Assembly: GCA_944323675.1 (NCBI GenBank) | Contig: CALUTK010000005.1 | Location: forward strand, 1-47,473 | DNA: 47,473 nt | From: Candidatus Gastranaerophilales bacterium | GTDB lineage: Bacteria > Cyanobacteriota > Vampirovibrionia > Gastranaerophilales > Gastranaerophilaceae | Reading direction: 5' to 3' | Program-made: the position numbers and the translations under genes | The notes under the pieces: generated by a model | The model's input: only the letters and a program-made list of their open reading frames with translations | Database searches by the model: none | Told to the model about the DNA's origin: nothing | Shown: positions 1 to 47,473 of the stretch, in pieces | Layout of the letters: every line of letters begins with the position of its first letter | How positions within the stretch are numbered: the first letter of the stretch is position 1

Positions 1-112
1 AAAACTTAAACACAAAGCCAACTTTGCCGAATAATCTTTTTATGCGTGCAGATAAAATGTCCCGTTAAATTACACTCTCTCACTAAAAAATATATTAAAA
101 ACCAAAATAAAA

Positions 113-186
113 TAGCTGGGGAGAGATTCGAACTCTCGACCTCACGGGTATGAGCCGTGCGCTCTCACCAACTGAGCTACCCAGCC
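113..186 (-). tRNA. tRNA-Met (CAT anticodon)
   Basis: The reverse strand folds into a full cloverleaf of 74 nt. The acceptor stem is GGCTGGG paired with CCCAGCT, with one G-T pair at the end and discriminator A. The anticodon arm is CACGG-CTCATAC-CCGTG, giving anticodon CAT. The T arm is GAGAG-TTCGAAT-CTCTC. CCA is not encoded. The ordinary first acceptor pair region and D arm suit an elongator tRNA better than an initiator, but tRNA-Ile2 (CAT with lysidine) cannot be fully excluded by eye. Confidence 0.93.
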
Positions 187-265
187 AAGGTTTTTCAAGT
201 TTATTCAATTGTCAATGGCTCAGTTGCTTCGAGCGCTGCTCTCACAAATTACTTTACTGTTCGCT

Positions 266-297
266 TCGCTCACGGGAGCTACCCAGCCAAGGTTTTT
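266..297 (-). pseudogene. Truncated duplicate of the tRNA-Met 5' end
   Basis: Positions 276-297 are identical over 22 bases to 174-195, which cover the 5' end of the tRNA and its upstream flank. Similarity continues beyond this in a diverged form (about 196-235 against 298-330). Just before the shared block both copies have ctcacggg, which in the intact tRNA belongs to the anticodon arm and is separated from the D arm. The second copy therefore looks like a tRNA-Met that lost the anticodon loop and most of the D arm. No functional tRNA can fold here. Confidence 0.55.
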
Positions 298-429
298 TCA
301 AAATTTATTTAATTATCTACCCGCTCAGCTGCTTCAGCACCTGTCCGAGCCGACGGCTTTTATTCTCGCACAAAAGTTTTTTAATTTCAAGCACTTTTTA
401 TTGGGATATGTATACAAGTTTACACTAAA

Positions 430-515
430 AAACGCAGAAATGTCACCCCTGAAATAAATTCAGGATGACAAAATTTTTGGTTCGCTTTGCCAAACAAGTT
501 CAGCATGACAGTTTG
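430..515. repeat. Short intergenic repeat (ttcaggatgaca / ttcagcatgaca type)
   Basis: The gap between the tRNA and the MATE gene (187-586) has no convincing gene. It contains gtcacccctgaa, aattcaggatgaca and aagttcagcatgaca, forming an imperfect inverted and direct repeat. The same word family recurs near 22,610-22,642 (aagttcagaatgaca). This fits short dispersed intergenic repeats rather than coding sequence. Confidence 0.5.
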
Positions 516-572
516 CGCATATTTAGTGTAAACTGCGATATAAATCCCTTTTTATTTAACAAATTTTTGCTA

Positions 573-578
573 TATAAT
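573..578 (+). promoter_or_regulatory. -10 box (TATAAT) placed for a leaderless mRNA
   Basis: A perfect TATAAT ends 8 nt before the ATG at 587, and no Shine-Dalgarno sequence fits between. Transcription would begin at or within a few bases of the start codon. No good -35 is visible. Confidence 0.5.
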
Positions 579-586
579 TAAGTTAT

Positions 587-3312
<2,726 letters not shown>

Positions 3313-3600
3313 AAGTGAATAGTGAGGGGTAAATTATTCAACAAAAAGTTGGATGATGAGCTTTGGAGTGTAAATATCGGAAAGCCTGCTCACCCAAACC
3401 CTCAGCCCAAGGCATACAGGGTCACTCGCTTCGCACAGCTCAGCGGTGCCCTTTGTATCCCGCAAGGGGAGATGGAAGAGAAGTCATTGCGAGCTATAGC
3501 GAAGCAATCCAGCTTTTACCTCACTTGGTATACTTATGCGGGCAACTTCACCCCTTGCCCTTAAAAGCGTGAGGGTAGAAAAACAAACCGCTCAACTTGA
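3313..3600. repeat. Repeat-rich intergenic region
   Basis: No real gene is visible in the 354 bases between eno and the decarboxylase. Short open frames here read through repeat words. Recognisable pieces are gtgaatagtgagggg (3315-3330), tcccgcaaggggagatg (about 3458-3475), gtcattgcgagctatagcg followed by aagcaatcc (about 3484-3511), and ccccttgccctt (about 3551-3562). Related words occur in the composite element upstream of mfd (40,948-41,405). They resemble widely dispersed bacterial intergenic repeats. Confidence 0.6.
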
Positions 3601-3666
3601 TTCCTGCTGCACGGCTAACTTAATTGAATCTAACGCCTTTTTGTCTAAACACTCCGGTATCTTATC

Positions 3667-5091
3667 TTATTTGAGCACTTCTATAAAATCATAATCAGTT
3701 AAATAAGGCAGGTGTGCTTCCGTAATCAATTCACCCGGCAAAAGAATTGCAATCCCCGGCGGGCATTCTGCAATAACTTCGGCGGCAATTCTGCCGACTG
3801 CAAGGTCTTTCGGAATTGTTTCCTTTGGTGAATAGTAAGCTTCCCTGAGGCTCCTTTTTATAACAGGAGTAAGCATAGGCATATGCTTTTTCTTTTCAAG
3901 ATAGCAGATATCTGAATAGTGCGCCTGATCAATTTTTCTGAGGCACTTAACAAGATATTCCATATCCGCTCTGGTGTTGCCTATGTTGGATAAAAGCAAA
4001 AGTCCTGCGTCAGAAGCACTTTCAACTTCTATATTAAAATCTATTTCAAGGATTGATTCAAGACGTTTGCCGGAAAGTCCGTCTGCCCTGATAAAAACTT
4101 TTGTTACATCTGTAAGATAGCCGAAATCAGGTTTTAAGTCGTGAATATGCTCCATTTTTTCTATTTCGCGGCGGAGATATTTTGCGTTGGAGATTGCGCG
4201 TTCAAGAAGTCTTCTGCCTCTTGCACTGTCAAGGTTTGCGCGTGCGGCATCAAGGCTTGCAAGAAGCATTAGAGATGGACTTGTCGTATGAAGAAGTTTT
4301 AAAGCTTTTTCTACAGCGTCAACATCAATGAGAGAATCTTCCGCAATATGCAGCATAGAACTCTGGCTCATACTTCCGCCTGTTTTGTGAAGAGAATGAA
4401 CAACAGCATCAGCGCCTAATTGCAAAGCCGGCGTCGGGAGGTGTTTACTGAAATTCCAGAGGCAAGCGTGAGCCTCATCAACAATCAAAGGTACGCCGTA
4501 GCGTTTACATACAGCGGAAATTGATTTAATATCAGAGACAACGCCCTCATAAGTCGGATTCGTAATCCAGACCATGGAAACATCATCGTTGGTTTTAAGC
4601 ATTTCTTCAACGCTTTCGGGGGTGACATTTCCCCAGATACCCCATTCTTCGAAGCGTTCAGGAATAAGCCAGAGAGGTTCCGCACCAGATATAATCATGC
4701 CTGTCAAAACAGAACGGTGACAGTTTCTGTTAGTAATAATTTTCTGGCCTTTTTTTGTTAACCCCATTGCAAGGGCAAGGTTTCCTGCAGTAGAGCCGTT
4801 GAGTAAAAAGAATGTCTTTTTAGCACCGAAAGCTTTTGCCGCAAGTTCCTGAGCCTCTTTTATAGGCCCCGTTGCAGGGTGAAGGGTTCCGAGGTTGTCA
4901 AATTCATCGGTCGTATCTATGCACAGAGCTTTTCTGCCTATAAGTTTTTTAAATTCAGGCAGTGACCCGTTTCCTTTTGTGTGACCCGGAATATGAAACT
5001 GATAAGAGGGGTTTTCATACGCTTTTTTAAGGGCTTCTACAATAGGGGCTTGTACTTTTGTAGCTTTAACATTCTTTGTTACATTTGTCAT
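3667..5091 (-). CDS. speA: PLP-dependent Orn/Lys/Arg decarboxylase (SpeA-like)
   Basis: A fold-type I PLP enzyme of 474 residues, the size of the short Bacillus SpeA/YaaO group. The opening YQFHIPGHTKGNG is a family hallmark, followed by DTTDEFDNLGTLHPATGPI. The region around residues 225-240 (VVHSLHKTGGSMSQSS) carries the PLP-binding Lys. The C-terminal ECPPGIAILLPGE matches the Orn_DC C-terminal domain. Arginine decarboxylation to agmatine is the likely reaction because an agmatinase gene lies at 39.7 kb, but lysine or ornithine cannot be ruled out. TATAGT lies 6 nt before the ATG, with no Shine-Dalgarno sequence. Confidence 0.88.
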   Translation of the reverse strand: MTNVTKNVKATKVQAPIVEALKKAYENPSYQFHIPGHTKGNGSLPEFKKLIGRKALCIDTTDEFDNLGTLHPATGPIKEAQELAAKAFGAKKTFFLLNGSTAGNLALAMGLTKKGQKIITNRNCHRSVLTGMIISGAEPLWLIPERFEEWGIWGNVTPESVEEMLKTNDDVSMVWITNPTYEGVVSDIKSISAVCKRYGVPLIVDEAHACLWNFSKHLPTPALQLGADAVVHSLHKTGGSMSQSSMLHIAEDSLIDVDAVEKALKLLHTTSPSLMLLASLDAARANLDSARGRRLLERAISNAKYLRREIEKMEHIHDLKPDFGYLTDVTKVFIRADGLSGKRLESILEIDFNIEVESASDAGLLLLSNIGNTRADMEYLVKCLRKIDQAHYSDICYLEKKKHMPMLTPVIKRSLREAYYSPKETIPKDLAVGRIAAEVIAECPPGIAILLPGELITEAHLPYLTDYDFIEVLK

Positions 5092-5097
5092 AATAAA

Positions 5098-5103
5098 ACT
5101 ATA
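5098..5103 (-). promoter_or_regulatory. -10 box (TATAGT) for a leaderless mRNA
   Basis: On the reverse strand TATAGT ends 6 nt before the speA ATG. A second overlapping TATAGT lies 5 nt further upstream. No ribosome binding site is present. The divergent porin promoter lies only about 35 bp away. Confidence 0.45.
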
Positions 5104-5138
5104 CTATAAAAAAAATTTTTTTTGCAAGCTTTTTGTGA

Positions 5139-5144
5139 TATAAT
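5139..5144 (+). promoter_or_regulatory. -10 box (TATAAT) for a leaderless mRNA
   Basis: TATAAT ends 8 nt before the GTG start at 5153. There is no purine-rich ribosome binding site, so the porin mRNA probably begins at or next to its start codon. Confidence 0.45.
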
Positions 5145-5152
5145 TAATATTT

Positions 5153-6535
5153 GTGAACCGTATTTTTAAAATAATAATTATACTATCAGTTATTTTAAGC
5201 GCAGGCCCTGCATTTGCGCTCACAGAAAAACCTGCTGTGCCGAAAAGTCAAGTTGAAGATGCAATCCACCTTCAGCTTGAAGAAGATGCCATGAAAAATC
5301 CGGTACAACATGATGAAGAGGAAGAAAAAAATTCGGAAGATGTCGATCTGGAAGGAGTTGAAGACGAACTGCCGGAAAATAATGCAGAATTGCTGAAACC
5401 CGTTAAGAAGCCGCGTTTAGGGATTCCAAGCGAGGTTGAAGATAATATAGAGGCCGAATTTTCTTTGTTTGACAATTTTAACCTAGATGAAATTTTCGAC
5501 AAAAACCACGATAATGTAATTGATGAAGATACTCTTATGGGGCGTCTATACCATAGAAAAATAACACGGACAGATGTCCCGACATATCTTTTACGGGAAG
5601 AATTAACATTTCGGCCGAAAAAAGGCCCTGTCAGCAAAATGCAGTTTTACGGTGCATATCAGGGAAGTCTCGCCTCAGGCTGGCAGGGTTCGGATTATGA
5701 CTTTAACTATGAAACAGGATTTTTCCAGATAGGAGCACTCGGCAAATTCCGCCATACAAATAATGACTTTAAAATTTTATTAAATCCGCGTCCGCGTGAC
5801 GGGTTAAATTATATGCAAAATTTCGTAGCAGACGCCTATATAATTAACAGCAGCATTCCGCACCATAAAATAGTTGTCGGGTATTCCAGAAATCAGGTAG
5901 GAAAAGAAGGGGGTTCCAGTTCTTATATTCTGCCGTTTGTTGCGCGTTCGCAAATTGCCCGCACTTTCGGAAACACAAGAGCGCTCGGGGTTCGTTTAAT
6001 CGGGAATTATTCGCTTATTGACTACAACTTTGCCCTCAATAGTTCCGACAGATTTTTCCGCGACTGGTTCCCGGGAACTGAATTCACCGGCTGGGTTGAT
6101 TTCAAACCGCTTGGAAAAACCGACGGACGATACGGTAAATTAATTATCGGCGGCGGTCTGAACGCAGGTCATAACAAAACTGACTACGCCGTCGGCAGCT
6201 TCTACGTCGGCTACAAGTATAAAAAACTCTGGACAAATATGGAATATGCAATAGCTGACGGCTATAACGGATTTAACATAAGTTCTGACAAGGCTCAGGG
6301 CTTTAACTACACAATAGGATATAAAATTGTCCCGCAGCTTCAGCTAATTGCACGCTATGACTACTTCGACCCCAATAGAGATATCGCTGACAATAACCGC
6401 CGCGAGTACACCGCAGGGATTAACTATTTTATAAAAGGACAGGCTGTAAGATTGATTATGAACTATGTCTACTGTCAGAATGATGCCGCACCGGACAGCC
6501 ACAGGGTAATATTTGCAACACAGCTTCTTCTCTAA
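5153..6535 (+). CDS. Outer-membrane porin-like beta-barrel with acidic N-terminal region
   Basis: A 460-residue exported protein. The signal peptide is MNRIFKIIIILSVILSAGPAFA, cleaved after AFA. Residues about 35-115 are very acidic (EEEEK, EDVDLEGVEDE). Residues about 116-126 (DKNHDNVIDED) look like a dockerin/EF-hand-type calcium loop (DxNxDxxxDxD). From about residue 160 onward, alternating aromatic and polar strands (YGAYQGSLASGW, KLWTNMEYAIADGYNG, LIARYDYFDPN, YTAGINYFI) form a likely barrel that ends in a hydrophobic strand (RVIFATQLLL). The start codon is GTG. The function is presumably diffusion of small solutes. No specific porin family was recognised. Confidence 0.75.
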   Translation: MNRIFKIIIILSVILSAGPAFALTEKPAVPKSQVEDAIHLQLEEDAMKNPVQHDEEEEKNSEDVDLEGVEDELPENNAELLKPVKKPRLGIPSEVEDNIEAEFSLFDNFNLDEIFDKNHDNVIDEDTLMGRLYHRKITRTDVPTYLLREELTFRPKKGPVSKMQFYGAYQGSLASGWQGSDYDFNYETGFFQIGALGKFRHTNNDFKILLNPRPRDGLNYMQNFVADAYIINSSIPHHKIVVGYSRNQVGKEGGSSSYILPFVARSQIARTFGNTRALGVRLIGNYSLIDYNFALNSSDRFFRDWFPGTEFTGWVDFKPLGKTDGRYGKLIIGGGLNAGHNKTDYAVGSFYVGYKYKKLWTNMEYAIADGYNGFNISSDKAQGFNYTIGYKIVPQLQLIARYDYFDPNRDIADNNRREYTAGINYFIKGQAVRLIMNYVYCQNDAAPDSHRVIFATQLLL

Positions 6536-6565
6536 CTCTAATCCGTTCCCGCCGTTTTTTTACAC

Positions 6566-6599
6566 AAAAATGGCTGGACATTTTAAGCCAGCCATAAAA
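6566..6599 (-). terminator. Rho-independent terminator
   Basis: The hairpin TGGCTGG - 10 nt loop - CCAGCCA is followed on the reverse strand by TTTTTG. It serves the small gene at 6635-7081 and may also stop the converging porin transcript. Confidence 0.75.
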
Positions 6600-6634
6600 C
6601 GTGTGAGTAAATTTTGTATATTTATAAGTCTCTC

Positions 6635-7081
6635 TTATGCTACAGCAACGAGGTTATCAAAATCTTTGACAGTACCTGCTCCGATACGTTCTTTCTGTTC
6701 AGGAGTAGCGTTTGCAATGTAAGCAAGAGTCTTTGGTGATAAGAATTGACCTATTTCAGGGTCTACACCATCATATATTCCGAATTCTTTATTTAATGCC
6801 TGAAAATCTGCACTTGCATAAAGTTCTGCAGCTCTTGCTGCCGTTGCTTTTTCAGTAGTATCAACTTTTCCGGCGTTTGTAAGGTGCAGGCCTAAAATCG
6901 CATTCATATCAAGGTTCAAATTCGTTTTATCAACCTTTGCGGCGTCTGCGGCAGCCGGTGTTTGACCTACCGGAACATCTTGTTTTGCTCCTGTTTTAGC
7001 GGCTTCTTCTTTGTCGACTTTCTTTCCGCCGAACAAATATCCGTTTACATTTCCTAAATTTCCGTTTAATCTGTCAACCAT
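6635..7081 (-). CDS. Small protein of unknown function
   Basis: A 148-residue soluble protein with no recognised family. There is no signal peptide or membrane segment. Residues about 20-55 are Ala/Lys/Thr-rich low complexity (AAAADAAK-like). They are followed by a more ordered part beginning LNLDMNAILGLHL, and a C-terminal half with FQALNKEFGIYDGVDPEIG and LSPKTLAYIANATPEQKERI. The start has CGGAGAAAG upstream at good spacing. Its style (short, Ala-rich linker, LNLNTDL/LNLDMNAIL stretch) resembles the unknown protein at 46,463, but a family relation is only a guess. Confidence 0.65.
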   Translation of the reverse strand: MVDRLNGNLGNVNGYLFGGKKVDKEEAAKTGAKQDVPVGQTPAAADAAKVDKTNLNLDMNAILGLHLTNAGKVDTTEKATAARAAELYASADFQALNKEFGIYDGVDPEIGQFLSPKTLAYIANATPEQKERIGAGTVKDFDNLVAVA

Positions 7082-7399
7082 GATTCTTTCTCCGTTATTT
7101 ACTCACATTCTCTTAATCGACATATCACTGATTAATCTTTAATGATTAATATGATTTTCTTCCATTTTTGTAACAATTATTTACATAAGTTCCTTTGTAT
7201 AATTTTCCTATTTTTTCTCTGGTACTTATATAAAGTATTTTCTTATTTAAAAATTGCGTAAACCATATATAAAATTTACATAACCTTAACATTTGTTTAC
7301 ATACATGTCAAAGCCTGCGTCAGGCAGAATCAGCTTATAACACGCGTTTTTCGAAATATTCAATAGTATATTTATAATATATATATATTAATACTTAAT
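7082..7399. other. AT-rich gap without a gene
   Basis: About 318 bases between the divergent small gene and the decayed XRE gene. It is very AT-rich with several TTTACAT words. It holds direct copies of gattaat near 7131-7150 and a short inverted repeat, gcctgcgtcaggc, near 7314-7326. No gene, tRNA or terminator was recognised. Confidence 0.5.
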
Positions 7400-7618
7400 G
7401 AGGAAAAAAATCTTTTGAAGTGTCCAAACCGGTTGGCAAAAACATTAAAGCTTTTAGGTGGATTTGACGCAAAACCGCGGGATAAAATGGCAGAAAATAG
7501 CCCCACAATGGTGGGGCATATTGAACGTGGTGAAAAATTTCCGATTGTCGAAACTCTTGCAGCTATTGCCAAAGCCTTAAATATTGACCTTTATAAGCTT
7601 TTTATTTTTGAGGACTAG
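7400..7618 (+). pseudogene. Decayed XRE-family helix-turn-helix gene
   Basis: Pieces of one XRE domain are spread over all three frames. Frame one reads VGKNIKAFR (about 7432-7458), frame two has a DLTQ-like stretch (about 7463-7480), and frame three has DKMAENSPTMVGHIERGEKF continuing through VETLAAIAKALNIDLYKLF to the stop at 7618. Joined together these give the family order (helix 1, Q-x-x-lA, IERGE, ALN). The longest open frame alone (TTG at 7415, 67 residues) therefore lacks a proper first half. At least two small indels are needed, or the sequence has errors. It converges on the HAD gene, overlapping its last codons. Confidence 0.55.
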
Positions 7619-8408
7619 GGCAAAATACAAATTTTTCCATGGCCTTTACAAATCCGTCGTTTTCTACGGTATCTGTAATGAAATCGGCGCAGGCCTTAAG
7701 TTCCGGTGTTGCATTGCCCATTGCGACTTTTATTCCGCCGGATTTCAATAGTTCTATGTCATTATCCTGATCGCCTATTGTTAAAATTTCTTCCTGCTTT
7801 ATCCCCCATTCCTTTGCCAAGAATTCAACCCCGCGTGATTTTTTTGCATTGGGGCTTCCAATTTCACAAAAATATGGTGTTGATTTGACTATGTATAAAT
7901 CAGGATAGGTTCTGTGGAGTTCTTCCACCCAGCCGGTAACCCTTTCCGCATCGTTATAATCTATTGCAAGAAGTTTGTTAACGTTATGAATATCTAAATC
8001 ATCAAACGAACATACATTATAGGTTACGAATTTTCCGTCTGTATATCTTTTTACAAAATCATTATCTTTTTCAACATATAGTTTATCGTCAAGATAAAGA
8101 TTGAGGTGGACATTATTTTTGCGCGCCCAGTTGATAATCTTTTTTGCGTAATCATCAGGCAGATTCTCCTGATAAAGAGTTTTTCCGCTAAAATCCTTTA
8201 TTAATCCGCCCTGATAAGACACAATAGGGGTTGTAAGCCTTAATTCAATAGCAATTGGGGCTGTCGCGCAATGCATTCTGCCAGTCACAAGCACTACTTT
8301 AATCCCCTGCGCTGTCATTTTTTTTATGCAGCTTCTGACATTATCAGAAAAACCTGTATCCCATTTAACAATGGTTCCGTCAATATCGGTTGCAACCATT
8401 TTAATCAT
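7602..8408 (-). CDS. HAD superfamily Cof-type phosphatase
   Basis: A 268-residue soluble hydrolase. Motif I is DIDGT near residue 8 with the nucleophile Asp. Motif II is VLVTGR. The C-terminal motif IV is TIGDQDNDIELL, followed by GIKVAMGNATPELK, the Cof subfamily signature. Such enzymes dephosphorylate sugar phosphates, flavin or PLP, and the substrate is not predictable. The start overlaps the stop of the upstream NUDIX gene by 8 nt, so the two are probably translated from one mRNA. Confidence 0.9.
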   Translation of the reverse strand: MIKMVATDIDGTIVKWDTGFSDNVRSCIKKMTAQGIKVVLVTGRMHCATAPIAIELRLTTPIVSYQGGLIKDFSGKTLYQENLPDDYAKKIINWARKNNVHLNLYLDDKLYVEKDNDFVKRYTDGKFVTYNVCSFDDLDIHNVNKLLAIDYNDAERVTGWVEELHRTYPDLYIVKSTPYFCEIGSPNAKKSRGVEFLAKEWGIKQEEILTIGDQDNDIELLKSGGIKVAMGNATPELKACADFITDTVENDGFVKAMEKFVFCPSPQK

Positions 8409-8928
8409 AAAACGCCCTCATAATAGCGCAAACAGTTTTAGCGTCTGAAATTTCACCGGATTTTACTTTCTGAATAAATTCATCAAGCGGGTATTCTAAA
8501 GCTTTCAACACCTCGCCGTCGTCAGGGTGTTCGCCGACGAATTCCAGATCTGCTGCGAGATAAAGATACAACTTTTCATCGCTATAGCCGGGTGATGTGT
8601 AAATAAATCCGAGAGATTTCCAATTTGAAGCTTTGTAGCCGGTTTCTTCTTCAAGTTCTCTTTGAGCGGCAAAATCAGGATTTTCGCCCTTTTCCAGTTT
8701 GCCTGCCGGAAGTTCAATAATAGTTTCTTTTAGCGGATACCGGAACTGTTTCACTGCAAGTATGGTATTTTTGTCTTTGAGGGCTGCAATTACGACACCG
8801 CCGGAATGGTGTACAATTTCACGCACTGATTTCTTGCCCGTGGAAATCTCAACATCATCACGGCAGACCTTCATTATCTTTCCGTCATAGATGCATTCAG
8901 AGCTTATGGTTTTTTCTTCAAAATTCAT
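8401..8928 (-). CDS. NUDIX hydrolase (ADP-ribose pyrophosphatase-like)
   Basis: A 175-residue hydrolase. The NUDIX box is visible as GKLEKGENPDFAAQRELEEE plus TGY, preceded by AVKQFRYPLKETIIELPAG, which is typical of ADP-ribose/ADP-sugar pyrophosphatases (NudF). The later YTSPGYSDEKLYLYLA also fits that subgroup. The ATG at 8928 is chosen rather than an upstream in-frame codon because AAAGAGGG sits just before it and the fold begins here (NFEEKTISSE). It is followed by the overlapping HAD phosphatase gene. Confidence 0.88.
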   Translation of the reverse strand: MNFEEKTISSECIYDGKIMKVCRDDVEISTGKKSVREIVHHSGGVVIAALKDKNTILAVKQFRYPLKETIIELPAGKLEKGENPDFAAQRELEEETGYKASNWKSLGFIYTSPGYSDEKLYLYLAADLEFVGEHPDDGEVLKALEYPLDEFIQKVKSGEISDAKTVCAIMRAFYD

Positions 8929-8964
8929 ACTAACCCTCTTTACTGATAGTTTAACATAAAAATA

Positions 8965-9003
8965 CAAAAAGGGCGGGACTTTATAAAAAGCCCCGCCCTT
9001 TCA
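8965..9003 (-). terminator. Rho-independent terminator of hsp20
   Basis: On the reverse strand AAAGGGCGGGGC and GTCCCGCCCTTT form a strong GC stem around a short AT loop, followed by TTTTTG. It lies between the hsp20 stop and the NUDIX start, insulating the two genes. Confidence 0.85.
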
Positions 9004-9021
9004 ACTCTGTCCGGAGGAAGA

Positions 9022-9477
9022 TTACTTAACAGTCAATTTCTTAACTGATTCTTTTTCAGCATAACGTTTAGGTGCGTGAATTTTTAATACGCCGTGTTCA
9101 AGTTTTGCTTCAGCCTTGTCAATATCAATCTCTTGAGGGAAATATACCGTTCTTGAAAATTCGCCGTATCTGAATTCTGATTTCTTGTAACCTTTTGCAT
9201 CCTCTTTGGATTCTTCTTCTTTTTTAGCATTGATTGTTATTGAGTTTTTCTCAATGTCTATATCCAGATCCTCTTTCTTAACGCCCGGAAGTTCAGCGCG
9301 TACCTCGTAATCCTTTTCCTTTTCCGTAATTTCTACAGGCATTGAAAGTTTGTCAATATCTTCCTCATAGGCATAATCCGGATAATAATTGTCAAAATGT
9401 CTGCTTAATATTGAATTAATTTCATCATTAACCGATTTTATAAAATTGTCCGGTGCTTTCTTTACTAAAAATCTCAT
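9022..9477 (-). CDS. Small heat-shock protein Hsp20 (alpha-crystallin family)
   Basis: A 151-residue ATP-independent holdase that keeps unfolding proteins soluble. The alpha-crystallin domain spans roughly residues 45-140, with AELPGVKKEDLDIDIEKN, SEFRYGEFSRTVYFPQEID and the conserved LEHGVLKIHAPK. The start at 9477 is used because AGGAG is 8 nt upstream. An in-frame GTG at 9486 would overlap that site. No CIRCE element (TTAGCACTC) is visible upstream. Confidence 0.93.
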   Translation of the reverse strand: MRFLVKKAPDNFIKSVNDEINSILSRHFDNYYPDYAYEEDIDKLSMPVEITEKEKDYEVRAELPGVKKEDLDIDIEKNSITINAKKEEESKEDAKGYKKSEFRYGEFSRTVYFPQEIDIDKAEAKLEHGVLKIHAPKRYAEKESVKKLTVK

Positions 9478-9701
9478 ATTTAACACTCCTTTCAGTTTAT
9501 ATCTGACCGGTCTGCCGGATCATTTATTTTTATGATTCTCATCAACCACACTTATATTATTTACCATTTTTAGCGGAAACCTTATTTTATTAACCAAAAT
9601 TTAACAATCATTGAATTGGCTTGTTTACGTATCCCGAACATCACCACTTGCAAAATTTTTCTGTTTGGTACACAATATTCAGCGGAAAGAAGGCGATTTG
9701 T

Positions 9702-10493
9702 ATGCATATACCCCGTATTAAAGGTGCACAGGTCAGAGGTGCATTACATCATTTAAAAACAGCTTGCGCAAACAAAGAACACGCTGCGAAAAAAATGCTG
9801 CCGGGTTTACTATTATGCGCCCAATCAATTACCATGCCTGTTCAGGCACCCGGTGTTGCCAGAATACTAAAACCGCTTGAAAAAGATGTTTTTGAAAGTT
9901 CAGAATTTAAATTCAGACAAATAAAATATATGATTGGAAGAATTCTGCCTGACGTATCTGATGATTTTGTCTCAGGGATTATAGAAACATCCGAGGCGGT
10001 AAAATGTAATCCGGAAGATTTGACGGCTCTGCTGTTTAAAGAGTCTCAATTTAAACCGAATGCCAGAAACGGCAGCTTCGGCGGTATCGGACAGATGAAC
10101 GGAACCTCTTTAAAACTTAGCATAAGACATGCTTCTGATGATAAAAATGCAAAAAAAGGGATTAAAAATATTGTGCTTGAAGGCTTTTTAAGACTGCCTA
10201 GAGAACAGCAGATTCCTTATGTAAGAAATTACATTCTTGCAACAAAAAAAGCTTATATAAAAGATATGGATAAACACTTGAGCGGCGGTGAATTATACGG
10301 ACTATTCTACACTCCGGGAAGAATTAACAAAAGATTTCTCACAAGTGCAAATGATCCTGCAACCGCAAGTATGTATTATTCAAACAGAATGCTTGATTAC
10401 GATAAAGATTTAGTAATCACAAAAAAAGATTTGCAGAATATTCTGGACGATGTTAAATCTTATGACTTAAACGTACACCTTGCGAAAAAGTAG
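9702..10493 (+). CDS. Lytic transglycosylase (SLT-domain) protein
   Basis: A 263-residue probable peptidoglycan-cleaving enzyme. The SLT core is seen around residues 95-140: ETSEAVKCNPEDLTALLFKESQFKPNARNG with the catalytic Glu in FKESQF, then GIGQMNGTSL. The N-terminus is basic with a modest hydrophobic run (KKMLPGLLLCAQSITMPVQAPG, about 28-49) that could be an atypical export signal or anchor. The ATG at 9702 with agaagg upstream is preferred over an earlier TTG. It converges on the membrane-protein gene at 10,502 with only 8 bp between. Confidence 0.75.
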   Translation: MHIPRIKGAQVRGALHHLKTACANKEHAAKKMLPGLLLCAQSITMPVQAPGVARILKPLEKDVFESSEFKFRQIKYMIGRILPDVSDDFVSGIIETSEAVKCNPEDLTALLFKESQFKPNARNGSFGGIGQMNGTSLKLSIRHASDDKNAKKGIKNIVLEGFLRLPREQQIPYVRNYILATKKAYIKDMDKHLSGGELYGLFYTPGRINKRFLTSANDPATASMYYSNRMLDYDKDLVITKKDLQNILDDVKSYDLNVHLAKK

Positions 10494-10501
10494 GAGGCTG
10501 T

Positions 10502-11509
10502 TTATTTGCCGTTTCTGTAACCGATGCCCGCACGATAACCCGAAATGGAATACATAAGAGGAAGCGCCGGTTCTATCCATTTTAATCCTGACATAACAGC
10601 AACAGTTGCTATATCGTCCGTGTGCAGACCAATATCCAACGCTTCAGGCTTCCTTTCGTCAAACAGATGTTTCTGCTTTGATTTATTGCGGGGCCCGTGT
10701 TCAAACATAGGGTTTATAATCTTGTTCCCTATAAGGTTTGCAATTGCGCTGCCTCCAATGACACCTGTCATCAAAATTCCGGTAACCATCGCGCACGCTC
10801 TTGCAGCTTTTGACCTCACATTACATTTTTCCATAATGCCAAGTGCGGCACCTGCGCCTATGTTACATAAAAAAATATTTGCAAGATACTGATACGAACC
10901 TTCTTTAATCTTATCTGGAATACGATTTTTCCACTTGCGCAGAGTAAGACTGTCCCCCGCAATCCCGCCCGCAATTCCCCCAAGTACAGGAATTAATCCA
11001 AATACCGAAAGCCTGCCGATTTCTGAAAAGATTTCTTTTGAATCTATATTTTCAGGATCCGGAATTAATTCTTTAAGCAGCTTTTGCCCTTCATAATTTT
11101 TATCAAATTGTTTGAATAGAAATTTTACCTCTTTAAACTTTAAAATATTTTCTTTTGCTTTATCTAAAATCTTTTTTGTTTTGTCATCAGTCATGTTTTG
11201 ATGCTGAAAACGGTTTATTATACCGGAAGCCTGTTTTTGCAGCTCTTTTAATGACTTTGCAGCATTGTCGGAATGTTTAAAAAGAATACCTGTAATTTTG
11301 GGTGCAGCAAGCGCTGAAGCAATTGTGGAAGCCATTGTTATTCCGGTTCTGAGTAATGTTTTGCGGCGTTTATTCTCCGGAGCCTGAACAGTTTCTTTTA
11401 TTACATACGCTCCGCCTGCCGAGGTTAAAAGCCACGGCACGGCACTGTTAAATCTGGCGACCAGCATTGGCTGGTCGAGAAATTTACCTGCTATTTTCAA
11501 TGTGTTCAT
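10502..11509 (-). CDS. Predicted membrane protein, unknown function
   Basis: A 335-residue protein with no recognised family. There are probably three to five glycine/alanine-rich hydrophobic segments: GITMASTIASALAAPKI (about 55-71), LSVFGLIPVLGGIAGGIAGD (about 165-184), LANIFLCNIGAGAALGIM, and AMVTGILMTGVIGGSAIANLIG. A charged, helical stretch (about 80-150) rich in Lys and Leu separates the first two. The gly-zipper-like GGIAGGIAGD is the most distinctive element. The DtxR-like gene ends 2-3 nt upstream of its start region, so the two are closely spaced on the same strand and probably co-transcribed. Confidence 0.7.
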   Translation of the reverse strand: MNTLKIAGKFLDQPMLVARFNSAVPWLLTSAGGAYVIKETVQAPENKRRKTLLRTGITMASTIASALAAPKITGILFKHSDNAAKSLKELQKQASGIINRFQHQNMTDDKTKKILDKAKENILKFKEVKFLFKQFDKNYEGQKLLKELIPDPENIDSKEIFSEIGRLSVFGLIPVLGGIAGGIAGDSLTLRKWKNRIPDKIKEGSYQYLANIFLCNIGAGAALGIMEKCNVRSKAARACAMVTGILMTGVIGGSAIANLIGNKIINPMFEHGPRNKSKQKHLFDERKPEALDIGLHTDDIATVAVMSGLKWIEPALPLMYSISGYRAGIGYRNGK

Positions 11510-11511
11510 TG

Positions 11512-11937
11512 TTATTTTTCTCTGTAGTATTCCTTAAATTTTTCTGTATATTCGGGGTGCGCTTTATGAAAATCTTTTAATGCGGCGAATCTTTCCAAAA
11601 CCTCACCGGAGATTATATGCTCTATTTTGCAGGCTGTCTGCGCTGAAATAGAATGCTCAAGCCCCATTATTTCCTCAAAAAAATATTGAAGCGTATTGTG
11701 TTTGTTTATAACATCAAGTGCCTGCTCTGTACCTTTTGGGGTTAGGGAAATCACATCGTATCTGCCGTAATTTATAAGCTCTCTATCAGCAAGCCTTTTG
11801 AGTGCCTCACTTACGGAAGCCCTGCTTACACACAACTCCCTTGATATATCAATTGCGCGAACTTTATTATTTTTATCCAGATAGTTGTAGATAACCTCAA
11901 GGTAATCTTCCAAACTGGAAGTCAATTTTTCCTGCAT
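11512..11937 (-). CDS. DtxR/MntR-family metal-dependent transcriptional repressor
   Basis: A 141-residue product. The N-terminal winged helix starts LTSSLEDYLEVIYNYLDKNNKVRAIDISRELCVSRASVSEALKRL, the DtxR/MntR pattern. The dimerisation half contains HNTLQYFFEEIMGLEHSISAQTACKIEHIISGEVLERF, carrying the expected His/Glu/Cys metal-ligand candidates. There is no SH3-like third domain, so the length matches MntR/short IdeR-like members. The ATG at 11937 follows CGGAGAG at good spacing. A palindromic operator sits inside its own promoter, so autoregulation by Fe2+ or Mn2+ is likely. Which metal is unknown. Confidence 0.88.
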   Translation of the reverse strand: MQEKLTSSLEDYLEVIYNYLDKNNKVRAIDISRELCVSRASVSEALKRLADRELINYGRYDVISLTPKGTEQALDVINKHNTLQYFFEEIMGLEHSISAQTACKIEHIISGEVLERFAALKDFHKAHPEYTEKFKEYYREK

Positions 11938-11967
11938 AAATTTCTCTCCGAAAATTGTTATGATATT

Positions 11968-11996
11968 ATTGTAAGGCAAGCCTAACAAATTGTCAA
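11968..11996 (-). promoter_or_regulatory. Promoter with DtxR-type operator
   Basis: On the reverse strand TTGACA (11,996-11,991) and TACAAT (11,973-11,968) are 17 bp apart. The spacer and -10 contain the inverted repeat GTTAGGCTTGCCTTAC (11,971-11,986), with half sites GTWAGGC/GCCTWAC. This resembles known DtxR/IdeR boxes built on TTAGG/CCTAA. A bound repressor would block RNA polymerase. Confidence 0.75.
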
Positions 11997-12003
11997 GACC
12001 ATT

Positions 12004-12522
12004 TTATTTATCCAGCGGAGATATTGTGACATCACTAATCTTATTTCCTGAAACAGCTGTGAGCATAAAATTTTGCCGGAATACGCAGGAGTAAGAATCC
12101 GCGGCTTTTTGCTGAAGCTTTATTTCTGCTTCGTATTCTGTCCAGAATTTGTAGAAATCTTCAGCAGTGTGAAATTCTCTGTCATATCGGGCAGATAGAG
12201 CTTCAAAATCTCTTTGTTTCATTTCCTCTATATCAAGCCCGCATTCAGCTGTATCAAAGGCTGCGGCAACAAAATTTCCGCTGTGAGAGATACTGAAAAA
12301 TATCCCGCCGTTTTTGAATTTCGGTTTATCATTTTCTATAACTATTTCAGTGTCAGCAAGACCGTATAACTTTTTTGCCGCGGTTTTTACAAGGAAGCGT
12401 CCAACTGCAAACTGAGTAAATCTTTTAAAAGACTTAAATTCCCTGCCCTCTGCGTATCTCCGTAAAAAATCAGTATCGCGGATTTTTAAAAATTCATCTG
12501 TATTTATGTAATAGATTTCCAT
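12004..12522 (-). CDS. 4'-phosphopantetheinyl transferase (Sfp type)
   Basis: A 172-residue enzyme that attaches phosphopantetheine to carrier-protein serines. It shows the Sfp-family blocks in order: ENDKPKFKNGGIFFSISHSG, then FDTAECGLDIEEMKQRD containing the Mg-binding G-x-D-x-E, then FYKFWTEYEAEIK in place of the usual F-W-x-x-K-E-A-x-x-K. The Lys-Glu-Ala core is altered to Glu-Tyr-Glu-Ala, which is unusual but keeps the acidic residue. The size is on the short side for Sfp. A TATTAT lies 6 nt before the ATG, with no Shine-Dalgarno sequence. It lies between two operator-controlled genes. Confidence 0.85.
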   Translation of the reverse strand: MEIYYINTDEFLKIRDTDFLRRYAEGREFKSFKRFTQFAVGRFLVKTAAKKLYGLADTEIVIENDKPKFKNGGIFFSISHSGNFVAAAFDTAECGLDIEEMKQRDFEALSARYDREFHTAEDFYKFWTEYEAEIKLQQKAADSYSCVFRQNFMLTAVSGNKISDVTISPLDK

Positions 12523-12551
12523 AGCAACATAATACTATAAATATCCAGAAT

Positions 12552-12580
12552 AAAAAGCTTGTCCGATTTCTCAAACAAGC
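12552..12580 (-). terminator. Rho-independent terminator
   Basis: On the reverse strand GCTTGT - 12 nt - ACAAGC is followed by TTTTTA. It ends the DUF2023-like gene transcript just before the phosphopantetheinyl transferase promoter. Confidence 0.65.
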
Positions 12581-12616
12581 GCAATCAATAGTGTTAATAA
12601 TATGATAAACAATAAG

Positions 12617-13066
12617 TTAGGATTTTTTCATATCAACAATTTTATTTTTTCTATTCAAATATCTTTCGCACTGGCGGACTTTATCGTAACCCAGCATTAT
12701 TCCGAGCATAAAATCTTCCTGCGGCGTTTGTTTGTTTAACAGTGGATTTAAAGTTTTTACAACATCTATACACGGTTTGTCGCCGAAATACACGTTTATC
12801 TTGCCGTTGCCAACATCGTGTATTACATAATCTATATGTTCATTGTGAAGCCGTTTTTCAATTGTGTTACGATACTTATCTTTCTCCGTTGTCAGAATAA
12901 GATTTCTTATACCTTTTTTATATTCATAGATATGATGGTGAAATACGCGCAAGTCTGCATATTCAGCTTTTACAAACCCCGGTTCCGCAGCGCGGGAAGT
13001 GCCGAAAGGAAGAGTGTCAGCGCTACGGTATAAATTTCTATACAGACTTACGGTATTTACTCTCAT
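12617..13066 (-). CDS. DUF2023-like protein under metal control
   Basis: A 149-residue soluble protein. After a non-conserved N-terminal extension of about 38 residues comes a compact domain beginning VFHHHIYEYKKGIRNLILTT and ending FMLGIMLGYDKVRQCERYL. This resembles the DUF2023 family from memory; no search was run. The function is unknown. The His-His-His near the domain start and conserved Cys could bind metal. It has its own promoter with a perfect 20-bp palindrome matching the DtxR-gene operator, plus a leader hairpin before AAAGGA. A role in iron or manganese homeostasis is inferred from that regulation only. Confidence 0.7.
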   Translation of the reverse strand: MRVNTVSLYRNLYRSADTLPFGTSRAAEPGFVKAEYADLRVFHHHIYEYKKGIRNLILTTEKDKYRNTIEKRLHNEHIDYVIHDVGNGKINVYFGDKPCIDVVKTLNPLLNKQTPQEDFMLGIMLGYDKVRQCERYLNRKNKIVDMKKS

Positions 13067-13078
13067 GGTTTTCCTTTA

Positions 13079-13100
13079 TTTGTTAGAGTAACCTAACAAA
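13079..13100 (-). promoter_or_regulatory. Leader hairpin or second operator
   Basis: TTTGTTAG and CTAACAAA form a perfect 8-bp inverted repeat around GTTACT, between the promoter and the ribosome binding site of the DUF2023-like gene. As DNA its TTAGG/CTAA half sites resemble the adjacent operator. As RNA it would form a stem directly upstream of the AAAGGA site. Confidence 0.5.
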
Positions 13101-13103
13101 TCT

Positions 13104-13132
13104 ATTGTAAGGCATGCCTTACAATTTGTCAA
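13104..13132 (-). promoter_or_regulatory. Promoter with perfect palindromic DtxR-type operator
   Basis: Reverse-strand TTGACA (13,132-13,127) and TACAAT (13,109-13,104) lie 17 bp apart. The palindrome TTGTAAGGCATGCCTTACAA (13,105-13,124) fills the spacer and overlaps -10. The design is the same as at 11,968-11,996, so one repressor probably controls both. Confidence 0.8.
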
Positions 13133-13307
13133 CCCTTTTTATTTTTACCCATTAAAAGGCAGGGGGGGGGGCGGTTTAACTTTTTCATCTTTCTTTTAAT
13201 TAAACCTGTTGTTTATGATTTTACAAAAATTGTTACGTTGTTGCCTTGAAATTTTTAATGGTATAAAATACTATTAATATACATTGATTGGGGAGGGGCA
13301 TATTTCA

Positions 13308-14513
13308 ATGCCGGAATTAGCAAAAAATTACGCTAAACGTGAGCGTTACTATTACGGAAACATATATAACCACACAACGGTAAGGCCTTTAAGACAGGAA
13401 GGAAACCCGTTTGCGGCACCGTATCCGCAGTCTGTACAAAAATTAAGACCACGACCAAAAGTTAATCATAAAAAGGTTAACCGTTTTAATTTAATACATA
13501 GATGTATTTCTATAGCTGTAATGCTTGCAATCGGCTGTACAGTATTGCCGTTCGGATTTAATAGAGTAACAAAATCAATGATTTTTAAATCCCCATACCC
13601 CGAGGTTAAATCCGATTTTAAAAATGAAGGATACCCGACAATCGGATATTTAAATAACCATTTATTCAATAATATTCCGCAGTTCAGAGGGGCTCAAATA
13701 AAAAAACCTCTGATGACCCCTTTAGTTGAAAATGCGCATATGGTCGGGATAGAAAACGGTATTAAAAGCCTGATGGCTCAGTATCCGACAATTCATCCTT
13801 CTGTCTTTGTATGGGATTATGATACCGGACATTTTGCTGATATTAATGCATCAGAACAGTTTTCTGCGGCAAGCATTATAAAACTTCCTGTGCTGTTGCA
13901 GCTTTTCCGCTCAATTGAGGCGAAACAGGTTTCTTTATATGATGAAATGACGTTGACGGATTATTATCGGGCAGAAGGCTCGGGCGGATTGCAGTTCAAG
14001 GCGGAGAATTCTAAATATACTCTTGATTATCTGGCACGCGTAATGATTACTGATTCCGACAATTCCGCAACTAATATGATTATGTCGAAACTCGGCTCTA
14101 TGACAGATGTTAATCAGGGGATAAGAGATTGGGGGATTAAACATACCCATGTAAAAACATGGCTTCCGGATCTTGGAGGGACAAACCATACAACAGCAAG
14201 AGATCTGGCGACAATGCTTTATAATATTGAGAACCCTGAATTCTTAAGTATGTCGTCAAGAGAAAAGATTTTTGATTATATGGGGCATGTAAAAAATAAC
14301 AGACTTATACAGGCTGGGCTTGGTCCGGGAGCGTCATTCCTCCACAAGACCGGAGATATAGGTAAAATGCTCGGGGATGCCGGAATTGTTTACGCACCGG
14401 ACGGGAAAAAATACATTGTGGTAATTCTTGTAAACCGCCCGTACAATTCAGTTGCCGGAAAAGATTTTATAGTCCGCGCGTCTGAAATCATTTACAACTA
14501 TATGGTGAAATAA
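13308..14513 (+). CDS. Membrane-anchored serine hydrolase of the class A beta-lactamase/PBP fold
   Basis: A 401-residue product. A cytoplasmic basic N-terminus is followed by one hydrophobic segment (about residues 65-82, CISIAVMLAIGCTVLPFG), then a periplasmic domain. The active-site signatures are in order: SAASIIKLPV (S-x-x-K, near residue 189), TDSDNSATN (SDN, near 250) and LHKTGDIG (KTG, near 346). These are the three hallmark motifs of class A beta-lactamases, but the same set occurs in peptidoglycan-related hydrolases, so antibiotic resistance is not demonstrated. The start ATG has GGGGAGGGG upstream. Its stop overlaps the next gene's ATG by one base. Confidence 0.85.
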   Translation: MPELAKNYAKRERYYYGNIYNHTTVRPLRQEGNPFAAPYPQSVQKLRPRPKVNHKKVNRFNLIHRCISIAVMLAIGCTVLPFGFNRVTKSMIFKSPYPEVKSDFKNEGYPTIGYLNNHLFNNIPQFRGAQIKKPLMTPLVENAHMVGIENGIKSLMAQYPTIHPSVFVWDYDTGHFADINASEQFSAASIIKLPVLLQLFRSIEAKQVSLYDEMTLTDYYRAEGSGGLQFKAENSKYTLDYLARVMITDSDNSATNMIMSKLGSMTDVNQGIRDWGIKHTHVKTWLPDLGGTNHTTARDLATMLYNIENPEFLSMSSREKIFDYMGHVKNNRLIQAGLGPGASFLHKTGDIGKMLGDAGIVYAPDGKKYIVVILVNRPYNSVAGKDFIVRASEIIYNYMVK

Positions 14514-15439
14514 TGCTTTCGGACATATTAGACGGAAAATGTTTTAAACTTGTGTGCGGTGCAGGTAATGAGGACGCCGCGGAGGTTGAAAAACTTGTTA
14601 AGGTGTATTATGAAGCGGGCTGCCGATTTTTTGACCTTTCAGCCAAACCGGAAATAGTAGACGCTGCAAAACGCGCATTAAACGGACAGGAGGCATTCAT
14701 TTGTGTAAGCGTCGGGATAAAAGGCGACCCGCACGTTAATAAAGCCCGTATTGATTATGAAAAATGCGTTGGCTGCGGCAAGTGTGATGAAATTTGTCCG
14801 CAGGGAGCAATTAAATATCATAAAGTCAAAACCGTCCGCTGTATAGGCTGCGGCAAGTGTGCAAAAGTCTGTTCAAAAGGTGCCGTTTCTTATGTTTCGC
14901 AGGAAGTTGATTTGAGGGAAGTTCTGCCGCCTTTGATTGAAAAAGGTATTGATTGTATTGAACTTCACGCAATGAACGACAACCAAGCAGAAACTATGGA
15001 AAAATGGGCTTATATAAATGAAGTTTTTGACGGAATGCTTAGTATCTGCACGGCGCGGGGCAAGTTAAGCGATGAAAAAATGATATCTCAGATAAAAGAG
15101 ATGATTGCGCTGCGCAAACCAATGACGGCAATAGTTCAGGCTGACGGATTCCCTATGAGCGGCGGAGAGGATGATTATAAAACGACTCTGCAGGCGGTTG
15201 CAACAGCAGAACTTGTTCAGAATGAAAAACTGCCTGTCTATATAATGCTCTCAGGCGGCACAAACAGTAAAACGGCAGAACTTGCACATCTTTGCGGAAT
15301 AAATTACCACGGAATAGCAGTCGGAACTTTTGCAAGAAAGATAGTGAAAAAATACATTGAGCGGGAAGATTTTTTAACCAACGAACGGGTTTTTACAGAA
15401 GCAGTTGAGGCGGCAAAAAGTCTTGTAAAATGTGTTTAA
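14513..15439 (+). CDS. ldpA: LdpA-like iron-sulfur protein (cyanobacterial light-dependent period family)
   Basis: A 308-residue protein. A TIM-barrel-like N-terminus (LDGKCFKLVCGAGNEDAAEVEKLVKVY) is followed by two 4Fe-4S motifs: CVGCGKCDEICP (about 85-96) and CIGCGKCAKVCS (about 110-121). The C-terminal part (AIVQADGFPMSGG, LPVYIMLSGGTNSKTAELAHLCGINYHGIAVGTFARKIV) matches the LdpA C-terminal domain as I know it from cyanobacteria. In Synechococcus LdpA senses redox state and adjusts the circadian period; a clock role here is unlikely. All eight cysteines are present. The ATG overlaps the previous stop (TAATG), so translation is coupled to the serine hydrolase. Confidence 0.85.
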   Translation: MLSDILDGKCFKLVCGAGNEDAAEVEKLVKVYYEAGCRFFDLSAKPEIVDAAKRALNGQEAFICVSVGIKGDPHVNKARIDYEKCVGCGKCDEICPQGAIKYHKVKTVRCIGCGKCAKVCSKGAVSYVSQEVDLREVLPPLIEKGIDCIELHAMNDNQAETMEKWAYINEVFDGMLSICTARGKLSDEKMISQIKEMIALRKPMTAIVQADGFPMSGGEDDYKTTLQAVATAELVQNEKLPVYIMLSGGTNSKTAELAHLCGINYHGIAVGTFARKIVKKYIEREDFLTNERVFTEAVEAAKSLVKCV

Positions 15440-15668
15440 TTATACTCTGTAAAATCAAATATTTTACTGAGCGGTACGTCTAAAATAGCACAAAAAGCTG
15501 TATCAGTTTTTTTAGACTTATATAGCGTTCGACACGTTCAACAAGTCCGATAAACTTTGAATTAACGTCCAATAGTTCGGAAAGCTTTTCCTGTGATAAA
15601 TTTTTCGCAAGACGATATTTTTTGATATTTTTACCTAACTTTATGTATGTCTCTCTTTCAAAATCCAT
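15436..15668 (-). pseudogene. Frameshifted XRE-family helix-turn-helix regulator
   Basis: The open frame from 15,668 reads LGKNIKKYRLAKNLSQEKLSELLDVNSKFIGLVERVERYISLKKLIQL, a standard XRE domain, then hits a stop in LFVLF. Reading on in another frame from the T5 run near 15,496-15,503 gives CAILDVPLSKIFDFTEYN and a stop at 15,436. LIQL plus CAILDVPL aligns exactly with the family pattern LIKIANALNVPL. The intact gene would end 4 bp inside the ldpA stop region. IERGE is altered to VERVE, hinting at real decay rather than only a sequencing slip. Confidence 0.65.
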
Positions 15669-16090
15669 ACTACTAAGTTATTGCATATACTTAAGGAGCA
15701 CCACCATCAGAAAAGCACCATTAGTATTAAAGGCTAGAACTTCGTCGCTTCGCTCCTTGCAATTACTCTTCTTCCTTCTCCGCTTGCGGGCATTGTCAGC
15801 TCTTCAAAGCAATAAATTTTTAATTTTTATCCTCCCCTTGAGACTCTGGCGAACAAAACGGGATTGCTAAACAATACAAAGCAAGTAACCATGTATGCCT
15901 TGTGCTGATGGTACCCGCCCGGCCATTAGCGGGGACAGGCGGGCGGATGAGGGGTAAACGTCATTCTGAGGTACAATAAATCGGGCGTTTAAATGATTGC
16001 GGATATAGAGGAGTCGGGTAGAATTTATAAAGGCGGCTTTGCGTCCGAACCTGAGTAATAAAAAGAACGCCGCCGGATTAGAGGTAAATT
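15669..16090. other. Gap of 422 bp without a convincing gene
   Basis: Contains short repeat-like words (cttcgtcgcttcgctcc near 15,741; cgtcattctgagg near 15,960). It also has a GC-rich inverted repeat, acccgcc ... ggcgggc, near 15,914-15,942, and a ggcggc ... gccgcc pair at about 16,033 and 16,071 flanking the last 45 bases before clpB. The GC content is above its surroundings. A small structured RNA or a clpB leader is possible, but no known RNA family was recognised. Confidence 0.4.
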
Positions 16091-18736
16091 ATGGAATTAT
16101 CCGAACACGTCCAGTATATTATTCATTCAGCAAAAACTATAGTTTATGCAAGGGATTATGATGCGGTTGAACCCGATCATATAATGCTTGCGCTGTTTAT
16201 GGACGAGAATGATTTACCGAAAATTATATTAGAAAAAATCGGGCTGAATAACCCGCGTCTAATCCGTGATTTTAGTGCAAATATTCCCAAACGCAAAGGT
16301 CATGCACCCCAGCGGAGTCAGGATCCTCCGCTGTCTCAGCGAACGATTTCGCTTCTTGAGTCTGCAGAAAAAGAGGCGCTTTCCTATGGCGATACTGTTG
16401 TGAGTATTGAGCATATTTTCCTTGCGCTTTTTAAGACTCAATCCGCTGTGATGGAATATGTATTTAAGCAGTACAGCGTAAAACAGCGGGAACTCTATGC
16501 GAAGATGAAAGATGTCATAGACGGCATGGAAACTGTGGATATTGCAGACGGAAAAGTTGTGGAAGCTTCCTCAAAAAGTTCTGCCCCGAAAACCTCCGGT
16601 ACAGACGGCGATAAAAAAGATGAGGATGTAAACCCGCTTGAAAAATATACAACAGACCTCACGGCAATTGCCGCAGAAAATAAACTAGACCCCGTAATTG
16701 GCAGAGATGATGAAATAAGACGGGTAATTCAAATTCTTAACCGCCGCTCAAAGAATAACCCCGTGATAGTCGGGGAGCCCGGGGTCGGAAAAACTGCCGT
16801 TATAGAAGGACTTGCACAGAGAATTATCAAAGGCGACGTTCCTGAAAGTTTAAAAAATGACAAAATTCTTTCGCTTGATTTAGGCGCGCTTCTTGCAGGC
16901 GCATCATACCGCGGTGAATTTGAAGAACGTTTAAAGAGTGTTTTAAAAGCTATTGAAGAAAAGACCGACGATTTAATGCTGTTTATTGATGAAATTCATA
17001 CGATAATGGGAATGGGCGGTTCAGACGGATCCGTTGATGCGGGGAATCTTTTAAAACCGATGCTTTCCCGCGGCGTTATACGTGTAATCGGTGCAACAAC
17101 GCTTGATGAATATAAAAAATACATAGAAAAAGATAAAGCCCTCGAGCGCCGCTTTCAGCCAGTAATCGTTGATGAACCTTCTATAGAAGCTGCGATAAGT
17201 ATTCTCCGCGGCTTAAAAAATAAATATGAGGTTTTCCACGGGATAAAAATTCTTGATGAAGCGATTGTTCAGGCGGTAAAGCTTTCTGATAGATACATCC
17301 CTGACAGATACCTGCCTGATAAAGCCATCGACTTGATTGATGAAGCTGCGTCATCATTGAGAATGAATATTGATACACTTCCTGAAGATATTGACAGTTT
17401 TTCGCGTGAAAAATTCCAGCTTGAAATTGAGCGCAGCACCCTTCTGGAAGAAAAAACAAAAGAAGCGGAAAGTAAAATTAATAAGATTAATAAAAAAATA
17501 GAAAATCTAGATGCAAAAATAAATAAACTCCGCACCCAGTGGGAGCAGGAAAAGAAGGTTATAAATTCTGCTACTACCGTCAAAAAAAATCTGGAAATTT
17601 TAAAATCGCAAATGGATATCGCGCAGAAAAAAGGACAGGTCACAACGGCGCTGGAAGCAAAATATAAACAAATGCTTGCAATGGAGCAGAAATTAAAGGA
17701 TTTACAATCCGATAAATCAAAAAAACATCTTATAAAAGAATACCTTGACGGTGACGATATTTCACAGATTATTGCAAAATGGACAGGGATTCCGACAACG
17801 CGTCTGGTGGAAGATGAGTCCAAAAAATTATTGCAAATGGAAGATTACATCCACGCCCGGCTGATAGGTCAGGATGAAGCTGTCAAAAAAATTGCGAATG
17901 CAATCCGGCTTTCGCGCTCAGGCTTACGTGACAATAAACGCCCTATAGGTTCCTTTCTTTTTCTTGGGCCGACCGGTGTAGGGAAAACGGAACTCGGCAA
18001 AACCCTAGCTGAATTTCTTTTTAACGATGAAGATGCGCTTATCCGTATAGATATGAGTGAATTTATGGAAAAATCCGCAATCTCGCGTCTGACAGGTGCA
18101 ACAGCGGGGTACGTGGGCTATGAAGAGGGCGGGCAGTTGACAGAAGCCGTCAGGAGAAAACCTTATTCCGTTGTATTATTTGACGAAATTGAAAAAGCAC
18201 ATCCGGATATCTTCAATATAATGCTCCAAATGTTTGACGACGGACGACTTACCGACGGACAGGGAAAACTTGTCGACTTTAAAAATACTGTTATTATTAT
18301 GACAAGCAACCTCGGAAGCGACATTCTCCTGGATAACAATCTTTCCGCACAGGAAAAGCACGACAAAGTCCACGCTCTTTTGCGGTCGAAGTTTAAGCCT
18401 GAATTTATAAACAGGATTGATGAAATAATAACGTTCACGCCACTGACGCTTGCAGAACTTGCAAAAATCGTAGAAATCCAGACCGCTTCACTCAAAAAAC
18501 GGGTAGAGGAGCAAGGAATGGAATTTGAAATTACGGAAAACGCTAAAGCATATCTTGCAAACGAAGGTTACGAACCTCTCTACGGCGCGCGTCCGCTCCG
18601 CCGCGTAATCCGTCAGGCAGTGGAAATCCCGCTTTCCATGAAAATTCTTGCCAATGAATTCAAACACGGCGACAAAATTGTAATCGACTGTGTAAATGAT
18701 GAACTTATATTTAATAAAGCAGGAGTTTCCGTATAA
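16091..18736 (+). CDS. clpB: ATP-dependent chaperone ClpB
   Basis: An 881-residue AAA+ disaggregase that works with DnaK. The N-terminal Clp repeat domain spans about 1-145, then a Ser/Lys linker (about 156-180). AAA1 has Walker A GEPGVGKT (about 228-235). A coiled-coil middle domain of roughly 110-120 residues (about 430-545) is rich in Lys and Glu. AAA2 has GPTGVGKT (about 626-633) and [13 protein letters not shown]. The long middle domain and lack of an evident ClpP-docking IGF/L loop favour ClpB over ClpC. The usual [14 protein letters not shown] reads [14 protein letters not shown]. Start ATG with agaggt upstream. Confidence 0.93.
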
Positions 18737-18792
18737 TAATATAGTTTTTGTCCGTATTTGTTGTACATTTCAAGTAATTAGTTACAAATTTT

Positions 18793-18920
18793 ACGTCATC
18801 CCGGGCTTGACCCGGGAGCGCATTGTCGTTACATTTGACGGTTTTGCGATTCCGCATAGCTTGAATAACTAGATTTCGCCTTTCGGCTCAATCAGTTTTT
18901 CTACGCTTCCGAAATGACGG
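18793..18920. repeat. Dispersed repeat, copy A (126 bp, CGTCAT...ATGACG ends)
   Basis: An intergenic unit beginning cgtcatcccgggcttgacccggg and ending cttccgaaatgacg. Its second half (about 18,845-18,919) is closely similar to 41,224-41,298: gcgattccgcatagcttgaa, then ttcggctcaatcagttttt. The ends are inverted repeats. The first halves of the two copies differ. Related to widespread intergenic repeats with cgtcat termini. Confidence 0.75.
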
Positions 18921-18974
18921 GTGAAACTATTTTGTCTAATCGCACCTCTTATTGTATAATTTCCCAAGACAAAC

Positions 18975-19000
18975 AAAAAGCCGAACATATAGTCCGGCTT
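18975..19000 (-). terminator. Rho-independent terminator of the 44-residue peptide transcript
   Basis: On the reverse strand AAGCCGGA and TTCGGCTT form a stem around a 7-nt loop followed by TTTTTG. It lies about 110 nt past the small gene's stop. Confidence 0.75.
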
Positions 19001-19017
19001 ACGCATATAAACTTCTT

Positions 19018-19079
19018 GCCGCATAGCGGCTTGTCACTAAAAGTTTGGAGTTTATACTCCTTAGAGCCGGCAGAGCCGG
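19018..19079 (-). ncRNA. Structured 3' region with three tandem hairpins
   Basis: Between the small gene's stop and its terminator there are three perfect compact hairpins on the reverse strand: CCGGC-tct-GCCGG (19,079-19,067), GGAGT-ataa-ACTCC (19,060-19,047) and GCCGC-tat-GCGGC (19,030-19,018). With the terminator this gives four stem-loops in about 105 nt. It may be a functional 3' UTR or the body of a small RNA. No known family was recognised. Confidence 0.5.
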
Positions 19080-19108
19080 TTTATCTCTTTCATACCCTAA
19101 TCAAACAG

Positions 19109-19243
19109 CTAGGCATCAATGGCTTCTTCTGTTTGTTCAATCTTTGTAATCAAATCGTCTATCTGTTCTCTAACGTATTCCAGAAACAGTCCGATTTCTT
19201 CTTTAAAACTGTAGGCACCCGGCCAAGCTGTATATCCGTACAT
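19109..19243 (-). CDS. Small protein of 44 residues with a sequestered ribosome binding site
   Basis: The open frame starts MYGYTAWPGAYSFKEE, followed by a mostly helical acidic part (EYVREQIDDLITKIEQTEE) and ends IDA. AAGGAG lies 9 nt before the ATG, an excellent ribosome binding site. That site pairs perfectly with ATCACTCC upstream, so it would be hidden in a stem. An own terminator follows. It has no recognised homologue. The aromatic, Gly/Pro-containing N-terminus plus amphipathic helix suggests a small binding or oligomerising peptide. No signal peptide or membrane segment is seen. Downstream of and on the same strand as the ACT/AGCS genes, but probably a separate transcript. Confidence 0.7.
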   Translation of the reverse strand: MYGYTAWPGAYSFKEEIGLFLEYVREQIDDLITKIEQTEEAIDA

Positions 19244-19248
19244 GGTTA

Positions 19249-19295
19249 ATCACTCCTTATACTGTCTAACCTTACATGCAAGGTTACGGAGTGAT
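19249..19295 (-). promoter_or_regulatory. 5' leader hairpin masking the ribosome binding site
   Basis: In the reverse-strand RNA AUCACUCC (19,295-19,288) is fully complementary to GGAGUGAU (19,256-19,249), which contains the Shine-Dalgarno core. Between them is a second stem, TAACCTT-gcatgt-AAGGTTA (19,286-19,267). This two-tier structure would close the ribosome site and could act as a thermosensor, ligand switch or protein-binding operator. Confidence 0.6.
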
Positions 19296-19419
19296 AAAAG
19301 AAAATCTTTAAATTTTAGACCAAATTATTAAGTATTTGTTACATTTTTGTTCTTATCTTCTATTTTTAATCAAGCGTTGTATTCTCTGCACGACTACGAA
19401 AACCGGCACACTTTTAAAT

Positions 19420-19698
19420 TTAAACCATATGCATATTATCAAAAATTTCTTTTCTCTGGACCCAGATTTCCATCCCGAGTTCTTTGCCGGTTTCTGAGAG
19501 CGCTTCTTTTATTTCTTTGAAAGAATACTTTGATTTTTCAATATTTCCGAGAAGAAACATTACAAAATGCCCCTGCATTAATGTTTGTTTAATATCTTCT
19601 ATATTAACTTCGTATTTTGCAAGTACTGCTGTAACTTTTGCGACAATCCCGACTTTATCAACGCCTGAGACTGTAACGATTATTTGCTGGTCGGACAT
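19420..19698 (-). CDS. ACT-domain protein (UPF0237 family)
   Basis: A 92-residue single-domain protein: IIVTVSGVDKVGIVAKVTAVLAKYEVNIEDIKQT is the first ACT half, and KELGMEIWVQRKEIFDNMHMV the characteristic UPF0237 ending. ACT domains bind amino acids, often glycine or serine, at dimer interfaces. The gene overlaps the 3' end of the AGCS symporter gene by 19 nt, so both are made from one mRNA and the protein may sense the transported amino acid. That link is inferred from the arrangement. Confidence 0.88.
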   Translation of the reverse strand: MSDQQIIVTVSGVDKVGIVAKVTAVLAKYEVNIEDIKQTLMQGHFVMFLLGNIEKSKYSFKEIKEALSETGKELGMEIWVQRKEIFDNMHMV

Positions 19699-21272
19699 GG
19701 TGTTTCCCCGCTTTCTTTTTCTTCAACTGTAACAGGAACCGGCACAGGTTTTGCTTGTGCAAGCCAGTCTTTGTTAATTAACTTCCCTAAATTGTATTTC
19801 TGACAGTATGCTTTTAAGTCTTTTTTAACTTCAGGTGCCAGAATGTACATTGCAATAATATTCGGAACAGACATTGCAATCATCATCGCGTCCGTAATAT
19901 TAATAACTGATGTAACGTTTAAAACAGAGCCGATTACTATAAATGCACAGTAAATCAATTGGAATGCAAGACTTCTTTTCTTCCCTTCTCCGAACAGGAA
20001 GTTCCAAGATTTTTGACCGTAATAAGCCCAGCTTATAATCGTTGATAATGCGTACAATAAAACTATACCTGCAAGTAGTGTCGGGAAAAACGGCATTACA
20101 GATGAAATAGCATCAGATGTCATTTCAATACCGGATGTGTGACCGGCATGGGTTTTATAAACGCCTGTAATTACGATTGCAAAAGCTGTCATTGTGCACA
20201 TAAAACCTGTCAAAAACGGGTCAAGAAGTGCAACAAATCCTTGTGAAAGCGGCTCATCCGTTTTTACGGTTGCATAAACAATAGGCGCAGAACCGGTTCC
20301 CGCTTCATTTGATTGAACCGAACGGCGTAAGCCCATAATCATTGCAACAAACATTCCGCCGTAGATTGATTCAGGTTTGAATGCCTCTTTCACAATAACC
20401 CATGCAGCGTGCGGGATTAATTTAAAGTTGCAAATAATAACTGCAAGTGCCGCAAATAAGTATATAAATATTTTTAACGGAACGATTTTTTCCGTAACTT
20501 TAACGATATTTTTGATACCGCCGATAACGATTAACCCGACAACTATTGCCATGCCGAGTCCGATTACCCAGTGGAAGTTATGCATAAATCCGTTTTCGCC
20601 GCCGCAGACATTAACAAACTGGTTTGCGGCCTGATTAATCTGAATCATGTTTCCGCCCGTAATACCTCCGCAGATACAAAGTATTGCAAACATTACAGAA
20701 AGCGGCTGACCGAGCCATCTAAGTTTTTTTCTGGTTAAACCGTGTGCCATATAGTGCATAGGGCCGCCTGATATTGATCCGTCAAGGTTAAATCTTCTGT
20801 ATTTAACAGCAAGTGAAGCTTCCACAAATTTTAAAGACATACCGAGGATTGCGCCGACTATAATCCAGAATGCAGCGCCCGGTCCTCCCATTGAAATTGC
20901 AATTGCAACACCTGCAATGCTGCCGAGCCCGATAGTCCCTGATAAAGCTGTCATAAGTGCTTGAAACGCTGAAACTTCACCGGTATCAGATGATGAACTT
21001 TTCTTAGGTCTGAAAACATTCTCGCAAGCATGCCAGAATCCCCAAATAGCAATTCCTCGAAGGTAGAATGTGAAAAATAATCCCGCAAATAATATCCAGA
21101 AAATAATTATCGGTACATCCGCTCCGAAAACATGTATCGGGAAAAATATTATGTCCGCTATCTTGTCGGAAATCGGCGCAATATTTTTGTCCATAAACGC
21201 ATCAATACTAAATGCGTTTGCCTGTTGTACGGATAATAAAAGTGTAAAAAGTACGGTTAAAAGTTTTTTCAT
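19680..21272 (-). CDS. Sodium:alanine/glycine symporter (AGCS family)
   Basis: A 530-residue inner-membrane carrier with about ten or eleven transmembrane helices. Family blocks are SAFQALMTALSGTIGLGSIAGVA, SGGPMHYMAHG, and RRSVQSNEAGTGSAPIVYA followed by EPLSQGFVALLDPFLTG. The N-terminal MKKLLTVLFTLLLSVQQANA looks like an added signal-type segment before the core. The C-terminus is Pro/Glu-rich. A good ribosome site (GGAAGAG) precedes the ATG. Overlapped at its 3' end by the ACT gene. A near-palindrome TAACCA-ac-TGGTTA (21,322-21,335) in the upstream gap could be an operator. Confidence 0.93.
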   Translation of the reverse strand: MKKLLTVLFTLLLSVQQANAFSIDAFMDKNIAPISDKIADIIFFPIHVFGADVPIIIFWILFAGLFFTFYLRGIAIWGFWHACENVFRPKKSSSSDTGEVSAFQALMTALSGTIGLGSIAGVAIAISMGGPGAAFWIIVGAILGMSLKFVEASLAVKYRRFNLDGSISGGPMHYMAHGLTRKKLRWLGQPLSVMFAILCICGGITGGNMIQINQAANQFVNVCGGENGFMHNFHWVIGLGMAIVVGLIVIGGIKNIVKVTEKIVPLKIFIYLFAALAVIICNFKLIPHAAWVIVKEAFKPESIYGGMFVAMIMGLRRSVQSNEAGTGSAPIVYATVKTDEPLSQGFVALLDPFLTGFMCTMTAFAIVITGVYKTHAGHTSGIEMTSDAISSVMPFFPTLLAGIVLLYALSTIISWAYYGQKSWNFLFGEGKKRSLAFQLIYCAFIVIGSVLNVTSVINITDAMMIAMSVPNIIAMYILAPEVKKDLKAYCQKYNLGKLINKDWLAQAKPVPVPVTVEEKESGETPCPTSK

Positions 21273-21383
21273 TAATTCTCTTCCTTTCGAGTATGTTCGG
21301 CCGTTTATCCAAAGGGTAAATTAACCAACTGGTTACATACTAGCAAAAACATGCACTACAAGTGTAAAATCTTTGTCAAATCT

Positions 21384-22442
21384 TTACATTATTTTAAAGA
21401 TTTGTTGCAAATATTCTGCACAAACCTTCTTTTTTGTGAACTGTTTAATAGTACTAAAACTATTGTAAGACAATACTTTTAGCCTGTCATCATCCATGTT
21501 TTTTATATTAAGAAGTATTTTTCTAATCTCCGTTGCAATCGGAAGAGTAAGAAAACCGTTTTCTCCGTTTTGTATAATTCCGTCAATACCGTCATCCTTT
21601 GTCCCGATTGTAATACAGCCTGAAGCCATAGCCTCAAGATATACCATGCCAAAGGTTTCGCCTACGCTCGGCAGGATGAAAATATCACTCTCTCGCATTT
21701 TTGAAAGAACTTCATCATTTGGAATGCGTCCTGTGAATTTTACCGACGGGTCTATTTTTTCTAAACCGCTGCGGAGTCTGCCGTCGCCTATTACAGTCAG
21801 TTCAAAACTTTTCAGCCCTTTGAGAGCTTCTATAACTTTGTCAATATTCTTTCGTTTTTTGAAATTTGCACAGGTCAAAACCTTGATATTATCGCGGTTT
21901 TGTAGCGGTGTACGCTCGATAATTATTTTTTCATCAACGCCGGAGGGGGCGATGAAAGTTTTGTTTTTAAATTCCGGATAAAGCGCAAGCAGTTTCTTCT
22001 GAATTACAAAAGAACGGCAGGCAATGGCTTTAGCATTCTTAAGTGCCGTTTCCAGACGTTTTTTGAAATGAAATTTATATAGAGGACTTGAGAGAATTTC
22101 TAAATCCGAATTGTGTACCCCGGCGACAAAAGGAAGTCCAAGTTTATCCGCATACAAAATTCCGGATGGCATGTGCGCGATTACAATGTCATAATTTTCT
22201 TTCGGCAGTTTAATTTTCCCGAGAAACGGAAGCCAAAAATTGAGGTTCAATACCCCGTTGTAATTCCCCTGTTTGTAAAAAGGTTTTCCGCGCAGAAAAG
22301 AATTGAAAATGAAGTTTGGTTTTATAACATCAACCTGATGCCCCAATACTTTCCAGCCTTCCACAAAATCGTAAAGTGTGCGCGGAGTTGCTGTTTCATT
22401 TTCTTTTACCGGAAACAGATCTGTTATAAAAAGAATCTTCAT
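21384..22442 (-). CDS. Glycosyltransferase family 4 (GT-B fold)
   Basis: A 352-residue enzyme. The N-terminus (MKILFITDLFPVKENETATPRT) and the C-terminal block FILPSVGETFGMVYLEAMASGCITIGT with the E-x7-E motif identify GT4. The acceptor-side domain includes AGVHNSDLEIL and FIAPSGVDEKII. The likely role is transfer of a nucleotide-activated sugar to a surface glycan or lipid. The substrate is unknown. No membrane segment. TATAAT lies 6 nt upstream of the ATG with no ribosome site, suggesting a leaderless mRNA. Confidence 0.9.
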   Translation of the reverse strand: MKILFITDLFPVKENETATPRTLYDFVEGWKVLGHQVDVIKPNFIFNSFLRGKPFYKQGNYNGVLNLNFWLPFLGKIKLPKENYDIVIAHMPSGILYADKLGLPFVAGVHNSDLEILSSPLYKFHFKKRLETALKNAKAIACRSFVIQKKLLALYPEFKNKTFIAPSGVDEKIIIERTPLQNRDNIKVLTCANFKKRKNIDKVIEALKGLKSFELTVIGDGRLRSGLEKIDPSVKFTGRIPNDEVLSKMRESDIFILPSVGETFGMVYLEAMASGCITIGTKDDGIDGIIQNGENGFLTLPIATEIRKILLNIKNMDDDRLKVLSYNSFSTIKQFTKKKVCAEYLQQIFKIM

Positions 22443-22448
22443 ATTGTT

Positions 22449-22454
22449 ATTATA
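22449..22454 (-). promoter_or_regulatory. -10 box (TATAAT) for a leaderless mRNA
   Basis: Reverse-strand TATAAT is 6 nt before the glycosyltransferase ATG. A weak TTAGCC lies 17 bp further upstream at the -35 place. Confidence 0.5.
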
Positions 22455-22489
22455 TATGAAAATTTTAGAAGGGCTAACGTGTTATTATA

Positions 22490-22850
22490 AAGTTTGCCGA
22501 ACGTGCACGAAGTGCGATAGTGAGGCTGAAAGGTTGCAAAAACTTCTGTCATCATGAATTTATTAGGTCGGTGTTGCCAAAATCTATTATGGTTTTTGTA
22601 GACTCTCAAGAGAGATTCTGAACCAAGTTCAGAATGACATGCAAGAAAGAAGTTTTTGCAACAACATTTATTCAGTCTTTGCGGCGTGAAGCGACGCTCT
22701 AAACTTTACGTTTTTCTCTTTCTTTGGTTCGTTTCTTTCTCTTTTAATTCACGATAAAAGAGAAAGAAATGAAAACATAGAAATATATATTTCTTTCTTT
22801 TTGTGCTATTATGTTGCCGTAAACGTATTACTAAAGATAAGGAAGGGAAC
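22490..22850. repeat. Repeat-bearing intergenic region upstream of PPi-PFK
   Basis: No gene is seen. Two repeat types occur. One is a tgtcatcatgaat ... gattctgaaccaagttcagaatgaca unit (about 22,547-22,642), similar to the words at 430-515. The other is a long inverted repeat, gtttctttctctttta - cgtgaatt-like loop - taaaagagaaagaaat (about 22,731-22,770), preceded by ttttctctttctttgg. The last 40 bases hold the PPi-PFK ribosome site (ggaaggga). Confidence 0.6.
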
Positions 22851-22852
22851 TT

Positions 22853-24535
22853 ATGAAAACACTTTCACCTTTGCAAATCGAAAGATTAAAATATCAGCCG
22901 AAACTTCCGGCATGTCTGGCAAAAGGCATTAATTCGCTGGAATTGGTTGAAGGTTCCGCAACTCAATCAGTCAGAGATCAGGAACAGATTAAAGAATTAT
23001 TCAAAAATACTTACGGAAAACCTGTCGTAAGCTTTAAAAATTCAATTTCATTAACAGCATCAGATATTAAAAATGTCGGCGTAATCCTCTCAGGCGGTCA
23101 GGCTCCGGGCGGGCATAACGTTATTGCAGGGCTTTATGACGCTTTGAAACAGGCTAACTCTTCAAATAAATTGTACGGTTTCCTCGGTGGACCTTCGGGT
23201 ATCATTGACGGGAAATATATCGAATTTACTGACGAATTCATTGATCAGTACAGAAATACAGGCGGTTTTGATATTATCGGTTCAGGCAGAACAAAACTTG
23301 AAACAGAAGATCAGTTCCAAAAATCGCTTGCAGTTTGTAAGAAATTGGGAATTTCTGCAGTCGTAATCATCGGCGGTGATGATTCAAACACAAACGCAGC
23401 CCTTCTTGCTGAATGGTTTGTTAAAAACAATACAGGTATTCAGGTTATCGGATGCCCGAAAACAATTGACGGCGATTTGAAAAACGATCAGATTGAAATT
23501 TCTTTCGGTTTTGATACTGCAACCAAAACTTACGCAGAATTAATCGGAAACATTCAGCGCGACGCAAATTCTGCTAAAAAATACTGGCACTTTATCAAAA
23601 TTATGGGCAGAAGCGCATCACACGTTGCACTTGAAGCAGCTTTGCAGACTCAGCCTAATATCACTTTGATTTCAGAAGAAGTTGAAGAAAAGAAAATGTC
23701 TCTTGAAAGCATTATCAACTACATGTGCGACATTATCGTTAAACGTGCCGATAAAGGCAAAAATTTCGGTATTGCAATTATTCCGGAAGGCTTGATTGAA
23801 TTTATTCCTGAAATGAAATCAATGATTGCAAACCTTAACGATATTATGGCAACTCTGGAAAACGACCCTGATTTTGTTAACGCAACAACAATCCGTGACA
23901 AGTTCGATATCGTAGAAAACAGACTTGAACCTGCAAATGCAAAAGTTTACAATTCGCTTCCTGTTTTAATCAAAGGTCAGCTTCTTGCAGACCGTGACCC
24001 TCACGGAAACGTTCAGGTTTCAAAAATTGAAACTGAAAAATTGTTAATCGAAATGATTGAAACAAGATTAGATGAATTAAAATCTCAAGGGGATTACATC
24101 GGTAAATTCTCGGCACAATCCCACTTCTTCGGCTATGAAGGCAGATGTGCATTCCCGTCAAACTTTGACGCTGATTACTGCTATTCACTCGGCTACAATG
24201 CATTTGCATTAATCAACTTTGGTTTGACAGGGTATCTGTCATCCGTAAGAAATCTTACTGCACCGGCATCTGAATGGGTTGCAGGCGGCATTCCTCTTAC
24301 AATGATGATGAATATGGAAAAACGCCACGGTGAAATGAAACCTGTTATCCAAAAAGCCCTCGTTAAACTTGACGGCCCTGTATTCAAACAGCTTGAAGAA
24401 CACAGAGAAGACTGGGCAATGAATGACAGATACCTCTTCCCTGGGGCAATCCAATACTTTGGCCCGTCTTGTGTTTGCGATGTAACAACTTGCACACTTC
24501 AACTGGAAAGAAGCAAAGAGTTAATCAACGCATAG
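22853..24535 (+). CDS. pfp: PPi-dependent 6-phosphofructokinase (long, plant-type)
   Basis: A 560-residue enzyme that reversibly phosphorylates fructose 6-phosphate using pyrophosphate. The nucleotide region has [18 protein letters not shown]. The diagnostic GGDDSNTNA (about residues 180-188) has Asp where ATP-PFK has Gly, and [10 protein letters not shown] carries the PPi-selecting Lys. The substrate region [17 protein letters not shown] also matches. The length fits the group of plant PFP beta and spirochete/Chlamydia enzymes. Monocistronic, with its own terminator. Use of PPi saves ATP in fermentative glycolysis. Confidence 0.95.
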
Positions 24536-24551
24536 ATAAATAATTTCACTG

Positions 24552-24586
24552 AAAAACCGTCCCAGAAATATCGGGACGGTTTTTTG
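24552..24586 (+). terminator. Rho-independent terminator
   Basis: ACCGTCCC - AGAAATAT loop region - GGGACGGT followed by TTTTTG, 17 nt after the PPi-PFK stop. Confidence 0.9.
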
Positions 24587-24674
24587 TGTTCGAAAAAATT
24601 TTGCGATAAGGGATGTAAGCGGAAATTTTGAGCGCATAAGAAAAGGGGAACCGGCGCGAACCGGCGACAGCGGA

Positions 24675-25439
24675 TTAGGAGAATTCTATTACGACAATTT
24701 CCGGAAAACTATTGAATCTCAGCGGCAAAATACTTGTCCCTAATCCACGTGACACAAACATTTTTACCCCGTTTTCCTCAAACAATCCATAGGCATATTT
24801 TGTACCGTATTTTGACGGAACTATAATAGGTTTCACGATAACAGCCTGCCCGCCATGCGTATGTCCGCAGAGTAATAAATGTATTACAGCAGGTACATCC
24901 TTTATGATATCAGGTGTATGGGAAAGAAAAATGACAGGATTTTGGGCATCTTTCAGCGCTTTGTTTATGTCAGGGTTTCCGGTCTGTAAATCCTCAACCC
25001 CTGCAATAGATACTCCGCCTGCATTAACTGCCGCGTTTTCCAAAACAGTAATTCCGGCTTTTGCAAATTTTTCTATAATGTCTTTTTTCCCCTGCCATCC
25101 GTCGTGGTTTCCCATTACAGCAAAGGTGCCGTATTTTGATTTCAGCCGCCCTAAATTTTCGGCAATTATATTTATATCAAGAGTATTTCCCCTTTTATGC
25201 CCGTTTACATAATCCCCGCCAAGAAGAATTATATCAGGATTAAGAAAATTAATTCTTTTAACGATTCTTAAAAGCCGGTATTTTTCATAGGGTTTAAAAT
25301 GAAAATCTGATGCAAATATTACTTTCAGTCCTTTTAATTTTTCGTCTTTAATTTTTATCCGTTTCACAGTCAGAATATTCGGCTCTATAATTACCGAATA
25401 AACAAAGAGTATCAGAAAAATTATCAATATAAATTTCAT
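24675..25439 (-). CDS. Membrane-anchored metallophosphoesterase (YkuE-like)
   Basis: A 254-residue product. An N-terminal helix (ILIIFLILFVYSVII) anchors it, followed by a calcineurin-type domain with all metal motifs: SDFHF (near 51), GGDYVNG (near 76), MGNHDGW (near 109), SHTPD and GHTHGGQ (near 194-200). Relatives act on phospholipid head groups or on the lipid A precursor UDP-diacylglucosamine (LpxG group). The substrate here is undetermined. TAGAAT lies 6 nt before the ATG, with no ribosome binding site. Confidence 0.88.
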   Translation of the reverse strand: MKFILIIFLILFVYSVIIEPNILTVKRIKIKDEKLKGLKVIFASDFHFKPYEKYRLLRIVKRINFLNPDIILLGGDYVNGHKRGNTLDINIIAENLGRLKSKYGTFAVMGNHDGWQGKKDIIEKFAKAGITVLENAAVNAGGVSIAGVEDLQTGNPDINKALKDAQNPVIFLSHTPDIIKDVPAVIHLLLCGHTHGGQAVIVKPIIVPSKYGTKYAYGLFEENGVKMFVSRGLGTSILPLRFNSFPEIVVIEFS

Positions 25440-25445
25440 GATTCT

Positions 25446-25451
25446 ATTCTA
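25446..25451 (-). promoter_or_regulatory. -10-like box (TAGAAT) for a leaderless mRNA
   Basis: Reverse-strand TAGAAT ends 6 nt before the metallophosphoesterase ATG. No Shine-Dalgarno sequence. Confidence 0.4.
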
Positions 25452-25549
25452 CCGCAAATATTTGTTGTAAAATAAAATTGCTTGTATATTATTTTGAACC
25501 CGCAGGGGAGCGCCGTCAAAAATATTCTATTGCGCAGAAAAAGGAAACT

Positions 25550-26059
25550 ATGACAAAAAATATCGCATTAACAGGAATGATGGGAAGCGGAAAGAGTTCT
25601 GTATCGCAGGAACTCTCTAAACTTCTCCCTGATTTTACGTTGATAGATATTGATAACGAAATCGAAAAGTCAACCAATAAAAAAATTTCGGAAATTTTTT
25701 TGAAATTCGGTGAACCTCATTTCAGAATGCTCGAAACAGATAAAATTCAAAAATTTGTGTACGGAAAAAATCAAATTATTTCACTCGGCGGCGGTGCGTT
25801 TGAAGATGAATTTAACAGAAAAATTATAAAGGAAAATTGTCTGGTTGTATATTTAAAGGCTTCTCCGGAAGAAATTTACCGCCGGATAAAAAATGAAACC
25901 CATAGACCCCTTCTTGCCAGAAAGTTTTCTGTGGAAAGGATTGCAGATATCCTGAAACGCCGCTCTCCTAACTACGAAAAAGCAGACATAATAATTGACA
26001 CGGACAACAAAACTCCATATAATATTGCTGAAGAAATTTTAGGAGTTATGAATGGTTAA
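25550..26059 (+). CDS. aroK: Shikimate kinase
   Basis: A 169-residue enzyme that phosphorylates shikimate in aromatic amino acid synthesis. Walker A is GMMGSGKSS (about 8-16). The shikimate-binding segments IDIDNEIEK and GEPHFRMLE, the GGGAF loop and the lid Arg region (ETHRPLLA) are all present. The ATG at 25,550 is used because aaaggaaa precedes it; an upstream in-frame TTG at 25,478 would add 24 unrelated residues. Its last 8 nt overlap aroB. Confidence 0.95.
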   Translation: MTKNIALTGMMGSGKSSVSQELSKLLPDFTLIDIDNEIEKSTNKKISEIFLKFGEPHFRMLETDKIQKFVYGKNQIISLGGGAFEDEFNRKIIKENCLVVYLKASPEEIYRRIKNETHRPLLARKFSVERIADILKRRSPNYEKADIIIDTDNKTPYNIAEEILGVMNG

Positions 26060-27116
26060 GCTTTCCGTAAAAATTAATGAACAGGAAAAATCTTATCCGA
26101 TTATAATAAATGATAATCCGGTTGAAACCTTAAAGGAAGAGATTCTTTCACGCCTTGAGGGGAAAAATTTTCTTGTTGTAATCTCCGAAAAAGTTGAAAA
26201 ATTATACGGAAAAGCTCTCGGATTTACAAAATCTGAAAAATTTGTTCTTAAAGACGGCGAAAAAGAAAAAAATTTTAAGAACTACAAAAAGATTCTTGAA
26301 AAAGCTCTTAAATTACAGCTTACGCGAAAGGATACGATTATCGCAGTCGGCGGCGGGGTTGTCGGAGATCTGGCAGGATTTGCCGCATCAACTTACATGC
26401 GCGGAATTAATTTTATTCAAATACCGACCACCCTTCTTGCGTGTGTTGATAGTTCGGTCGGCGGCAAAACCGGTATTGACACAACTTTCGGGAAAAATTT
26501 AATCGGCTCTTTTTACCAGCCAAACGCTGTTTTTATTAATACTAATTTCCTCAAAACACTTGATGAAAGACAATTTAAAACAGGTCTTGGCGAAGTTGTA
26601 AAATACGCTTTTATTGAAAAATCGTGCAGAAGTGAAGAGGAATTAAACCTCACGAATTTTTTAAGCGAAAATACAGATAAAATCCTTGCCCGCAATCTCA
26701 AAACGCTTGAGGCATTGATAGAAATTTGTGTGAAATTGAAAATTTCCGTTGTCCAAAAAGATGAGAAAGAATCTGGTTTAAGGAAAATTCTTAATTTCGG
26801 ACACACATACGGACATGCTGTCGAAAAGATTACCAGTTATAAAAAATATACACACGGGGAAGCAATCGTAAAAGGCATGGATTTTGCGTTTAATCTTGCC
26901 GTGAAACGTAACCTCATTGATAAAAATTACAAGTATTTTTGGGATGACGTGATAAAGAAATTCACCTTTAAACAAATTCCGGATTACCCGATTGAAAAAA
27001 TGATAAACTTAATGAAAATGGATAAAAAAGCGGAGTTTGAATACATCACCTTTATCCTTCCTGTAGATTATTCGGTTGTGCAAGAATTTAAGCTTACTGA
27101 AAAAGATTTGTTATAA
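26052..27116 (+). CDS. aroB: 3-dehydroquinate synthase
   Basis: A 354-residue NAD- and Zn-dependent enzyme of the shikimate pathway, converting DAHP to 3-dehydroquinate. Clear signatures are AVGGGVVGDLAGFAASTYMRG, PTTLLACVDSSVGGKTGID, and the zinc-ligand stretches LGEVVKYAFIE, NFGHTYGHAVE and THGEAI. The start overlaps aroK by 8 nt, with AGGAG 6 nt upstream of the ATG. The pair forms an operon ending in a symmetric terminator. Confidence 0.97.
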   Translation: MVKLSVKINEQEKSYPIIINDNPVETLKEEILSRLEGKNFLVVISEKVEKLYGKALGFTKSEKFVLKDGEKEKNFKNYKKILEKALKLQLTRKDTIIAVGGGVVGDLAGFAASTYMRGINFIQIPTTLLACVDSSVGGKTGIDTTFGKNLIGSFYQPNAVFINTNFLKTLDERQFKTGLGEVVKYAFIEKSCRSEEELNLTNFLSENTDKILARNLKTLEALIEICVKLKISVVQKDEKESGLRKILNFGHTYGHAVEKITSYKKYTHGEAIVKGMDFAFNLAVKRNLIDKNYKYFWDDVIKKFTFKQIPDYPIEKMINLMKMDKKAEFEYITFILPVDYSVVQEFKLTEKDLL

Positions 27117-27147
27117 AAAACCGGCTCATTAAAAAAGCCGGTTTTAA
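27115..27147. terminator. Bidirectional terminator
   Basis: AAACCGGCT and AGCCGGTTT pair around cattaaaaa, with A-rich and T-rich flanks on both sides. It lies between the converging aroB and transporter genes and can serve both. Confidence 0.85.
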
Positions 27148-27153
27148 TTATGA

Positions 27154-28482
27154 TTAATGTAAATATCTTACATACAGATATATTGAACCTAATACGAGAG
27201 ATATAAATGTTGAAAGTGCACCGTATTTTAAAAACCGCATAAATGTAATAGGGTGCCCTTTGGCTGCGGCTGTTTCCGAGACAAGGACATTAGCTGCAGC
27301 TCCTATTATCGTAAGGTTTCCGCCGAGGCATGCCCCTAGTGAAAGCGCCCACCATAAAGGATTATGACCTTCTCCCGTATAAGGAATTGTATGCTGAACC
27401 TGATCAATCAGGGGGGCCATTGTTGCTGTGTACGGAATATTATCAATTACACCGGATAAAAGTCCTGAGCCCCATAATATCAGCATAGTTGCTGCGTCAA
27501 GGCTTCCGTGTGTAAGTTTAATCAATCCGTCTGCCAGAAATGCAATACCGCCGTTTGCTTCAAACCCGCCAATGATTATAAATAATCCTATAAAAAAGAA
27601 AATCGTAAGCCATTCAACATTTTTATAAATCTCTTTCGGATTTTCAAACAGCAGAAGAAAGCTTGCACCGGCAACTGCAAAAACATATGCATCTATGTGG
27701 GTTTTGTCATGCGTTACAAACCCGAGGATTACAAGAAGAAGTGTAATCACAGAACGTATCATCAGTACTTTATCCGTAATGGTTTTTGAATTATCAAGAT
27801 TTGCGATGTGCGCCATCTTTTCAGGCGTAGCTTTTAGAACTTTTCTGAATAATAAAATAAGAACGCCGACAACAGCAAGAAAAATAAGAAAAACTATTAA
27901 CGTTAATTCGTTTACGAAATCCATAAAGCTTAATCCTGCTTTAGCGCCGATGATAATATTCGGGGGATCGCCGATTAGAGTTGCGGTTCCTCCTATATTG
28001 GAAGCAAGGACTTCCGTAATCAAAAACGGTATAGGATCAGTTTCAAATTCTTTAGCAATGACAAAAGTTACAGGCAGCATAAGTACAACGGTCGTAACAT
28101 TATCAAGAAAAGCCGAGGCAACAGCAGTAAAAGCGGCGAGGGTGAATAAAACGAGTTTTGGATGACCTTTAGTAAGTTTTAAAAGCTCAATAGCCATCCA
28201 TTTAAAAACTCCGCTTTTACTTGCGATTTCCACCAGAATCATCATCCCTATCAAAAGGAAAATAACATCAAAGGAAATATATTCAAACACGGAGCGGACG
28301 TAAGTTCCGGCCTGTGCGTCATAGTAACCTTTAAAAGGCAAAAGTCCCAGAAGAAGTGTCAAAGCTGCGCCTATAAGAGCGACAACAGACTTTTGAATTT
28401 TTTCGGTAGCAATAAAGATATAGGCTATTAAAAGTATAGCTCCTGAGATAAACATTCCGTTAGCGGAAATAAAATTTTCCAT
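27154..28482 (-). CDS. ArsB/NhaD-superfamily ion transporter
   Basis: A 442-residue inner-membrane protein with about eleven helices. The core motif EVLASNIGGTATLIGDPPNIIIGAKAGLSF (about 165-195) and FLDNVTTVVLMLP are characteristic of the ArsB/NhaD/P-protein branch of the ion transporter superfamily. A second half repeats the pattern near SGVIDNIPYTATMAP and LGACLGGNLTIIGAAAN. The substrate could be sodium, anions or dicarboxylates. No arsenic genes are adjacent. TTTGGAG precedes the ATG. Confidence 0.9.
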   Translation of the reverse strand: MENFISANGMFISGAILLIAYIFIATEKIQKSVVALIGAALTLLLGLLPFKGYYDAQAGTYVRSVFEYISFDVIFLLIGMMILVEIASKSGVFKWMAIELLKLTKGHPKLVLFTLAAFTAVASAFLDNVTTVVLMLPVTFVIAKEFETDPIPFLITEVLASNIGGTATLIGDPPNIIIGAKAGLSFMDFVNELTLIVFLIFLAVVGVLILLFRKVLKATPEKMAHIANLDNSKTITDKVLMIRSVITLLLVILGFVTHDKTHIDAYVFAVAGASFLLLFENPKEIYKNVEWLTIFFFIGLFIIIGGFEANGGIAFLADGLIKLTHGSLDAATMLILWGSGLLSGVIDNIPYTATMAPLIDQVQHTIPYTGEGHNPLWWALSLGACLGGNLTIIGAAANVLVSETAAAKGHPITFMRFLKYGALSTFISLVLGSIYLYVRYLH

Positions 28483-28662
28483 ATTTTCTCCAAAGAATTA
28501 ACTAAACAAAAAAATTATAGCATAAACAACAATAGAGTAAAAATGAAAATTAGGATTCTGTAGCGGATATAGTGTCTGCCAGTTAAATTGCAGCGTAAAA
28601 ATTTTATAATAATTCAGCTATCGCTCAAAAATTTCGCGTATGTTACTTATCACAAATTTTTT

Positions 28663-28691
28663 TTGACATAATTTTCGGGTATTTATATGAT
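28663..28691 (+). promoter_or_regulatory. Sigma-70 type promoter
   Basis: TTGACA (28,663-28,668) and TATGAT (28,686-28,691) with a 17-bp spacer, the best classical promoter on the plus strand here. It is placed about 34 bp before the ATG at 28,725. Confidence 0.65.
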
Positions 28692-28724
28692 TGATTTTGC
28701 AAAATATAACATTAAAATTAAAAT

Positions 28725-29288
28725 ATGAGAAGGTGGATTGTATTATTAGCTTTATTAATGTTCGCCCTGCCGTCGTTTGCAAAAGATGTTGATTACGAAC
28801 AGGTCTATCGTGATTTGGAGGTTCCGACCCTAAAATACGTCCATGATATCGACCCCGGAGAATATTATGATACCCAAAACTCAACCTGGTCGCCTTATCC
28901 GCTTTTGAGGCTTCTGGCTCCTCTGTATTTTAAAACAATCGCAATAGAACCGGGTTACTACCTGCTCACCCCGCGGGAACACAAAGGAAGCTGGTATATG
29001 CTTTTTAAAGAAGCCGGAAGAATAAAATATATAGTCCCGATTTATGATAGAGAAATAGTTCCGGAATTTTTCTATGATGAAAACCTACCGAAACCAAAAC
29101 TTTCACCGACACAAAAAATGCACTTAGGGATGCTTGATTTTATCGGGAAATTTGTTCCGAGCGCCAAAAGAAAACCAGCCCCGCAAACATATCTTGAATT
29201 AACCGATTTGGATAACAATTTTATCTCTGTTGTTGTCTACTGGGGAAATTACAGATACTATACGATTTTCAGAACAATACGGATGTAA
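28725..29288 (+). CDS. Exported protein of unknown function
   Basis: A 187-residue product. The signal peptide MRRWIVLLALLMFALPSFA is cleaved before KDVDYE. The mature part is rich in Tyr and Pro, with strands such as EPGYYLLTPREHKGSWYMLFKEAG and FISVVVYWGNYRYYTIFRTIRM, suggesting a compact beta-rich periplasmic domain. No cysteine, lipobox or membrane segment. No family was recognised. There is no strong ribosome site (gagaagg overlaps the start), and it stands alone. Confidence 0.7.
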   Translation: MRRWIVLLALLMFALPSFAKDVDYEQVYRDLEVPTLKYVHDIDPGEYYDTQNSTWSPYPLLRLLAPLYFKTIAIEPGYYLLTPREHKGSWYMLFKEAGRIKYIVPIYDREIVPEFFYDENLPKPKLSPTQKMHLGMLDFIGKFVPSAKRKPAPQTYLELTDLDNNFISVVVYWGNYRYYTIFRTIRM

Positions 29289-29313
29289 AAAAATCCGCCC
29301 TTATCCGGGCGGT
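29286..29313 (-). terminator. Rho-independent terminator
   Basis: Reverse-strand CCGCCC - short loop - GGGCGG followed by ATTTTTTT. It ends the methyltransferase transcript and lies against the stop of the exported-protein gene. Confidence 0.75.
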
Positions 29314-29338
29314 AAATCACACATAAATAATATCTAAT

Positions 29339-30091
29339 TTATTTTGTTCCAATTATAGCGTAATTAATATAACCATGCTTACTTGGAGCAGAATAACAAA
29401 CCTTTAAGTTTTTAAATCCGGCTTTTTCGCATAAAAATTGTAATGATTCCATTACGATAGGTTTTACATGAGTTAAATCCGAGTAAAAATTTTGCAGATT
29501 TTTTATATTGCGGCAATTCAAGGTTTCCAACAGGATTATTCCACCTTCTTCAATGTGCTCGTAAGCAAGGTGGATAAATTCATAAAGATAGTCAAATGAT
29601 AGATGTTCTACAACTTCAATTGCAGAAATACCCGAAAAAATTTCATCTGTATTTTTTAAATAAGTTACAGCATCATTCAATTCAACATCAAAATTTTTAT
29701 CCTTTAACAACTTATATTCAAGAGAGTTGATTTCTATGCCTTTAACTTTTATTCCGTTTTTCTGCAAAATTTCAAGAAATTCCCCGCGTCCGCAGCCTAT
29801 ATCAAGGAAACACTTTTGAGAATTTTGCGGGATAAATTGGATATAGCCGCTTTGTATTTTTGTAATTATCTCAGGATTATAAAAAACATTTTCAAAAAGA
29901 TAGTAATACAAATCTTTTTCCTGAAATAATGAAAACATATTTTCCGGAATTTCAGACATCAAAATACTTTTCGTAAATAAAGGTTTAAGAGTCTTAATTT
30001 TTGTAAAAGGTTTTCTGCATAAATTATAAAGTTTAAACATAACTTGGCTAATCCTTTCATTAAAAGTGTTATTTATAGCTGATTTTAACAT
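29339..30091 (-). CDS. Class I SAM-dependent methyltransferase
   Basis: A 250-residue enzyme. Motif I is FLDIGCGRGEFLEIL, motif II-like is VKGIEINS, and the post-motif is SGISAIEVVEHLSFDYL. The domain resembles methyltransferases of surface-glycan or small-molecule pathways (Methyltransf_23/11 type). The target is unknown. Two starts are possible: ATG 30,091 with TTGACA-17-TAGCAT about 11 nt upstream (used here), or ATG 30,040 with AAAGGA upstream. The divergent XRE gene begins about 100 bp away. Confidence 0.8.
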   Translation of the reverse strand: MLKSAINNTFNERISQVMFKLYNLCRKPFTKIKTLKPLFTKSILMSEIPENMFSLFQEKDLYYYLFENVFYNPEIITKIQSGYIQFIPQNSQKCFLDIGCGRGEFLEILQKNGIKVKGIEINSLEYKLLKDKNFDVELNDAVTYLKNTDEIFSGISAIEVVEHLSFDYLYEFIHLAYEHIEEGGIILLETLNCRNIKNLQNFYSDLTHVKPIVMESLQFLCEKAGFKNLKVCYSAPSKHGYINYAIIGTK

Positions 30092-30174
30092 TAAACAGGT
30101 AAATGCTACCAAAATATTTGTATTTTGTCAATAAATACAAACTTTCAGGTATAACATTTCCCTTTTGAGAATTT

Positions 30175-30180
30175 TAAAAT
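30175..30180 (+). promoter_or_regulatory. -10-like box (TAAAAT) for a leaderless mRNA
   Basis: TAAAAT ends 8 nt before the ATG at 30,189. No ribosome site is present. The surroundings are very AT-rich, so this one is less certain. Confidence 0.3.
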
Positions 30181-30188
30181 TTAAAATT

Positions 30189-30518
30189 ATGGTTGAAGAA
30201 AAAAATACATTAAAACTCTTCGGAAAACGTCTGAGAGAGTTAAGGGCTAAAAACAGAATTACTCAGGAAAAACTTGCAGAAATGATAGGGGTTGAACAGC
30301 AGCAAATCTGCCGTATAGAAACAGGCGGCTGTTTCACGACAATTGATAATTTGAAAAAACTTTCAGTTGCCTTAAATGTACCGATTGACGAACTTTTCAA
30401 TTTTTCGCATCAGAAAGAATCAGACGCCCTTCTGTCCGAGTTACAGGAACTCCTCCAAAAAGCGTCTGATGATCAGTTGAAATTAATCTACAGAATAGTT
30501 AACGATATTTTAAAATAA
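30189..30518 (+). CDS. XRE-family transcriptional regulator
   Basis: A 109-residue DNA-binding protein. The helix-turn-helix lies at about residues 9-65: FGKRLRELRAKNRITQEKLAEMIGVEQQQICRIETGG and LSVALNVPIDELF. The C-terminal part (LLSELQELLQKASDDQLKLIYRIVNDIL) is a likely dimerisation helix pair. This is the only intact one of three XRE genes in the window. The ATG at 30,189 is preferred to an upstream TTG at 30,165. Its stop abuts the converging gene at 30,519. Confidence 0.9.
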   Translation: MVEEKNTLKLFGKRLRELRAKNRITQEKLAEMIGVEQQQICRIETGGCFTTIDNLKKLSVALNVPIDELFNFSHQKESDALLSELQELLQKASDDQLKLIYRIVNDILK

Positions 30519-30896
30519 CTATTCTTCACTTTCTTCATCGTCTTTGTTTGTTTTAATTTTATCGACGACCATTTTTGCCATTTCTTTGGCGATAAGTCTC
30601 TGGGTCGGTTCAGGACAATTCTGGAGCATATTCATCGCTGTTCTGACTGTTGAATCTATATCGTACCAGCGGCCTTTTCTGTTTTCGTCAATACCCGAAC
30701 CTACTGCATTAATAATATCTTCCACCGCCTCGAATTTTTCATCTTCGATGTTGTGTTCAATAATAATTTTAATCAAATTCAGCGCGATTTTAATCTGGGT
30801 TTCGTCGTCGCTCTGCTCTAACGTTGCTATTGCCTGTGATAAAACAGGGTCTTTGTCATACCAGCGGCGTTGTCTGTTGCTGTACTCTTCTTTCAT
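30519..30896 (-). CDS. Small protein with an internal duplication, unknown function
   Basis: A 125-residue soluble, acidic, helical protein. Two copies of one unit are seen: RRWYDKDPVLSQAIATLEQS (from about residue 10) and GRWYDIDSTVRTAMNMLQNC (from about 75). Each is followed by a helix with IKIALNLIKIII or QRLIAKEMAKMVV. The WYD-x-D-x-x-x-x-A-x-x-x-L core is conserved between the copies. No known family was recognised. It has a ribosome site (AAGGAGAAAAA) and lies directly after the convergent XRE gene and upstream-adjacent to fixX. Confidence 0.75.
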   Translation of the reverse strand: MKEEYSNRQRRWYDKDPVLSQAIATLEQSDDETQIKIALNLIKIIIEHNIEDEKFEAVEDIINAVGSGIDENRKGRWYDIDSTVRTAMNMLQNCPEPTQRLIAKEMAKMVVDKIKTNKDDEESEE

Positions 30897-30919
30897 AACT
30901 TTTTCTCCTTTATTCTCTT

Positions 30920-31195
30920 TTAACCGTTTTTAAATGTCACACCTTTTGTGCCTTTCGGGTAATTCCATTCAAGACATTTCTTTTCGCACGCAATTCTGCA
31001 TGCCCCGCATTCAAGGCAGTTTTCAAATTTTACAAGCAGTTTTTGTTCATCCTCAAGCCATTCATAGACACCGGCAGGACAAACGTATGTGCAAATTTTC
31101 CTTTTACAGGTTCTGCACTCATCCTGATTAGGTTTCAGATGAGATTCCGTGTCAGGTTCGTATTTAATTTTTGCTAATTTATCATCCAAACTCAT
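30920..31195 (-). CDS. fixX: Ferredoxin-like protein FixX
   Basis: A 91-residue iron-sulfur protein. The cysteines are arranged as CRTCKRKICTYVCPAGVYEW and FENCLECGACRIACEKKCLEWNYPKGTKGV, the FixX / ETF-QO iron-sulfur domain pattern. It passes electrons from or to the flavoprotein FixC. The ATG overlaps the fixC stop (ATGA), so it is translationally coupled; an upstream in-frame codon at 31,213 would lie inside fixC. The partner ETF genes fixA and fixB are not in the window. Confidence 0.9.
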   Translation of the reverse strand: MSLDDKLAKIKYEPDTESHLKPNQDECRTCKRKICTYVCPAGVYEWLEDEQKLLVKFENCLECGACRIACEKKCLEWNYPKGTKGVTFKNG

Positions 31196-32493
31196 TTTAC
31201 AAGAATACTCCATAATAATTTAATAACACTGAAACCGTCTTTAAACAATTCTTTTAAGCTTCTGCTTTTGATGAAATTTTTTATAAAATCCCGATAAAGA
31301 GTACGTTTCGGAACGCTGTTGACGGAGGTGAACATTTCAAAAAACATATTAATCCGCTCAAGATAATATTTGAGGAAGGATTCTTTTCTTGAATGAATGA
31401 CATCCATCAAATCCCTGTAGGTTTTTAAATCTTTCATGACAAAAGATTTCTCGAGTTCTTCAGCGTAGCGACTGAGGGATTTTTTGCTAAAATCTCCTTT
31501 TGATAATGCGACAACCGCTGCTTCTCCGGCGAGTTTTCCGCTAATCATGGCAAGGTTTGTCCCTTCCCAGTGAAGGTTATTAACAAGCATTGCAGCGTCT
31601 CCGACAACCATAACCCCGTCTGATACAAGCGCCGGTATTTTCTTAAATCCGCCTTCCGGTATAAGGTGAGCCGAATATTCAAGGAGTTCGCCATCCTTTA
31701 TCAGAGGAGCAATCACAGAATGTTGTTTCAATTTATCCAGAAGTTCATAAGGTTTTGTCTTATGTTCTTCGAATTCATCCAGAGTAACCCCGAGCCCTAT
31801 GCTTACGGATTCTTTATTTGTATAAATAAACCCGAGTCCGAGCATTCCGAGCATTGAACCGCCGAAAATTTCATAAATACAGCCTTCGTCATCATTCAGG
31901 TGAAATCTGTCATTTATTTTTTCTTTAGGGAGTTTGTAAACCTCTTTGACGCTTACTGCAACATCTTTTGGCTCAATATCGCCGCGAAGTCCTATTTGTT
32001 TTGCGAGGAGCGAATTTACGCCGTCTGCGAGAACAACAATATCAGCGTAATAATCTTCAAGTTCCGTCCTGACGCCGACAACTGCGCCGTCTTTTTGAAG
32101 GAGTTCTCTCACAACTGTTTCTTCAACAAGAATAACCCCTTCTTTTTTCGCCTCTTCCGCCATCCAGCGGTCGAATTTTCCGCGCATAACCGTGTAGCTT
32201 ACCGGAAGTTCGTGTTTATTCTGATAAGAAACAACCGTCCCGTCGTATTCGCCGAGGATTGCGTATTTGTGTTCGACGTTTTTTCTTTCAAGCGGCGCTG
32301 TTTTTTCAAAATCCGGGAAAACCTCACGTGTAGGCTGTGCGTAAATGGCACCCCCGAAAACGTTTTTACTTCCGGAAAATTTTCCGCGCTCAATCAGGAT
32401 AACTTTATGCCCCGAACGTGCAATTGTGACCGCACAGGAAATCCCTGCAGGCCCTGCACCGACAACTATAACTTCTGTTTTATTTTCAGGCAT
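31192..32493 (-). CDS. fixC: FAD-dependent oxidoreductase FixC (ETF-quinone oxidoreductase-like)
   Basis: A 433-residue flavoprotein. The Rossmann FAD site is VIVVGAGPAGISCAVTIARSGHKVILIE near the N-terminus. Later blocks include VVLADGVNSLLAKQIGL and VMVVGDAAMLVNNLHWEGTNLAMISG, typical of the FixC/ETF-QO family. With FixX it should transfer electrons between an ETF and quinone or ferredoxin. The start at 32,493 has GAGGAG 5 nt upstream. It is divergent from rsmD, with about 80 bp between. Confidence 0.9.
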   Translation of the reverse strand: MPENKTEVIVVGAGPAGISCAVTIARSGHKVILIERGKFSGSKNVFGGAIYAQPTREVFPDFEKTAPLERKNVEHKYAILGEYDGTVVSYQNKHELPVSYTVMRGKFDRWMAEEAKKEGVILVEETVVRELLQKDGAVVGVRTELEDYYADIVVLADGVNSLLAKQIGLRGDIEPKDVAVSVKEVYKLPKEKINDRFHLNDDEGCIYEIFGGSMLGMLGLGFIYTNKESVSIGLGVTLDEFEEHKTKPYELLDKLKQHSVIAPLIKDGELLEYSAHLIPEGGFKKIPALVSDGVMVVGDAAMLVNNLHWEGTNLAMISGKLAGEAAVVALSKGDFSKKSLSRYAEELEKSFVMKDLKTYRDLMDVIHSRKESFLKYYLERINMFFEMFTSVNSVPKRTLYRDFIKNFIKSRSLKELFKDGFSVIKLLWSILVK

Positions 32494-32562
32494 AAAGACT
32501 CCTCTTGAAATAACAAAACACTCTCGGTCTGTCAAGCATTATACACTAAATTTTGTTCATTG

Positions 32563-32568
32563 TAAAAT
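32563..32568 (+). promoter_or_regulatory. -10-like box (TAAAAT) for a leaderless mRNA
   Basis: TAAAAT ends 7 nt before the rsmD ATG. No ribosome binding site is present. Confidence 0.4.
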
Positions 32569-32575
32569 AGTTAAT

Positions 32576-33094
32576 ATGAATATCACAGCGGGTAAATTTA
32601 AAGGACAGAAGATTACGGCGCCGGATGAGAAGATTACCCGTCCGACATTATCAAAAGTTCGGATGAGTATTTTTAACACACTTCAGGCAATGATTGATTT
32701 TGAAGGCGCGAGTTTTCTTGATATGTATGCAGGTTCAGGCATTATGGGACTGGAAGCCCTATCAAGAGGTTTTGCAAAAGCCGTTGGAATAGAAAAACAC
32801 CCCAGAGCCGCACAAATTATCAAAAATAATTACAAAAAGTTTTCACCTGCTCCGACTCTGCTTATCGGCGACAGCCTTAAAATTACACCGTCAATACAGG
32901 AAAAATTCGACGTAATCTACATTGACCCGCCGTATTTTTCAGGGATTTACGAACAGAGCCTCAAGGCAATAAAAGATATCACAGGCGGAATCGTAATTCT
33001 TGAACACGTTAATGAAGTTGAATTTACAGGCTATGAATTAATTAAGCAAAAAAAATACGGCGACAAATTTATAACATTTCTTTGTAAAGAATAA
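32576..33094 (+). CDS. rsmD: 16S rRNA (guanine-966-N2)-methyltransferase RsmD
   Basis: A 172-residue enzyme that methylates G966 of 16S rRNA. The family opening is MNITAGKFKGQKITAPDE with TRPTLSKVRMSIFNTL, then SAM motif FLDMYAGSGIMGLEALSRG, and the catalytic VIYIDPPYF (DPPY). Codons upstream to 32,345 are open but lie opposite fixC. The true start is the ATG at 32,576, where the family begins. No Shine-Dalgarno sequence. Confidence 0.93.
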   Translation: MNITAGKFKGQKITAPDEKITRPTLSKVRMSIFNTLQAMIDFEGASFLDMYAGSGIMGLEALSRGFAKAVGIEKHPRAAQIIKNNYKKFSPAPTLLIGDSLKITPSIQEKFDVIYIDPPYFSGIYEQSLKAIKDITGGIVILEHVNEVEFTGYELIKQKKYGDKFITFLCKE

Positions 33095-33155
33095 GTTTTT
33101 AATTGCAAAGGGGATTTTTTTTAAGTAAAATTTTAGTATTAAAAAAGGGGAATGT

Positions 33156-33884
33156 ATGAGAAGAATTGAGGCTAAGAATCTAATAAAAATATACGGCGAC
33201 AGAAGCGTTGTAAATGACGTTTCTTTTCACGTTGATAAAGGTGAAGTTGTCTGTCTTTTAGGCCCGAACGGCGCCGGAAAAACCACAACGTTTTATATGG
33301 TTGTAGGGCTTGTAAAACCGAATAAAGGCCACATATTCCTTGATAACCATGATATTTCCGCAATGCCGATGAATGAACGCGCCCAGTTAGGTATAGGATA
33401 TCTTCCGCAGGAAGCCTCAATTTTCAGAAAACTTTCCGTTGAAGATAATATCAAACTCGTTCTTGAAATGAATCCCAAATTAACAGTTCTCGAAAAACGT
33501 CGTAAGTTAGAAGAACTATTAACGGAATTCGGTATTTTAAGACTTCGTTCATATCCTGCAGTTGCACTTTCAGGCGGAGAAAGAAGAAGGGTTGAAATCG
33601 CCCGCGCACTTGCGGCAAGTCCTGATTTTATGCTTCTTGATGAACCTTTTGCCGGTATTGACCCTATCGCAATCGGCGATATTAAAGACAATATCAGAAA
33701 AATCTCGGAAGAAAAAGGGTTAGGCGTTCTTATCACCGACCACAACCCGAAAGCAACCCTTTCTATTACAGATAGAGCCTACGTTATCTTTGACGGCAAG
33801 ATTAAAATTCAGGGACGGAGCGAAGATGTTGCGGTTGACCCTGTTGCAAAAGAATTCTACTTAGGAAAGGATTTCGAACTTTAA
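33156..33884 (+). CDS. lptB: LPS export ABC transporter ATPase LptB
   Basis: A 242-residue ATPase that powers lipopolysaccharide transport to the outer membrane. Walker A is GPNGAGKTTTFYMVVGL (about 36-52), the signature is LSGGERRRVEIARAL, Walker B is FMLLDEPFAGIDP, and the switch His lies in ITDHNPK. The line GIGYLPQEASIFRKLSVEDN is distinctive of LptB among ABC ATPases. GGGGA precedes the ATG. The stop overlaps the permease start (TAATG), and the three-gene block 33,156-35,797 has no gaps. Confidence 0.93.
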   Translation: MRRIEAKNLIKIYGDRSVVNDVSFHVDKGEVVCLLGPNGAGKTTTFYMVVGLVKPNKGHIFLDNHDISAMPMNERAQLGIGYLPQEASIFRKLSVEDNIKLVLEMNPKLTVLEKRRKLEELLTEFGILRLRSYPAVALSGGERRRVEIARALAASPDFMLLDEPFAGIDPIAIGDIKDNIRKISEEKGLGVLITDHNPKATLSITDRAYVIFDGKIKIQGRSEDVAVDPVAKEFYLGKDFEL

Positions 33885-34996
33885 TGAAATTCCCTAAAAT
33901 TACAATATATGATAGATATATTTTTAATCAGGTTCTTGTGACGACCCTTGTCGCAATTTTACTGTTTACGGTCGTATGGATTGCGCCTGAAATGCTTTTG
34001 AATACAATTAAGAAAACACTAGAAGGCACCTATACAGTCAAAACAGCATGTCTTGTGCTTTTCTATGAACTTCCTAAAATTTTAGGAAAAGCCTTCCCTG
34101 TAGGGCTGCTCCTCGGAACACTTTTTACGTTTGATAAATTAAGCAAAGATTCAGAACTCACTATATTCAGAGCGGTCGGAATGTCTTTTAAAAGAATTCT
34201 TGCGCCGGTTCTTGTTTTGAGTTTTATTGTGACTGCCTGCTGTTTTGTTACTTGCGATAAACTTATTCCGATTTCTACAAACCGTATAAATATGATTAAA
34301 GATAAATATCCTTCCACCCAGTATATTTATACCCAGAAAGCCGAAGACGGAAGCCCTAAACTAGCTGTCATTATCTCACGTTTTAGAAAAGATATGATGA
34401 ACAACGTTATTGTACTTGATTTTTCAAGCAAATATTATACTGATGTCCACCAGTTATCAAACATTTATTCAGCCAAAACCGGCCAATACCTTGGCGATAA
34501 GTGGAGACTTAATGATATTACGCAATACAAAATTAACAGCGACGGCATTTTTGTCGATATAAACCAGATTAAAACAATGGATATTTTAAATGGCGAAGAT
34601 GCTAAAAATGCATTTACGCTTATGACATATTCCACTAAGAAAGAACGCGAAATTACAAATGAAAATCTTCACAACTATATAAAGCTGCTCAAAAAAGAAG
34701 GGTTGGATGAAGAATACCGCTATATGCTGAATAAGTATCTTCAAAGATTTTTCCATCCGTTTGTGTGTGTTTTATTAGCGATTATGGGAACACTTCTCGG
34801 TTTCAGCAGACCTCGTGAACAAAGATTGGTCGGGTTTACTATAGCAATCGGCTGTATATTCTTATATTATATAACCCTGCCGTTCTTTGACCTTCTGGCA
34901 GAAAAAGGGGTTCTGCCGCCTTTAGTCACAGCAATCTTCCCGCCGCTCGCATTCCTTGCGGCAATTATAGGTTTCTACAAGTCTAAGGATCTGTAA
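33884..34996 (+). CDS. LptF/LptG-family LPS export permease
   Basis: A 370-residue YjgP/YjgQ-type permease. Helices are near the N-terminus (FNQVLVTTLVAILLFTVVWIAPEML), at FPVGLLLGTLFTFDKLSKDSELTIFRAVGMSF (the coupling region that contacts LptB) and APVLVLSFIVTACCFVTC, then a periplasmic beta-jellyroll (about 135-270), and three C-terminal helices. Most systems need two such permeases, but only one is encoded here. Either a second lies elsewhere or it works as a homodimer. It starts one base inside the lptB stop. Confidence 0.9.
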   Translation: MKFPKITIYDRYIFNQVLVTTLVAILLFTVVWIAPEMLLNTIKKTLEGTYTVKTACLVLFYELPKILGKAFPVGLLLGTLFTFDKLSKDSELTIFRAVGMSFKRILAPVLVLSFIVTACCFVTCDKLIPISTNRINMIKDKYPSTQYIYTQKAEDGSPKLAVIISRFRKDMMNNVIVLDFSSKYYTDVHQLSNIYSAKTGQYLGDKWRLNDITQYKINSDGIFVDINQIKTMDILNGEDAKNAFTLMTYSTKKEREITNENLHNYIKLLKKEGLDEEYRYMLNKYLQRFFHPFVCVLLAIMGTLLGFSRPREQRLVGFTIAIGCIFLYYITLPFFDLLAEKGVLPPLVTAIFPPLAFLAAIIGFYKSKDL

Positions 34997-35797
34997 ATGA
35001 AAAAACTCTTTTTAATCTTATTGTGCTTTATACTTTCCGCAAATCTCGTTATTGCAAAAGATGATATTGATATAACATTCAATGACGGGATTTATCATAT
35101 TATCTTAAAAGGGGAAAAGATTAAGAAAAAAATAAAGGTATATTCCTCAGAATCACTTGTTACAAACGCGGATATTCATAAAGCGTCAGGTGCAAAATTA
35201 ACAGTCAACGCAGGATTTTTTGATCCGGAAAACCAAAAATCCGTATCCTACGTAACCATGGACAGTCATACATGTGAAGATCCAATGCTTAATGAAAATC
35301 TTTTTAAGAACTCGTTTTTGCGGAAAAACCTTGATAAAATCCTTAACAGAACAGAATTTCGTCTTGTCGAGTGCGGCAGAAATGATTTTAAATACGAAAT
35401 GGTTCCGCATAATACTCCTGTAGATTTTGCGTGTGACGTAAAATATGCGGTTCAGGGAGGCCCGTTAATCCTTCCTCAGTTAAGACTGGAAGAAGAACTG
35501 TTCCTTGTAAAAGACGGGGGAAATGTTGTGAGAGAATCTTCATCCGTTCTCCATAAAGTCGCAAGAACCGTTCTCGGGCTGAAAGACGGAGAACTGCATA
35601 TCCTTATAATTACAGATGAACACCCTATGGATATGTATGAAGTTCAGGCGTTATGCAAAAAACTCGGGTTTGAACGCGCAATGGGGCTTGACGGCGGAAG
35701 CTCAACGTCTATGAATTACAAAAAGAAATACAGCGTAATCTCAACAAAAGGCGACGGTGCAGGCAGAGAGTTGAAATCTTTTATTTTGGTTTTCTAG
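34997..35797 (+). CDS. Exported phosphodiester glycosidase-family (NAGPA-domain) protein
   Basis: A 266-residue product with signal peptide MKKLFLILLCFILSANLVIA. The NAGPA domain is seen in KLTVNAGFFDPENQK, YAVQGGPLIL, and the terminal GLDGGSSTSMNY, the family's best-conserved motif. Family members cleave GlcNAc-phosphodiester or related sugar linkages, e.g. in cell-wall or sporulation proteins. Its place directly after lptB and the permease, with the ATG adjoining the previous stop, suggests a role in envelope glycan or LPS processing. The last 4 bp overlap the converging gene. Confidence 0.87.
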   Translation: MKKLFLILLCFILSANLVIAKDDIDITFNDGIYHIILKGEKIKKKIKVYSSESLVTNADIHKASGAKLTVNAGFFDPENQKSVSYVTMDSHTCEDPMLNENLFKNSFLRKNLDKILNRTEFRLVECGRNDFKYEMVPHNTPVDFACDVKYAVQGGPLILPQLRLEEELFLVKDGGNVVRESSSVLHKVARTVLGLKDGELHILIITDEHPMDMYEVQALCKKLGFERAMGLDGGSSTSMNYKKKYSVISTKGDGAGRELKSFILVF

Positions 35798-36243
35798 CGT
35801 TTCAGGTATTTCAGAATTTCATCCATTAATAATTTGTCCGCATCTGCTGTAAGCTTTTTTAAATCCGCATTTTCTGTCATGTCATGAAGCTTAAGTAAGG
35901 TTTTACCTATATAAGAAAATATAGGAAGTGTTTTATCATTATTCATCGGAATTCTGCAGTTATTGAGTATAAAACTGACATGCTGCGGAATCTTAAGACT
36001 ATCACCTTTTTCTTTTATTACCTGAATAAAAAATGAATCAGGAAACGCATCTTTCGTACAGCTTCTTTCATAGTAATATCCGCCTTTTTTTATTGCGTCA
36101 TAAAAGTCGGATTTGTCACTGCCGGATGTGTCATCCGTAATATTTCCGAAAAATGCATACATTTCGGCTTTTGTAAAAATGTTGGGCTTATATTTCGTAT
36201 AGGTTGCAACTACGTTATTTATTCCTGTAAAACTTATATTCAT
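35794..36243 (-). CDS. Small SFTG-motif protein, unknown function
   Basis: A 149-residue soluble protein beginning MNISFTGINNVVATYTKY. The N-terminal (I/N)-F-(T/K)-G motif is shared with the protein at 40,643 (PINFKGAS); such openings are, in my recollection, common in Gastranaerophilales proteins of otherwise unrelated sequence. The rest is helical with two or three Cys, no signal peptide and no recognised family. There is no clear ribosome site. It converges on the NAGPA gene. Confidence 0.7.
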   Translation of the reverse strand: MNISFTGINNVVATYTKYKPNIFTKAEMYAFFGNITDDTSGSDKSDFYDAIKKGGYYYERSCTKDAFPDSFFIQVIKEKGDSLKIPQHVSFILNNCRIPMNNDKTLPIFSYIGKTLLKLHDMTENADLKKLTADADKLLMDEILKYLKR

Positions 36244-36280
36244 AGAAAAAATAAAACCCCTGAAAAAATTTTTTGCTAGT

Positions 36281-36312
36281 AAAAAGACCGCCTTTAATAA
36301 GACGGCCTTTTT
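36281..36312 (-). terminator. Rho-independent terminator
   Basis: Reverse-strand AAGGCCGTCTT and AAGGCGGTCTT pair with two wobble positions around a short AT loop, followed by TTTTTA. It lies just past the SIMPL-protein stop on the same strand. Confidence 0.7.
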
Positions 36313-36331
36313 AATCTATCAATATTACCTG

Positions 36332-37087
36332 TTATTTTACAAAGAAACTTGCGTTAACGTTTGCAAAAATCTTAATCACACCGCTCTGGATAGGAGTTGC
36401 AGCCTCAGGGGCAGCAGCATCTGCAGAAGCTCCGAAAGAAAGATTTTTAGCCATCAAGCGGTATTGTACAACATTATTCTGATTCATACTGCAGCTGATA
36501 TTAAGCGACTTCACGCCTGTTACATAAGAGGAGGCGCTTTTTGCAATTATATCGGCTCTGTTTTTAGCTTTTTGCGTTGCAACGCCGAGCAATTCATCAC
36601 ACTGCTTATCATAATTTGACACCGAAAAAGTTAAATTATTAACGTCGGTTGCTCCGAGACTAATCGCTTTATCAATAATATCGCCGGCTTTATCAATATT
36701 TTTTGTGTGAACAATTACGTTATTGGAAACCTGATATTTATCAAAATTTCTCTTGTTGCCCGAGTAAGTATAAATAGGGGCTGCCGAAAAATCCGCGGTT
36801 TTTACATAGTCGCCGTTTTGGGCATTAATCATTGCTTTCAATGCTGTATAGACGCTATCTGAAATTTCTTTATTCTTCGCGGTTGCCTTTTGTAAAGATT
36901 TGCTGTCCTCCGTTCTTACTGCAATACTAATTTCCACAACATCAGGAGTTAACTCGGTATTAGCAGATGAGGAAACCGTGATGTAACCTCTTTCTTCCGT
37001 GTTAACAACTGTCGCCGCATTCACACTGACTGTGGCAAGTCCTGCCGCAAGACCCATCAACGCAACTGCCATAATTACTTTCTTCAT
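36332..37087 (-). CDS. Periplasmic SIMPL-domain (DUF541) protein
   Basis: A 251-residue exported protein. The signal peptide MKKVIMAVALMGLAAGLATVSVNA is cleaved before ATVVN. The mature part starts RGYITVSSSANTELTPDVVEISIAVRTEDS and ends with SGVIKIFANVNASFFVK, both matching the DUF541/SIMPL fold (similar to E. coli YggE, a protein linked to oxidative-stress resistance). The YKVSNNV-like DKYQVSNNVIV stretch is also typical. The function is only generally known. Good ribosome site GGAGAAG before ATG. Confidence 0.9.
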   Translation of the reverse strand: MKKVIMAVALMGLAAGLATVSVNAATVVNTEERGYITVSSSANTELTPDVVEISIAVRTEDSKSLQKATAKNKEISDSVYTALKAMINAQNGDYVKTADFSAAPIYTYSGNKRNFDKYQVSNNVIVHTKNIDKAGDIIDKAISLGATDVNNLTFSVSNYDKQCDELLGVATQKAKNRADIIAKSASSYVTGVKSLNISCSMNQNNVVQYRLMAKNLSFGASADAAAPEAATPIQSGVIKIFANVNASFFVK

Positions 37088-37220
37088 AACTTCTCCTTTT
37101 CTAAACTTACTAATGAGTGTAAAACTATAACTTTATAACGATACTGACCGTAAAATTGTTCATTTGTTTTAATCCTGCACCGCTGCTCCTGCTCGCCGCA
37201 AAAGGCCGCCAGATTAAATC

Positions 37221-37637
37221 TTATGAATGCTTTTCAGAAATATCCGTCTTTTCTGCCTTTTCTTTTTCTTCATTCTTCTCTAAATCTTCTTTCAAAAGCA
37301 TAGAATTTAATCTTCTGGCTTCTGCCTGAAGCTTTATTCTGTCCATAAGAATTTTCATTTCAGCCTCACTGAGTTGAGCCGTAGATCTGAAGGATACCAT
37401 TTTCCTTTTAGAGTTAACAATATATACAGAAAGCGCAAAAGCCGCCCATAACAATAATCCCTGCCATAATGAAATAAAAGGGGCAGCCAGATACCCTGCA
37501 GCAAAATGATTCCACAAATATACCGCAACTTTTGCCGGGAATATTACAAAACCTGCGCAAAGGCACACTCCTATAAAAAGAGTCATAATAATTCCCTGTA
37601 AACCTCTTATTTCAATAATTTTAGCATTTTTTTTCAT
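37221..37637 (-). CDS. Small membrane protein, unknown function
   Basis: A 138-residue product with two membrane helices, GIIMTLFIGVCLCAGFVIF (about 15-33) and ISLWQGLLLWAAFALSVYIV (about 54-73). A highly charged cytoplasmic tail follows, with LSEAEMKILMDRIKLQAEARRLNSMLLKEDL and a Glu/Lys-rich end. No known family was recognised. AAAGGT precedes the ATG. It is co-oriented with and 20 nt downstream of ligA, so probably on the same transcript. Confidence 0.75.
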   Translation of the reverse strand: MKKNAKIIEIRGLQGIIMTLFIGVCLCAGFVIFPAKVAVYLWNHFAAGYLAAPFISLWQGLLLWAAFALSVYIVNSKRKMVSFRSTAQLSEAEMKILMDRIKLQAEARRLNSMLLKEDLEKNEEKEKAEKTDISEKHS

Positions 37638-37657
37638 ATTTAACCTTTTTCTTCCGT

Positions 37658-40523
<2,866 letters not shown>

Positions 40524-40642
40524 ACTTCTTCTCCTTTTTTTTGAATTAAAACCATTTTAGCATAAAATTTCATTTAATAGCAATTTTTTTTATTATCGGG
40601 TTTTAAATTAAATATGCGGGTTAAAAATTTTTGGAGGTAAAA

Positions 40643-40921
40643 ATGTTATATTCTGTAAGTCCTATTAACTTTAAAGGCGCAAGCCAAATCGAAAATACGA
40701 AAGAACAGCCAAAGCAGGAAACTTCTGCGGCACCGGCTGCCGAACAGCCGCAGGCAAGCGGAAGCGAAGCTATGGCGAATTATAATAAAGCATCCATTCA
40801 TCCGTCGCAGCAGATAAAACCTCAGTTTGAAGAACCAAAAGCTGAAAACGCCGAAAAAGAAAAAACGTCTGACGTTAAGCCTGAGGAAAAGGATGACGAC
40901 AAAAAAGAAAAAGACGACTAG
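40643..40921 (+). CDS. Small NFKG-motif, disordered acidic protein
   Basis: A 92-residue protein beginning MLYSVSPINFKGASQ, then entirely low complexity. It is rich in Glu, Lys, Ala, Pro and Gln (PAAEQPQAS, ENAEKEKTS) and ends in KPEEKDDDKKEKDD. It is probably intrinsically disordered, without signal or membrane segment. GGAGG sits at ideal distance before the ATG, supporting real expression. The NFKG opening parallels SFTG at 36,243. The function is unknown. Confidence 0.75.
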   Translation: MLYSVSPINFKGASQIENTKEQPKQETSAAPAAEQPQASGSEAMANYNKASIHPSQQIKPQFEEPKAENAEKEKTSDVKPEEKDDDKKEKDD

Positions 40922-40947
40922 ATTTTAGTGAAGGGTTTAATACAAAG

Positions 40948-41378
40948 CAGTTGAAGGGTTGAATAGATGAAAAGTTGAAGGGTTTTTATTGAATCCCTTC
41001 ACCCCTCACCCGGCACTACGTGCCACCCTCTCCCGCAAGGGGCAAGGGTGAAGCCAAAAATCACCTCTCCTTTACAAAGGGGGCAACCTTTTCCCCTCTC
41101 TCCTTGGCGGCGAGGGGTAGGGGTCTTTGATTTAATCCCTCCGGCTCTTCGCGCCACATCCTTTACAAGGACGTCATTGCGGGCTACGACCCGCAATCGC
41201 ACAGCGTCAAATTTTTCAATTCTGCGATTCCGCATAGCTTGAAAAACTTGATTTCACCTTCCGGCTCAATCAGTTTTTCTAAGCTTCCGGAATGACGTGT
41301 TTTTATTCCCGCGTCTCTTGCAGGAGAGGGGAAAAAAGAACTCTTCAACTGTTCATCCTTTCATCTTTTCAACTACTT
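40948..41378. repeat. Composite repeat element with imperfect terminal inverted repeats
   Basis: Fills most of the 508-bp gap before mfd. The left end cagttgaagggttgaatag (from 40,948) is an imperfect inverse of the right end (41,340-41,378, rc tagttgaaaagatgaaagg). Inside are a ccctctcccgcaaggggcaaggg type unit (41,028-41,050), a ccccttttgtaaag-like and ccctctcctt type unit (about 41,063-41,130), and the complete CGTCAT-ended repeat (41,171-41,298). There is no coding potential beyond shadow frames. Confidence 0.6.
41171..41298. repeat. Dispersed repeat, copy B (128 bp, ACGTCATT...AATGACGT ends)
   Basis: Perfect 8-bp terminal inverted repeats. The right half is strongly similar to copy A at 18,845-18,919. 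Embedded in the composite element upstream of mfd. Confidence 0.8.
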
Positions 41379-41417
41379 TATATTGCACCACTCACTACTC
41401 ACCGGGAATATTCGTGG

Positions 41418-41423
41418 TAAAAT
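41418..41423 (+). promoter_or_regulatory. -10-like box (TAAAAT) for a leaderless mRNA
   Basis: TAAAAT ends 6 nt before the mfd ATG at 41,430. No ribosome binding site in between. Confidence 0.45.
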
Positions 41424-41429
41424 ACAGTT

Positions 41430-44400
41430 ATGTTCAGCATAGACTGTTTAAATACGAATGAGAATTATCAGCTTTTTAAAGACTTTGTAAAAGCGCGGAT
41501 GTCGTTTGCTGTCACAGGGCTTGTGACAATTTTGAGAATGCTTCTTGTCAAAAAAACTCACGAAATCTCCAAGAAAAAAATTCTCTTTATAACCTCCACC
41601 GAACAAAATGCCCTGAAATACCAGAACGATTTTAAACGTGCCTTTGGCGTTGAGACAAGCCTTTTGCCGTTTCAAAATATTTCAATGTATGAAAGCATTG
41701 ACGCAAATGTCTATGACTACGCTGAACAGGTTAAGATTTTAAGAGAAAAACCCGATATTGTAATTGCACCTGTTAAAACGCTGCTGGAGAAATTCCCGAA
41801 AGAGGAGTTTTACCAAAAAAACGCGCTGAAAATAAAGGTCGGGGATGAAATTGATTTAAAAAAACTTTCCGAACAGCTTGTGGCACTGGGGTACAAGCGC
41901 TCAACAATGGTTTCGGATATTGCGGAATTCAGCATAAGAGGGGATATTGCAGATGTTTTTTCACTCGACAAAAACCCCGTACGTATTGAACTCTGGGGCG
42001 ATGAAGTTGTGGATTTACGCTACTTTGATAACGAAACCCAAAAATCCGTTGAAAAAATAAAAGAAGTTGAAATTCTTCCGGTATATAAGTTTCTATGTTC
42101 CCCCTCTTCCGCCTTACAAGCACATTCTCCCGCCATTGGGGAGAAGGATATAAGTCCGAAAGAAATCAAAGATTTCAACCATCCTGCAAAGGGAGTATCA
42201 TCCGCTCCACTTGAGGGGGAGGATGTCCAAAGGACAGGAGGTGAGTGCCCAAAAGAAATCAAAGAACAGGTTGAAAATGAAGGGTATTTTGAAGGGATTG
42301 AGGTTTATCAGAATTATTTTAACCCTGAACTTGTCAGCGTTCTGGATTATTTTAAAGATTACACAGTAATCCTCGACGAGGCGCCGGAAGTTTATGCGAA
42401 ATTTGAATTCATGGACGAGAACTTCACCAAACAGTATCAGGAGAATTTGAAACTCGGCTTGAATTACGAACTTGACGGCTTAAACCATTTAACATATCAG
42501 GAATTTATCCAGAAGCTTGCCTGTTTTGTCAAAATCGGGCTGAATAATTTTCTTGACGGGGAAATGGATGAAATTGTGGAATTCAACACCCAGCCGGTCA
42601 AGAATTTTGCGGCAAATCTCGATGAGATAGCAGCATTTATCAGTGAAAAAACTTCTTTTAACGGAGTTCAGACCTGTAATGATTATAAATCTTCCCTCGC
42701 CACTTGCGGGAGAGGGAGTGAGGGTGAGGGGTTCCATAAGAAATACCGTATAATCATTGCAACAGATTATCCTGAACGAGTGAGAGAAATCCTCTCGGAG
42801 CGGGAAGTTTTTGCGGATATTGATTACACGGAAAGCATTGCCTGCCACGGCGGAATTTTAGAGGACTTTGAAACCATTATCCTTACCGACCGCGAACTTT
42901 TCAACAAACGCTCAAAAGAGGTTACCTCGACAAAACGTTCCTATTACAAAGAAAAACCTGAATTTATCGAAAGCATTAATGATATAAAAGAGGGGGAATA
43001 TGTAGTCCACAGTATCCACGGTGTCGGGATTTATAAAGGACTTACCCAGCAGGAAATCGACGGACAGCTTAAGGATTATCTTACAATTGAATACGCAAGC
43101 AAGGATAAACTTCACATTCCGGCAGAACAGATAAACCTTCTCTGCCGCTACAGAGGTTCCGGAAACATTAAACCTAAACTTTCCAGAATGGGCGGTAAGG
43201 ATTGGGAAAATACAAAAGCCCGCGTTAAAAAAGAAGTTGAACAGGTTGCCTATGATTTATTACGGCTCTACGCAAGGCGTAAAATGCAAAAAGGTATTCA
43301 ATTCCTGCCTGATACAACATGGCAGGTTGAGATGGAAGAAGCCTTTGAATACACGGAAACTCCTGACCAGATGAAGGCGATAGTCGATGTCAAGGCGGAT
43401 ATGGAAAGCGAAAATCCTATGGATAGGCTAATCTGCGGGGATGTCGGTTTCGGAAAAACAGAAGTTGCAATGAGGGCAATCTTTAAGGCTGTCACCTCGG
43501 GGAAACAGGTTGCAGTCGTTGTTCCGACAACAATTCTTGCGCTCCAGCATTTTCAAACAATGTCTGACCGCTTCAAGCCGTTCGGTGTTCACGTAGAACT
43601 TCTTTCCCGCTTCCGAACACAAAAGGAACAGAAAGAAACCGTCAAAAATCTTGCAACAGGCGCGTGTGACGTTGTTATAGGAACCCATAGGCTTCTTCAG
43701 GACGGAATTGTTTTTAAAGATTTAGGGCTTCTTGTGATAGATGAGGAACACCGCTTCGGCGTACGCCACAAGGAAAAATTAAAACAACTCCGCGAAAATA
43801 TAGACATAATCACAATGTCTGCAACCCCTATCCCGAGAACGCTTTATATGTCTTTATCAGGCATAAAAGATATGTCCGTAATCAACACTCCGCCGAAAAA
43901 CAGGCTTCCGATAAAAACATTCGTAGGCGTATGGAATGAAAATATGGTTAAAAACGCCATAGTCCATGAACTTGATAGAGAAGGGCAGGTTTTCTATCTC
44001 TATAACCGTGTTGAAACAATAGAAGAATTTAAAATGCAGCTGCAGCAGCTTGTGCCGAACGCCAGAATTGCCATAGGCCACGGTCAGATGGATGAGAAAG
44101 CACTTGAACAGGTAATTGTTGATTTTGCCAACCACGAATATGATGTACTTCTTGCAACGACGATTATTGAAAACGGTATCGACATTCCGAATGCCAATAC
44201 AATGATAATCCACGATGCCGACCGCTTCGGTCTTGCACAACTTTACCAGTTAAGAGGACGGGTCGGGCGCTCGCAAAGACAAGCTTATTGCTACTGCTTC
44301 TACAAACGGCAGAAAGAAATGACCAAAGAAGCAGTCCAGAGATTAAAAGCAATAAAAGAATTCACAACCCTCGGAAGCGGCTATCAGATAGCCCTGCGTG

Positions 44401-45020
44401 ACGTCGAAATCCGCGGAGTCGGAAATATTCTCGGCACAAAACAGCACGGGCATATGATTAACGTCGGGTTTGACACCTACTGCCAGTTATTAGAAGAAAC
44501 CGTTCACGAAATTCAAGGGGAACACGTTGAAAAAGACGTCCAGACTATTGTCGATATTAATGTCACTGCCTTCATTCCTGACGACTGGGTCGGCTCCGCC
44601 GAACAAAAAATGATTGAATATAAACGACTCGCGGATGTAAAAAATGATGTTGAACTGGATTATATAACAGAAGAGTGGAAAGACCGCTTTGCCAAACCGC
44701 CAGAAAGCGTCGAAAATCTAATCAAATTAATCCGCATACGCCTTGCTGCAAGCGATGTGAAAATTGCCGCAATCCGCGAAACTTCCGAAAACATAAGAAT
44801 TTATACTCCATACACCCAGCCTGAATGGAAAATTATTCAGCGGGAGCTCCCGTCGGAAATTCTAAGAAAAATTAAATTTACAATAGCTCCGCCGTCCTGT
44901 CAGGAAGGCAGTTCCATCTTACTTTTAAATAATTCATATATGAATTTTAATGAAGTATTTAACATTTTAATTGATTTGTTTTATTATATACATAAAATTA
45001 GTCACGAATATAAAAACTAA
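41430..45020 (+). CDS. mfd: Transcription-repair coupling factor Mfd
   Basis: A 1196-residue translocase that removes stalled RNA polymerase and recruits UvrA. In order: UvrB-like N-terminal module; RNA-polymerase interaction domain (EYVVHSIHGVGIYKGL, near 515-530); Walker A ICGDVGFGKTEVAMRA (near 667); LLVIDEEHRFGVRHKEKL (near 770); MSATPIPRTLYMSLSGIKDM; the TRG motif region LRGRVGRSQRQAYCYCFY; and a C-terminal TRCF domain. Residues about 223-282 and 421-435 are in-frame translations of dispersed repeat sequence and look foreign. The start has TAAAAT 6 nt before the ATG and no Shine-Dalgarno sequence. Confidence 0.96.
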   Translation: MFSIDCLNTNENYQLFKDFVKARMSFAVTGLVTILRMLLVKKTHEISKKKILFITSTEQNALKYQNDFKRAFGVETSLLPFQNISMYESIDANVYDYAEQVKILREKPDIVIAPVKTLLEKFPKEEFYQKNALKIKVGDEIDLKKLSEQLVALGYKRSTMVSDIAEFSIRGDIADVFSLDKNPVRIELWGDEVVDLRYFDNETQKSVEKIKEVEILPVYKFLCSPSSALQAHSPAIGEKDISPKEIKDFNHPAKGVSSAPLEGEDVQRTGGECPKEIKEQVENEGYFEGIEVYQNYFNPELVSVLDYFKDYTVILDEAPEVYAKFEFMDENFTKQYQENLKLGLNYELDGLNHLTYQEFIQKLACFVKIGLNNFLDGEMDEIVEFNTQPVKNFAANLDEIAAFISEKTSFNGVQTCNDYKSSLATCGRGSEGEGFHKKYRIIIATDYPERVREILSEREVFADIDYTESIACHGGILEDFETIILTDRELFNKRSKEVTSTKRSYYKEKPEFIESINDIKEGEYVVHSIHGVGIYKGLTQQEIDGQLKDYLTIEYASKDKLHIPAEQINLLCRYRGSGNIKPKLSRMGGKDWENTKARVKKEVEQVAYDLLRLYARRKMQKGIQFLPDTTWQVEMEEAFEYTETPDQMKAIVDVKADMESENPMDRLICGDVGFGKTEVAMRAIFKAVTSGKQVAVVVPTTILALQHFQTMSDRFKPFGVHVELLSRFRTQKEQKETVKNLATGACDVVIGTHRLLQDGIVFKDLGLLVIDEEHRFGVRHKEKLKQLRENIDIITMSATPIPRTLYMSLSGIKDMSVINTPPKNRLPIKTFVGVWNENMVKNAIVHELDREGQVFYLYNRVETIEEFKMQLQQLVPNARIAIGHGQMDEKALEQVIVDFANHEYDVLLATTIIENGIDIPNANTMIIHDADRFGLAQLYQLRGRVGRSQRQAYCYCFYKRQKEMTKEAVQRLKAIKEFTTLGSGYQIALRDVEIRGVGNILGTKQHGHMINVGFDTYCQLLEETVHEIQGEHVEKDVQTIVDINVTAFIPDDWVGSAEQKMIEYKRLADVKNDVELDYITEEWKDRFAKPPESVENLIKLIRIRLAASDVKIAAIRETSENIRIYTPYTQPEWKIIQRELPSEILRKIKFTIAPPSCQEGSSILLLNNSYMNFNEVFNILIDLFYYIHKISHEYKN
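42099..42265. repeat. In-frame repeat insertions inside mfd (first site)
   Basis: About 150 bases with the look of the intergenic repeats (ccccctcttccgcc, ttctcccgccattggggagaagg, then tccgctccacttgagggggagg) are read through without a stop, adding roughly 55 residues. The second unit is bounded by a 17-base direct repeat with one mismatch, 42,156-42,172 and 42,249-42,265 (both encode KEIK). This is consistent with duplication at insertion. Confidence 0.65.
42694..42735. repeat. In-frame repeat insertion inside mfd (second site)
   Basis: The bases ccctcgccacttgcgggaga and ggga-gtgagggtgagggg have the same type as the intergenic unit at 41,000-41,050 (inverted). They are translated as SLATCGRGSEGEG, unlike normal Mfd sequence, and keep the frame. 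Confidence 0.6.
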
Positions 45021-45039
45021 CCAAAGAAAGAGAGAGTTT

Positions 45040-46185
45040 ATGAAAGGAAAAAAATTACTTGCAACCGTTGCGTTATCTGCAATTTTATTTACAGGCTGCG
45101 GTATTAAATCAGCTCAAACTATTATTAAAGTAAACGGTGAAAATATTACCCAGGGCCAGTTTGACGAAAGTTTTAACAAATCCGCACAGGGCGGGATGAT
45201 GGCTCAACTCGGGATTAATGTTAAAGACGGTAAAAATGGTTTTCTATATTATTTGATTAAAGATAAAGTTGTTAATGAACTTATTGTAAAAACACTTCTT
45301 GATCAGGAAGTTGAAAAACGCGGGATTGAAGTCTCCAGTGAAGACGTAGACAATGCCGTAAAAGAAATCATTGATAAAGTAGGTTCCAAAGAACAGCTTA
45401 ATCAAATCCTTAAACAAAACGGCGTTTCAACTTCGCAGTTCAAAAAAGATTTGAAAGAAGAAGTTAAAATGAAAAAACTGGCTAAAGAACTTACAAACAG
45501 CAGTATTTCAGAAGCAGACGCGAAAAAATATTACAATGACAATATTAAACAATTCAAATATCCTGACAAAGTAAGAGCTTCACACATTCTTATCTCTGTA
45601 AATCCGCAGGAAATTGAAGAAATCATCACATCAGATAAAGCTAACGCAAATCTTTCAAAAGAAGAAGTACAGAAAAAAGTTAACGAAGAAATCGCAGCGA
45701 AAAAAGCAAAAGCAGAAAACCTTTTAGCACAGGTTAAAAAAGACCAAACACAGTTTGCAAAAATAGCGAAAGAAAATTCAGACGACACAACAACAGCAGT
45801 TAACGGCGGAGATTTAGGCTTCTTTGCCGCACAGGAGATGGTTCCGGAATTTTCAAAAGCAGCGTTTTCAATGAGACCTAATACTGTTTCAGGCCTTGTA
45901 AAAACACAGTTCGGATATCATATTATTATGGTAACCGATAGAATGGAAGCCGGCCAGCAGCCGTTTGAAAAAGTTAAAAATGATATAAAAAACTTCCTGG
46001 AAACTCAAAAACAGCTTGAAGCAATTGATAATCTCGTAGAATCTTTAAAGAAAAACGCAACTATTGAATACGTCAATAAAGAATACGATCCTGCAGAAAT
46101 TCAAAAATCGCTTCAAAATGAGATAAAAGAAGGTGCAGAAAAAGCAAAAGCTATAAAAGAATCTGCGAAACCTGACAAACAATAA
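45040..46185 (+). CDS. Peptidyl-prolyl isomerase lipoprotein (PrsA/SurA-like foldase)
   Basis: A 381-residue lipoprotein that should aid folding of exported proteins. The signal ends in the lipobox LFTGC (Cys about 20). A SurA_N-like helical part (about 25-155) precedes the parvulin PpiC domain, seen as KVRASHILISVN, a charged insert, then NGGDLGFFAAQEMVPEFSKAAFSM and KTQFGYHIIMVTDR. The insert of about 45 residues between the first strand and AKENSDDT is long and Lys/Glu-rich. The start is the ATG 20 nt after the mfd stop; earlier in-frame codons lie inside mfd. Confidence 0.92.
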   Translation: MKGKKLLATVALSAILFTGCGIKSAQTIIKVNGENITQGQFDESFNKSAQGGMMAQLGINVKDGKNGFLYYLIKDKVVNELIVKTLLDQEVEKRGIEVSSEDVDNAVKEIIDKVGSKEQLNQILKQNGVSTSQFKKDLKEEVKMKKLAKELTNSSISEADAKKYYNDNIKQFKYPDKVRASHILISVNPQEIEEIITSDKANANLSKEEVQKKVNEEIAAKKAKAENLLAQVKKDQTQFAKIAKENSDDTTTAVNGGDLGFFAAQEMVPEFSKAAFSMRPNTVSGLVKTQFGYHIIMVTDRMEAGQQPFEKVKNDIKNFLETQKQLEAIDNLVESLKKNATIEYVNKEYDPAEIQKSLQNEIKEGAEKAKAIKESAKPDKQ

Positions 46186-46205
46186 AAAATAAAAAATAAA
46201 CATTT

Positions 46206-46242
46206 AAAAGAGGCTTGATGATATCATCAAGCCTCTTTTTTG
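46206..46242. terminator. Symmetric Rho-independent terminator
   Basis: A perfect 26-base palindrome (46,211-46,236; centre GATATC) with AAAA on one side and TTTTTT on the other. Located 25 nt past the PrsA-like gene. Confidence 0.9.
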
Positions 46243-46462
46243 AGGATTTATACCGCAGTTTACACCGTGTGTACAAATATTGTCTGCTGAATATCAAAAT
46301 TTTTACGGAATGTAAAGATAAATGTAATCTCCTGTAATTCACTCAGTACAAGGCATTTCCTTTCTATAGAATTAATTGCCGGGCAATTTTTCAAAACAAA
46401 AAAACTTTACATATACATAACTCTATTTTTATTTTTATAAACACGGAAAGGAGATATATGGT

Positions 46463-47350
46463 ATGAGTTTAAACGGAATTACTCCGGGAGATGACAAAAA
46501 TCTTACAAAGAAGTCATTGAATTTGAACACTGATTTGCAATCAATGTTAGGCGGGAAGAAGATATCTATCTCATTCGGGAACGACTCTTTGAATGCTCAG
46601 GCATTACAATCCCTGAAAGGTTCACAATCAGATGATATAGCGACACTTTTGACTGCAAAAAGCGAATCATCAGCAGCAGTTCAAACTACAGCAAATACGC
46701 AACCGGCAAAAACATATGCAGCTGTATCGGAGATGGAAGCAGCTAGGTTTGAAGAAGAAATCAAGAAACCGCCTAGAGAAGAATACAGTACTGAACCTTT
46801 GACAGAAGATGAAATTTCTAATATTATGCAGTTATTTGGCAAAACGCGAGAACAAGTTCTTGCAGATCATGAAAAATCAATTAAACAGTATAAAGAATGG
46901 AATAAAAAGTTATCAGAAACAAAAGCCAGCAATGGAATGACATTACCTGAAGCAAAACGTGTTTATATGGAACTCTATCATAGATATATAAAACAATGTG
47001 GAGTCAGGGTACCACGCGTATGGTATTCCAAGGAGGCCCAAAGGGTTGGAAGTCCTGACGGATCTTATATAAGTGGCTTAGTATCTGATATCGACCCAAG
47101 TATGCTGGAATCTAAAATGAGCCCTGATGTAAGAAAACTGTTTGAAAAAGCCAAGGCAGCCATCGCAGAACTTGAACAAAATCCGGAATTGATGGAAATA
47201 TATAAATATTCAAATACAGCTTTTTTAGAAAGAACATTTAGATCAGCCCATGTTGGCGAAGGTATGTATGTTGAAATGTGGCGTGATAAAGCTACAAGAG
47301 ATGGAGCTAATCCGGAAGAGGGAATTATACGACAGCCCTGGATAACGTAA
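46463..47350 (+). CDS. Protein of unknown function, 295 residues
   Basis: No family was recognised. There is no signal peptide or membrane segment. The first ~100 residues are Ser/Thr/Ala/Gln-rich and probably flexible (LNLNTDLQSML, AAVQTTANTQPAKT). The remainder is mainly helical: YSTEPLTEDEISNIMQLFGKTREQVLADHEKS, EAKRVYMELYHRYIKQCG, SPDVRKLFEKAKAAIAELEQNPELM, then GEGMYVEMWRDKATRDGANPEEG at the end. AAAGGAG is 10 nt before the ATG. A closer ATG at 46,458 is out of frame and stops after two codons. Possibly lineage-specific. Confidence 0.7.
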   Translation: MSLNGITPGDDKNLTKKSLNLNTDLQSMLGGKKISISFGNDSLNAQALQSLKGSQSDDIATLLTAKSESSAAVQTTANTQPAKTYAAVSEMEAARFEEEIKKPPREEYSTEPLTEDEISNIMQLFGKTREQVLADHEKSIKQYKEWNKKLSETKASNGMTLPEAKRVYMELYHRYIKQCGVRVPRVWYSKEAQRVGSPDGSYISGLVSDIDPSMLESKMSPDVRKLFEKAKAAIAELEQNPELMEIYKYSNTAFLERTFRSAHVGEGMYVEMWRDKATRDGANPEEGIIRQPWIT

Positions 47351-47370
47351 TTCATATTTAAATAAAAAAT

Positions 47371-47473
47371 AAAGCAGCCCGTAAGCCGTGTTCTGTTTTA
47401 GATAATCATCTGTCTGGTATTGTGATTACTCACAATCTCAAGCGATTTTTTAGAAGTGGGCGGACAGCCTTTA
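47371..47473 (-). ncRNA. rnpB: RNase P RNA, 3' end (partial, runs off the window)
   Basis: The reverse strand ends with the RNase P hallmark: CAGACAGATGATTATC followed by ACAGAACACGGCTTACGGGC, the conserved P4/3'-terminal block. Upstream, GAGATTGTGAG and nearby short stems also fit. Only the last ~100 nt are inside the window; the 5' part lies beyond 47,473. It faces the 295-residue gene tail to tail. Confidence 0.9.

Follow-up and report, generated by a model that had tools for sequence, protein, structure and literature searches.

The window, a stretch of 47,473 nucleotides, carries on its minus strand a gene for a 44-amino-acid protein (19109..19243), preceded by the Shine-Dalgarno (SD) sequence AAGGAG (19253..19258), which was recognized from the sequence and from homologous upstream regions. 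A sequence-only reading had described this 44-codon frame with its AAGGAG, and both are present on the minus strand in the ORF list and the sequence. Homology searches bore the frame out, as reading frame and N-terminal motif are conserved in relatives. With the protein as query, relatives were found in 34 of 59 related genomes, and all 13 genomes of the window's genus have a homologue. A profile scan of reference genomes returned 128 related stretches, 80 of which were kept; the 128 were mostly titled Gastranaerophilales, Melainabacteria or uncultured bacterium, with a few under other names, as deposited. Of 107 genomes drawn evenly from the class, 29 matched the protein, 28 of them from the window's family (28 of its 33 listed genomes) and one a weak match elsewhere. 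Among the 59 relatives, several genera of the family had no detectable homologue, though they have kept the sigma factor and FlhA described below.

The protein begins with an almost invariant block, WPGAYSFKxEI. Across 12 homologues the pairwise pN/pS was about 0.28, and most variation fell at third codon positions. Judged by these comparisons, the gene is real, conserved and under purifying selection across Gastranaerophilales, which are non-photosynthetic relatives of Cyanobacteria. No accepted family in Pfam, PHROGs or NCBIfam matched the peptide above cut-off, and its PDB profile matches were to DARPin constructs at chance level only. A structure model predicted one helix (residues 8-43, mean pLDDT 84.7); as modelled, the protein is the WPGAYSFKxEI start followed by a single amphipathic helix. 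Neither a signal nor a membrane segment was evident when the sequence was read by eye. Searches for a phage or viral origin gave no matches in viral contigs and two weak partial ones to one Bacteroides phage, and no operon partner emerged from synteny, since gene neighbours change between genera.

Upstream of the gene lies a predicted sigma-28-type promoter. Its -35 element, TAAAGATT (19303..19310, minus strand), corresponds to the TAAAGTTT conserved upstream of homologues, and its -10 element, CCGTAAC (19283..19289), is a genus variant of GCCGATAA; the site is an exact match to the genus pattern (G000:C5:19284-19310). Sigma-28 promoter geometry, that is the distance to the -10 element, would place the transcript start at 19275..19281. 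Nearly all homologues are preceded by the pattern TAAAGTTT-N12/13-CCG(A)TAA, usually ending 33-45 bases before the ATG, and promoters of the form TAAAGTTT-N11-GCCGATAA, suitably spaced from the start codon, were found among them. When 79 upstream regions were scored for sigma-28 likeness out of 15, 55 reached at least 13; of 395 shuffles none did so, and of 395 random windows 3 did. On this evidence the conserved pattern is the sigma-28 (FliA/WhiG-type) consensus. The window's own promoter (19310-19284) is the genus variant, and its CCGTAAC fits the general -10 consensus only weakly; the call here rests on the CCGTAA variant being genus-wide and common to other sigma-28-type promoters in the same genome. 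The TAAAAT at 19317-19312, which had been read as a -10 element, did not fare well: a sigma-70 scan found no promoter-like site there on the minus strand, and relatives instead keep the sigma-28-type promoter that starts just downstream. Judged by its promoter, the gene appears to be under the control of sigma-28, the flagellar sigma factor, which would turn it on. The earlier proposal of a regulated small protein stands as far as the conserved protein and its regulation are concerned, the latter through a sigma-28-type promoter, and is largely unsupported with regard to a masked leader.

The same promoter type recurs elsewhere in these genomes. The general pattern, TAAAGNTT..CCGATAA, had no match in the window's genome, and the search was therefore moved to the genus variant CCGTAA; across 13 genomes this variant gave 83 matches and its reversed control 4, an excess of about 20-fold. 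The CCGATA form was likewise in excess in 16 further genomes. The -10 shift from CCGATAA to CCGTAA runs throughout the window's genome and genus (g1), where several promoters share it. Among the distinct genus sites, 64 of 72 were intergenic, and the same few protein families recurred downstream. The families behind the genus's sigma-28-type sites (L155-L229) include proteins of 377-590 aa beginning MG[LM]xASQAR, of 81-83 aa beginning M.EQIAFNERDFHFLKN, of 427 aa beginning MKNKDV.SGVSLFGQSEYL and of 404-444 aa beginning MVDAIG, as well as another family of small proteins, 52-53 aa long. Those downstream proteins which were tested had few or no matches in Pfam, PHROGs or NCBIfam. At L055:3338-6790, a gene of the MGLAASQAR family has neighbours that seem phage-like when read by eye.

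A FliA/WhiG-family sigma factor that could use these promoters had a match in 59 of 59 genomes, above cut-off in 53; that of the window's genome (G000:C1:42627-43289) scored 247 bits against a cut-off of 189.6. In a search of the 59 relatives, flagellin was not detected in the window's genus and was found in many of the order's other members. Incomplete flagellar gene sets have been noted in some members in earlier work (PMC3787301, PMC5877343). FlhA had a match in 58 of 59 genomes, and the window's flagellin-less genome contains a FliE-FliF-FliH-FlhA locus (G000:C28:12000-25325, L069). Its FlhA reached neither the cut-off of the FlhA model nor that of the SctV model. An FlhA of this lower-scoring type is present in almost all of the Gastranaerophilales tested and accompanies a higher-scoring one in flagellin-bearing genomes. 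The window's genome and many relatives also encode a protein of about 495 aa (G000:C16:27540-28553, L070) in which FHIPEP is represented by its C-terminal half only, resembling the FlhA cytoplasmic domain.

Two conserved linear motifs, neither of which the sequence-only reading had named, mark the untranslated parts of the predicted transcript. GGTTAG (19266..19271, minus strand) stands near the predicted 5' end and is specific to the 44-aa gene, occurring in 60 of 79 homologous leaders and in 1 of the 58 leaders that follow other sigma-28-type promoters. After the stop codon, CTGTTTGATTAGGGTATGAAAGAG (19085..19108) is the local copy of a CTGTTTGATTAGGGTATG-like motif that is conserved across genera, at a variable distance from the stop, in most family members. 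It is likewise specific to this gene: a motif score of at least 0.8 was reached by 66% of 88 homologues and by fewer than 1% of controls, the consensus having been built from these same homologues, and within the genus exact or near-exact copies occur almost exclusively at the 44-aa locus. The three perfect hairpins described earlier are all present. Hairpin 1 (CCGGC-TCT-GCCGG, 19079-19067) and hairpin 2 (GGAGT-ATAA-ACTCC, 19060-19047) are lineage-specific, and most of the genus retains hairpin 3 (GCCGC-TAT-GCGGC, 19030-19018), some of the changes in it being compensatory. The strong terminator seen earlier, AAGCCGGACTATATGTTCGGCTT with a T tail (19000-18978), was confirmed; it is conserved in relatives, its pairs being kept through compensatory changes.

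The SD itself can be drawn into a perfect 8-bp stem, ATCACTCC/GGAGTGAT (19295-19288 with 19256-19249, minus strand), enclosing an inner AACCTT/AAGGTT stem, and the whole stretch at 18975-19317 folds better than its dinucleotide shuffles (z = -3.1). The 5' arm (19288..19295) overlaps the promoter spacer and the -10 element; lying between -35 and -10, it should be absent from a sigma-28 transcript. In the predicted foldings the SD is masked in the long transcript and mostly open in transcripts starting near 19278. Covariance, which was to have supported the masking stem, spoke against it: apart from the window and its nearest relative, where the stem can form, most homologues have lost the pairing, including most of the window's genus, and the homologues showed no anti-SD pairing with compensatory change. 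The inner stem is not conserved in homologous leaders either. Taken together, the masking stem is probably mostly a by-product of where the promoter lies.

Two alternatives would give the stem a function. The original proposal was a thermosensor or a ligand- or protein-controlled leader whose masking stem opens on a signal; the perfect stem over the SD and the strong fold speak for it, but with its anti-SD arm inside a conserved promoter, pairing lost in relatives and no Rfam match at the leader (the only match in the window is the tRNA), we regard this as highly improbable. Somewhat better placed, and still unlikely, is an insulator against read-through, in which the spacer arm would mask the SD solely on messages that run in from upstream, and transcripts made by sigma-28 would start inside the stem and be translated. 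Comparable read-through masking of the ribosome site is known from phage T4 late genes. Such a role fits the pairing of the SD in long and not short transcripts, the presence of CTCC in the promoter spacer of 25 of 79 homologues against 0 of 58 other sigma-28-type promoters, and arms of 10 bp in one relative (L009) and 7 bp in two others (L127 and L136). However, most homologues lack the arm, as does most of the window's genus, own and swapped leaders differ little in anti-SD complementarity (4.68 vs 4.40 bp), and the comparison with other promoters gave p = 0.08 by a statistic that ignores kinship, the CTCC-bearing homologues falling into related clusters. We take the CTCC enrichment as a lead, namely that in some lineages the arm may mask the SD on read-through transcripts.

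Two further alternatives assign the locus another product or target. The transcript may be a dual-function RNA, in which the sigma-28 message encodes the peptide and its conserved 3' segment, up to the terminator, works as a small RNA that base-pairs with targets. Its persistence across genera at a shifting distance from the stop, its near confinement to this locus within the genus and the compensated terminator that follows it are consistent with this idea, and E. coli provides a precedent in sigma-28-dependent small RNAs derived from untranslated regions (PMC10578931), which share the sigma-28-type promoter, the short RNA and the conserved untranslated segment; here, in contrast, a conserved small ORF is part of the RNA itself, and the likeness drawn is one of layout. 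When 58 leaders of other sigma-28-type promoters were scanned for duplexes, the result was only weak, scattered pairing (mean z -0.6) and no target, and the motif could instead be a protein-binding or stability element, so we hold a dual-function RNA to be possible but doubtful. The peptide might also be an anti-sigma factor, standing in for FlgM in a feedback loop on sigma-28. FlgM (PF04316) was found in 0 of 59 genomes, all with a FliA/WhiG-family match, though the model may miss a diverged FlgM, and the gene would, as FlgM does, make a small protein, helical in this case, under sigma-28 control. Unlike FlgM, to which it has no sequence match, the peptide has 44 aa and a single predicted helix. 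RsiG, the anti-WhiG factor (PMC8325347), is likewise a small helical protein in organisms whose WhiG-family sigma factor lies outside flagellar control, but its c-di-GMP motif, E-x3-S-x2-R-x3-Q-x3-D (PMC8325347), is missing from the peptide, and no homology was found. Several genera, moreover, carry the sigma factor and no detectable peptide, and an anti-sigma role therefore seems to us improbable.

The explanation that we favour, and consider reasonably probable as a whole, is that this is a stand-alone gene for a sigma-28-controlled helical small protein, made from its own short mRNA, and that the protein probably works for an export apparatus of flagellar type which has been retained although the flagellum has not. 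Transcription would start at the sigma-28 (FliA/WhiG-type) promoter and end at the gene's own terminator, and the message, lacking the upstream stem arm, would leave the SD largely open. The protein would most likely be a regulator, chaperone or small substrate of the export apparatus (the FliE-FliF-FliH-FlhA locus), which Gastranaerophilales seem to have retained even where flagellin is gone. The comparative basis comprises the conservation of and selection on the protein, the conserved and recurrent promoter, the sigma factor and the motifs in the untranslated regions. The link to export is suggested by the shared promoter type and genome content; co-occurrence cannot discriminate it, because the sigma factor and FlhA are near-universal in the order.

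Set beside late flagellar regulons under sigma-28 (FliA/WhiG), the system has the same consensus (TAAAGTTT / GCCGATAA), a FliA/WhiG-family sigma factor and recurrent downstream families; it differs in that flagellin and FlgM were not detected in the window's genus, the -10 element has shifted to CCGTAA genus-wide, and the tested downstream proteins match little or nothing in Pfam, PHROGs and NCBIfam. In a bolder version, which we think unlikely, the sigma-28 regulon of gut Gastranaerophilales would have outlived the flagellum and would run a flagellar-type export system with its own substrates, the gene being a dual-output member (helical peptide plus base-pairing RNA segment) that possibly replaces FlgM. 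The locus also carries a warning: a ribosome site may be covered by a perfect stem simply because the other arm is part of a promoter. Sigma-28 is commonly taken as a marker of motility. Our results suggest that sigma-28, with a coherent set of promoters, has been kept in gut bacteria without detectable flagellin, and this small gene offers a handle for testing that.
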